From the NCBI RefSeq assembly GCF_000003815.2, contig NC_049990.1, forward strand, positions 7,072,770 through 7,136,769: DNA of 64,000 bases, given 5' to 3'. Both the position numbers and the translations under genes were made by a program. Shown in pieces: positions 1 through 64,000 of this stretch (positions are counted from its first letter, which is position 1; every line of letters begins with the position of its first letter). The stretch comes from Branchiostoma floridae (taxonomy: Eukaryota > Chordata > Leptocardii > Amphioxiformes > Branchiostomatidae). The notes beneath the pieces were generated by a model that saw only the letters and a list, made by a program, of their open reading frames with translations, did not search any database and was not told where the DNA came from.

Positions 1-2619
1 CAGCTGTCACTTTACCAAGGCCCTTTCATCTCAGAAGTTTTTCTCGCGGATAGGTCAGCTACGGCGGTGGCGCACGCTCGAGTTGGTTGCCAACTCGCAC
101 AAGGATGGCAATTACGTATTCCCCGATGTACGCTTAGCTGGCTGGCGATGTTCAATGTGGGTCACGAGGTGGCTTCCAAATAGAAAGTAATAACATATTG
201 CGGCAGGGAGAATCCCAGCTGAGTTGAAGGCACATCGATGGTGGAGATCGAAGAAAAAGAGGAAGAAAGTCTTCCTGTAAGTTGGATACTGCAGCATCGG
301 TATACTTTAAATTCATTTTTGTTTTGATGGTAGAAGGGGAAAGGGGTTTTTCATTAGTTTTCATTAGAAACAATTCTTTTCCAGTAGTACTCTGGTAATG
401 CAATGGAAACACATATTCGTCTTACAATGTACCATGAATTTGCGACAATAAAACAATTGCAAATGATTTACAGTCAATAAGCTCTGCTTAAGGGTTTTTC
501 TGGGCTAAGTGTTATAAATCATGGTACTTGTTAGTAGTATCCTGCAAAAATATTTTAGTCATGAAACTGGTAAATTGAACCTCTTCTTTCTCTCGCTCTC
601 TTTCATAAAAAAAAGCTCTTTTTTCTTGTCAGGATAAACTTGGTTGCTTATATGCCATCTCAATGGATAGAAGAGTTTACCTTATACTTTTATATTGTAG
701 TTTGATACATTGACTTCTTCATTGGATCTTCGAACAGTGCTCTTGATTTTTGAGATTTCACAGTTATTAGATTAGCAAAAAGAAAGGCAATCTTCAACAG
801 TCTGACAAAAGAAAGACAAATTTATGATCATGATGTCAACTCCAGTTGAAGATAGAAAAGATCCAAATTTATACCATATTTAATGGCAAGGATGATTTTA
901 AATCAGAACCAATTTTGATTATAGCAGGAGTGTATATGAAGTTGTGACCATATTTGAATTTTAGACCTTGGGAAAATGTACTCCATATGGCACTAGCAGA
1001 AGCTTTGGGCTCCATTGAGGCTAATATTCTGCTGTCACGGATGATGAAAGAAACTGCACATCAACAGTTGGGAAGAAAATGAAGCTGTCAGAAGTTTTTA
1101 CTCTCATGTCTTCTTGGCGTTTACCCCTTGCTGGGGCCTTAGATAAGTCTTTCGCAACTTGTGAAGAAGAAGTCATTCTTGGCACGTTTTGAATGTCATT
1201 AGACCGTGCTCCCGATGCACAGAAACGCCTATCAATTGATGTGATACCATGAAGCCATATTCCCCGAACACAGCATTATGAAACGATGATCGGGTTTCAG
1301 ACGGATGAGTTGACATCCATAGATTTTCGGTGACCAATTTTACGGACAGCTCGGGGCCTGGAAGCTTCAATTAGGTTACCGGATGCACTGTGCGGAATTA
1401 TCTATGATGGCTGAATAGAAGCATTTGCTATAACTAAGGGTTATAAACGAAAGGCAAAAAGGCAAATCTAGAAAAGTTTTTAGTCATTGAACGGGTGTGC
1501 AAATTGATTCTAGAGTTTGCTTTTTTTTGCGGAATGTTTTTAGATATCACTGCTATAATAGCATGGATAAGACTGGTTAGTTGGTCACAAACTCACAAAG
1601 ACATAAGTCATCGTCTTGAAAGAATAACAGCCAGGTATGTAGCCAGCCTGAAATCATTTAATGTTCCACGATTTTGAATCCTATGGAGCACCTATGGCAT
1701 GACATTCCCAGGGGGTCCGGGGGCATGTTCCTCCTGAAAATCTTGAAATCTAGACTCTAGACTCTCTGAAATGCAATTTCCTGCATCTTGAGTTAAAAAT
1801 TTTGCTGGTAGCTGTTCAACAGCATCTGTTTTTGTGTAAAATTACACAAGGGAGACCCCCAGAGTGGAATCCAAGTTAGGACAAACATCATCACAATGTA
1901 AAACTTTAAGGTTTCCAAGAAGCTGACACAGAAACTTGAGAGAGAGATAAGCTCAAGTCCCTGCGTAGGTTGTAGATCCAAGGTAATCCCTACTTTGATG
2001 TTAGATCAGCTCGTAATGGGGAGATCATAGATCCAACTGTTGATGGGTACATCAACATGAAGATCAGGTCACTCGGTGTATACTGTACCCATACTAATTT
2101 ACATGGCCAGATAATGTGTGTGAAAATAGATGGCCAATGATCTGTACTTAGATTCTGAAATTACATACTAATTACTATGCCTATTTAGGATAAACTCACA
2201 GCTGCAGGTCACTAAAACTCGGTCCATAATTCTGTAGCTCTTTGAAGTGCTGATACATGTAGATGAAGTCAATACATATAAATGACAATAGTTTGATGAT
2301 AAGCATTGTACATGTAAATCGCCATCAAGTAACAGAATACTTGGTTAAAACAGATAATATAGGTCCTGTCAGTCAATGTGTACCATATTAATCACCATGA
2401 TGTGATAATGATACATGTAACAACAATACATGTAACTAGAAAGGCCGACATTTGCTTGAGAGCAAATACAGCATATTTCAGCCATCTCCATCATGCAACA
2501 ATAGGCCTTGAGGTCGTTGACCCCTTTGGCCATTGGAAAATGACAAAAAAAATCCCAAATATATCATTGTAAAGTGGTCCATGCCAAAAATTATACATGG
2601 GTCATTTGAATAGATATCT
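1..2619. other. No supported gene; AT-rich intergenic or intronic DNA
   Basis: I see no exon with convincing splice sites and coding bias here. The first ~280 bases are GC-richer than what follows. They contain a short ATG-initiated reading frame (238-276) that ends exactly at a GTAAGT donor, which could be a first exon, but no matching downstream exon was found. If the Rab6 gene that ends near 8.7 kb extends this far upstream, the stretch is Rab6 intron. Confidence 0.4.
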
Positions 2620-3290
2620 AGAGCACCCCTTTACCAATTTACGGGTCATTGGGTTGTAAATCAAGGGAACAGGAGCCATAAAATCGCAAAATTAAGCATT
2701 TTGTTGTACCGTATGGGAAAACTTTTATTAAATTTATGTGCACATAATTGAAGGGCACTTTTATGCCAAGTTTGAGATCATTTGGTTGTAACACGAGGCT
2801 ACAGGAGCCACAAATGTCCTTTTTTGGTCAAAAAATGGCCAAAAATCGCAAAATTAAGCATTTTGTTGTACAGTATGGGAAAACTTTTATTGAATTTATG
2901 TGCACATAATTGAAGGGCACTTTTATACCAAATTTCAGATCATTTGGTTGCAAAACGAGGCTACAGGAGCCAAAAATGTCCTTTTTTGGTAAAAAAATGG
3001 CAAAAAATCGCAAATTAAGCAATTTGTTGTACCGTAAGCCAAAACTGTTATTGAATCTAGGTGAGCATATGATCAAGGCACCTCTGTACCAAATTTCATG
3101 TCATTCGGCTGTAATACCAGGGTACAGGAGCCCGAAATATACATAAAAATTGACAAAAACCTCAATAAAATCATTTTAAAGGCAGATATGAAAAAAATGA
3201 AAAAAACACCTGGGGGTATTGGCTTACTCTACCTTTGTGCCAAATTTCAAGTCAATCGGTCAAAAAATGGCGGAGTTGATTCGATTTGAA
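2620..3290. repeat. Tandem repeat, ~160-bp unit, about 4 copies
   Basis: The phrase AAATCGCAAA-ATTAAGCA recurs at about 2682, 2843 and 3005. The phrase 'gggcactttta..ccaaatttcagatcatttggttg..a' followed by 'acaggagcc' recurs with the same spacing. The outer copies are partial and more diverged. The array runs straight into a GAAA microsatellite. I see no coding function; the small reading frames inside are by-products of the repeat. Confidence 0.85.
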
Positions 3291-3299
3291 GATTTGACA

Positions 3300-3324
3300 G
3301 GAGAAAGAAAGAAAGAAAGAAACA
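3300..3324. repeat. (GAAA)n microsatellite
   Basis: Five to six GAAA units directly follow the ~160-bp tandem array. Confidence 0.9.
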
Positions 3325-3482
3325 TTACGAATACAATATATTTCACCATACCTATGGTATGGCTGAAATATAAGTAGCCACCAATGAAGTAACAGAAAGA
3401 TATGCTGTCTTTTTCTTTTTCTGATGAATTCAGTTCCACAGTTATGTCGCTTTCAGTAAAAGTGCACAGTACATAATACAAC

Positions 3483-3930
3483 GTCAGTCAGTATATACAG
3501 TACTACATCCATACTAATGATGTAGTCTGATGATACAGACAATGTATGTCTGTTGCAAAAGTAAAAACTCAATTCTCCAGACACCGCAATTTTGTAGCTT
3601 GCAGTAGAAGTCCATCTAAAGATAGTCAGCCACTTAATACAGGACTGTATCCATACTAACTGTCTGTAGCCTGATGAAATACATTTGTATTCATATGCCT
3701 CTAACAAACTAAAGACTCATATCTTAGAGTGAGACTTCACAATTTTGTAGCTTCCAGAAAAAGTCCATGTACAGAAGATCCATCAGTTTATATAGTCCCT
3801 TATCTATACTACCGGGTAACTGACCATAGCCTGATGTAATATGCATATGCCTGTAACAAAGGTAAAAAAACTCGTATCTTAGACTCCACAATTTTATGTC
3901 TTCCAGTAGAAGTCCATGTAGAGATAAGGT
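3483..3930. repeat. Tandem repeat, ~150-bp unit, 3 copies
   Basis: The block 'gtagctt(g/c)cag..aaagtccat' recurs near 3596, 3745 and 3896. 'catactaa..gtagcctgatg' and 'gcctgtaacaaa' recur at the same spacing. The units are diverged, so this is an old duplication. Confidence 0.8.
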
Positions 3931-4154
3931 CAGGCAGCTGTGCGCGCTCACGAAGCTGTAAGTGGGACACTTCCCCCTCCGTGTGCAAATTGGTGCTCAG
4001 GTTCGCGCACCCTGGGCAATAATCGTCCTTATTTCCTACCAATCGGAATGAATTGTGCAGATTAAATTCCCCCGTCCATCCATCATCTCCGCAACACTGT
4101 CACATCGAGTGCCACGCTCTGGGGCAGGGCTCCAAGTTTCTTTCTGTAGCCAGT

Positions 4155-4325
4155 TACCGGTGTAACGGAAAGTGTCGGTGGAGCGTAGCGAACTCGTACG
4201 CTATTTCAAACAGGTCGAGTTGTTTTTTTATGAAGTTGGGGAAAAGAATGTAACCGAAAGTGTTGGTGGAGCGTTGCGAAATTGTACGTTATCTCAAACG
4301 GGTTGATTAGTTGTTTATGAAGTGT
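4155..4325. repeat. Tandem duplication, ~90-bp unit
   Basis: 'GTAAC(g/c)GAAAGTGT(c/t)GGTGGAGCG' followed by 'tacg(c/t)tatctcaaacgggt' occurs at about 4160 and again at about 4250, both ending in 'tttatgaagt'. No coding content is apparent. Confidence 0.8.
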
Positions 4326-4544
4326 CCATTCTCGTCAACACGAACAGGCGTTCAATTCGAACGTCTATTCAAACAGGTTTTCTAGAACCAACAGGACTTA
4401 ACCGATGTCTTCCTACTGGTGTCTTCCAAAAATAAAAGAGGAGTTAGGTTCTGGTTGTCGTAAAATTCAGATGTGTATTTATGTGGCTCCTTCTGTTCCT
4501 ATCCTAACACCGGTATTGTACTGGAAGGATAATTGCACTACTTG

Positions 4545-4905
4545 AGTCAGTCAGCAGTTTTGCTAGACACTAGCTGTTTTCTAAGTCAATTGTTAGGACA
4601 GAACAAGACCCAAGGGCCACTTCAAGCTGAGGTTACAGAATACATGTACATACATACAGATTGCGTATGACATAACAGCATCTGATCTTCACAAGTCAGA
4701 AACATCAATGCTCAAGACAAACTTGACTGGAAAGACTGTCATTTTTGAGATGGTCAGCAGTTTTGCTAAATACTGTTGTTTTTCTTTCTCAATTGTTACC
4801 TTGCAAGTAGACTTAGAGGCAACTTCAACGTTATAGATTTCACGAATAGACCTTGTACGGAATGTCTTCTTTCTAAGTCAGAAACATCAATGCTAGAGAC
4901 AAAGT
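4545..4905. repeat. Tandem duplication, ~185-200-bp unit
   Basis: 'GTCAGCAGTTTTGCTA' occurs at about 4549 and 4753, and 'GTCAGAAACATCAATGCT' at about 4694 and 4877. Between them lie shared but diverged 'ctaagtcaattgtta' and 'gccacttcaa' segments. Confidence 0.75.
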
Positions 4906-5029
4906 GGATGCATTTAGAGTGAGGACTAACTGACCCAATAGGAACAGCAAGGGTTATGAAGATTACAAATATTTCTCTCACTGTGGAACTAAACGTTTCA
5001 CAAATTGTAAGTTGTATCACTGAAAGAGT

Positions 5030-5830
5030 TTGCTGCTATAAATCTTACATTTTGTGGGCATCGGTTGATCTCCGTGCCGTGTTACATGTAATGGTAGGGG
5101 AAGCAGAGGTCATGTTTTAATCTGTGCGGGTCTGCTCCTTGACCACTTGGCCGGCTGATCCCCCAAATTGTTGCTCTGTGATGCCGATTACCCGTCATTA
5201 CATTTTCATTCAGCGTCCCTGTGACGTGTAAGTAATTATGCTCGTCGGCGGAGATTGGCGCATTGGGGGCGGGGCTCGCTGTCACGGATAATTCGTCACG
5301 GCGGAAGATGAAGGCTAGGACGTGCGGGGGTCAGAATCGCCGGGCAATTTGTCCTCGCTAAATTTAGCGGCAGCAGGTGTGTACAACATTCCGCTCGCTT
5401 TCCTTCCATCATCATCCTGCGGAATGTCTTTATTACAGGGAGCCGGAGAGCTGCACTGCCTTTTAATGTGCTACAGTGACCGGAAAATTAGTTTTCTCCG
5501 ACATCAAGAGGCTTCATCTTTGCCAATCAATTTGGCCGGACAGGCGCTCGCAGTGCTTGGTTTGGCTCATGACATTGTTTCGGCGAAATGGAATGGATCT
5601 TGCAGGTGCGGCATGAGGGATGAGCCATCGCTGCCAGTTTTATGACGGTGTGTAATTTTCGAGAAGGGGCACCTGTGCGACCTCTTGATTGGTGGCCTAT
5701 CACCACGTTCCCCGAACGGTAATAAAGTTCTAATTGCGTACGTGGAGGTACGTAGTTGGCCTTTGGAAAGTTCCCTAAGAGTAACCTTTCAAGAAACCAG
5801 AGTAGGAGGGAAGAGTTCATTCTTTTTCTG
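5030..5830. promoter_or_regulatory. GC-richer block with GC box; possible cis-regulatory region
   Basis: This block is clearly richer in GC and CpG than the flanks. It holds a perfect GC box (GGGGGCGGGG, 5265-5274), a TGACGTG half-CRE at about 5222 and homeodomain-type TAATTAT. The open frames here (for example 5322-5645) have no recognisable domain and no good splice sites, so I do not call them genes. An enhancer, an alternative promoter or a CpG-rich repeat relic are all possible. Confidence 0.25.
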
Positions 5831-6557
5831 TGAGTTTGGGATAAAGATACGGCACAAGTTTGCTGTAAAATCTAACGTGTCAGCTTGAATGTATTGTGTA
5901 ACACATAAAAGAGCCAATCTTCAAAACCTTATTATATTTATGATAGTGACAACAACTGCACTGGCACTGAAGTTGAAATGCAATTAAAAACAGAACCATG
6001 CTTGGCAAAGTTAGGAGAAGTACTGTAAATCCTTTTGATATAGTCTACCACATTTTTGTTATGAATATTCTTATTTTTAATCATTATTTGCTAAGCATTT
6101 TCATAAACAGTGGGGCACAATAACACGAGAAACATAACATACCAAAAGATTGATCATGCATTGGAATAATATCTGTAAGGAGAAAGTAACTGAATGCAAA
6201 TCAAGTGCACTCACTCACTCTCTATCCATGGTTTGATTATACTGCTGCTGGGATCCCTGACGCAGGGGTAGGCAACAGTCGGCAAAATACGTTACTTTGT
6301 TTTACCTTTCTGTGACCTGCCCAATAATCATGTTGGGTGAGTGCGGAGTAAGCATGTTTTGAGAAAGGAAGTCAAAGAGTCCCATGGCACACTCAGATAT
6401 CAATCCAGATTACTTTCTTTCTGTGAGCAAAATTCAATCAGCCAATTGAGAGTAATATTTGTCTGGCTGGGAGAAGAACAATGCTGCTGATATGGGCAGT
6501 CTGGGGACCAACACGAGACGGTAAAGATGTCTGGAACGTGAGGAGGCACAAGCAATG

Positions 6558-6868
6558 TAGTCACTCAGTTCACGGCTCGTCATGTTAAATGTTCATCTTT
6601 TTAGGTTTACGCTCAAAGGAGAAAACATTGTTTTTTTCTTCCTCCTCTTCTTATTCTTCAAACAAATAACAGTTAATGTTCTGGACCAGATGGCTGTCAC
6701 CATGGTTACCATGTAGTCACTCAGTTCATGGCCCTGCCTGTTCAACATTTACCTTTGTATGTTTACCTTCACAGAAGGAATCATTGTTTTTTCTTCTTCC
6801 TCCTCCGTTTCTTATTCTCCAAACAAATAAGGTTAATGTTCTAGACCAGATGGCTGTCACCATGGTTA
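6558..6868. repeat. Tandem duplication, 155-bp unit
   Basis: 'GTAGTCACTCAGTTCA' starts at 6558 and 6713. Each copy continues through a pyrimidine-rich tract, 'caaacaaataa', and 'GTTAATGTTCT(g/a)GACCAGATGG'. The second copy runs into an open segment (6832-6982) bordered by an AG and a GTAATG donor. Confidence 0.85.
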
Positions 6869-7674
6869 CTGGAGGTGTAACCGATACCGTGTGGTGTTCT
6901 ATTCCATATGGTAGCAAGTGGCAGGACAGAGCTGCAGGGACTGGTCACCACATTTTTGACTACAGAAATTTCGAAATTCTAGGTAATGGTCATAAATTGT
7001 CATCAATGCATTAGTTGTGCTATCAGCAGACCAGTCATAGATGAGGATACATGTGGTATTTGAATGGTTTAATCACTTAAAACTTATATATCTTTTTCCC
7101 CTGTAGCATTTTAAAATAAAATTTAAGTTTTTGGTCAGAAATTATAAGAGCCCTCAGTGCATTAGGTGTGTTATAAGTCAAACCAGTCACAACTAAAATA
7201 CATGTAAGGTATATTTGAATGGTTAAATCACTTTAAAACTTAAACTGGCATTCTGTGTCAAGCTTGAGCATTTTGGTCTGATTTTCTTTCTTTTTCTTTG
7301 GACTTGGGAATGAAGAACAAGAAACAGAAACTGACATTGATGTTGCTTGATTTGGAGACATCAGATGATTCCTCCCTTTCATTGTCACAGACATCTTGGT
7401 TGATTGGACTGGGGAATCAGAGGCGCATCTATCTAATATGTCGCTGCCTGATTGACATTGAACAGTTAAACTATTAGTGCAGTGGGAGCTTTGTATATGA
7501 ATTGCATCATTCAAAAGACTACAAAATATGGCCTGACCTCTCACTTACTTACCGGAGCACAAAACACAAATGATTAAGGATAAAGGCATGGTTTCTTATA
7601 ATTCAGATTGTTTTTATTGGCTGTTTTCATGCAGTTGGTGTAGTACGTTTATAGGACAGGGGATTGAAGGGGAT

Positions 7675-7750
7675 GCATGTGTGCATGTGTCTGTCTGTGT
7701 GTGCATGTTTGTGTGTCTGTGTGCGTGTCTTTGTGCATTGTATATATGTA
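7675..7750. repeat. TG-rich simple repeat
   Basis: Interrupted (TG)n with repeated 'gtgtctgtctgtgtgtgca' phrases. Confidence 0.85.
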
Positions 7751-7769
7751 ATAAATGGTTGCAACCCAC

Positions 7770-8560
7770 CCCTAACACTTGTGTCCCTGTCCCTGAAACA
7801 CACACAGCATAACACTGAAATTTCTAAAACCCAATCTGACACTCATCCACCCTAACTCTGTTGCCCCTGTCCCTGGTGCTGAACCATACCCACCCTAACA
7901 CTCTTGTGCTTTTAATACATCCACCTTCACTCTATTGTCCCTTTCCTTGGTGCTGAAACACACTCAGCCTAACACCCATGTCCCTGAAACACACCCACTC
8001 TCGCCCCATTGTCCTTGCCCCTGAAACACACCCATCCTAACACTCATTCCCTTAAACTCATCCATCTCACTCCATTGTCCCTATCCCAGGTACTGCAACA
8101 CCCATACTAACAGTCTTGTACTTTTGATACATCCACCTTCACTCTATTGTCCCTTTCCTTGGTGCTGAAACACACCCAGTCTAACACCCATGTCCCTGAA
8201 ACACACCTACCCTCACTTTATTGCCCCTGTCCCTGGTGCTGAACCATACCCACCCTAACACTCTTGTACTTTTAATACATCCACCTTCACTCTATTGTCC
8301 CTTTCCCTGGTGCTGAAACACACTCACCCTAACACCCATGCCCCTTAAACTCATCCATCTCACTCCATTGTCCCTGTCCCTGGTACTGCAACACACATAC
8401 CCTAACACTCTTGTACTTTTTAATACCCCCACTTTCACTCTATTGTCCCTTTCCTTGGTGCTGAAACACACCCAGCCTAACACCCATGTCTGTGAAACAC
8501 ACCCACCCTCATGACATTGTCCCTGTCCCTGGTGCTGAATCATACCCAGTGGAAATATGA
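7770..8560. repeat. Composite minisatellite in the last Rab6 intron
   Basis: Repeated phrases such as 'ccctgtccctggtgctgaa', 'cacacccacc' + 'ctaacac', and 'acatccaccttcactctattgtcc' recur irregularly over almost 800 bp. The period is roughly 35 bp nested in ~150-210-bp higher-order units. The antisense reading frame crossing the array is a by-product. Confidence 0.85.
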
Positions 8561-8654
8561 GAGTAGATGTTATGTTATATGTGTTTATGTACATGTAAAT
8601 GTATGTGTAAGATGTATATTCCAGGAACAGTTTCCTTAACTTTTTTCCCCCCAG

Positions 8655-8722
8655 TGATCGAAGTGAAGCTAAAGGACACACCACAGGAGCCCCAGTCGCA
8701 GGAAGGAGGATGCGCTTGCTGA
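8655..8722 (+). CDS. RAB6: Rab6-family small GTPase, last coding exon
   Basis: A good acceptor (pyrimidine tract then CCCCAG) opens an exon whose first two bases complete a split codon. If the upstream exon ends in A this is Met, as in Rab6. The exon then encodes IEVKLKDTPQEPQSQEGGCAC and a stop. That matches the C-terminal hypervariable tail of metazoan Rab6: the same [M]I-[DE]-[IV]-KL start, a PQE motif and an EGGC-x-C end. The CxC end is the geranylgeranylation site that anchors the GTPase to Golgi and trans-Golgi membranes, where Rab6 drives retrograde transport and vesicle tethering. The G-domain exons are not visible and presumably lie before base 1, giving a last intron of at least ~8 kb. 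No polyadenylation signal is certain downstream. Confidence 0.85.
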
Positions 8723-9491
8723 GCAACAGCTTCTCCTATTGGTCAATTCAATCCAACAATCAATCCTAAATGGTCAATTTAGACAAATGATGTCCAATCA
8801 CAATTCAGAATGCAAATATGTCTGCTCTTGTGGGCTCAGTGTATTTTGAAGTGCTGAGATTCAATATGAAATTAAAAATTCCATGTTTTGGTAGAGAGTT
8901 TTATATATAAACAGCAAAGTCATAATTTCATAGCATTTTAGTCATAGATATTGATATAATGGGTTATTTCCTTGTGCTTAGTTCCAAGGCCCCTCACTGT
9001 CCCTTCAGCTTTGCTTGATTAGGCATAATCACGCAATAGAGTATTTTCCAAGTTGGGTTATTTAATCATGTACTTAAGGTTATTTTTATTCTGATATGCA
9101 GTCCTTTGTTATTCCTCTCTTGAAACTTTTGTAAAGGTTGTAATATGAAGCACTCCAAATGGTGTTGAAGTCTTGTGTACTACAAGGCTGTTTCAATGAG
9201 TGGTTCCGGTAAACAGTTAGAGTGGGAAGTTTGTTTATGTGGATACTTCAGTACACAGTACTATGCAAAGCCATTTATGTTAACTAAGATGATATTTCAA
9301 ACATGGTACTTCCGATTACTTGCATTTTTTGTATTTCGTTTCACCCAGTAGCAGATTAGACCAAAGGTTTTTTGAATAGAAGAGAGAATTCATAAAAGTG
9401 GGTAGCGTTTTTGAGGAAACTTTATGTTAATAGAAGGTTTAGGGGGTCTTTGTCACAGTTCTTGCAGTGATGGAAAATTTTGCTCAGCCAT

Positions 9492-9524
9492 TTTGTTGTT
9501 GATGTTGTTGTTGTTGTTGTTGTT
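9492..9524. repeat. (TTG)n microsatellite
   Basis: About ten TTG units with one GATG interruption. Confidence 0.9.
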
Positions 9525-9968
9525 AAAAATGGAATGCCCCTCCAATGCAGCTGCCTGCTCTACCTGAGTTGAAAGTGGAACGATCCAAATCACATCAGCT
9601 AGTGTAGAAGACCGAACTATAATTTCGCTTGTTTGGACGTCATCGCGAAACACCCCTGGGATCGACAATGGAACAGGCCGGTGTTTGGAAAGCTCAGTTC
9701 ACCACAGCTGTTCTCAGGATGCAACCACTGCATTGGAGGGGTCAGAAATGCTATCCAAATTCACACACTAATGCCTTTGAGGATAATTAATGTGAAGCTA
9801 TGTATATCACCTTTTTCTGGCAGCAAAGCAAGGCTCTAGTTTTAGAACAAAAGTGTCCAGAGAGCTTAAAGAGGGAGCAAGTGAAATTATGGCAGTTGTG
9901 TATAATATATTCAAGCCTGTGTGGAAAACAAAAATGGTTGGAAGCTAAGGTCTGAATACCATAATTCC

Positions 9969-9993
9969 AGTGGGCCCTGTCCAATGGGGCCCA
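9969..9993. repeat. Short perfect hairpin
   Basis: GTGGGCCC and its reverse complement GGGCCCAC are separated by nine bases. It is a compact GC-rich stem with no evident function. Confidence 0.6.
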
Positions 9994-10447
9994 CGGCACC
10001 TTTTTGTACAGAAATAATGTAGTTGAATTGTAGGTATCCAATTCTCTCTCTAGTGATTTGTGTATCTATGGTGATGTAATCTGGTGGCATGGACGACTTG
10101 TGTACCGGAGCGGCGCGTGGACCAGTGGGCGTAGCGAATCCAACCATAGTACGTGCTGCCGTCGTAGCGTTACAGATCCAGCTAGCCGATTGGTTGGTGG
10201 CGAGAGTTGGGCTAGGACACGACAGAATCTCTTCTTTGTTTCGCTGCAGTGTTTAATAACGACAATATGGTGCACTTGTCTCTGAGAAATAACTCGGGGA
10301 CCTACGCAGTGGGAGGACAGGGAGGGACACTCAGCCATGCCAACACTCTGCCTGTAGTTGTTAACGTTCACACAAACAGCTTTAGTGTCCGTCAGAAGAA
10401 AGCAAGCTCTCTATGACAAGTGTTGGCAAGTCATTCCATGCCTTCAC

Positions 10448-10547
10448 NNNNNNNNNNNNNNNNNNNNNNNNNNNNNNNNNNNNNNNNNNNNNNNNNNNNN
10501 NNNNNNNNNNNNNNNNNNNNNNNNNNNNNNNNNNNNNNNNNNNNNNN
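10448..10547. other. Assembly gap (100 N)
   Basis: A run of exactly 100 N, probably a placeholder of unknown true size. Confidence 0.99.
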
Positions 10548-13500
10548 ATTTAGCCTACAGTAATGGCTGAATGGTCGTTTTAGCTCCATGTGTTGCAATA
10601 ACCATTGTAAAAGGCTAGGTGATTGCAAGGAAATATTTTTATTAGCACTTAAATGTATTGCTATACACTATTGTACAACCACAGTATGTTTTAAAATGCT
10701 GGAACTATTTCTTGCCTTCACATGTTCCAGAAATGTCAGAGATGCATTTCTCCAAATCTAGTGTTACATGGCTGAGTGCTGAGCTGTATGAAAATTCATA
10801 CCAGCCACCCTTCCATGTTTTCCCACCAGTAAGGTTCCATATAAGCTGACCACAGTAATTCACGAAACAAAAATGTGTTGACACAAAAAATTCTAAGCTG
10901 TATAGTCATGTGTGTATTGTACAGAATTGAAGAACAAACAGTTGGTAGGGGTGTGTATGGGGAGAGGCTGTGTATGGGGAGCGTGGAAAATAAAGATTGG
11001 ACAATGGCATCTGTTTCCAGCCACCAATAGTCTTGCCGATTGTTTTTGTTTACTATAAAGAAAAAGCAACTCAAATGTGTGCGGGGCACTAATTTGTCCA
11101 ACATTTGGTGTCAGCGATAGACTAGGCATGCGGTTAAGAAACTCTACAATTGTATGGTATGTAGAATTGTCAAACAATATGAGAGATGCCGCCAACATTG
11201 GCATGTGAAATCTCCAGTTCAGTTCATAGTATTTGGGTCCCTTGAAACAGTTGTGTGATTTTCCCTGGTGTATATAACAGCTGATGATGATGGCTGGGGG
11301 GTCTGGAAACAGTTGCTAGCCAGTTCTAACCAATGAGCTTAGCAATGAAAAAAAATGTGCTGCAATGTGATGACGCTGTAAAATGAATGGTACAAGGAGT
11401 GATTTTTTATGTTGATGTGAGCACAAAGTGGAACTTCCTTGTTTTTTCTCCTCCCCAGCTAGACTGTTGGTTCGTCTCCAGCTCTGTGTTACCTGTGAGA
11501 CTTGGTCCCAAACTTACTTATCAGTTTCCTTTAGAAATATTTCAAAAGCAAATGTGGTGGTCAAATGATCACTCCATCTTCAGATGTATCAAATTTCCAC
11601 TGAGACAGTTGCTAAGGCAAATTCTCAATGCTGATTGGTCATCAAGACCACACCCCTTTTTGTAATTGATTTGTTCAACTCAAATTCAACAGGTTATCTA
11701 AAAGCTGTTCTACTTTGCCCAATGGTTGGCTTTTGGCAAATCCTTTGAATGTTGGTGGATGAGAGCCTCCTAGCAAGTCATACTAGAATTGCAAGACTGG
11801 AAACCCTAGGAAAACCAAGAAGCTTTAAGCAAACATTTTGGGCTGCTCTTACTGACTTAGAAGTGGATTGCATAAGATTTTGGTGCAGTTTGGATACTGG
11901 TATATCCATTTGAAATGTTTTGACACTGCAAACTGTCAATTATTTTACATCATGGCAAGCAAGGAACAAAACCATATATTATCTGGCACAACTTTTTTTT
12001 TTTTTCCTTAAAAAATTACATTTTCAGCGCAGAGACTGCAAGTGTGGAATACCGCTTTGTGCACAAAGGATGCAAATGTCCTTTTGTCAGTTTTAATCAG
12101 TCAATTTTTAAAATGTGTTCTACTGCTCCTTGCATCTTGCCAGCTCCCTAAATGCTACTAGTAGCTTTCTTGCTGTAAAAAAGAAAAAAATCACATTACA
12201 TGTTCACAACCTAAACAGCACTCTTGATTTTTTTTTACCAACCATACAGACTACAGAGCTGGAGATGATGACGCAACAGTCGCTGTGGGGAGGGGGGCAC
12301 CCAACGTTTGGCAGTCGACATGTGTAGCTGTAGGCTGGGTAGCTCAGTTTGCCATGTAGTGGTTATTCCGTACTCAATGCCCAATGGATCTAATAAATGG
12401 ACCTGATGGACTCACGCAGTATGGCATCCATTTCTTGGAAGGAACTTTTTTTCTTCCATTTTTTTTTTCATCCCATTTTCTACACAACATTAGCAGCAGT
12501 CCCGAGACCTAGGAACTGGCAGTTATATACACTGAGTGTTTTAATTTTCTCGAAAGCTTGACTTTGCTTACTGATACAAAGGACATTATATAATGTCGTT
12601 GGTGATACTTAAAATTTGTATTGGTAATGTAGAGGTTACAACAAAGAAGGGCAAAAATGACTAAAGTTTGTTTTTAAGGGAACAAACCTTTCCCTTTTGT
12701 TCTTCCCCTTTTAAAAGGGAGTAACAGAAACAGGCTAACTCACAGTGAAAAGCCAGTCAATTTGGCAAGTGTCTGTGATGATCTGTCAGCTTTGATCAAG
12801 ACCTTAGTCCACTTGGCTTGTTTCCAGGCTTCATGTCCCCACCCCAAGTTTGCCACCAGTCAACTCTGCAGCACTCTTTCCAATCACATGTTCATAATCA
12901 ATCTGAACTCCTGTCCTGACACGCAATCTTCGCTCTGAACTCATTTTATGTGCTGGAACCGTAATGATAGATCGTATGATATAAAGTCAATGGTGTATTT
13001 GGCTTCTACGTCTTGAATGAAACGTTTTAAATTACATTGGACCGGTGTCCCGACACCGGCGACCTTTCTTCGTACATCATTCCCACAATTCAAAACCTTT
13101 TTGACATCATATCACGGAATCTTCCACGGTAACCATGGAGATGTCGGGTGGTTTACCGATGACGGAGTGGGGGGATTATTGGGAAATATGCCCTGGCTAT
13201 GCACCAGTATCCGATGACCTGACCTTTGAACTGTTCTAGTTTTGGTGGTGACCTCCAAGGTCATGATGAGAAATGTGACCTTTACTGCTACATGTATAAC
13301 TCGGGATATAGTGATTTAAGACACAACAATTCAAGCTTTTCAATTCTAAATTTTCAGCATTCTGATTCTGTTCCATTAGTGTGCACCACAAATTTTTAAG
13401 CTTTGTAAATTTAAAATTTTTCTGTTCACTGCCAGCCATCTTTTTTGGGTTCAAATAGGTTGTAACATGCATTCAAAAGGGATGGACAAGAAAGACATTG

Positions 13501-13669
13501 TCAAAGTTGGCTGTTCAGAAATAGGGTCCACACAGTCATGACCGTTTCTTACCCTTTTGAAAGGTGATGGTAGGAAAAATTTTGTACTTATTATATGTTA
13601 AAAGACAAATACTGTAGATGTCCATACAGTAGAATTTGACAATACATCAGTGAAAGGCAATCATAAAAT

Positions 13670-13675
13670 TTTATT
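13670..13675 (-). terminator. Candidate polyadenylation signal of the methyltransferase gene
   Basis: AATAAA on the minus strand, about 220 bases downstream of the methyltransferase stop codon. Confidence 0.5.
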
Positions 13676-13895
13676 TGTAAAAGCTACAGAATATAGACTC
13701 ATTCCACCTGTAATATAGATTATGATCTAACTTTGGTTAAAGTATCCCAGCCATGATTAAAATGCACCATAAAAAATCAACACCCATAAGCAATTACATT
13801 GTGCATATTGCTCCATATAAAACACAAGATTAGTTCATAGTTTATACACATACACACACACGACAATACATATACAGTGGACAGTGAATTATACA

Positions 13896-16800
13896 CTATC
13901 CAGTGGTCTTCTTCCATTGTTCTATGGAACTCCTGATGTCCTTCATATCATCTGGTCGGGTCCTACAGCATCCTCCTGCAGAAACAAACGTGTTTTAAAA
14001 TGTGTACATGCAAAGAAGTGTTCATGTGGATCCAGTCAAGGGAGGGGAGTATTCAATATATCAACTTTAAGATTGAGGACAGTTTTGCCATTAATGTCCA
14101 AGTACACACCCATCAACCTTTTGTTGCCTGGAAGTACTAGTACTGGATGTATGGGTGGTGCTTGAGCAATACCATTTAGTACAAATTTTAAAGTCAGTCA
14201 AGAATGTGTATTGGGGGACTGGCCATGTGACACTGTTGCCATTGCCATGCAGAGTACTTAAAGATAATTCTTTTGTCCACTACATGAGATACCACTGCGT
14301 AATTGACCGGAAAACCGTATCTGAAAGTACCCTGCATAACAATACTGCATAGTTTCACATGGCCAGCCCTCTGTTACACATTCTTTGCCACCTTTCTACT
14401 GAAAGGTATTGTCTAAATCCCACCCAGTATGGAGAACATCCGTGTTGTCCTTGCTGTCATTTCCAGGCAAAAGGAGTTTGATGGGGGTGTCACTGACTGT
14501 AGCCTACTTCCTTACCTATCCACCTGGCTCCATTATCTAACCACTCAGGAACAAAGGTGCTCAGGGGACGGCAGTCAGCCTTTCCATGCCAGCTGGAAGA
14601 ACGGAAGGAGTTAACATTAATAACAAAAACTTTGTTGCAGAATAATTTTAACCATAAACAACAGTACTTAAACCCCTGTTACACAGCTCAAAATTTGATT
14701 GGTCAGTGTCAAGTCAGCTGCAAGCTTTAGATGAAGTTTTGACCAGAACACAGCCAGAGTTCTCTTGATAATTGCTCTGATAATTTTTAGGGAGTGGCAA
14801 TTTTTAGCTGAGAAATAAGCTGGGAATTTTGCCAGCTAAAAGAATACAGATTTGGCATCATGTATCAAATATTGCAGAAAATAGGAATAAACTATCTCAA
14901 GCCCTATTTATACATTAAACAGACTTCTCTACAATCCTTCATGCAAAACCTGTGAAATAATCAACATCCCACCTTCCAGCCACAACAAAGCTCTAGATCT
15001 GGAACTCATTGCAACAAGTCATAGTAAATCTCAGGCACAGACATAAGTTAAAGAATTAACAACCACTTCAGTGACGCACATGTATGTCAATGCCCTTAAG
15101 AACAGCTGCTAAATTTGAAGTTTGGTGACCATAGCATAGAAGAAAAAGCACGGAAGAAAATGAAGACCAACCCTGTAAACGCAAACTGCCTTTACTTACA
15201 ACAGAGTCTTGACATGCCTCTCTTAGTTCATCTACCCATTGTGTAACTATCTTTTTTATACATACCAGTTGTTTGTTGTATGATCAATTGTATTGAAATA
15301 AAGATTTTAAAAAACAAAGACCAACCCTGTTCCTGCTGCCCACTTCTCCCCGCTGTTGGGATAAGCGATGAAGAATTTCGCCGGATCCTTGCATAGCTCC
15401 CGCGCCTTCTGCAGCAGGGGAGCCACGTGCTCTGGCATGCAGCAGTTGGCGCCGGCTGCAAACACCTGAGGGGTAAGTGGCGATCTTTATGTAATGCTTA
15501 AGTTTCATCTTTTTTTACCATATCTACTGTCTCATTATTTATTGACTTATCAATTTTCTTTATGTAAAGCTTAAGTTGCATCTTTATTTATCATACTATG
15601 TCATTATTCATCAATTTATTAATTTCGTTGTAACGCATTTGCTAGGGGTGGCTTCATCTGTGTTTTTTGTAATGTCTGTATGTTTTGTTTATCATGATGG
15701 AAAATGAAGAAATATCTAATAATATAAAAAATTTTAAAAACCTGCGGAGACTTCAGGACAGCTGCGATGGCTTCAGGGAAACTCTCGCCATGGCAGGTGT
15801 GTAACCCATCCTAGATTTAGAAATAACGCAGAACAGAAAACATTCAAATACAGTAGAAGCCAGGTAATTGCACAAGGGATTAATGCACAATTCTGTTAAC
15901 TGCATGGAATCCCAAACCAGTGCAGTCAGGCAAGACAACTTCGCTTTATTGCACCAGCCGGATGATTGCACGAAATTCACTGGCAAATAGGCTGTGCAAT
16001 TAAGCAGCCTCTACTGTACCTAATTTTCAGTCATTGTCATTTACATCGAGTCTTAAGACATCTCTTTCTGGGCAAATGAAGTAATCTGCCAGAATTCTAA
16101 GATTCATATTTAGCAACTTTGTGGATCTGAAGCGCCAACCAGTAATTTATGATGGTACTGCAGCCATGAAATTGTCAACTTGGCCATATTTGTATAGACC
16201 AGAAACAAAATGGCTATGTGAAGGCATCTGACACCTAAGAAGTCCATGAATGCAACAAGTTCAATATGTACATGTTTCACTATCGCAAACCTATAACAAG
16301 AAGATTTACATTGTAAGGTTTGAGTACCTTGCACGAGAAAGTGACCCATGCTCGAGTGTTGGGGAACTCCCTGAGTAGCTGGACCAGCGCAGCTGCCTCT
16401 TTTACGGCGGGGATTGTTTCTATGGCAACCATGTCCGCACCACTGGTGATGAGTTGTCCTAGTCTGGGTCTGTGCCACCTCTGTAATTCCTGTCATCAAG
16501 CACATGTACATGTACTGGAAATTCATTTTATTTATTTACCTATTCAAACCACAAACTTAGTCACCAGGAAAATCACAAAAATAAAAGATTTACAGTTTTA
16601 GTTTAAAGTACGTACAAACATGAGTTTTGAAAAAAATTGAGGGTGATTCTAAATCTTACAACTTTTGCTGGTTTATAATCATCAAAAATAAAAACAACAG
16701 TCTCATTCTCACCACCAAATTTGCAACCAAAAATCTATCTTACTAGTTTTAACCAACACACAATTATAACAATTATTGATGCTACCACCGCCACAACTAG

Positions 16801-18689
16801 GACGGCCTTATTACCCGCAAGGGTATCGACTGGCTGTGGTTCAAGGTAAAGATTCAAGGTAAAGATAACCAAACAAGCCCAGGAAAACTGGTCGTGACTG
16901 TCAGAAAACAGGATTTTTACTCTCAACATCTGCTTTGAGATGTAGGTAGAACAGTACACATACCTCTATTGACATACTGTCCACATATTCTCCTGTGTAC
17001 TCGGATGCATCATGTAGACAAGCTCCATAGGGCCCGACCGAGCCTGCGGCCAGGGGGTTTCTTCTGCCTATAGATACAGCAAGGATATGGAAATTGTACG
17101 TGTATTAGTGCTACATGCCTAAACATAATATCAGGTACAGGAACAGCCTATCAATAATTTGGTAAAGTAACCTGTGGTCTCCAATGATAAAAGAAATATG
17201 AATAAACACTTAATGGAATGTTTATTTAGACTTCAGGCCCCAATATTGTGCAGCTGGGAAGGCACTTTACACCTATTTCTTTACTCAACCCAGGTACAAG
17301 TGAGCACCCAGGTTTATTTAGGGTCACTAGGGATGTCCTCTTGGAACATAAAGCCAGAGACCCCATGTTTATTTGAGGAGAACCACACCTAGAGCAAGCC
17401 CAATGTTTGAGGAAGACCATACCTTGAGCAAACCACACTATTTGAAAGGAATGGGGTACTTCCCTCTGTACATTTGTAGGTGAATCAAACATTACAATCT
17501 TGTCTTATGCACCTATTCAACAAAACTGGTGTGTTACATATAAAGGCAATTTACAGGTTACACAAAACAAATGTACATTTTGTCCAGCCCTGTATCTTGT
17601 TGTAATCTCCAAGCAGATCCTACAGTAGCATAAGATACATTGTAGTTTCAAAAGCTGCCAGACATTGAAATCAGTGGTGTGAGTGTGTTTGGCGGAGATA
17701 TTCCCAGTTGCCGATGACTCCCTTTGGCCAGCTATACTCCTTGGCCAACTTTGAGACCATCTTATGCCACTGATAAATCTGCCTGGAGATTATCTTACTG
17801 GAGTTGTACTACCTGGGAAGTCTCCTTTATCCTGCTCCTTGCAGAACTCCTGACAGGCCTGCTTGGCTATCCTGACTCCGTGGTCCATGAGTTTGTGTGC
17901 CTCCTCCACAGACACTCCCAGGTACTCCTGAAAACCTGGGACACTGGCCTACAATAGGGCACAGGACAACCAAGCAGAAATCTTTTTCTAGGCTATTCAA
18001 ATAACACAGCACAACACAATACAATGAGGATGTTGAATTTCTCATAGTTATAGTTAGTTATACAACACTAATTCTGTCTGCGTATTTTTCACTGGCTCTC
18101 ATATTGAAGACAACTGACATGCTTTTACCAAGATATTGTTGAAGCCACGCCTGTTGCACAGCAAGTTTTAAGGACTACATGTATGTAATACTAGTAATGT
18201 TTTTCTACCTGGTAAGTTGCAGTGATGATGACATCTGACCCAGCTGATAGGAAACTGACAAAAAAAATAAAAAGACCATCACATCCTAGCCTATAAAGTG
18301 CACATTAACACACATCAGGGCAAAACTTAAAGACAATTTTATTAAGAGGGGGTTTTGGAATATGTTTGTTATTGATCAACCTACCTTTTGTGGACCTGTT
18401 TTATAGCAGCAGGGTTCGTGGCCAGCAGCCTGGCACTCCAGAGAGGGTCATTCTAGATTGGAAAGGACATCGTAGTCAATGAAAACTTTTCCCAAAATGT
18501 TTACAAAAAACAATTCAACATCTTATGTATCTACATCAAGTCGTCAACACATGCTTGGAGATTATACGATGTAATTTGCTATATTTGGACAATTGGGTCA
18601 TACATGTAGGTTTCGAGACTCACATTTATGTCGAAGCCAGCAAAGTCCAGCTCTGTTGCCAGACCTCCATCTAAAACTTTGGTCTCCAT
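13896..18689 (-). CDS. Homocysteine S-methyltransferase (MmuM-like), complete, 10 exons
   Basis: Exons on the minus strand: 18689-18624, 18452-18385, 18254-18209, 17948-17813, 17067-16964, 16480-16328, 15810-15742, 15465-15326, 14592-14516 and 13975-13896. The 939 nt join in frame to 312 residues, the usual length for this family. The N-terminus reads KVLDGGLATEL..GFDIN, followed by DPLWSARLL, then VIITATYQ (residues ~53-60), PLAAGSVGPYGA (~110-121), a W-HRPR segment, AIETIPAVKEA, and TFSCKDG (187-193). The zinc thiolate ligands are Cys222 in AGANCC and Cys289-Cys290 in GGCCR near the C-terminus. Family members transfer a methyl group from S-methylmethionine (or AdoMet) to homocysteine, giving methionine in the cytosol. 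All introns are GT-AG. The exon 7 donor (GTTTTT) and exon 8 donor (GTTGGT) are weak. The start is the first ATG, at the family's expected N-terminus. BHMT is less likely: the protein is ~90 residues too short. Confidence 0.95.
15177..15316 (+). mobile_element. Truncated retroelement insertion with 14-bp target-site duplication
   Basis: A 140-bp insert ends in an mRNA-like tail (AATAAAG, then TTTTAAAAAAC). It is flanked by identical 14-bp copies of AAGACCAACCCTGT (15163-15176 and 15317-15330). The right copy covers the end of methyltransferase exon 8 and its splice donor, so the target-site duplication copied a donor. The element is antisense to the host gene. A 5'-truncated LINE or a SINE fits. 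Confidence 0.75.
15849..16018. mobile_element. MITE with ~25-bp inverted termini, TA target (pogo/Tigger-like)
   Basis: The left end TACAGTAGAAGCCAGGTAAT and the right-end complement TACAGTAGAGGCTGCTTAAT both continue into TGCAC. The flanking dinucleotide is TA. It lies in intron 6 of the methyltransferase gene. The superfamily name is inferred from terminus style only. Confidence 0.75.
17220..17480 (+). mobile_element. SINE-like repeat copy
   Basis: It contains the body phrase 'cataaagccagagacccc..gtttatttgaggagaaccacac'. This is shared, diverged, with the segments at 30020-30290 and 52370-52575 and, in reverse, at 42600-42700. It lies in intron 4 of the methyltransferase gene. Confidence 0.6.
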
Positions 18690-18722
18690 TGTTGAGTTCA
18701 GACATCAAAGACTTGGAACATC

Positions 18723-19420
18723 CTAAGACAGGCAAAACCAATTGGTCTTTAATAGGACATTGCAAAGGACATGAGCTTTCATGCTAGGACATTGCAAAAT
18801 TTAAGTAGAGCAGCAGATGAACCTTGTGTGGGATCTGTCGACACAAAATCAACTGTCTAGTATTGTTTATACCACTCATAGTTGAAAACATTTTTTTGGC
18901 CACTCGGCCACTCCCGCCAAATTTTGAAGAAGTGAAACCAGATCTATAAACTAGACATTTTCCACTTTTTTACGTTATCGTTCGCAAATAAAGATACTAC
19001 ATACATATCTGTACTGAAACCAGGTTATTGCATAGCATCGTTACCAACGTTAATGTCAACGTTAACGGTCACACCTTAAATATTTATGGTGTTCATCGCA
19101 ACCGCCTACTGCATAATATCTAAAGATTCCCGAGTTACGTAAAGCATAGTTAAACAAAACTTACATAGATCAAATCTTCTTTGGGATCTTAATACTAGCA
19201 GCTCACTTAGACAATGAAAGAATCCAAGAAAATATCAGAACGGAGCGAGATTTCCATAGATACATCAAAACTCCGGGCAATTCTCAAACTTTTCCGCCAT
19301 TTTGAATGTCAAAGGTCGAGCGTTGGAATCCGCCCAATGAAATTCTTTTATACAAATCTCTCGGCAAACTCAGCCAATGATTACCTGTGTTGCAAACAAA
19401 ATGATCCTGGTTAGACACTA
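18723..19420 (-). promoter_or_regulatory. Probable 5' UTR intron and promoter of the methyltransferase gene
   Basis: A minus-strand GTAAGT donor at 19164-19159 could splice to a pyrimidine-rich TTAG acceptor ending at 18723, placing a noncoding first exon from 19165 upward. That exon region carries an ATGGCGGAAAA YY1-type site (about 19293-19303) and CCAAT/ATTGG motifs near 19335 and 19375, the usual layout of a TATA-less housekeeping promoter. Confidence 0.45.
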
Positions 19421-20429
19421 GCTACCTATTTGAGATATGCCGATTCGACCTTATTTAGGAGAGAGAGAGAGCTAGAGCCTGAGAGCTACCATGTAGCTAC
19501 CGAAGTTTCGGTGTTACCCAAATCGTAATTTTATTCTGCCTGAGCTTTGAATTGCCCTCCATGTTTGACATTGTGATGCTGAATTTTCTAAAGTTATTAA
19601 TCATTTGCAGCAAAGAACGCAGTATATAGCAATGCAGGGCTCGAAATACTGGGTGCATGTGCACCCAGGTGCACCCAAAATTGGAACTGTGCACCCAATT
19701 TTTTTCAATGGGTGCAAATATTTTATTAGGTTTATGTATATAAAAGTATACTAGTATACATCATATTCCTGACATCTAAGTGTTAGAAAGATAATAGAAA
19801 TGTCTGTCATGGTGGTTGTAAATGTTTAATAATTTGAAAGCTTTGTTATTAGGTTTTTCTGACATTCTATTCAAATTTAAGTGGAGCACCCAAAAATTTT
19901 TGGGTGCACCCAATTTTTTGAGCTGGGTGGGAAGGGGATTTTTCCTTGCCGGTTTCCGATGATGACCTGGTGAGGACGAATGGTCCTCAATCCCGGACGG
20001 TTTCCCGAATGTCAAAAGTGACAACACTGTATTGTATTAAACTCTAACGTTAAATCTCAAGGGTTAAATCTAATAGTGTGACTACTTTTAATGGCTGTTG
20101 AATAACATAGGCGCTGCTTCCCTACGAAAATTGCATTAGACCATGGTTGCTCAACGTTTCTTGTTCAGGGCTAGTAGTTCAGGGCTGGCCGACATAACAT
20201 TTAATGTAACGCGACGTTTTGAATGAAACATTTGTAACCATTGACGATAATTATGATGAACACAATGCACTGTTTGTTGACGAGCTGGCGTTGATTATCT
20301 CTGAGGGGCTATCCAGGAAATATCACAATGGGATGTCTATAGATCAATGATGAGCTCCAGCTGATTCCAGCCTTGCGTTAATTCAGCCACTGCGTAATAC
20401 ATAACGGCCAGTCCCTATGCCCTGATGCG
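19421..20429. other. Intergenic; repeat with GGGTGCACCCA motifs
   Basis: At 19638-19930 the motif (t)gggtgcaccca(a) recurs five to six times in both orientations around 'gcagggctcgaaatactgggtgca', looking like a decayed foldback or dispersed repeat. I see no gene in the rest. Confidence 0.5.
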
Positions 20430-20489
20430 CGCGCGTACGTTGTTTACCAGGACAAAAATCTCAGATCCAGCGGAGACACAGTGTGGAAG
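20430..20489 (+). other. Candidate noncoding first exon of the MS4A-like gene
   Basis: A CpG-rich stretch (GCGCGCGCGTACG) ends at AAG followed by a GTAGGT donor at 20490. It could be the transcription start region and 5' UTR exon for the tetraspan gene, whose coding exon has a splice acceptor 41 bases before its ATG. There is no direct support. Confidence 0.25.
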
Positions 20490-21810
20490 GTAGGTCACAC
20501 AGCCTTTGGTGCCTGAAAACTGGATTCTGAATTTGCAGCAAGGATAATTATATATAGATGCCATTTTAAGCAGGGTTGTAGGCCAAAAATTATGTACTCA
20601 CTGCGTGCCACGCCTATCTATATATATGGGTCATATAGCTCTGTTGTTGCGAGTATTCGTCAAGCAGATGCATGGTCCAATTCGGTGTTATACACGAATT
20701 TGTAGGCATTCTGCGTCTTTGAAAAGGGGGACTAGGAGAAAAACGTAGAAAATGTCCCCAAACATGTGCTCAACACTATGCTGAACACGACATCTGCTTT
20801 AGACTGTCGATTGAGGGTCTCGTAAGGTTTTTAGCGTACACGTGTTGTTCCTGTACGCTTTTGGCTGTCGGCATATTGCCATATAACGTGACATTATGCA
20901 CCAACCATTGGTCGTTTAATGTAATAGCTTACGTTGTGAATATAGTGGGGGAAGTATTAGGAATCGCGGGTAAAATTGGGGCCTTTCTTTTAGACATAGT
21001 GTTGTTCACTGGCCCGATGAGACAAACCCACGGCGGGGGTCCGGCATTAAATCTTCAAGCAGATGTAGATCTGAATGTAGGTTACTGGTACTCTTGAAGC
21101 TGGCCAGATGTCAATGCAAATCCGCCGTCCATTAAAAAAAAACACTGTCCCATTTTCTCCTCCATCTATTGATTTTTTTTTATTTCACTGGTACTTTTAG
21201 TGATTTCTTTAGTGTGAGTCCAGGCTGGCAGCGCTGTATTAAATGTATGTCATGTATGTCAAGTGTATATGTTTCAATTGTGTCACAACAAGCATATTGT
21301 GCTAATTCTTCCATCTTTGTATTACCAAGTGTTACATAAGCTGTGTGTCATGCATCGTCTTGTGTAGAAAATGTTCAGAAGTGCCACAAAAACAAACCGA
21401 CTCATCATTTACAGATGGCATCGCCCCGCGCTGGAATCGCCCCTTGTGTCAAGCGGCATAATTCAAATTTAGGGACAGTACGTTAGTTATGTGAGGTGGA
21501 TTGTGACCGGGGTGCCGGAGGAAGGGCGTTCGGATACCCTCATTATTTTGATAAAGCAATAGTATTGTTGATGAAAACCGGTGACGTATTCCAAGCAGAT
21601 GTAGGGTGCATTCCAGTGTTTTAACGTGTATTTCGATTTTCGAGGCATGCGTGTACAGCGTTACCGCTCTTTTACCTTTCCCATAAGAAAACTCGAAGTG
21701 AGACATGGAAAATCATGCATTCCAACAACGGTACCTCCGAAGCATACGCAACATAACGTACAGAGTTAGAACTGCAATGAGGAAGTGTTTCAAAGGAGCT
21801 TGAATGAACT
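20490..21810. other. No supported gene upstream of the MS4A-like gene
   Basis: There is a 79-codon open segment ending at 21097 with a hydrophobic stretch (VVNIVGEVLGIAGKIGAFLL). It begins at a non-ATG codon in the displayed frame and has no clear splice borders. The rest is AT-rich. Confidence 0.4.
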
Positions 21811-21814
21811 CCTG

Positions 21815-22145
21815 GCTGAGTACCAAACTTGTCTCAGACTGAACTTGAAATTGTTAACGTACATTGTAAATTTTGCTTCCCAAGCTAAATAGCATCCTTG
21901 AGAGACCAGGACTGACCGCAGTGACTGACCATGTGCAACGGTGGGTAGGACGGCTGCCGCGATCCGCTCCTTACAAGGCAGACTCTGGCTGAGCCTCTCA
22001 GAGTACCAAACCGTTCATCGTCTTGTCTAAGACTGAACGTGGAATTGTTTGTACATTTTGCTTTTCCATGTAGCATCATTGACGGACCATAACTGACCGC
22101 AGTGCATCGGCGGGGATGAGGGGTGCTGATTCGGTTCCTTGTACG
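21815..22145 (+). pseudogene. Two decayed copies of the MS4A-like start exon
   Basis: The segment around the true start exon (TAGCATCCTTGACGGACC..ACTGACCGCAGT..) also occurs at 21890 and 22071. Copy 1 keeps an ATG (21931) but reaches a TAG after five codons. Copy 2 has lost the bases carrying the ATG. The upstream phrase GAGTACCAAAC..GTCT is also repeated before each copy, so a ~200-bp unit was tandemly triplicated and only the third copy remained coding. Confidence 0.8.
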
Positions 22146-22340
22146 TAAAGCCCCGTTTACAAATCAAGAATTTAGCTCGGCCGTGTTGTCAGCGAGCTTT
22201 AAATTACGAGGAGGCATGAACCTGATGCCTACGAACAAATGGCAGAGTTTCTTCGTCGGCATCAGGGTCATACCTCCTCGTAATTTAGAGCTCTCTGACA
22301 ACTCGGCCGATATAAATTCTTGATTAATAAACGGGGCTTA
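22146..22340. mobile_element. Foldback MITE, ~85-bp arms
   Basis: The left arm AAGCCCCGTTTA..AATCAAGAATTTA..TCGGCCG and the right arm are near-perfect inverted copies, separated by a ~30-base loop. It sits between the second decayed start-exon copy and the real one. Confidence 0.9.
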
Positions 22341-22452
22341 AGGAAGGCCAGACTCTGGCCGAGCCTCTCAGAGTACCAAACTGTTCTTGTCTACGTTCCT
22401 TTTTCAAATTGTAGCATCCTTGACGGACCAGAACTGACCGCAGTACCCGACC

Positions 22453-25400
22453 ATGTGCAGCGGCGGGGATGAGGGTTGCTGCCGGTTCCGCGGCGGATGC
22501 GTCCACTGCCTTGGTTGGACCCTGATCGTGCTCGGCGTCGTTGGCGCCGTCCTGGCCGTAGTCCTGGACGCCTTGTACGCGCAGTACTTCTTTGCACCAA
22601 TCACAATGATCAACGGGCCCATCTGGGGCGGCGTTTTTGTAAGTTTGAACATCCATCTTTAACTCATTTGTAATCGCGATGAACGTTAACATTGTCATTA
22701 GTGCCCTGGAAACCAGACTTTTAGCCAGAGCCGAAAACAACCTTTTCAGCAGCCAAGGCAGGTCTTCCGATGACCTTACATAAGCACACCAGGGATTTGT
22801 CATACAGGGAGAGTAGCTCCTTGACTGCCGAACAGATTCTCTGCCAGCCATGGCTAAGTCTGGTTTCCAGGGTATGGCGATAGCAAGTCCGATCTTAACA
22901 TTATCTAATTTCTTAACATGGAAAAGGAACGACGTAACACTGTCCAACTCCCCTCAAAATCAACCTTTTGTGATGTATTTATGTTCACAAAGTACTAGTA
23001 GTTCTTAACTGAGTGCTTTTGCCACTGCAGGTGATAGTCACCGGAGGACTTGCTGTGTGTAGCGGAAGAAACCCGGAGAAGAAGGGCAAAGTACGTTCTT
23101 TACTTCGACCTTTGAGGGAAGATTCTGAAAGTATTTTGACACAAGTCATGAAATAAAATTAGGGTCTGCTTTGCTGTAACGATAATGATTTTAAGTTATA
23201 AGGCGTATGATAGTTTGTTCATATTTTTTCTTAAATCTAATGAAACAAGTAGTCTTTATATTTTTCAGCTTTTACATATCAGTTTATTTAGATGTTTAAA
23301 ACGAAAAAAAAACAAAAATTAAACTTATAATAAAAAATGTCAAAAATTTTCTATAGCTTGCGAAACCTTCGTCAGGCGTTCACTTTCCACTTCCGCGTTT
23401 CCACTTTCCGAATCTCTACCATCAGTCTGTTCTTACATGTGATTCTTCAGATGTTAACGTTCGTCTGTTCTTTCCCAGATGGTTGCCGCTCTAGTTCTGA
23501 GTATTTTCGCCACCATGGCCGCCATGTGCATCTGGATCTTGGCCCTGCTCGGCATGCTTATAGACGGACCCCAATGTGGATTCTTCCGCAGAGGTCCGGA
23601 TCGATGGTTTAGCGGTTATTTATACAGGTAAGCACGCAAGGGTGCAGTTCTAGCCTGATTAAATCTCGCGTATAGTAGCCCGGCCAACATCCGACCGGCC
23701 TACCTCTATGGGCGGGGCCAGTTACAGCCCCGGACAGCGGAGTGTGTGTTACATAGACAAAGTGTGCAGTTCTAACCTATTTCCAGTTCTTTCTGCCATT
23801 TTCAAAAGTGCTTCACGAAAGCAAAGTCTAGAGGGATTGGACATAAACTTGCACATCCTGTATAATTGTCGAGCAATAAAGTTCATTCTTGCACGAAAGC
23901 TTGGCATGCCGAAGAGCACTTTACTACTGTCCTGCTAGCCATAACACTATGTCGCTCCTTGAAGTCCGCGCGCTTTAATAGGAAACGAACGTAGCCTACC
24001 CCAGCGGTCACTACGGAGGATGGTACTCAGGCCCATGGGCCCGATCCCAAATTTCACATATCGGTGCCCTCTGAGGTGGCAAATTCCCCTTGTGATTTTT
24101 GAATTGTAGAAGGCCTGTGGTATGTGAATAAATACACATGATAGTACAGCAGCCAGCAACAAGATGGCGACCGGAAGCTGTCAGAGTCCAATGATGATGA
24201 CTTCCGTCGCCCATCGCTATCACGAATTTATAATAATTATTTCTCGACAAACATTCACAGTTGGTATGGGTTGGAGGAAGAAGACGATTGGAAAAACATC
24301 GACTGCACACCAGCATATGCACTGCATGCCCTGCTGATCGTCATCGGACTGCTAGAGGTCGCTCTTGCACTGGCCGTGTCCATCATGAGCTGCTGTGGGA
24401 CCTGCTGCGCTCCCCGAAATGAAACCCAGGTGAGTCACGTGATTCGTATGGCGGCACTCAGGTGAGCCACGTGATTCGTATAGCGATACCCAGGTGAGTC
24501 ACGTGATTCGTATAGCGACCCCCAGGTGAGTCACGTGATTCGTATAGCGACACCCAGGTGAGTCACGTGATTCGTATAGCGACCCCCAGGTGAGTCACGT
24601 GATTCGTATAGCGATACCCAGGTGAGTCACGTGTTTCGTATAGCGACACCCAAGTGAGTCACGTGATTCGTATAGCGACCCCCAGGTGAGTCACGTGATT
24701 CGTATAGCGACACCCAGGTGAGTCACGTGATTCGTATAGCGACCCCCAGGTGAGTCACGTGATTCGTCTATCAAAGTGATCTTATGGAGTACAGATGCCG
24801 GGAGGACTAAGCTGAAAAGTATGTGTTTAATTATTACATTTCACAGACAACAATATAACCGATCATGTGGTCATGCAGTAGAGGCTAGCATCCTTGTTGT
24901 CTAACGATGTTAATTGCGGTTATGTCAAGTTCACCAACGTGAAGTTAACATTAAAGCGTTAATGGCCCGCCCGAGGTGAATATGTTTCCATAGGGCCTAG
25001 TCATTTGCTATAACCACCGAATAGATTACCGAGTGAGCGAAGCGGACTAGAGTTATAGTAGGATGCACGGCTAACAGTCTATTGCAATAACAGGTCAGCA
25101 TGTGTCAAAGCTTAACTGTTTCTTTCAGTAGAGGTATTTTTCACGCAGTTATGTTTTCGGTTCGTCTTCCGCCCTTGTCATTTACACAATGTAAGACAAT
25201 GGTCTGTGTTTCCTAATTTACGGGTCAGAAGATTAAAACTTGCCCAAGAATGTCGTTTTTCGTATAAAAGATCGACGTGCAGACCGGATTGTTGTTTCTC
25301 ATCACATACAGGGCGCCGCGTACACGTCAGATGGACAGCAGGTCATCATCATCCAGGGCGGAGGTACGTGTTCAAGGAAGTTTCAATCACATTTTGAAAC

Positions 25401-26102
25401 CTCCATGGTTCGATTAATTCTAACGTTGAGGACTAACACGAGTGGAAAGGACCAGTTCTATAGAAAGAATTTATCCTCAGGACCTTCTTTTTCGGAATTT
25501 TTTTAGAACCTCATCGCAAAAGAACGTTTCCTCTACAAGCACGTTTCCCCTAAAGTTACAAATATACGTGCATTATTTTATGTGTGTAGGAATCGCATGC
25601 AACCCTCGAGTAAATCTTGAGACCCCGAGTATGTTTTCCTTTATCCTTCCTTGACTCATAGAACATAAATCCTCCTTGACATAATTGAAACTAATTTTCT
25701 GTGATAAATCTTTATTTTCGACGTCCAACTTCTACAGCCGGTCCGGGACAGCCATCTCCCCAGCCCGGTCAGAAGCCCTACCCGGTACAGCAATTACCTA
25801 CTGGACAACAGCAGCTATACCCTGGACAGCAACCACCCTACCCGGTACAGCCTTCTCCTGGACAGCAACCACCCTACCCTGGGCAGCCGATCCCCGGACA
25901 GCAGCCGCCCTACCCTGGACAGCAACCATCTTACCCGGTACAGCCAGCCCCAGGACAGCAACCATACCCGGTACAGCAACAGGTGCCCTATCCGGTACAA
26001 CCTCAGATGCAGTACAGTGCCCCTCCGCCAGACCAGAGCGGCGCTGTTCCATCGGCGCCCGCACCAAGCTACGACGACGCTGTGAAGGGCGAGAAGATAT
26101 GA
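22453..26102 (+). CDS. MS4A/CD20-like four-pass membrane protein with PQ-rich repeat tail, 6 exons
   Basis: Exons: 22453-22638, 23031-23090, 23479-23627, 24261-24429, 25312-25363 and 25738-26102. They join in frame to 326 residues. Membrane spans: ~19-38 (LGWTLIVLGVVGAVLAVVL), ~56-73 (PIWGGVFVIVTGGLAV), ~83-109 and ~152-174. The PIWGG-x-F-IVTGGLAV signature in span 2, and its spacing to span 3, resemble the CD20-like (MS4A) family, whose members assemble as membrane complexes that modulate signalling. The N-terminus and the end of span 4 are cysteine-rich (CC pairs, possible palmitoylation sites). The 120-residue tail consists of PGQQPPYP and PYPVQ-type repeats and ends in PSYDDAVKGEKI. The ATG lies 41 bases after an acceptor and is the first in frame. 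Exon 4 ends inside a 32-bp array of duplicated donors. Another tetraspan family is possible; the MS4A call is by motif only. Confidence 0.82.
24427..24767 (+). repeat. 32-bp minisatellite of splice donors with E-box/AP-1 motifs, 11 copies
   Basis: Ten full units and one partial unit follow each other with an exact 32-bp period. Each begins with CAG|GTGAGT, a consensus 5' splice site, and continues CACGTGATTCG. The first unit is the real end of exon 4. Each unit also overlays TGAGTCA (AP-1 core) and TCACGTGA (E-box of the MITF/TFEB type). Unit 2 reads GAGCCACGTG, unit 7 CACGTGTTT, and unit 8 has CAAGTGAGT. Unit ends alternate among gacccc, gacacc and gatacc. Confidence 0.95.
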
Positions 26103-26742
26103 ACAGAACCCAGGAGACCGTAGTTAATACTTTTAGTGCTAACAAGATGTGTGTGTTTTAAAGGCTTTCTTCTCCATTTGCAATGGAGACTGACTATGAA
26201 TACGGCAGCTACATATACTTATTTGCTTTTATGGCATCATTTTACACGAGATGCACTAATGTCAATGAATATACAAAATTGATACTCAATTGATATTCAA
26301 TATGTGACGGCACAATTAAGTGTAATGTTTACGTAAGTGACAGCTAGCAACAGCCATGATATAGGAATTGAAAAAAAAAAACAGAAAGCCAAAAGGTGAA
26401 AAGACAATGTAGTTCACATGCGCCTCAAAATGCCAAAATGCTATCTTGCAATTATGTGTACTGAATCCAGTAGGAATTTCCTCAATTTCGAGGAAGGGAT
26501 TCCTCATCAAAAAGGACTATAACTTCGGCAATGTTATCCACTATTCCAAAATCAGGAACTTTTCCTCTACAACTACAACGTTACCTCAAAAACTACAACG
26601 TTACCTCTATAACTTAAGACTTGCCCATAGAATTGATGTTGGTAGGGACAGCATGGAACCCTCAAGTAATGTATCAGATTCTAACAAGAAGTCTTGCATG
26701 ACTTGATGTGTACCTAAAGTGAAACTTTATTTGCGTGGCAGT

Positions 26743-26890
26743 AAATATAGAATACAACACGGTGTATTCCGTATCGCCCAAGGTATCAGCCCGACCGCGG
26801 GTCGGATCGCCCGAAGGCCGGAGGGTGATCCGACCCGCGGGAGGGCTGAGACCGAGGGTGATGCGGAATACACCGTGTTGTATTTTATTT
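26743..26890. mobile_element. Foldback MITE
   Basis: AATACAACACGGTGTATTCC at the left is matched in reverse at the right end. The arms extend inward through 'gtatcgcccaaggtatcagccc' to a GC-rich centre (CCGCGGGTCGGATC). Confidence 0.9.
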
Positions 26891-26986
26891 ATGTCATACC
26901 CACCTGAGAAAACCACTGTTTTGATGCTAAATGCGCCAGAAGTTGAACAAATTTGTTGCCCTCGAAAAAAAATTGTTGCAACAGTA

Positions 26987-27160
26987 ATGTTCCAACGTCC
27001 GAATCAGGTATTCGAACTTTCGATGGCGCCGTACTCGGCCCACTCGAAACAGTTCGATTTATTCGAATGGAGCCCGTGTGATAACCCCGGGCCGTACGGA
27101 AAGTTACCAGCCGGTCCGGAACACCCGTATCGAACGTTTTCGCGCGCGTCACAGGTATGA
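26987..27160 (+). other. CpG-rich small open reading frame, unassigned
   Basis: This is a 57-codon frame from ATG to TGA, rich in CpG and TTCGA words, with protein-like composition (many aromatic residues, FEWSPCDNPGPYGKLPAG). I recognise no family. It follows a MITE and could be transposon debris, a short exon (CACAG|GTATGA at its end is a donor-like border) or chance. Confidence 0.2.
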
Positions 27161-28201
27161 CATAAAAACTAAACAAGTGTGTAGCAGTTGCCATTTTGAA
27201 TAGTTCGGAGAGCGTATATCCTCGCTTGCATGTGTTTCTTTGTATGGCTCCAATAAAAGATAGTTGTAGTTAGTGAAATTCATTAGTATAAGCTCTTTTG
27301 TCGTCTTCTGTGCCAATTTGTACTTTGTTATATGTATCCATGTATACACAGTTGTACAACAAACATAACGTCAGTTTGTACCATGTCCTGAAATAAACTC
27401 AAACCTAATAATCTGCCATGGGACAGTGGTGCAATATTTCGTACATAGCGACCTTTGTTGTCGGAAGGGAATCGTTATGTTATTGGTAATAGGCACTTTG
27501 CACGACTTTCCTTACTCCACGCACCCAGGGGTCAATGACCTCAGTTTGGTAGGTAAAAACGCATCAATAACATCGAAAATGAAGTCCGTTGTTAGTTTTG
27601 TTCTTGCACATAATTAGTTACACAGACTTTTACTATTGTGCACAGAAAGGTAAGAAATTCTAATGAGATGTGATCACAATTTACCGTGCAGAAAGAATAA
27701 CAAGATAGAATGTCACTGCAATTAGTTTGTCACTTAAGGTGTTAATAATCGTGAGAACGCTAGATGACGTCATGTCTGGTTGCCGAACAACGGCAGACGA
27801 CAGTCCTGTGCCATCGCAGGTGTCTGCCTTACAGAGGAGACAGGGCTGTATGCAGGTAAACTAAAGGTGCGTACCGTAGAATTTTTGGCGCCAAAAGTGA
27901 AAGAATTCAACAACTTTAATTCAGATTTACAGTTGCAACTTCTTTTCAACATATTTGCGTCACATTTCAGACGATGAAGATACGCACGGCGACGTAGAGT
28001 GCGCCCTAGTGTTACAGTGTTAAACTTAAAGCACGTTTCTGTAGTTTTTCAAGTGACCCACGTGTTCTCTCTTCTCTTCCATTTAGGAACAAAATCACAG
28101 ACGTTTAGCAAAGCTTCAAAAACATCGGTACGGGTTTAACTAAAACACTACCGTACATCTATTTGCAGATTACATCCAGCAAACAGTGACGTGTCGTCAT
28201 C
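27161..28201. other. Intergenic and 5' region of the fibrinogen-domain gene
   Basis: No firm exon. AATAAA words occur near 27251 and 27392. A perfect TTTTGGCGCCAAAA palindrome lies at 27883-27896, and a short GTAAAC-bordered segment near 27833-27857 could be a noncoding exon. Confidence 0.35.
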
Positions 28202-31200
28202 ATGGATGTACGGCAAGCCGGAGGAGCCATTCTGCTGATGTTCGCGGCTCTTCTCGCCATGCCGCCGCCGCCCCAGGTCGGCGCCGCTCCCGCTCTGGAC
28301 CCGCAGCAGGAGCTTCGTGCCCTGCGCAGTGAGTATCCGAGGATCGATTATGAATGAAGACCTTTATTGTACATATATACCCACTGGGTTAACGCTAGTT
28401 CACCTTTATCCGTGGGGTGACCTTTATTCGTTGTCTTAAAAAAACAGCACATTAGGAGTATTAAGTCTGCGGACTGTGATTTCAAATTTGCAATATTTTC
28501 AAAATGTTCCGATTTGAAACCACCGTCGGTCGACTTCATATCCCTAAATACGTTTTTTCTTACAAACAACGAATATAGGTTACCCTTGGATAAAGGTGAA
28601 CCAGTGCTAAGTACAGGTCGCAACAAAATGATAGTTGACAAATACATGAAATATCTAAAATGTCAACTTACACATTACTGTAAATGCAGAAATATTCGCG
28701 GTGGATTTATTTTCGCGGTTTTCGCGTTGGCCATTTCACCGCGAATTTAAAGCCACCGCGAACATTCCAGGGCATTAATATACCAGTACTACAATACATG
28801 GTGCTACCGCGAAATTAAAACCACCATGAAAAGTCCTTTTCCCGCTACCGAGAAATTAAATCCTCGCGAATTTAAATGTATTTGTGTGTGATTCCAGACT
28901 AGGTGTTTTCATGCACTGTTGTATGTAAGGTTAACGCTATGCTAGTTCACTTTTATTCGCGGCTTTTTTTCGGCAAGAGTCCATTTGGCAAAAGACTAAA
29001 CCAACATTTCTTGTAAAAACATCGAATATAGGTAACAACCGAGGATAAAGCTGAACTAGGGTTAGCATACATTCGCATAATTCCACCAGGTGCCAGGTTA
29101 TACCGCCACTTCAAAAAAAACAACGTTGCTATAGAGGCATTCTCAAGATTGTCTTCAACACCTAAATATCTGAATTGTATTACATTTAGGATATTTAACA
29201 TAATCAAAATAATCTTGGGAAGACCTCTATACTAACGTTGGCACCTGGTGGAATTATGATAGCCGATGTTATCTGGTGGTACGTTTTATAGCAATGTGTT
29301 TTAGAGATATCTGTCAGAACACACGTGGCTATCAGCAAGATCGTGAATATCTCATGGTGACAGAAAGTCACCGACATGTCGACTGAGCAAAACCGGTCTG
29401 TCATCACCCTGACCAGGACAATACTGGAAAACTCAGTCACGTTTGTGATCGCATTCTTCACATTGCAGCAGCGACACCTAGCTGCAGTGCGAAGCACCAG
29501 TCATCTACATCTACATCTACATCTACATAGGGGTACCCCAAAATGGCCCCGCATGGGGCATCCTAGGGGAAGGGGGGGGGGGTGATTACACCGGCGACTG
29601 AGAGCTGCACTGTCCCCGTAGAGAGCCTACACTAACTACCGTAGGCTGTGCCACAACTAGATTGGATTCCAGGTTAATAATTAAGTGGCGTCGATTGCTC
29701 AGTGGTAAGGTTAGCTAGAAGATAGGGATCCATAGGTCACGAGTTGTATAACTATATGTCCTAACTGATTGCAGAACTACACATTCTGAAATAACTCTGT
29801 TGCTGTTCTTCCCCGTGGACAGATCTTATATCAAAGGTGGACAAAGAAATGGCCGGAGTGGGGCGCACAGCTAAAACATTGGACATGATACTGACTGACA
29901 TGGAATCGCGGTTCGATGGGCTAATCCGTGAGTCATACATGTTCTTACTTTTTCTTCATGATCAGAAATAACATTTTAAGGCTTCCATCAAGATGGCAAT
30001 GTCGTCTTCTACTTAGGGCTTTGAATATAATGGTTCTTGGTTCGAATCCGTTGCAGGCCCTGATTTTGTATCCCTAGGAAATTTCAAAGGCAAGTTACAC
30101 TTATGTTCTCATCCGACTCAGGTAAAAATGAGTAAAATGTACTTAAGTTCGGTTGCTTAGGTAAGTTATATTGGATGGGTGGTAAAGATGGAGGTCATGT
30201 GCTTGAGGAGAGCCACACTTCGAGCACTTTAAAAAACCCACCACTTATCGAAAAAGTAGGGGTCTTTCCGGTGTGACGCCTCACGGCTCGGTCTTACACA
30301 TAGGCAGCTTGTAGTTATTGTCCAAAACTGGTGTAGCCCGGAATCCAGCATGGAATATGAGAACTATCATGTGTAACTTCGGTACAATATTTGTGTAACC
30401 AACTTTCTGGATATTCAATCACAAAGTTCTTTATGCACAACCATGGAAATTATTAAGAGCCAACGTTTTGATGACCATCTCTCATCTGTCACCTGACCGC
30501 TCTTAATAAATTTCATGGTTTTGAATAAAGAACTTTGTGATTAAGTATTTTACCAACCTGATGAAATTATTTTTACTTAACTTTTTGGATACTTTGTGAC
30601 AATCTGACAGAAAACGTGACACGCCTGGAGCAGCAGCGTGATGAGCTGTCTGACAGTTGTGGCGCGCTCCCGGCGGAAGACGGCGTCACTGCAGGGGTGA
30701 CAGCAAGTTCAGCGACAACAGCGGAAGGACCGCGTGTCAAAGGTACGTTACTACAACAAAATCTGTTTAACGTTACTAACGTTATATAATTTTGCGAAAT
30801 CATGCCTTTAGTGCCAATTGCCGCGCCGGGGCAAAAATTGTCTTTGTTGCAAGCCACCGGCTTTTTTCTTTGACAAGATACGGGTTATATTCTGATGATG
30901 AAAAGTGTTCTAATTTAGTTCTAGACTGCTGACGTGACAGGTAACAATCAGACAATCAGCAAGTAATACGAACTCGCTCTCTATGAGAAAATTGCGTACT
31001 CTTGAAAATTAAACGTTTACCAGAAATTCTCCATCCTCCGAATAACATATTAGTATATCGGATGTCCTGTACCTAGGACAGACGATAATAGATTACGAAG
31101 TGCAATGTACAAAGAGTGCGCTATTAAATCATTCCCAATTTTCTCTAATTTTTCTCAGACTGTGAAGAGCTGCTGCCGTACGGGTTGACCCAAAGCGGCG

Positions 31201-32359
31201 TGTACACCATCTATGTCGACAACCGGCCAGTGAGGGTCTTCTGCCGCCTCGAGAATGGCGTCGACGCCTGGACCGTCATCCAGCGGCGTCAGGACGGCTC
31301 CGTCAACTTCAACCGCTCCTGGGCCGAATACAAGACGGGGTTCGGCGACCCTGGGGTGGAGTACTGGCTGGGGAACGAGATCATCCACCAGCTGACGAGC
31401 AGCGGGGATTTCTACAAGATGTACGTGTACATGGAGGATTGGGAGGGAGGGTACATCCACATCCAGTTTGACGAGTTCTACCTGGAGAGCTCGGCGACCA
31501 AGTACAAGCTGCGACTGAACCTCCTGCGTGGCGGGAACACCCGGAACGCCATGTACTTCAACACGGGACAGGCCTTCACCACGTACGATCAAGACAATGG
31601 CGGGTACGGAGCAGACTGCGCCAAGGTGAGGGATTTTTATCATCATCATTATCATCATCGATATCATCATTGATGGCATCAACATCATCATAATCGTCAT
31701 CATCATTAATATCATCCACAACGTCGTCGTCATCATCAACATCATCATCAACATCGTTATGAAGTATCCCGAAAGGAAAAAACATATTGCATTAACTTTC
31801 CTCTTCTTGTTGGGAGGGAAACATCGTACATTTTCTCGAAATATTGCGCCTTTCTATTTCTAGTTTGGAAAGTTGTCTATTACCAGCCGCAGCTAGCGCG
31901 GCTTCTCTCGACTAAGTAGTGGAATTTCTAGTCTGGTAATCATCTAACAGGTGCGGTATTTCAGGTCGAAGCATTTGCACTGACAGTTAAATTTCTGCAT
32001 TAACGTACACCCTCTAGATCTAGAGGTACAGCGGAGGCTGTCGGTTCTAAGGGAGTCGGCCAGCCCGTGAGAGGAGTCAGTACACGTTGACCCACGGGTC
32101 CGCGGAGCCTGGTAGTCATGCTATTAATTTTCTACATTTTAATACCTACACCCTACAGAGGTACGGCGGAGGCTGGTGGTTTTACGGGCCCGCCTGTGTG
32201 TACGCCAACCTGAACGGGAACTACGTGCCGGGCGGGCAGACACAGGACGGGATCGGCCTGGTCTGGCTCTACTGGCGCTCGCCGGTCTGGTACTCCGCTA
32301 AAGTCACCGAGATGAGGATCATGAAGCGGGATGAAAACATCCCCATCCGCCAGCCTTAG
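28202..32359 (+). CDS. Secreted fibrinogen-related protein with coiled coil, 5 exons
   Basis: Exons: 28202-28328, 29823-29927, 30611-30742, 31159-31625 and 32159-32359. They join in frame to 343 residues. A basic N-terminus and hydrophobic stretch (AILLMFAALLA) form a signal peptide, followed by a proline-rich spacer. Exons 2-3 encode a heptad-like helical stalk (~44-95), an NVT glycosylation site (79-81) and a Thr/Ala-rich linker. The fibrinogen C-terminal domain spans ~122-338: Cys123 and Cys150, then WTVIQRRQDGSVNFNRSW, EYWLGNE, DQDNGGYGADC (possible calcium ligands Asp265 and Asp267) with Cys275 pairing to Cys290, and VTEMRIMKR near the end. In invertebrates such proteins are secreted lectins that bind acetylated sugars on microbes; this ligand is not shown here. 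RYGGGWWFYGPAC departs from the usual WWY-x-x-C spacing. A dead partial copy of exon 5 lies in intron 4. Confidence 0.95.
28346..28375 (-). repeat. Repeat-end motif GTACAATAAAGGTCTTCATTC
   Basis: 'TGAATGAAGACCTTTATTGTAC' occurs here and again at about 51245. On the minus strand it reads as AATAAA followed by a TTCA-type tail, typical of retroelement 3' ends. Confidence 0.45.
28389..28610. mobile_element. Foldback MITE, family with GCTAGTTCACCTTTATCC termini
   Basis: GTTAACGCTAGTTCACCTTTATCC..TTATTCGTTGT on the left is matched in reverse on the right (ACAACGAATATAGG..GGATAAAGGTGAACCAGTGC). Confidence 0.8.
28670..28880. repeat. TTCGCGG-type palindromic repeat
   Basis: Multiple TTCGCGGTGG/CCACCGCGAA and GCGAATTTAAA words lie in both orientations. 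They look like a degenerate foldback element in intron 1 of the fibrinogen-domain gene. Confidence 0.6.
28931..29066. mobile_element. Second, diverged copy of the GCTAGTTCAC-type MITE
   Basis: GGTTAACGCTATGCTAGTTCAC at the left pairs with CATCGAATATAGGTAACA..GATAAAGCTGAACTAGGGTT at the right, similar to the element at 28389-28610. Confidence 0.65.
29063..29271 (+). mobile_element. MITE, CATAATTCCACCAGGTGCC termini, copy 1
   Basis: The left terminus CATAATTCCACCAGGTGCC and the right terminus GGCACCTGGTGGAATTATG are inverted. An interior phrase 'TTCTCAAGATTGTCTTCAAC' is shared with copy 2 at 32380-32611 in the same orientation. Confidence 0.9.
29480..29780. repeat. (CATCTA)n run and SINE-like fragment
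   Basis: Four CATCTA units (about 29502-29528) are followed by a GGGG-rich tract. Near 29686-29745 lies a tRNA-like head (TGGCGTCGATTGCTCAGTGG, A-box style) with a degenerate B box (GGTCACGAGTTG). Confidence 0.4.
30020..30290 (+). mobile_element. tRNA-derived SINE copy
   Basis: A perfect B box GGTTCGAATCC (30039-30049) is followed by a body that shares 'gcttgaggagagccacac' and 'ggggtctttccggtgtgacg' with other copies in this window. It lies in intron 2 of the fibrinogen-domain gene. Confidence 0.65.
31635..31757. repeat. (ATC)n microsatellite
   Basis: CATCAT/CATTAT-type trinucleotides start ten bases after the exon 4 donor of the fibrinogen-domain gene. Confidence 0.9.
32005..32060 (+). pseudogene. 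Dead partial copy of fibrinogen-domain exon 5 with its acceptor
   Basis: 'GTACACCCT' + 'CTAGATCTAG|AGGTACAGCGGAGGCTG' mirrors the real acceptor and exon start ('CTACACCCTACAG|AGGTACGGCGGAGGCTG', 32147-32175), about 125 bases upstream. The copy is cut short by a stop (GGTTCTAAG) and its pyrimidine tract is altered. Confidence 0.75.
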
Positions 32360-32379
32360 AACAATCCCAGACTCTCCAT

Positions 32380-32611
32380 TAACATACATTCGCATAATTC
32401 CACCAGGTGCCATTATACCGCCACCTAAAAAAACGTTGTTATAGAGGCCTTCTCAAGATTGTCTTCAACACTTAAATATCTGAATTGCATTACATTTACG
32501 ATACTAGTATTTAACATTCGGTATTCAATACAATCTTGGGAAGACCTCTATACTAACGTTTTTCACGTGGCGGTATTATGGCACCTGCTGGAATTATGGT
32601 AGTCGATGTTA
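32380..32611 (+). mobile_element. MITE, CATAATTCCACCAGGTGCC termini, copy 2
   Basis: Same family and orientation as 29063-29271. It starts 21 bases after the fibrinogen-domain stop codon, so it probably forms part of the 3' UTR. Confidence 0.9.
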
Positions 32612-32836
32612 GCCTCTACCAGGCTCCACAGGTCGCTGCAAAATAGTAGAAATTGGCCAAGAAATAAGACAGAAACCCGTCAGGAGAGTTAGATGGCTCA
32701 GGAGAACACTTGTGACCTTAGGTCGCAAACTGTACTCCTCGGCCATTCAACTCCTCGAGGTCTTGCGTATTTTTTGTCTTATTTGGCCAATTTCTACTAT
32801 CATTGCGGCGACTTGTGGAGCCTGGTAGAGGCTGAC
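32608..32836. mobile_element. Foldback MITE, GCCTCTACCAGGCTCCACA termini
   Basis: Arms of about 68 bp: AGCCTCTACCAGGCTCCACA..AGTAGAAATTGGCCAA, with the reverse complement at the right end. It abuts or overlaps the previous MITE by a few bases. Confidence 0.9.
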
Positions 32837-33319
32837 TGTCCATCACAGTTAGCTGATCTACCAATGAGATGCTGCAAATTATTCGATGCGACCAATGAGA
32901 TGGTGACTACATGTCCGTCATATATTTGAATTTCTACTAGAACTATACTACTATTATCGTAGAGTTGAACTTATATAGGCTGGGTTTACACACGCGTTTG
33001 AGAGTCGATTTCCAGCCGATCAGGGACTTGGAGTCGACTCCGAAAACTCGTGTGTCAACCCAGCAACATTGTCACCATGTACAGTAAGTGCATCTTTACT
33101 AGATTGCTTTGAACAACGCGTGGGGTCAGATGTACAAATGTTAGGTGTGACAGTATAGTCGGTGGCTTGATGATTCTTGATCTAAAATGCTTCGACTGTC
33201 GCCAAAACTTGACAGAAGTTTTCTTCTCTCTGTCACGAGTTTATTCTCCAATGTTGTACACATCAGCGGTTTGTAAAGAAAATATTGAATAGACACTGTC
33301 TCAGTAAAAAAACCAAGCC
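32837..33319. other. Intergenic between convergent genes
   Basis: No exon or repeat of note. The fibrinogen-domain gene and the peptide gene converge here. Confidence 0.5.
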
Positions 33320-33325
33320 TTTATT
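33320..33325 (-). terminator. Candidate polyadenylation signal of the six-cysteine peptide gene
   Basis: Minus-strand AATAAA about 395 bases downstream of the stop codon. Confidence 0.5.
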
Positions 33326-33717
33326 GCACAGGTACACACATAGATTTTACACCACGAATTTAAACAGGCAATGCGAAGCTCATATATTTTATGGACAGGT
33401 AAACGCACAGGTACTATATAGGCACGTATAAACGTGTAAATATAGAAAATGTTTGTGTACAACATGTTCTTCCAAAATACGATTCGTCTGTACGAATGCT
33501 CTCTATTGCACATGAAACACCAACATTACACCGCGAATTGTAACAGACACGCACAATTTATAAACATGCTGCTTTTTGTCAGCACAGGAGATGTTGTTTT
33601 ACAGTTCTTTCCTAGCATTACTCCTGTAATCGGATGATCTTTGACTATAAACGGCCGTATGCGAGATTTGGTCTGGAATCGGAGTTGCAGGTCGGCCACA
33701 TGTCGCTAGGCGTCCCT

Positions 33718-35228
33718 TCAGTTACAGACATACCGCATGCAGCAGCCGGAGGAGTGGTGGCATCCCTGTAATGGGCCTAGGTTACACACGAAGTTGTACC
33801 TGCAGAAGATAGAACAGGAAAAAATATAGTCAGAAAAAAACAAGGGCATTGAGAAGAAGACGACGAATAAGATCATTCTCCTGCGCAGAGTGGACCAAGG
33901 TCGTCTCAAAACTCCTCTCATGTTTTCTTTTAAGACGACGTTGGTCCCCTCTGCGTAGGAGAAGGAATGGGTTCCACCTTCCAATATCTTTATTAAGACA
34001 CAGTGGATTTAACTATATTATCTCCAAAGGGCTGTGAAACCTGCATGTAGGCTTCCATCAATGCTGATTTGGTACTACTGTAGGTACAAATGCGACTGGA
34101 AGCGGACAAAAGCTAATATGGTTTCCATCTGGGTGGTTATAAGTGGCCACCTTACACTGACAGGAACGTCAGGGCGCCATACATTATACAGATACAGGGT
34201 TTGGCTCAGTGTTCTACTTCTAGGAGTAACGTATTTTGTGAAAGTTTCGTTACGTTTTTCTAGTGCTTCGCGCACTTCTTTAGGACGAAAAACTTACCAT
34301 AGGCCTTCCTGCGGCTTTCGTAGCGAAGAGATAAAAATGTACACTACAAGAAAGTCGTATAAAAGCATCAAAAACGCTTCTAAGAGGTAGACTGACCCGC
34401 AGCCTCCATTGTTGAAGAGGAATCCCCGCTTCACCAGGGAGTGCGGCTCGGGAGACTCCGCCAGGGAACGGCCCTCGGTCACGGAGGCTGTGGGGACAAG
34501 AGAGGGGTGAGTGAATTTGTGACTCAGTGGTACCGTCTACTCTCCAAGCAGTGGCTAGGCTCCGCGGTTGTTGTTTTTAACTATTTTAGGCCTTTTATTA
34601 TCGGGCTTTCTATTTTTGCGTCCGCGAGACATAAAAAGACGGTACCAAATAGAAAACCCAATAAAAACGCCAGAAACAGTCGGAGCCTAACCTCTACTTG
34701 CAATTGGAATATATCTTTCGGGGTTTACGTTTACATCTTCCAAGGCTCGTAAACCAGCACACAGTATATATATCATACATTTGTTTTTTGTACATACAAA
34801 AACAGTGTCAACGGTATGCACCAAAATGAGCAATATAAGGTGTCATAAGGCATGATCGGTCAATGCAACCTAAACGAGCAATAATGACTGGTGATTATGA
34901 TAAAGCCATTGGTCAGCGTCATATGTCTATATGATGATTCTAAACCATGCAAAAGGCCTAGGGTGGAAATAATTTAAAGAATTTACTATTGTAAAAAAAT
35001 TGTCGCATGCGCATGAAAACACATTTTTTTTACACCGAATCTCTTTCAAGTGCTCCGCGTGCTTTTAAACTGTTAATCTCAATTTCTTAACATACATACA
35101 TGACTAATTAGGTGGAAATAGGATGGGTATAGAACGGGGCCCTTAAGTATAGAACAGTCCGCAAAGGAATTTGAACACCTACCCAGAACCACGCAGGCGA
35201 GCAGTGCGAAGATGAACGCTGTCTTCAT
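33718..35228 (-). CDS. Small secreted six-cysteine prepropeptide, 3 exons
   Basis: Exons on the minus strand: 35228-35183, 34487-34397 and 33799-33718. The 219 nt join in frame to 72 residues. Residues 1-16 (MKTAFIFALLACVVLA) are a clean signal peptide. Residues 17-34 are an acidic, Ser/Pro-rich propeptide ending SLV, then Lys35-Arg36. The predicted mature peptide is residues 37-72, starting GFLFNNGGC, with cysteines at 45, 51, 59, 65, 66 and 71 (C-x5-C-x7-C-x5-CC-x4-C). All splice sites are GT-AG with pyrimidine-rich acceptors. A TATAAAAG box lies ~105 bases upstream of the ATG and AATAAA follows the stop. This prepropeptide plan is shared by antimicrobial peptides, neuropeptides and other secreted disulfide-rich peptides. 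I do not recognise the family, and the cysteine order differs from vertebrate alpha/beta-defensins and from the classic knottin (CC at positions 3-4). Function unknown. Confidence 0.8.
33879..33961. repeat. Foldback element in intron 2 of the peptide gene
   Basis: CTCCTGCGCAGAGTGGACCA..TCGTCT and the inverted CTCCTACGCAGAGGGGACCA..TCGTCTT face each other across ~15 bases. A single related end (CTCCTACGCAGAGGAACCAC) occurs at about 40783. Confidence 0.8.
34529..34705. repeat. Foldback element in intron 1 of the peptide gene
   Basis: CTAGGCTCCG..TTTCTATTT on the left is matched in reverse by AAATAGAAA..CGGAGCCTA on the right. ACCGTCTACTCTCC precedes the left arm and GGTACC words lie inside. 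Confidence 0.6.
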
Positions 35229-35333
35229 GTTGCCGGTGAAGTCTTGATACTGTCAGCAGGTGACTGGGTCTGTAATGTATGGTAGGTAGTTGCGTCTCTC
35301 AGAACGACTGAAGACCGTTGTGAGTTGGTCCGG

Positions 35334-35341
35334 CTTTTATA
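35334..35341 (-). promoter_or_regulatory. TATA box of the six-cysteine peptide gene
   Basis: TATAAAAG on the minus strand, 105 bases upstream of the ATG. This predicts a transcription start near 35305 and a ~75-base 5' UTR without an intron. Confidence 0.7.
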
Positions 35342-36721
35342 CCTGCTGCAATTGCCGGAGTTTGTTTACTCGGGTTCCGTCAGGATGTGCTGACCGTGAT
35401 GAATGCTACGGACCGAACCGTATTGCTCAGACACCAACCGGAAATAATCACAGGACGCCTATCAATGTTGTGTAAACGGATTGGAAATATTGTGCGTAAT
35501 ACTGGTAACGTGAACTATTGTAACATAGTACATGTAACGCTGAGTCACAACGCCCAACCTCAACACTTCTGGATGTTTTCTCAATGCGACGCACATATGC
35601 ATATTCGCCAAGGTTGCCTGTACTTCTTCCAAGAAAGCCAACAACCCAACTGAACTTTTCAAGCACAAAAGGCGATAACAACATGCAATCCAGTTTTGCT
35701 GACGTACAGTTACCGTTACAGAACGTCAACTTCTGCGCGTGCAACGCAATAGCTTAGAATTATTTATTGTCCACTGTTTGCAAGTTTTATAACACCTTGC
35801 GTCAACGTTCAGATAAAGTGATTATATCGGCACGTCATTCAGTCATGTGTACACCGAGGCAAGTAGTAAAGGCAAGTATTCTAAGTTGAACAAAAAAATT
35901 ACAGAATTTAGTGACTACAACGTGCGATACGTAACTTATGCGGATTAATTAGAGTAATTCGGTATGAATTAATGAATGAATAAAGAAAGAAGTTTATTTT
36001 TATTCATGTCCCCTAACGTTACGGATGACCGTGATGTTTTCCTCAGTTTATTCTCAGATATCCTGTTATGCATTTGTATTCTTATCTGAGAACTTCGTTC
36101 ACCCAGAGAGCGGTCGGTCAATGAACTGTGTGTGTGATGTCAGCAAGAAAAGCGACTACCACCGGAAGTGTTAACATATTACCTGTCACCGGAAGTGTTA
36201 ACATATTACCTGTTCTCAGATGACTATTACGATTGACACTCAACATGTGTCCTTCAGACATCACAGTTCCGGGTTCAATAACCTCACAACCACACTACCT
36301 CAAACAGTCTTTCCTCGGGGAAGGGGAGGCAAAATTTCTTGTTGGATGTTGGCTAAGGAGCAGGCCTGTGTACACGTAGGCCCTGACAATAGTCTGTGAG
36401 TCATAAATTGTTCATTTGGCATGTCAAATGTGTCACATGTAAAACTGCATGTCCAAGAACTGAAACATTCAATGTAACTTTAGCACAAGAATATAACTAT
36501 TGGCAATGAGGCTATATAACCTCCTTGACATTGCTAAGTAGCTAGAAACAGCCAAGAAACTTGGCAAGTTGCCCTACAATTTTCGTGCTCCTGGGCACGA
36601 AGCCCCATTGAACCGGTAACCAAGGACGAACTTGTTGGACGTGCCTGGCTAAAGTTGAAAGTATAGCGTTTATGAATAATCTCACTAGAGGGCAGCACTG
36701 CACTGCAGTTTGCACGCAAAG
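35342..36721. other. Intergenic between divergent peptide and EBPL genes
   Basis: No exon seen. It contains the 27-bp duplication at 36160-36213 and otherwise AT-rich unique DNA. Confidence 0.5.
36160..36213. repeat. Perfect 27-bp tandem duplication with ETS-type site
   Basis: The 27-base unit CACCGGAAGTGTTAACATAT-TACCTGT occurs twice in direct succession. Each copy has CCGGAAGTG, the ETS-factor core. Confidence 0.85.
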
Positions 36722-39862
<3,141 letters not shown>

Positions 39863-41011
39863 TCAGAAGTCATCAAGATATGGGAGAGGTTAATTATATG
39901 TAGGCTTGGGCAAATTGGCCAAGAACATTACAGTTCTCTCTAAGGAGGTAAAAATCTCCTTGGTCTCTTTTAATACCCCTCTTGATTCAGTTTGTTGGGT
40001 AGTCAAAGTTCAATAACAGTAGCTTTTGATTTGAGAACTCGGGTACTTACTGTAAATCTTGAAATGAAAATTAAAGTGGTTGAGCTTACAATTTGTAGTT
40101 TTCACTGTGCTACTCTCCACAGTGCAATCATGAACTGGGAATATGTTTTTTTGGTACACTATTGTTTTCAACTTGCCACTCCTGTGAAATTTTATCCCTG
40201 GAAAGGTAAACGGAAATAATAGTAGATTATCATTGTGTAAGGGTAATTACCCTGATAGTGGTAGTGATCTTTTGATGCTATTGTCTGATAGCAGGCTATT
40301 GTAACAATACATTTTAATCAAGATTTGTGTAAAATTGTTCAGTGATACATATAGGTAACGTTACATGTGCCACCCTATTGTCTTCACAATCATGCAAATG
40401 AATGCTGAATCTTAAGCATCAAACTAATATACTGATCCAGTTTGAAATAGAATGTAACATTTAGTAGTCAGCAGTAGCTACATAACCTATAGGAATGTGT
40501 CTGATTAACAATGTAAATAAATGTATTAATTTTATACATGGAGAAAATTTTTTTTGTAAACTTTCACATTTCTTCACAATGAATATAAGGTTACTTTTGC
40601 AGTGTGAATGTTCACTAGGCAACTTCACAGCGGAAATTATGGAAACAATTACAGTTAAAACAATGATTTTCTTTCATCATATTTGTACATTTTGTCATTC
40701 AAAACAAGGAAGTTAAAACATACACACAGTATTTATACATTTGGTCATTTCAAGTAGTGAGATAATTTATTTTCTACATTCTCCTACGCAGAGGAACCAC
40801 AGTCGTGTCAAAACAAAGGTAATGCCGTTGGGGACCGGGCGTTAGGAGGAGGATTTTCTAAGAATGACATTTTAGCTTGCAAATGTTAGTACTCCTTTTC
40901 CAATTCAAAAACCATTTCATAAATCTTTTTGTGTCATCTTTAAGAACCCTAAGCGCCGTTTGCTTATATATCAAGATGAAAGTAAGAAAATTCTATATTG
41001 TTAGGTCTGAG
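39863..41011. other. EBPL 3' UTR and intergenic DNA
   Basis: No further exon. At about 40783 there is one end of the CTCCTACGCAGAGG repeat also seen at 33879-33961. Confidence 0.5.
40516..40521 (+). terminator. Possible EBPL polyadenylation signal
   Basis: AATAAA, about 650 bases after the stop codon. Confidence 0.3.
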
Positions 41012-41043
41012 CAAGGACGTTACATCCTGATGTAACGTCCTTG
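41012..41043. repeat. Perfect 15-bp inverted repeat, 2-base spacer, in POLA1 upstream region
   Basis: CAAGGACGTTACATC and its exact complement GATGTAACGTCCTTG are separated by CT. The pair is flanked by 7-bp direct repeats GTCTGAG (41005-41011 and 41044-41050), as a target-site duplication would be. Confidence 0.9.
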
Positions 41044-41127
41044 GTCTGAGTGCTGCATCCAACATTGCTGTACAATAGAGAAGTCATCAGGCAAACAATT
41101 ACAACGGTCAAAGGTCACAGACTTCTC

Positions 41128-41207
41128 CCGCCATAATTACGTCATCTTCGTATAACTCCGGGGCACTCGGCACCTTGTCGGCCAACACTTCGCGCCAAAT
41201 TTTGAAG
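41128..41207 (+). promoter_or_regulatory. POLA1 promoter: E2F, CRE and YY1-type sites
   Basis: TTCGCGCCAAA (41189-41199) is a textbook E2F site read on the other strand as TTTGGCGCGAA. TCCCGCC near 41126-41132 is a second, weaker E2F-like site, and TTACGTCA (41137-41144) is an ATF/CRE site. The start codon lies in GAAGATGGCGGA, matching the YY1 core. No TATA box. This is as expected for an S-phase replication gene; E2F control of POLA1 is established in vertebrates. Confidence 0.7.
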
Positions 41208-44200
41208 ATGGCGGACGACGACCAACAACCGGTGACAGGTAGGAATATACTTTCAAATAAATCGATTTATATGGTATGATATCTACAGAATGTACAAATG
41301 AATGTTTCAGAAGACTATAGAGAGTGTATGCGTGAAACCGTCTGAAATTTAAGAAGCCCTTTCAGATTTTAGAGCTACGGAAGTTGGTCTGCCGACCAGA
41401 AAGAAAATAAAGGCGCGCGATGAAATTTCTTTTCATAACACGTTATATGACAAAGCTAACAAAACAGAGTTTCCTGTTTTGTCAGGATTTTATTCGACCT
41501 TAGACTTCGTGTATACGTTGTATTCTTGTATTCATAAAATATTGGTTTAATGCCAATAGTGCTTTGTTTCGATGGTAGTCTTGTGTGGGGAGGGGGGCGG
41601 TAACTTTTTTGTGTCGAATAACTCGAATAAAACTCTCTCGTTGCCAAAGAGCAAGTCTTTTTTACATGTCCTACATGTTTAGTTGAAGAAAATTTTGTAG
41701 CAGTGATATTGAAAAATAGGCGGTACAAATGTTGGCACGTTTGCCAAAAATTTGCAAGATAAGTTATGGAAATGAGACTCTCATTTACTGATTGAGAGAG
41801 AGTTGTGTCCTGACTTATCTGATGTTCCTACAAATTATGTATGTCCCCATGTCTATTTGTCCAATATCTACTATTTCTACCTTTTGGTCATAGGTCACAT
41901 GTACATGTATGACCCACTGGTCAGCATTACATCATCAAAATCAAATAAATTAGACAGCCCTGAATGGTGTCAAACAGAAAAACATTAATGCATTTTGTGT
42001 CGAATTCCAGAATCTCTTGCTGCGACAAGGTCCCGTCGGACCAGGAAGGACAAAACTGGACGACTTGCTGCACTAGAGAAACTGAAGAAAGTGAAGAAGG
42101 GAGAAAAAGTCAAATATGAGGTAAGATTTAGTTTAACATGTTTATTTAACTTTTTAAAGTTTGCCTTTATGTTCATGGTTTTCAAAATTCAAAACCACCA
42201 AGAAAATTTTTGTTCTCTTTTGCCTGCCTACATCCTTTGCATTCTGCATGTAAATGCTATACTTTGTAGTGTCATGATCCGATGTGTTGAAGCCTTAAAG
42301 GCACCTGTTATGGTGCAGAAATCATTCTTAGAAGTGTTTTACTCATGCATAGTTTAAGTTCATTTTGATGACAGCTTTTCTCTTTCTTAGGTTGATGAAC
42401 TAGAGAATGTTTATGAGGAGGTAAATGAAGATGAGTATTCAGACGTTGTCAGGACCAGACAGGAAGATGATTGGATTATAGACGATGGTGAGTGCTTTAT
42501 TACTTAATATTAGTTCGTATGACAGGTTACCTGCCTTAAGAAGTAACACTACAATGTTGTGTATTTAGTACAAGCTGGGCAATCCCAGACTGTCGGGTTT
42601 GATCCACTCACACTGGTAAAGACGCCTTCTCTTATCGATTATTGTGGTGGGAATGTGCTTGTGTGGTTCTCCTCAACCATGTACTAGTAAACAATAAAAG
42701 TTGATTTGTTGAACCAATTTGTAATGTTGCTGTATTAGTGTTCATAGATTGAAAAGTTGCATATTAACTTTATACTCAGAAATTATATGTTTGTGAAATG
42801 TTAAAGTTTTACTAGATACCGTATGAATTGTATGTTCATGAGTGCATGTGTGATATCTTGGCAACTCACATGAAGTTGTTATTCCCTGTGTTCCAGATGG
42901 CAGTGGTTATGTTGAGGATGGGAGGGAGATATTTGATGACGACATCGCTGGTGGAAGTGATGCACCATCGGCAAAGGGTCAGCCTTGAAGTATTTCCTTC
43001 ACAATTAGATAACTGTTTATTATCATGGTCTATACCTGGAGCAGGCAACTTACATTTCTTGGTTTAATACTTGCTCACATGTGTTTGGTTGTGGGTTTGA
43101 TCCCATGGCCTAGTTACTCTTTAAAAATGGTACATCATGACTGTTTTCTCTCTACTTGGCACATGCATGAGCATAGGATATTTGTTAGGGTTGCCGACAT
43201 GTGTCAAACCTAGATCACATCGTCACATTGAGATAAATTGTAAGAGTACATTTTATTGCAACTACAAGTGTACAATGTTGTATATCAAGTGTTTGAAGTA
43301 AATTCTTAGTATTTGTTTTGAAATGCTGATATTTGACTGAACTTGACTGAAGCAATAGTTTTCTTTTTTTCTGATTATCACAGACAAGAAGAAAACTGGA
43401 CCAGGGCAAAAGAAAGCTGCCAAACCAGTAAGTTAGTCATGTCTATTGTAAACCTGTATTAAATATACTTGGATACTATATTCTGAATGTACTTATGATT
43501 ACACTTATCCCCTTATTTGCTATCATTTCATAAAAATTTAATGTATTACAATGACCCTTAAAGGATATAAAGGACTTACTGTTGATGATCACAAGGCTGT
43601 ATCCCTCCTCGCACACATACACATCTGTAATGAACAGACACAGCGTGTATTCAGTTCGAGTCCCTACTTCTAGATTCACTTTGCCTAAGTGTACCGCGTT
43701 CCTATTACCCCTGTCACATTTGGCAAAAATCGATCGGACGACGATTCTGCGGCAATCGCCCGGGCCTCACTTATAATAATAACTTCATAGTATAACAATT
43801 ATACAAGGTGCAAAGTATGGCATAACATGTGACAAGGACGATTTTCAGGTGAACGAAATCGCGCAACCCTTTGTCGGTCTTAAATATGGCTGATCTTTCA
43901 TCGATGCGTCCAAAGATCGTAGGTAATGTGACAGGGGTATAAGGACGCGTACTGAACAGTGGTGGGAGATCTACTCTACTCTAACAGATGAATCATCAAA
44001 GCAAACATTAAAGACTTTGATGAATCCTGAAAACTATACCTTACAGATGGTGAAGAAGCCCGTCATCAAGCCCAACAACAGCATCATGTCCATGTTCCAG
44101 TCCAGCGCTGCCAAGAAAGCTAAGACCGAGGTACTCCTTTTCTGTTTTCTTTTGCCTTTAGGTGTAACAAACCAGTTTTCTATGTTGAGTGCAACCTATA

Positions 44201-47200
44201 AAAGATCACTGATTGACATGTAATACCATATTTTGACATATACAATGTACATACATTTGTGTAGTTCTGTTCATAAACTGATGGGGCTAGGAGGTACTGG
44301 GTAGTGCAGATGTACATCATGTACATGTAACTAGTGCATTGCAATGCTGGCAGCTATTGTTAGTCTGGTGACATCTAATGGAGCTGGATCTTGCTTGATT
44401 TTTTTCTAACAGAAGGATGTGAAGCTTGATGAAGATGAGCTGTTGGGAGACATCTTACAGGAGATGCATGCTGAGGTAAAGATATCAGTTATGTTATTTT
44501 AGATACTTGAAATGATAGTTGTTAAAATGAAGTACAGAAGCAAGTATGAGTAAAAAAAAATATTTCCTTGACTTTCCCCTGGATATTTCTCAGTAGTACT
44601 TGATGAATAGAGTTATGAAAGTATGATGAAAGATTCTCAAATGTAACTCCAGTGACAAGGCACTAGCTAAAGTAAACTTGCACATGTATTGCTCTCCTGT
44701 TTGTTTATTGTTGTTCCATCTCAAAACAGTCCAGATCAGGAGGACCAGCTCCAAAGAGAATGAAACCAGCTTCAATGAGGTAATCTTTTCAATATTGAAA
44801 AAGATGAATAAAAATTTCAAATGCTTATTATCTTACACAGTTGAAACATATGACATCTGACCATGATTTCATTTAATGTGGTAACCTCTTGTTAGATTCA
44901 CAGTTTGTGAAATTTGTCTACCTGTAGGCCTAGTGGTGCTGCCCCAGTGAACCCCTTTGCTGCAAAGACAACACCCAAGAGACCTCAGGTAAACTTTTAT
45001 CCATTTGTCTATTTTCCAGATAGGTAATTGTACAGAGGATTCACTTGTGTAATACCATGATAATATACAAGATGCGGATGCTGAATGTATTGACACCAAG
45101 ACTCATAAACCATAGACTTAATCTTCTGATAGGGCTCCAAAATTCATTTTGGGCAATTGGTGCACTTAATTACGTTCACAGAAATGTGGTAAAAGATATA
45201 CACGTAATATAAATTATACAAAGTAGAATGTCAGCAAAACGATAAGAGAGCACTCTTCGTCAGATTTGTAGTTGGAATCCTGAAGTCTGTGTGTATCACT
45301 TGTCATCATGCACAGTACCGATTTGACCCCTGAAAAACTGTGATAAACACTTTGCCAAATTCTACATATTTCTACATTTCAAACAAGTAAATACAACGAA
45401 GGTTTGTCAAGAATAGCCTGTGTCATATAGTTTATAATGGCACAGTCAAAAATCAGCCCAAATTGGTTTGCCCAAAAGTCCATATGAAAGAGAAAAAGAG
45501 AGAAATGGTTTATTTACTTAAAAACTTTTCTTTTACAGTGGACAAATAGGCAGGATTTCCAATGCTAGTTTACATCATTAAAAGCATTCAGGTGACAAAA
45601 AACATCTCGTTCACATATGAACTGTATTTTGAGCCCTGTCTAATAAGTTTTGTTGTATTTACTGACTCTCTCAATATCAGTTTTGTTGTATTTTTTGCTG
45701 ACAGGCCACCAGAGCTCGAGTTCCCACCACGAACCTCAGCTACACCCTATCCTCACCGAGCTCCGCAAAGCCCCGCCCCAAGCCTCAATCTGAGGACATC
45801 CAGACCACACCCCCCTCCCGCTCTGCGCGACCTCCCGCGACCTTCAGGCCTCCATCAGCAGGAGCGAAGAAGAAGGCAGCGGTGAAGGTTAAGGAGGAGC
45901 CACCAGAGGAGGAAGAGGAGATGGATGTAGAAGAAGCTCAGGATGAAGGAGGAAATGATATTCAAGGTTTGAATGTTGAAGAGTACTGTAAAGCCTTTGA
46001 CACACATAAAGGACCTTCCCACGACTTTTCTCCTGACTTCTCCTCAATTAAGGTCATCACTGGTTTGGGAGTAGCCTGTAAATCTATCCTATTATAGCTC
46101 CAGTTCGATCCTCTGGTCGCATCCAAGAAGAATATGACATTCACAACATTTTTTTTTTTTAATTTGCAACCTTGCGGATTGATTGAACCTTGCAGACCAA
46201 TTGCTAACCAAAGTTGACCTTGCGCACGACTAACTCGGGAGGCCATGGTAAGCTGCGTGACAGCCAGCTTAAATGATTAGCTCAAAATAGATTTTTTTCT
46301 GCATACGTACAACAGGCAAATCCACTTACGAGTATGGTAACTACAGCATGTAGAATCAACACAGAATGCAGAATTTTAAGAAATCAAAATTACTTTTTTG
46401 TGGATTTGCTGACAGTTTTGGTAGTTGATAGTTAACTTAATTTGTTTTAATAAATTTGCACCCTTGTTATCTATAGACAATGCTGGTGTTGACTTTGGAG
46501 ACATAGATTTCAACGATGACGACTTTGATGGACAGATGTCAGAGGAAGTATCAAAGGTCAAACAGGAACCTGAAGATCAAGATCAAGTGAAGGTCAAATC
46601 TGAGCCAGAGGAGCATCAAAAGGTCAAGCAGGAGAAGAGGCCCTTGTAAGTTATTTTACGTCAGGAATTTTTAAAAGATTGTTAAGAATAGGGAGTCTGC
46701 CATATGCATGATGGTGTACTTACAGCTGTAGGATTGTGGCACATTTTATTCATTACTATTAGGAAATGCCACTTTGTGGTCTTGGAATGGGATGGGCAGA
46801 ATGGCTCTTGAGGTGACCTGTATTCCATACTAGTTGTTTCAATTGCGAACCCAAACATACTGTGAACTGTGCTGCAAAATTTACAAGTACAGTAAAACTA
46901 TGATTAATTTACAGTATTGTTTAAGAAAACATGTCGTACATTAAGAAAAGCTTCAGTTCCTTGTTTGTTTGCTAGTGTTTGTTTGTATATTTACAGTGAG
47001 GACCAGGTGATCTCCGGCAGCGGGTGGGAGACGATCAAGGGTGAGATGGGATCGGCTGAGTCGGTGGTGACGGACGTGAAAGTCGACTCCTCCTCCCTGC
47101 CGCTGGTGACCAATCAGGAGGGAGAGAGCGTGCTCAGGTTCTACTGGATTGACGCATATGAGGATCAGTACAAGCGGCCTGGTATGTACTGTAGATTTGT

Positions 47201-50200
47201 GTATTTTTGTAGTGAGTTATTTTTGTGATGAAGTAGAAAAGGAGGTTTTTGCTGTGAGAATATTTTTGTAGCACTGTAGTGATACAGAATAAAGTGTAGA
47301 AAAACTAGATGTCATGGTCTTCCAAGATGTGAATGTCCTTGCTATCTTTGGTATCCAAAGCATGAGATTGCTAGCTACTGTGCATGTAGTGGTGTAACTT
47401 TGCTTGTAATTTAGCAGCATACATGTAGCTCCAGTACATGTACATGTATGTGGGTAGGACTTGGACTACCAAAGAAATTAATTTGGCCCCCTGGCAGTTT
47501 TCTTATATATGGTACTGTAGCAGAACTTCATGTTTACCTCATTTCTTTTCTGTACGGTACTACCATTTTCCAAATGACTGAAACATTGCCCTTCCCCCAG
47601 GTGTTGTGTACATGTTCGGTAAGGTGTGGATAGAGTCAGCACGCGCCCACGTCAGCTGTTGTGTCGTGGTCAGGAACATCGAGAGGTCCATCTTCCTCCT
47701 GCCTCGGGAAACCGTAAGTATCACCTTCAATTTCTGTTATTTACAGTAACAGTTCTTTATAATGGTTTGTTTCCACATTTTTCCTTGCTTATTACACATT
47801 TTTCATTGCTCATTATATATGAAGAAAATACATTATACAATTCATGGCCTGGAGTGGTGATTAATAAATGAATGAAAAATCTTGCACTACTGTTTTCATC
47901 AGGTTAGTAAATTGATAAGCACCAAACTGGGTTGTTACCCACACAAACAGCCGATGCAATTCTTGAAGTATTAACTGTAACAACAAATACACAGATACAC
48001 AATTCCTTCAGTACGGATATACAATGATATTATTCTTTCTGTATTTACAAGTTGTATTGTTGTTTCAGAGGTTGTTCAAGAATGGAGATGACACTGGGGT
48101 ACCAGTCAGCATCATGGACGTTTACCAAGAGTTTGACGAGAAAATTTCCTCAAAACACAAGATTATGAAATTCAACTCCAGGGTAAGACATGATCACAAG
48201 AAACAGATTATCAGGCATTAGAAAAATCACAGATTTACTCATGTTAACCATTACTGTTTGATGAATGGAATTTTTAGACTACTTTAGAAATTGAATTTGT
48301 ATTTTGTAGCTTATAATGTGTAAGTTGACTGTACTTTTTGTTATGTCAGGCTTCATCTTTATTCATTTTCTTCAAAAGAATTTAAGCATTCCAACAATAC
48401 CTTCTGACATGTCTCCACATTTTGTGTTGTACATTTTTGTGTAATGTAAGAGAAATGATTTACTGCGCTAGTGTTTCCCACAAGGAATTGTCAATTGTCC
48501 TTGTCTCAATCTGATTGCATATTTGTATTCGTCTCTCTAGAAAGTGACCAAGCAGTACGCGTTTGAAAAGCTGGACGTTCCAGTGGAGTCTGACTATCTG
48601 GAAGTCCGATATTCTGTGAGTATTGTATTCAGGACTCAGGTTGTTCTTTTTATGGCCAATCATACATGTAGCCACTTTTCCCTTGATGAGTAAGTTAATG
48701 TAGTTCTCTTTTTTGGCCAATCATGTCTGCCCTTCCCATGAGTGGGTAAATGAGGTTCTCTTTTTGGACAATCTCCTGCCAGTTCCGCTGACCTGCCGGA
48801 TCCGTGAAGCGGCCGTTTCCGGTGATGTGCCGGATTGGTCAGCTGACGGATCCGTTGACCTGCCGGATCCAGTCGCCTGCTGGATTTGGTGAAAAAATTC
48901 GGAAACTTGGGAATGTCTTGTGTCCGCTTGACATTTCTAAGACATTTTCGGCCCTACCAGTGAATGCAGTGCTTTTTTTTTTTTCAAAATCACGGCTGCT
49001 TAAAAGCGGGTTAACTTGCTAGTAATTGTGTGTGCTCATCATAGCAGTTGTGCTCACCATAAATTTCTATTATCTGTCCACCACAGAGTGACCTTCCAGC
49101 TCTGCCAGCAGACCTGAAAGGGGAAACCTTCAGCCATGTGTTCGGTACAAATACTTCAAGGTAATGGGGAATTTTGTCATTCTAAAGTAGATAACACATG
49201 TATGTGTATGTTATATTTTATCTAAACAGACTATACAAAAAATCACAAATCTTAAGATTTTTTATGTTGTGAAGTTTGGGTTTTATTCATTCTTGTTCAT
49301 TCTGTGCATTAAGGTGTCAGATTTTTACATTGTTAGGTAAATGTTAACATTGTAATTAATATTGCCCCTACAGCACGGAACTGTTTTTACTGGAGAGGAG
49401 AATCAAAGGCCCCTGTTGGCTGGATATTAAACTACCTCGTAAGTTCATTTTGATATTCCTATTGCTAACAGTTTCAATGACCTGTGGAGGAATATGTTAG
49501 TGAAGCATATTTTCGCTTGAAAATCTACTGTTACATTGGACAAGGTTCAGTGACATATGAACATCTTTCAATCTGTAAAAATCGTGTAGTAAGTCAAGAG
49601 GACATAAGACATATTGCTGTTCTACATGGAGTTTGCAGATTTGCTAGGCATGCGATTTTCCTGCTACATGTTGTATGTGACGCTGGCTTGATCACTTTAT
49701 GCTGATATTATTAATTCTTTCATATGAAATCAAGAAAGCACAGTATGTGGTACCCAGAATGTTCAATTAACCTGAGTTGAAAGTAACTTCACTTTCTGTA
49801 GTGAACTATCTTGTGTTATATTGGCAGCAAATTATATGGCCGGTAAAATTGCCTAGACATCACTGACAAAAAATACTTTGTGTAACCACACTTTGCCTTA
49901 AGGAAATGGATGTCTGCAGTAATTTCATGACTTAAGTCATCTTCTTTATTCTGCAGAAAAACCGAACCAGCCGATCTCGTGGTGTAAGGTGGAGGCTTTT
50001 GTGACAAAGGCTGCTCACGTGTCAGTCACAGCGGAAACCCTTACTCCGCCACCAATGGTGAGTTCACTGGTGCTTTACTGTGAATCTTAAAATGTTAGCT
50101 GTGGTTTTATTTTTCCAGTGATCCTAAAAAAATAAAGACAGTATTTCAAGTTGTACGGTTATGTTATCTTCACCTGAACTTTTTCACCCTTCGGTGTTGT

Positions 50201-53200
50201 AAATGTGTGTGATTGCAATCATGCTAATGGTGATGTGCTGGCAAACAGAGAGAAGCTGGAATACAAAAGATTACTTAACATATCAATTTGTAATTTGACC
50301 TGCTAGTTTAAAAATCAACTAGTAATCTTATTTGCTGACATTTGGATAGTGAGTTTGTGTGTGTGTGTATGTGTGTGTCCTGGTAGGCATCTGAGACATA
50401 AAAAACAATGTACATGTACCTCGATTTAAACAGAAATAGTGATTGCTCATACAATGATGAAGGTTAGACCTCCAGGTAATAAGATATGCCAAAAAGCAGT
50501 TACTCAAGCAAGACAATTTGGGATGTCCAATAGGAAACAAGGTATGACAAAATCAAGCTGAGGACAATTTTGAATTGCAATAGGAAACGAGCTGCTTTTT
50601 GGCAGTGATTGCTCATATATTTACAAATAAAGAAACAAATTTCTTTCTTGCAGGTTGTGATGAGCCTGAGTCTGCAGACCCTCCTGAACCCCAAGACTCA
50701 CCAGAACGAGGTGGTTGCTGTGGCAGCGCTTGTCCACACCCGTTTCCATATCGACAAGGCCCCGCCCAAACCACCCTTCCAGGACAACTTCTGTGGTGAG
50801 GCAGGCAGTGAAAATGAAAATAACTGAAAGTTTAGCTCGAATGAAAAGTCAATTTACCTTTAAGCGGTGCCAGTCCTTCTGAATTTTGTTGACCGTTGGC
50901 GGTTCGCCTTAATTTACCCTTAAGCATCACCCATGCAGACCCTCTTGGTTATGACTAACCAAACCTTCTGACTAAGTTTGTTGCAGGACATACATTTTTT
51001 GTATTTTCCAGTAGGTAGAATTTGAAGATCAAGAAATATAGTATATACTGACCTTTCTTCCTGTCCTTTGCTTTTTCAGCTATCAGCAAACCCAACGATT
51101 GTGTCTTCCCTTATGATTTCAAAGATGCCATCAGAAAGAATGTAGGTTTGCTATTAATTAGAGCTTGTTGTAATATAGTTTTAGTAGAGTCTGACCTAAA
51201 TCATGATTTTACCTTTCCATAATGCAGTTCATCTTTTGAATGAATGAATGAATGAAGACCTTTATTGTACATCTTTGCTTTCTAACAATCTAAGTACAGG
51301 TCAATGTAAATAGCAGGAGCAGCAATAAAATATCCTTTGATTCAAATGTTAGGATATGTTGGTACTTTGGCAACTGTAAATCACTAAATAGTTTTATGTT
51401 TTTTGCAATGAACATGTTTTTAATTACGCAACCATGGTTGTTTCAACTGCAAACTCTCTATTTTTTCAGGTAGCTTCCAACTTTAAGTTACGTGCGCTTT
51501 GATTAATTAGCGGCGAATGCCACTTTATCTTCCCCTTCCATTCAGGGTGCTCGAGTGGAGGTGATGTCCACAGAGCGAGCTCTCCTGGGATACTTCCTGG
51601 CTAAAGTACACAAGCTGGACCCAGACATCATCATAGTATGTATTCACCATGTCATCTTCCAGTCCTATTGGAACTGGCTAGATGGCATTCCTTAAAACAA
51701 TTGTCAATATTTTCGATATTCGTTGTTTCCACCTAGATGTGGGAGCTTTGTGCCATATTTATGAAAAGAATTACTGGTTTACCTGTGCAGTTTTGTTACA
51801 ATTTGCCAGGGATCCCTGCTAAACTCTTTTTGAACAAATCTTTACAAAAAGATTTCAGTTTTTTTCTCATGTCAGCTATCAAAAATCTTAATATTTTGGT
51901 TTTAGTTATTATTGAATGATCTCGAGTTTTTTCTAGGTTGGGGGGGATCAAATTTTTTGGGAAAAATCCATCTTTCCAAAAACAATTTCTTGAAGCATGA
52001 AGACTCTCACGGGGGTATTATGGTCCATAATCTTCTTGGTGTTCTTATTTTTCCCTGCCAGGGCCATGACATCTATGGATTTGACCTGGATGTGCTGCTC
52101 CATCGGATCAACTCCTGTAAAATACCTCACTGGTCCAGGATAGGCAGGCTCAAGAGACAGGTCTTCCCAAAGCTCTCGGTACGTACCAGATTTCTGACAG
52201 TAATATTTCCCATTTGCTATTAAAGTTGACATATTTGTATTTGTATTTGAATAGACTCCTATCAAGTCACACAGAGCAACTATTTTAAGGTTCGATATCT
52301 ACTTTTGAAGGCTAGAGATACATGTATTCCTTTGAATAAAGAAACTGTATCATGGGCAAATTTTAAAGATTTGGGATTCGAATCCCTATCAGGCCCAATG
52401 TTATGCATTTTAGACAAGCTTTTTACATCCGGTCCAATCCCTAGCTACTTCACTCGATGGCAATAAGTCTCTAGCTTCGGTAAAATACGTCCACTTGGAT
52501 AGGATGTAAAGCTAGAGACCCCTTGTTTGAGGAGAGTTAAAAGACATAAAAGAACCTACCACACTTGTGGGTCCATCCCAATAAGTAGTACAGTCAAACC
52601 TGTCTATAGCGGCCACTCAAGGGACCGGACAAATTTGGCCACTATAGACAGGTGGCCTCTGTATAGAGGTGGCAACTTGTAGATAAAATACCCAAGGGAC
52701 CGACAAAAAGTGGCCACTATGGACAGGTGGCCCCTCTGTAGAGGTGGCCCCTAATACAGGCTTGACTGTAGATGAAACCTTGCAGTCTGGTCTTATGCAT
52801 TGTTGACAGTTTACTGGTTATGCCCAAACAAACTTATCGTGTATTTATTTCCTGGCTCAGTCTGGTGGCGGTAGAAGCAGTTTTGTTGAGAAGAGCGCCG
52901 CGTGCGGCCGGCTGATCTGCGATGTGAAGATCTCGTCCAAGGAGCTGATCCGTCTGAAGAGCTACGACCTGACGGAGCTGACCAAACAGATCCTGCACCA
53001 GGACAGGCAGGTGGTGCCGCAGGAGGAGGTCAAGAACATGTTCAAGTAAGGAGTTAATCCTTTTTCTACAAAGTAGTCAATAATAACATCAACATAGACA
53101 CTAGCAACATACTTAAACCAGCCCAAGGGCGCACCCGGGGTAGCCACAATCACAAATACCAACCCATCTTCGCCCGTTCTGACACATTTTTCGCACGCAC

Positions 53201-56200
53201 CATTCCTGAGTGGAACGCCCTGCCTGGCACGGTTGTAAGTGCTCCCAACATTGAGTGCTTCCGTGCCAGGCAGGCGGCCTGCCCGCCCTGACCCGGGAGC
53301 CTCAGCTCTTGTTAAGCTAAAATCAATTCCTCTACTGATTTCAGTACCTCCCAGAAGCTGCTGTACCTGATCGAGACGACGTGGGTGGACGCCAGCCTAA
53401 CCCTGAACATCATGTGTGAGCTGAACGTGCTGCCGCTGGCTCTACAGATCACCAACATCTGCGGAAACCTTCTGGTGGGTTTGCTTGGGGTTTCCATTTT
53501 ATCCTTCTGTTCGCTCCTCTGATCACTTCATAGCAGAACTGTCTAGCACCTGTAACTATATGAATGAATGTTAACGCCATCAATTTACATAATATCTCTC
53601 ATAGTCACAGTCTTTTTCGTCCTAACGGATGTTCTGTTCACTGCCGGTGTGCAAGTATAGGTAACAAGGCCAGCTAGACTTCTGCAGGGCTTTCTGCATG
53701 TTGCAACGCAGAATTCTGTTTTCAAATACAACTCACGCTTCTTCCTTCTTCTGTCAGCCTCTTTTGTCTCCTGGACATTTTCAAGTTTTTCTGCACCTTG
53801 GTGCATCTTGTGCCACCAGGAAGTAGGTTCTCCCAATCAGCTCCAATGCTGAATAATCAAAAATCACACCTGCATACGTCAATGAAGCGATGCTTTGGAT
53901 GCCCCCCTTTCTCGGGGTAACAGAAATTGAAGGTCTGAATACCTGTTTGATTCTAGTTACCATAACCATGCAACTCCAAGCCAGTCAGAGCTCTTGTTTA
54001 TCATGGCTCTAAAAGCTTGGTGTACCTAATTTTAGACTAGGGTGCACCTAGGTATTTGATGCGTGGTGGAGGGTTACGCATGTAAAGATTTTACATGGAT
54101 GTTGTCATGTTGCAGGGTCGCACGTTGATGGGAGGTCGCTCGGAGAGGAACGAATACCTCCTGCTGCACGCCTTCCAGGAGAAAGGCTTCATCGTACCCG
54201 ACAAGACTTACGGAAAGAAGCAAGCAGCCGCACACCCGGTGGGTTTATTTAATGAATGACAATTTCTCATGGTCCTGTGTGGTTCTTTGTCAATTGTTGA
54301 AGATGAATCAGTATGAACTGCCCAGACTTGAACAATATACATGTAGATACGAAAGTCTTGGAATGCTTATTGTAAATCTTGGAAAAGTTTTATTTGCACA
54401 AAATCGTCACACCCAGAACAGTGTAGGTTTTCTTTATTTCCAGGCAGGTTATTGTTATCAAGAAATGTCTGATGTGCACTCCTTGGCCGGCTATACTTCT
54501 TGGCCAACTTTGATACTTTCTATGCCACCAGTATATCTGGCTGAAGATTGGATTTTCTTTCAGAACGTCAAACTCAGCTAATGTCTCCCCCTATCATGGA
54601 ATGAAGTCCCCATGCGTAAATTTTTGTAGTGACAATTGACAATTTGACATTGATTTGATTTTTTAGGCTTAAAAAAGTTTTTCTCACCCCCTCCTAGGTG
54701 GATGTGGATGCAGATGACGACGACCAGGCAAAACCAACCAGCAAGAAGGGCAGGAGGAAGCCGGCTTACGCTGGGGGTCTCGTGTTGGAGCCAAAAAAAG
54801 GTAAAAGCGGAAAGTGCCTTTGCCTGAAGGTGTGTCAATTGATGAAGAGAGGTCTTTTACCTGCATTAACCAGCACAAATAATTGAACTTACCAAACTTT
54901 TGATGACAGAAAGAAAACTTATTGAGAAGCATTAGTTTAGGACTGCATTTTTGGATAAGCATATAATGTTTTGTGCACATTATTTCTCTGTAGGTTTCTA
55001 TGACAAGTACATCCTCCTGCTGGACTTCAACAGTCTGTACCCCTCCATCATTCAGGAGTACAACATCTGTTTCACCACCATCAGTAGGGAGGTGCCTCAA
55101 TCACAGGTACATTCTTGCACAGCACAGGTTTTTTACCTGAAATTTTTTTCTAGAAATATATGATGAGAATTTTAGATGATATGGAGGGTGAAATTACAGT
55201 CAGAGTGAAAAGATGGTAGCTGCAAATACCTGTGGTTTGGCATTGTCAGTAGAAATTTATAAGAATTTAGAGGCTTTGGCAGTATATGAGTCCAATGGTA
55301 AATGGATGTATGCTGAAAGTATTGATGCTACTATTTTGAAGAAAAAAATGTTCATACATGTATTATGAACCTTCATCACATTGCTTAATTAGCCCCATAA
55401 TAAATACAAATTTGCTCTTGAAGGACAAAGGGAGTAAACACTGAAGGAGCCTTCAAATGCCTTTCCAATCTGGTTAAACTTCATGTATTCATGGAACAAC
55501 ATTTAAACATTCTCCACATGTAACAGGGAGGAGATGCTGAGGAGGAACAGCTCCCCAACCTTCCCGACGCTGACCTTGAGCCCGGCGTGTTGCCGACGGA
55601 GATCCGGAAGCTGGTGGAGCGGAGACGGCAGGTCAAACAGCTGATGAAGCAACCCGACCTGAACCCTGACCTCAAGCTACAGGTCAGTTTGGAGGGTATT
55701 GAAGTGCATGTAGAAGCTAACATCTTAATTGTGAAGATGCAAATTTAAAGTTTTTCACAATAAAGTTCAAAGATAGATATTACCGCTTACTACATTTAGA
55801 CAAGAGGGAAGTAATATTCTTTCCGCAGAGTAGACAAAAGCAAAATTAACGATATTTGGAACTTATCTACATAATTATTTGGAACAAGGGGCTTTAAACA
55901 TACATGTAAATAAGAATGTTTCAAGGAAGTTGTCAGGAACAATCTCGAACTAAAGAGAAGTTGAAATAAAAATCCAGAGTACAAAGATGATGACTTACTA
56001 GTTGAATTGACTAGGATTTGATTACTGTGCTATTTATTGTATCGTACTGCTCTTGATTGTTTTACAAATATCTCTTAATATGTGTTTCCAGTACAACATC
56101 CGCCAGCAGGCCCTGAAGCTGACAGCCAACAGCATGTACGGCTGTCTGGGGTTCACTTACTCCAGGTTCTACGCTAAGCCGCTCGCTGCACTGGTCACCA

Positions 56201-59200
56201 GTAAGGGCAGGGAGATCCTACTCAAGACTAAGGACCTGGTGCAGAAGGTACACATTTTTCTAAGGAAGACAAAAAAAAGAACTTTAAGATAATGTTAGTT
56301 ATAATAAGATTATCAATTACCTGTCTTCCATTTTCTGCTATATTCAAATCTGTAATCTTATGGGAGACACTGGGAAAGAGCATCTAGACAAAATTATAAA
56401 GAAATACACAATGAATGAAAAAAAAAGGAAATTCACACACAAAAAAACAGATATTTCATGGAGTTATAGTACAGATCATTAATTTCTTGTGTACTGAGTT
56501 GTCGTGTGTCCTCAGATGAACCTGGATGTGATCTATGGTGACACAGACTCCATCATGATCAACACCAACAGCACCAACTGGGACGACGTCTTCAAACTCG
56601 GCAACAAGGTACAGCAAGAACAGCTAGAACAACTACAGTTTAAACTTATCCCCATTCCTGTTTGCTTGATGCTGGCTTCAAACTGTGGTGCCAATAGCCG
56701 AGTGGTAAGGCTCGCCGATCAAGAAGTCATTGGTATGATTCCTGGCCAGATCTACATGTAGATGTGTCTTTGAGAAAATGGCGGTGACCTAACACAACTT
56801 TTCTCACCAAAGAGTAAGATGAATAATAGTACCTAACTTTGGTTGGGGAAGCACAAGGCAGTGGAAGGGGAGAGATGGCTGTGCCTTCCAATACCGTGCT
56901 CAAGACACATCCCACTGCCCATATAGGTTCAAAAAGGCTATGGGACCTTTACCCTTACCTTTCCTACATGTACAATTGTACATCTATAGAAATGTAATGA
57001 AATAATAACCGTCTTACCCAGGTTAAGAGCGAGGTGAACAAGCTGTACCGACTGCTGGAGTTGGACATTGATGGTGTCTTCAAGTCGATGCTGCTGCTCA
57101 AGAAAAAGAAATACGCTGCTCTCACCATCAGCAAGAACCCTGATGGTCAGTATGAAATTAAACATCTCTTTTCGTTTTCTTGTGTATTGTTTTAAAACGT
57201 GATTTGATATCTTTTGTGCTAAGGGCAGAAATGGAACATATCATTAAAATCCCTTTAGTGTAGAGTTTAGATATTATACAACATGTGTACATTGTTGAAT
57301 ATCATGATTCATGCAATAGTAGAAATTAAATGAATGGATGGATTTTTGTTGGATATGTTGATCATTGAATTCATCATTAAAGTGGAACTCCACTCAATGC
57401 ATGTTCAGCTTATATTATCTTGATTGCTGAGAAAGCTGTAATTCTTGTGTATGAAAGAACTGTTTCCCTGCTGATGTTATCTACTTGTATCTATCTATCA
57501 AACTTAAGTCAGGACTAAGCTAGTACATACTTACACTCCACAGAGCCCTGTCAAGAATGACTTTTTGTTGAAGTGAAGTGTCTGCAATTAAAGAGTAAAA
57601 GTCTAACTGCTGCAATGCACCCGGCCTCTCGGTTCCTACAGACGGAGAACGGACGAAACTCTTTCCTGGTTTGTTCAACAGTAATGCCCAGCAAAATTTA
57701 CTCGACAATGCCCAGCAAAATTTACTCGACAATGCCCAGCAAAATTTACTCGACAATGAGTAATCTTCTGATACAGCTGTGATATGATGTAGTTATGAAA
57801 TTCATATTGTTTGTTCAGGTTCCTTCAGCNNNNNNNNNNNNNNNNNNNNNNNNNNNNNNNNNNNNNNNNNNNNNNNNNNNNNNNNNNNNNNNNNNNNNNN
57901 NNNNNNNNNNNNNNNNNNNNNNNNNNNNNNNNNNNNNNNNNNNNNNNNNNNNNNNNNNNNNNNNNNNNNNNNNNNNNNNNNNNNNNNNNNNNNNNNNNNN
58001 NNNNNNNNNNNNNNNNNNNNNNNNNNNNNNNNNNNNNNNNNNNNNGGCAGCAGATGGTCATCATCATCATGTCTTGTTGCTCACCTCTGGAACCACAGTA
58101 GATGGTAAAATCAGAGACACAAACCACTACAACTAAACACACTTCCAGCTGATAAAAGTGCATTTATCAAGTCTTCTGAATGTTGTCCACTGTTTTCTCT
58201 ACTAGTCTTGACTAAATATGACATGTCTTGCCCTGTTTACATGTAATGCTGGATCCCTTGTAACTCAACTTTCAAAAGTTCAAGAGACAATCCAGTTGTC
58301 TAAGGATAAAATAAACCATTGGCATTTTAATGTTGATTTTAAAATAGAGCTGAAATACTGTTCATTTTTAAATGTTGTATTTTTAAGACCCATTATCTTC
58401 TCATCACACCATGAACTTCATTTTGTTACTACTGTTGTTTCAATATTCCACTTCTAATATTGATGACTTTATGTATTTTGCACATTTTTTCCAGCTATGT
58501 CATTGGACAGATCTTATCTGACCAGCCTCGAGACAAAATCGTGGAGAACATCCACGAGAAACTGACAGAAGTGGGAGAGAAAGTGAAAAGTGGAGATATT
58601 CCCGTGCAGATGTATGAGATCAACAAGGTCAGTTACTCTGAATGTGTTTTTTGTTAGGACATAGTTTCATGGTACATGTAGAAGGCAGAGGATGTTTTTG
58701 GAGTGTTTTAAGTTCACAGTTGATACAATACTGTACTATAGTTACTGTAGTAATACTACATAGTCATGGAGGGGTTGTGGTGGAGGGATCTCAGTGAAAA
58801 CAGCCAAGAGAAAGCCACCGTGAACATTTAAGATAGACAGTGTATTTAGTAAAGTGGTATGTGAAATGTTGAAAAAGAGAATTTCGAGTGACTGCTATTT
58901 TTTCTCAATTTTACGCCAGATTTAGCAACTTTTAGTTTCTTTTGTTTATTGTTAGGAGAACAGTAGATGGTAGTTAATTGTACATGCATATGTCAGCTGA
59001 TGTGTGAATCGCAATACATAATATTAATGTCGGCTCGATTGTGTTTATCTTCGGTTCCAAACAGGCACTGACGAAGAATCCCCAGGACTACCCTGATAAG
59101 AAGACCCTGCCCCATGTGCAGGTGGCCATGTGGATGAACTCCCACAGTGAGGGGAAGAAAGTTGGTGCAGGAGACACCATCTCCTACATTATCTGTGAGG

Positions 59201-62200
59201 TATGTGGAATTCCATGGATACAGATGGCAGAGGTTCATACCTGCACTCGCACAGTGTGACAGGTTGCATGTAGTCTTTTTGGATGCAGACGTAAGGTTGG
59301 ATGTATGAGGAAGCCTGAGGTATTGAACCACTGGACATGTATGTAGATCATACTTATCAAGAAGAGTTGGGGTGACCTGGTATGCTTCATAAAATGTGAA
59401 AAAATGTGAACATATTTGTGACTCTTAAGCTGGCATCTCACTGTCAACAGCCAGAAGATCTCAAAATATTAAATTTGAATACCGGTACTTAGAGTTGAGC
59501 ATGTTTCTCCCTTGAAAAGGATTACATTAAATGGGGCTCAGTGACCTGCGAACACCTATTGATCCCTTGGAATCGTACGTTATCAAGAGGACACGAGCTG
59601 TGTTGCAACTAAAATGTTCTGAAGAGCTTGCAACAGTTTGTCCTGAAGAATATTCTAACAATGAATTTGCCATTACTCTACAGGATGGTTCCAGACTGCC
59701 TGCCACCCAGCGGGCGTACGCAGCAGACAGACTGGCTAAAGACGAAAACCTGAAGATAGGTAGGAATGGACATTGATTACAGATCAGCCCATAGTCTTTA
59801 CAAAACAATGCCTATGCCCTTAATATATGTACATGCAATATGTTACCTCTGGTAAAATAGATAAAACAAACAAACATGCACAAATATGTATGTTTCTTGT
59901 ATCACCCAAGTTACTAGCCCATTGCATGCAGGTCGGATCATCCCTTGGCCATCCAAGGGTCCGAGTATAGTGTTTGAACTTTTTAACAGTGCAGCCCATG
60001 TACAATGTACAATGTACAAAAAAATCTAGAAGAGACACTGTAATTTAGTAAAGACTAGTCTAGAACACTCATACCAAACGTTACCACAGCCCACGTATCA
60101 CATTGATAAATACATAGTTACATGTACGTACAGACTTGTGTATCTATGACATGTACTAAACTTTTTCTTAATAGATTTTAAGTGTTGTTATTTTTTCTTT
60201 CTTTTTTTCTTCCAGACACGCAGTACTACCTGTCCCAACAGGTCCATCCAGTCGTGTCCCGTCTGTGTGACCCCATCGATGGAACAGACGCAGGCATCAT
60301 AGCCGAGTGTCTTGGTCAGGAGATTTATGATATTTAAACTTAACTTTAGATTAGAAAATCAAAGCATCAATTTTTCAAGTATTTTTACGGTTGGATGCTC
60401 TGGCCTTCCTGACACTATCTTTAACTTTTAAAACCATTCACCAATGATTCAGTCTAGATATATCAAGATACTTGAAATAAGATATCTAATGAATTTTTCT
60501 GTTGCCTTAACTAGAGCAGCCTGTTGTACGAAGAATTTAAGAAAAATTTATAGCTAGAGATTGACAAGAGATGATTAGGGGTGCTGTAATCCTTCCTACC
60601 CCTGGTATTCCATCTCTGATACTTATTGGTATTACAATGTTATGGGTTTACATCCTATACATTGGACCCTAGTTTTTCAGTAAGTAACATTTTATTTCCA
60701 AACTGCAGGTCTAGACCCATCTGGTTACAGAAAGGCACAACAGTACCATGACGATGAGAGTGAAGCACTTCTAGGAGGAAACGCAGCAATGACGGATGAG
60801 GAAAAATTCAAAGATGCCGAAAGGTGGAGTCACTTGTACACATTTGTACTTCCTGTTTATGTGGGCGAAGCCACACATTTAGTATTCTCCACAGATATTC
60901 CACCCGACCAATCAAAACTCAGAAAAAATGGAACCTGTAGCATGCAGTCCACGTTTCCAGCTTTTTGATTGGCTAACATTCTGACTGTCTGGTGGATACG
61001 TCAGGGGTAAACCTATCAACGCACAGGTCACAAAATGGCACTCAGCCGAAAAACGTTGAAAATGCAGCAAGTTCAGAGCATCTAATCGGCTAAATAACAA
61101 CATAAAAATGCCCCACAAAAAATATTTTAGTATTCTGTCCAAGTTTTAGTGAAATACCTTCGATTATAAGCGAGAAAAATAGCCAGCGGAAGCTCGCGGG
61201 TTTTTTCAAGCAACGCAATACATTTGTATACCTGTTAAAACGTGCGCTCGTAACATGTTGTAGCACTGGCTCAATGGGATTATTCACGCGTGGTAAACCA
61301 ACGCTCCGGGATCGAATCCGTGGACAGACAATGTTTTTTAATTTTTTTTCTTTTTGCTGCATTTTCGTGAACATGTTGCCTTTCTTGTTGCTTCTTTTCC
61401 TGCGATTTTTGCTTTCTTTTCCCTTCGCCCACATCCTGCATTTTTTTCAAAAATGTTGCCTTTCTAGTTTAACATTTGTCTTTTTGCTTGTATGATTGTA
61501 TAAGATGTATCAATTTTTGTGAAATGCAGTGTTACAGTAGTACCAGACTGAAGCTTTGGAAATGTTTTCCTTGTGTTATAGGTTCAAGTTCAACTGCCCT
61601 AAACCAGAATGTGGCAAAGAAAACATCTGGGACGGAGTCTTTGTGGCAAATGTAAGTATCATATGGTGTAGGGAATAAGCAGGAAACGGATACATCGTAA
61701 ACCAGTGCCAGATACATTGATTATGTATCTTGTATTGTATATCTTTATGTATATTCCTGTTGAGGTCTTTCCTTGTAAAATTTGTCATTCTTAAGCGTCC
61801 AGAGGAGCAAAATTACTGTCAGACAGGTCACAGTGAAAAACGGTCGCCACATCTTACCTACACATGTAGCGGTTCCTTTCATCAATCAGAATTTTATTCT
61901 TGTAAGAGAATCTGTTCCCCAGAGTAAGGGGAGAGTGGTCAGGGCATGGTAGTGTGCAGCCCTTGTTCCCCTCTTTAGAGAAAGCCCTGTTATATGGCTT
62001 TTTATCTTACATTTACTTATACACTTCCCTCCCCAGAGCCCAGTCCCAGAGTTCACCCTGTCCCAGTGTGCCAACAGTCAGTGTGACCTGGCCCCCACCC
62101 AGTACCTCACCATGCTGAAGAACAAGCTCACACTGGCCACCAGGAGGCACGTCAAGATGTACTACGAGGTCGGTTCTTTGTTACTTTGTTAGGGATATCA

Positions 62201-63809
62201 AAACCTGCAGTACCATAACAAGCCACTAGGGAGCCCAAAATCTAATTAAGTACTACAAAAAGCAAAACTTTTGTGCAAAGGTAATGATTGTGACTCAGGG
62301 GACTTGTTACACGCAGTAGACAGGATCTTCAACTTGATCAAGATGTATTATGAGGTTGGCTCATACTTTGTGACAGGCAAATCTATACTTACAAGATATC
62401 AAAATTGGTGCTTCTGCTGCAATAATGTAACAAGACGCTAGGGGGCCTAAAATCGAATTATTTCAAGGTCTCATCAAGACATACATGTACCAATATACCA
62501 CACTGTATTGAACCACAATGTAATAACTTCTGCTGCAGTACTGGAACAAGATGCTAATGGGCCCCTAATAATCATGTGTAAAATCATGTAGCAGCTCTCA
62601 CTATAATTTATTTTGTACTATACTATGTAACATTGTACAAAAATGTATATATAAACTTATAAGACTCACTTTAAATGATATAAACTGTATATACTTTGTC
62701 TGACCCTTGCCTCTTCCCTCATGACCTCAATGAAAAGCAGCCTGCAGGCTGATTTGAGCTTTCATGATTGAACAAACTTTCAAACAAACAAACTGAAATG
62801 AGATACTGTATTCCTGCAGGGTTGGATGAAGTGCGACGACCCCTCCTGTGCTTCCCGTACACGACGAGTTCCCATGAACCCCCAGCGTAACGGCGCCGTC
62901 TGTCCGACCTGCAACAAGGGCATCCTTCAGCAGGAGGTGATTTTTACTTCTATTGGAAAATGAGTTTTAAAACTGAAGTACATTTAGAGCTGCTGTACAT
63001 TGTATATTGGCGGTGATGCTGTAGAAGAGCAATTGGACTGAGTACTCATGTAATTTCATCGATAAAAACTGATCTTTTTGCGCTTTGTGTGTTTTGTTGT
63101 CTTTCTAGTCATATGTTTTGCATGATATTCCCAATATTAATACAAATTCAATCTAGAACACAGCAATGCCGCCAATGTACTACAGTCCAATGAGATACCC
63201 CCTATGTGATGGCCAATAATCTGTCTTAATCATATGTTTTTGTTCAACAAGGATATCTATCATAAATAATGATAGTGAATGAACGGTTCTTGGTGGATGT
63301 AAGTGTGCAGATGTTGGCGCACTGGCACGCTAAATCTGTAGTGTCTTTTTTGGCACACGTTTTTAGACACATTGGCAGAAGGGTTGTGGTGGGAGTCACT
63401 CTTCTGTTAGAGAAAGTTGTGTCAAGTGTCTCTCATAAGGGCACAACGTCAGGACATGGTAGTGATCAAACTCTGGACTTCTTGATTCTGAGCCTAACTA
63501 CTTTACCAGTTGTGCCACACCAAAGAATTTCTATCTGTTCTAACTTAGTATAATGTTTCCCATGCCCCTACAGTACACAGACTCCCAGCTGTACACACAG
63601 CTGGGTATCGAACTTGGGACTTCTTGATTCCGAGCCCAATGCTCTTACTGTACCAGTTGCGCCACTCCAAAGGATTTCTGTCTGCTCTCACTCAATGTTT
63701 CCCATGCCCCTACAGTACACAGACTCCCAGCTGTACACTCAGCTGCTGTTCTACCAGCACATCTTTGACCTGGACAAGGCCATCGACAAGCTGCCGGAGA
63801 AGGAGAGAG
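41208..63809 (+). CDS. POLA1: DNA polymerase alpha catalytic subunit, 40 exons visible, 3' end outside window
   Basis: Exons: 41208-41238, 42011-42120, 42391-42487, 42897-42977, 43384-43427, 44047-44130, 44413-44475, 44730-44779, 44928-44988, 45705-45966, 46477-46645, 46997-47181, 47601-47713, 48069-48182, 48541-48615, 49087-49160, 49374-49438, 49957-50057, 50654-50795, 51080-51141, 51546-51635, 52062-52178, 52861-53045, 53345-53474, 54116-54238, 54698-54800, 54994-55106, 55527-55682, 56092-56247, 56516-56608, 57022-57145, [one exon in gap], 58495-58627, 59065-59199, 59684-59759, 60216-60314, 60709-60823, 61582-61651, 62037-62168, 62820-62936, 63716-63809. Phases agree throughout. This is the replicative enzyme that extends the RNA primer in the nucleus with primase. 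The N-terminal domain ([36 protein letters not shown]) leads to an acidic linker. The exonuclease-like region reads [17 protein letters not shown], without the Asp/Glu of proofreading polymerases. Palm motifs: [10 protein letters not shown] (from ~921), KLTANSMYG (~1009-1017), YGDTDS (~1059-1064). Eight C-terminal zinc cysteines occur in pairs, in exons starting 61582, 62037 and 62820. The last exon(s) lie downstream. Confidence 0.97.
42600..42700 (-). mobile_element. SINE fragment
   Basis: TGTGGTTCTCCTCAA is the reverse of the TTGAGGAGAACCACA body motif of the SINE family seen at 17220, 30020 and 52370. A degenerate B box (GGTTTGATCC) is at about 42597. POLA1 intron 3. Confidence 0.45.
43708..43937. 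mobile_element. MITE with CCCCTGTCACATT termini, TA target
   Basis: CCCCTGTCACATT (43708-43720) and AATGTGACAGGGG (43925-43937) are perfect inverted termini with TA on each side. The interior contains ATCGATCGGACGACGATT. POLA1 intron 5. Confidence 0.9.
48780..48885. repeat. Short GC-rich degenerate tandem repeat
   Basis: 'CTGACCTGCCGGATCCGT', 'ATGTGCCGGATTGGTCAGCTGACGGATCCGT' and 'TGACCTGCCGGATCC' recur within 100 bases. POLA1 intron 15. It is clearly GC-richer than the surrounding intron. Confidence 0.7.
50350..50380. repeat. (GT)n microsatellite
   Basis: Interrupted GT run in POLA1 intron 18. Confidence 0.85.
52370..52575 (+). mobile_element. tRNA-derived SINE copy
   Basis: B box GGGATTCGAATCCC (52373-52386), then a body with 'gatgtaaagctagagaccccttgtttgaggagag', the family motif also seen at 17220 and 30020. 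POLA1 intron 22. Confidence 0.65.
52589..52770. mobile_element. MITE with CAGTCAAACCTGT termini, TA target
   Basis: TACAGTCAAACCTGTCTATA at the left and ACAGGCTTGACTGTA at the right are inverted. Internal 'GTGGCCACTAT(a/g)GACAGGTGGCC' occurs twice. Elements of this style are widespread in metazoan genomes. POLA1 intron 22, directly after the SINE. Confidence 0.9.
53078..53291 (+). mobile_element. 3' end of a LINE reverse transcriptase ORF, 5'-truncated
   Basis: An uninterrupted frame reads [20 protein letters not shown], then a segment containing [13 protein letters not shown] and [10 protein letters not shown], and a stop at 53289-53291. FF-x-RT-I-x-x-WN-x-LP followed by a 'F-x-x-R' end is the typical C-terminus of non-LTR retrotransposon polyproteins. 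It inserted in the sense direction in POLA1 intron 23, starting ~30 bases after the donor. The catalytic part is absent. Confidence 0.8.
56688..56965 (+). mobile_element. tRNA-derived SINE, second family
   Basis: A-box style head AATAGCCGAGTGGTAAGG, B-box GGTATGATTCC, then a body 'ggggaagcacaaggcagtgg' + 'aaggggagagatggctgtgcc'. It differs from the family at 30020 and 52370. POLA1 intron 30. Confidence 0.7.
57683..57754. repeat. 24-bp tandem repeat, 3 perfect copies
   Basis: AATGCCCAGCAAAATTTACT-CGAC repeated three times without change, 75 bases before the sequence gap. POLA1 intron 31. Confidence 0.95.
57830..58045. other. Assembly gap (216 N) hiding a POLA1 exon
   Basis: The coding frame stops at phase 1 at 57145 and resumes needing two leading bases at 58495. 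A POLA1 exon of roughly 80 bases is expected between them. No such exon is readable on either side, and sequence just before the gap (TTTGTTCAG, CTTCAG) looks like an acceptor. Confidence 0.85.
61255..61325 (+). repeat. tRNA-like fragment
   Basis: TGGCTCAATGGGATTATTCACG..GGGATCGAATCC resembles A and B boxes of RNA polymerase III promoters. It cannot form a complete tRNA by eye, so it is probably a SINE head. POLA1 intron 37. Confidence 0.35.
63463..63745 (-). mobile_element. Tandemly duplicated tRNA-SINE head plus copied start of a POLA1 exon
   Basis: On the minus strand, TGGCGCAACTGGTACAGTAA (A box) and AGTTCGATACCC (B box) mark a tRNA-like unit at about 63604-63665. A diverged copy lies at 63469-63525. 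The duplicated unit also contains 'CCCATGCCCCTACAG' and the first 30 bases of the exon at 63716, so a second acceptor and exon start occur at 63559-63604. Confidence 0.75.
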
Positions 63810-64000
63810 GTACCACTGTTTCCTTATTGTTTCTTTATGGTTGTTAATTCCACATAATTTCAAGAGACAGGGGAGTGTCATGCCTAAGTTTTTTATGTAC
63901 AAAGTTTCCCATGTACCGCATATTTATTTATTTTGAAAAAATATAATTTCATTGTTGAATTGAAGATGAGGTTTGCCTAAATTGTATATTTTAATTTTAT

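Follow-up and report, generated by a model that had tools for sequence, protein, structure and literature searches.

Conotoxin precursors are built of a signal part and a pro part. Conotoxin framework XXIII of the K superfamily, to which Im23a belongs, is described as having the cysteine order C-C-C-CC-C, and the solved structure of Im23a is reported as a helical hairpin with acidic surface residues, in which the cysteines pair I-II, III-IV and V-VI (PMC4278219). One spider toxin framework of the inhibitor cystine knot (ICK) kind is given as C-x6-C-x6-CC-x4-C-x6-C (PMC6409621). The big defensin of lancelets is described as a mature protein of 117 residues whose C-terminal part holds six cysteines, in the arrangement C-x6-C-x3-C-x13(14)-C-x4-CC (PMC10608444). 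The strongylocins of sea urchins are reported to have six cysteines and a short propeptide, with a cysteine pattern that is reportedly unlike those of other antimicrobial peptides; they are described as cationic, with bromotryptophan and a mass of 5.6-5.8 kDa (PMC4805251, PMC4881601, PMC2866484). The gene considered here, which is predicted to encode a short six-cysteine peptide, can be compared with each of these systems. It lies on the minus strand of a Branchiostoma floridae window, by which we mean the whole stretch of 64,000 nucleotides that was analysed (G000:C12:7072770-7136769).

The original prediction of a three-exon, in-frame prepropeptide gene was re-derived at the same coordinates, with GT-AG exons at 35228-35183, 34487-34397 and 33799-33718, an intact frame and a spliced coding length of 219 nt, corresponding to 72 amino acids and a TGA at the predicted end. 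Splice sites were scored with generic metazoan matrices, and their ranks refer to the 7534 AGs and 7952 GTs present on both strands of the window. The coding part of exon 1 comprises the ATG and most of the putative signal peptide (MKTAFIFALLACVVL), and is followed by a GTAGGT donor within the top 3.7% of GTs. Exon 2 carries the end of the signal peptide, the pro-segment, the Lys-Arg site and the start of the mature peptide up to cysteine 1; its acceptor, CCCCACAG, ranks in the top 0.73% of AGs and its donor, GTCAGT, which has an unusual C at +3, in the top 3.1% of GTs. Exon 3 encodes cysteines 2-6 and the TGA, and its acceptor, TTCTGCAG, belongs to the top 0.12% of AGs. The acceptors of exons 2 and 3 (scores of 6.3 and 9.1) are thus both within the top 0.8% of the window, whereas the two donors are of moderate strength only (2.30 and 2.45). 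No cassette exon passed in either intron at an acceptor score of 5 and a donor score of 2. A rival GTATGT donor is located inside exon 3, at 33733, with a score of 2.62 that exceeds those of both used donors, and a fourth exon is therefore possible. The gene would then be real, but exon 3 would end at this donor and a further exon would provide the C terminus, so that the last cysteine and the framework would differ. Among the acceptors scoring at least 3 within ~3.4 kb, two extend the frame with a cysteine, at 32635 (5.4) and at 31072 (4.9), and a candidate exon 4 starting from 32635, with a GC3 of 0.75, would add 24 residues and one cysteine. This acceptor is nevertheless weaker than the two used ones, both candidates are located past both AATAAA signals described below, and reading through the internal donor yields CC-x4-C, a motif frequent in disulfide-rich peptides; we consider the four-exon structure unlikely.

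The TATA box upstream and the AATAAA downstream, which had also been predicted, were recovered. The TATA box TATAAAAG occupies 35341-35334 on the minus strand, and an initiator-like TCAGTC is found at 35306-35311 on the same strand, the A of which (35309) would be the transcription start (+1), 32 nt from the first T of TATAAAAG. Of the 20 TATA-consensus matches on this strand within the window, 1 is accompanied by an initiator at TATA-like spacing; for both strands of 264 kb, the figure is 6 of 173. An AATAAA polyadenylation signal, recognised from the sequence only, starts at 33325 (33325-33320, minus strand) and is followed by a T-rich stretch, with a second AATAAA on the same strand starting further downstream at 33245.

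The coding composition of the gene is marked, with G or C at the third position of 57 of the 73 codons, stop included (GC3 of 0.78), in a gene whose introns have 39% and 42% GC. High GC3 is present in each exon (12/15, 25/30 and 20/28), and G or C occupies 30 of the 40 fourfold sites. For comparison, GC3 reaches 0.86 and 0.77 in parts of two other exons within the window, one for Fibrinogen_C and one for DNA polymerase B. This measure was not among the criteria of a chain enumeration, which required two or three exons, a start resembling a signal peptide, a dibasic site and six cysteines or more. On both strands of the window and of its flanks (200 kb, giving 264 kb in all), the sole locus obtained was that of the gene, with two chains, the second being a variant that shares exon 1 and the terminal portion of the last exon; no comparable chain was found in 12 shuffles or in 700 order-3 random 64-kb sequences. 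When the splice thresholds were relaxed and longer introns admitted, this locus was again the only one obtained from the real 264 kb, with two last exons, while 21 last exons passed in 300 random sequences, none of them with a GC3 of at least 0.75. Because the enumeration criteria were set once the gene was known, these counts are to be read as support and not as a clean test, and the Markov sequences do not reproduce the GC-rich patches of real DNA. It could be argued from this post hoc choice, and from the 21 last exons that random sequence delivers at looser thresholds, that at this locus open frames and splice-like sites have come together by chance, or that the gene has decayed. The third-position composition, the strong acceptors, the TATA box with its initiator, the intact frame, the lack of an equal in 264 kb and the absence of a GC3 of at least 0.75 among the random passes all speak against this explanation, which we regard as highly improbable. 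The locus is very probably a real gene, and these data support the prediction that the prepropeptide gene is intact and has a putative TATA promoter of its own.

All the features of a cysteine-rich secreted prepropeptide, namely a signal, a pro-segment, a dibasic site and a Cys-rich C-terminal peptide, are found in one frame. The 72-residue precursor begins with a hydrophobic stretch (MKTAFIFALLACVVLA), followed by a short pro-segment whose last residues are SLVKR and then by GFLFNNGGCGYNFVCNLGPLQGCHHSSGCCMRYVCN; at the level of the sequence, the signal peptide was judged by a hydrophobicity rule and cleavage by eye. The mature peptide would consist of the 36 amino acids after Lys35-Arg36, with the C terminus ...YVCN, and its cysteines are arranged exactly as first written, C-x5-C-x7-C-x5-CC-x4-C. 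It contains one Arg, no Lys, no Asp or Glu, two His and no Trp, with a computed net charge of +1, a pI of 7.8 and a mass of 3.9 kDa in the reduced form, more exactly 3873.4 Da, from which three disulfides would take ~6 Da. The propeptide, which had been called acidic, is not clearly so: with Lys-Arg included, its net charge is 0 if counted from residue 17 or +1 if counted from residue 23, and by letter count the longer version without Lys-Arg has -2. We propose that the TATA-initiator promoter would drive a gene for a secreted precursor, which would enter the secretory pathway and lose ~16-22 residues to signal peptidase. Cleavage after Lys35-Arg36 by a furin/PC-type prohormone convertase would then release the 36-residue peptide, which may fold into a compact mini-protein held by three disulfides and resistant to proteases. 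Signal removal, the Lys-Arg cut and release probably take place in this manner, although strong furin cleavage is not assured since the P4 residue of the site is Leu and not Arg.

Relatives were sought in the B. floridae genome itself (513 Mb in 431 contigs) and in several libraries. The 72-residue protein, the exon 2 part and the exon 3 part each retrieved the gene only, in searches that would miss diverged paralogs because just one or two candidates were scored in each. Neither the precursor nor the mature peptide exceeded a Pfam cut-off, the sub-threshold matches being DUF7548 with precursor residues 4-23 (11.9 bits against a cut-off of 27) and Toxin_12 with mature residues 20-36 (11.2 bits, E 0.61, against a cut-off of 21). 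The bacterial and archaeal NCBIfam library gave no match, and the sequences of solved structures gave none up to E 10 with either the precursor or the mature peptide. Rfam gave no match at gathering thresholds. In the literature searched, no paper contained any of six fragments of the peptide, and among the papers listed no title or opening of an abstract named the gene. The earlier remark that the cysteine order matched no recognised family is consistent with these results, as Pfam, NCBIfam and the solved-structure sequences all left the framework unassigned. Judged by these sequence comparisons, the peptide is an orphan within its own genome, Pfam, NCBIfam and the solved structures. In a DNA search of the genome with the whole gene, at least 69 matches were obtained (40 of 516 candidates scored), that is, the gene and 68 others, which all fall within query positions 517-703 or 1259-1359, both intronic. 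Each intron contains one repeat (34526-34712 and 33870-33970) with tens of partial copies in the genome, some matching both strands, and the repeat at 34526-34712 has inverted arms inside. Copies on both strands are as in palindromic mobile repeats, and the two repeats are likely to be remnants of MITE-type mobile elements.

Framework XXIII shares the order C-C-C-CC-C with the lancelet peptide, a likeness that concerns the order as described for these conotoxins, and since order alone is not homology, it does not show membership. The acidic surface residues reported for Im23a, a toxin from another phylum, also contrast with a lancelet peptide devoid of Asp and Glu. With respect to the published ICK framework, cysteines 2-6 of the lancelet peptide (C-x7-C-x5-CC-x4-C) are spaced near ICK cysteines I-V, but ICK cysteine VI is absent and an extra N-terminal cysteine is present. 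The lancelet order also differs from the ICK order C-C-CC-C-C, in which III and IV are adjacent, and the spacing of cysteines 2-6 does not show that the peptide is a knottin. Because cysteines 2-6 resemble knottin I-V in spacing, VI is missing and the additional cysteine stands five residues earlier, a permuted knot is conceivable. It can be speculated that we are dealing with a natural circular permutant of the ICK, open-chained and belonging to a lancelet-restricted family, in which the N-terminal cysteine replaces knottin VI and the pairs are C2-C5, C3-C6 and C4-C1; we give this arrangement very little credence. If the gene is real, its cysteine layout would make it possible to check whether knot folds tolerate permutation in nature.

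When Toxin_12, a Pfam family of knottins, was searched in the lancelet genome (27 candidates scored), five matches were obtained up to E 10, one of them over the cut-off, and the six-cysteine locus was not among them; in control searches, matches appeared in one of 14 bacterial-type genomes, none over the cut-off. Chain enumeration at the five loci, on both strands, gave no chain. The match over the cut-off (L043, positions 1501-1566; G000:C16:774045-774110, minus strand; 24.3 bits, E 0.041) is a frame containing CAGIGGTCKSNDDCCSRSECAL, with the ICK-like pattern C-x6-C-x5-CC-x4-C. A strong GTAAGT donor lies 85 bases past the match start, and no acceptor above a score of 4 precedes it; on its sequence, this is possibly a knottin-type gene elsewhere in the genome. 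A second ICK-like frame, C-x5-CC-x4-C-x7-C, was observed below the cut-off (L046, positions 1501-1572; G000:C10:8069839-8069910, plus strand; 17.2 bits, E 6.6). Both were considered as relatives of the six-cysteine peptide and rejected, as neither resembles it.

The original prediction had also suggested a host-defence or hormone-like peptide. The charge of the mature peptide does not favour the host-defence identity, given that cationic antimicrobial peptides are clearly positive. A defensin-like cationic antimicrobial that permeabilises microbial membranes would agree with the prepropeptide layout and the six cysteines, and lancelets are described as possessing both big defensin and mBjAMP1 (PMC10608444). 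We nevertheless consider such a peptide doubtful at a net charge of +1 and a pI of 7.8. Like the lancelet big defensin as described, the peptide would be a secreted lancelet product with six cysteines, but neither the reported spacing nor the 117-residue length is found in its 36 residues. The strongylocins, compared here by description, likewise come from a deuterostome and combine six cysteines with a short propeptide, as in the lancelet gene; they are reported to be cationic, larger and brominated at tryptophan, whereas the lancelet peptide is near neutral, lighter and lacks Trp. The mytimycins of mussels, with 10-14 cysteines according to the source (PMC8004829), were set aside as no match.

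The explanation that we favour, by a modest degree of confidence, is that a functional gene, of which the genome yielded one copy, encodes a secreted three-disulfide peptide acting as a lineage-restricted effector. The mature peptide would act extracellularly on one specific target, which may be a microbial component, an enzyme, a channel or a receptor. Its near-neutral charge favours specific binding over charge-based lysis, and the most likely mode of action would therefore be that of an effector that binds specifically and does not lyse membranes by charge. As regards the role itself, a defence-type effector can be put forward tentatively, and an enzyme inhibitor or some other role may be envisaged with some reserve. 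A secreted signalling peptide of the hormone or neuropeptide kind, freed by the Lys-Arg cut to engage a receptor, would fit the dibasic site with its single short mature peptide, the near-neutral charge and the single locus in the genome; the C terminus carries no amidation signal, the libraries returned no match (in Pfam, none over cut-off), and this role appears rather unlikely. The product would be an orphan secreted disulfide-rich peptide of a broadly known kind, the function of which we infer only. If the gene is real, it adds one more secreted disulfide-rich peptide to a cephalochordate genome, and short lineage-restricted secreted peptides of this sort are easily overlooked by homology-based annotation.

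The position of the gene beside fibrinogen-domain and MS4A-like genes had been regarded as suggestive. The Fibrinogen_C neighbour was confirmed, but adjacency to it is weak evidence because the genome holds at least 173 matches to Fibrinogen_C (PF00147), and Pfam at E 0.01 assigned no family to the three frames picked as likely MS4A-like pieces (20723-21097, 24145-24465 and 25695-26102), a result that speaks neither for nor against that label. Among the matches listed, many Fibrinogen_C domains cluster on contigs C10, C14 and C15; going by these domain matches, there is a large expansion of fibrinogen-domain genes in this genome. A scan of the window for the ITAM pattern gave scattered matches, which were taken as chance. 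At 36722-39862, on the plus strand, the window contains an EBP/EXPERA-like gene, with two of its four exon pieces over the Pfam cut-off for EBP. Within it, an array at 37825-39029 repeats the 3' part of one exon together with its GT donor, so that, counting the original, 11 exon-like segments of nearly identical sequence follow one another, mostly at a spacing of 108 bp; this array (37.8-39.0 kb) had been considered as a TCR-zeta-like segment, which was ruled out by its derivation from the exon of the EBP/EXPERA-like gene.
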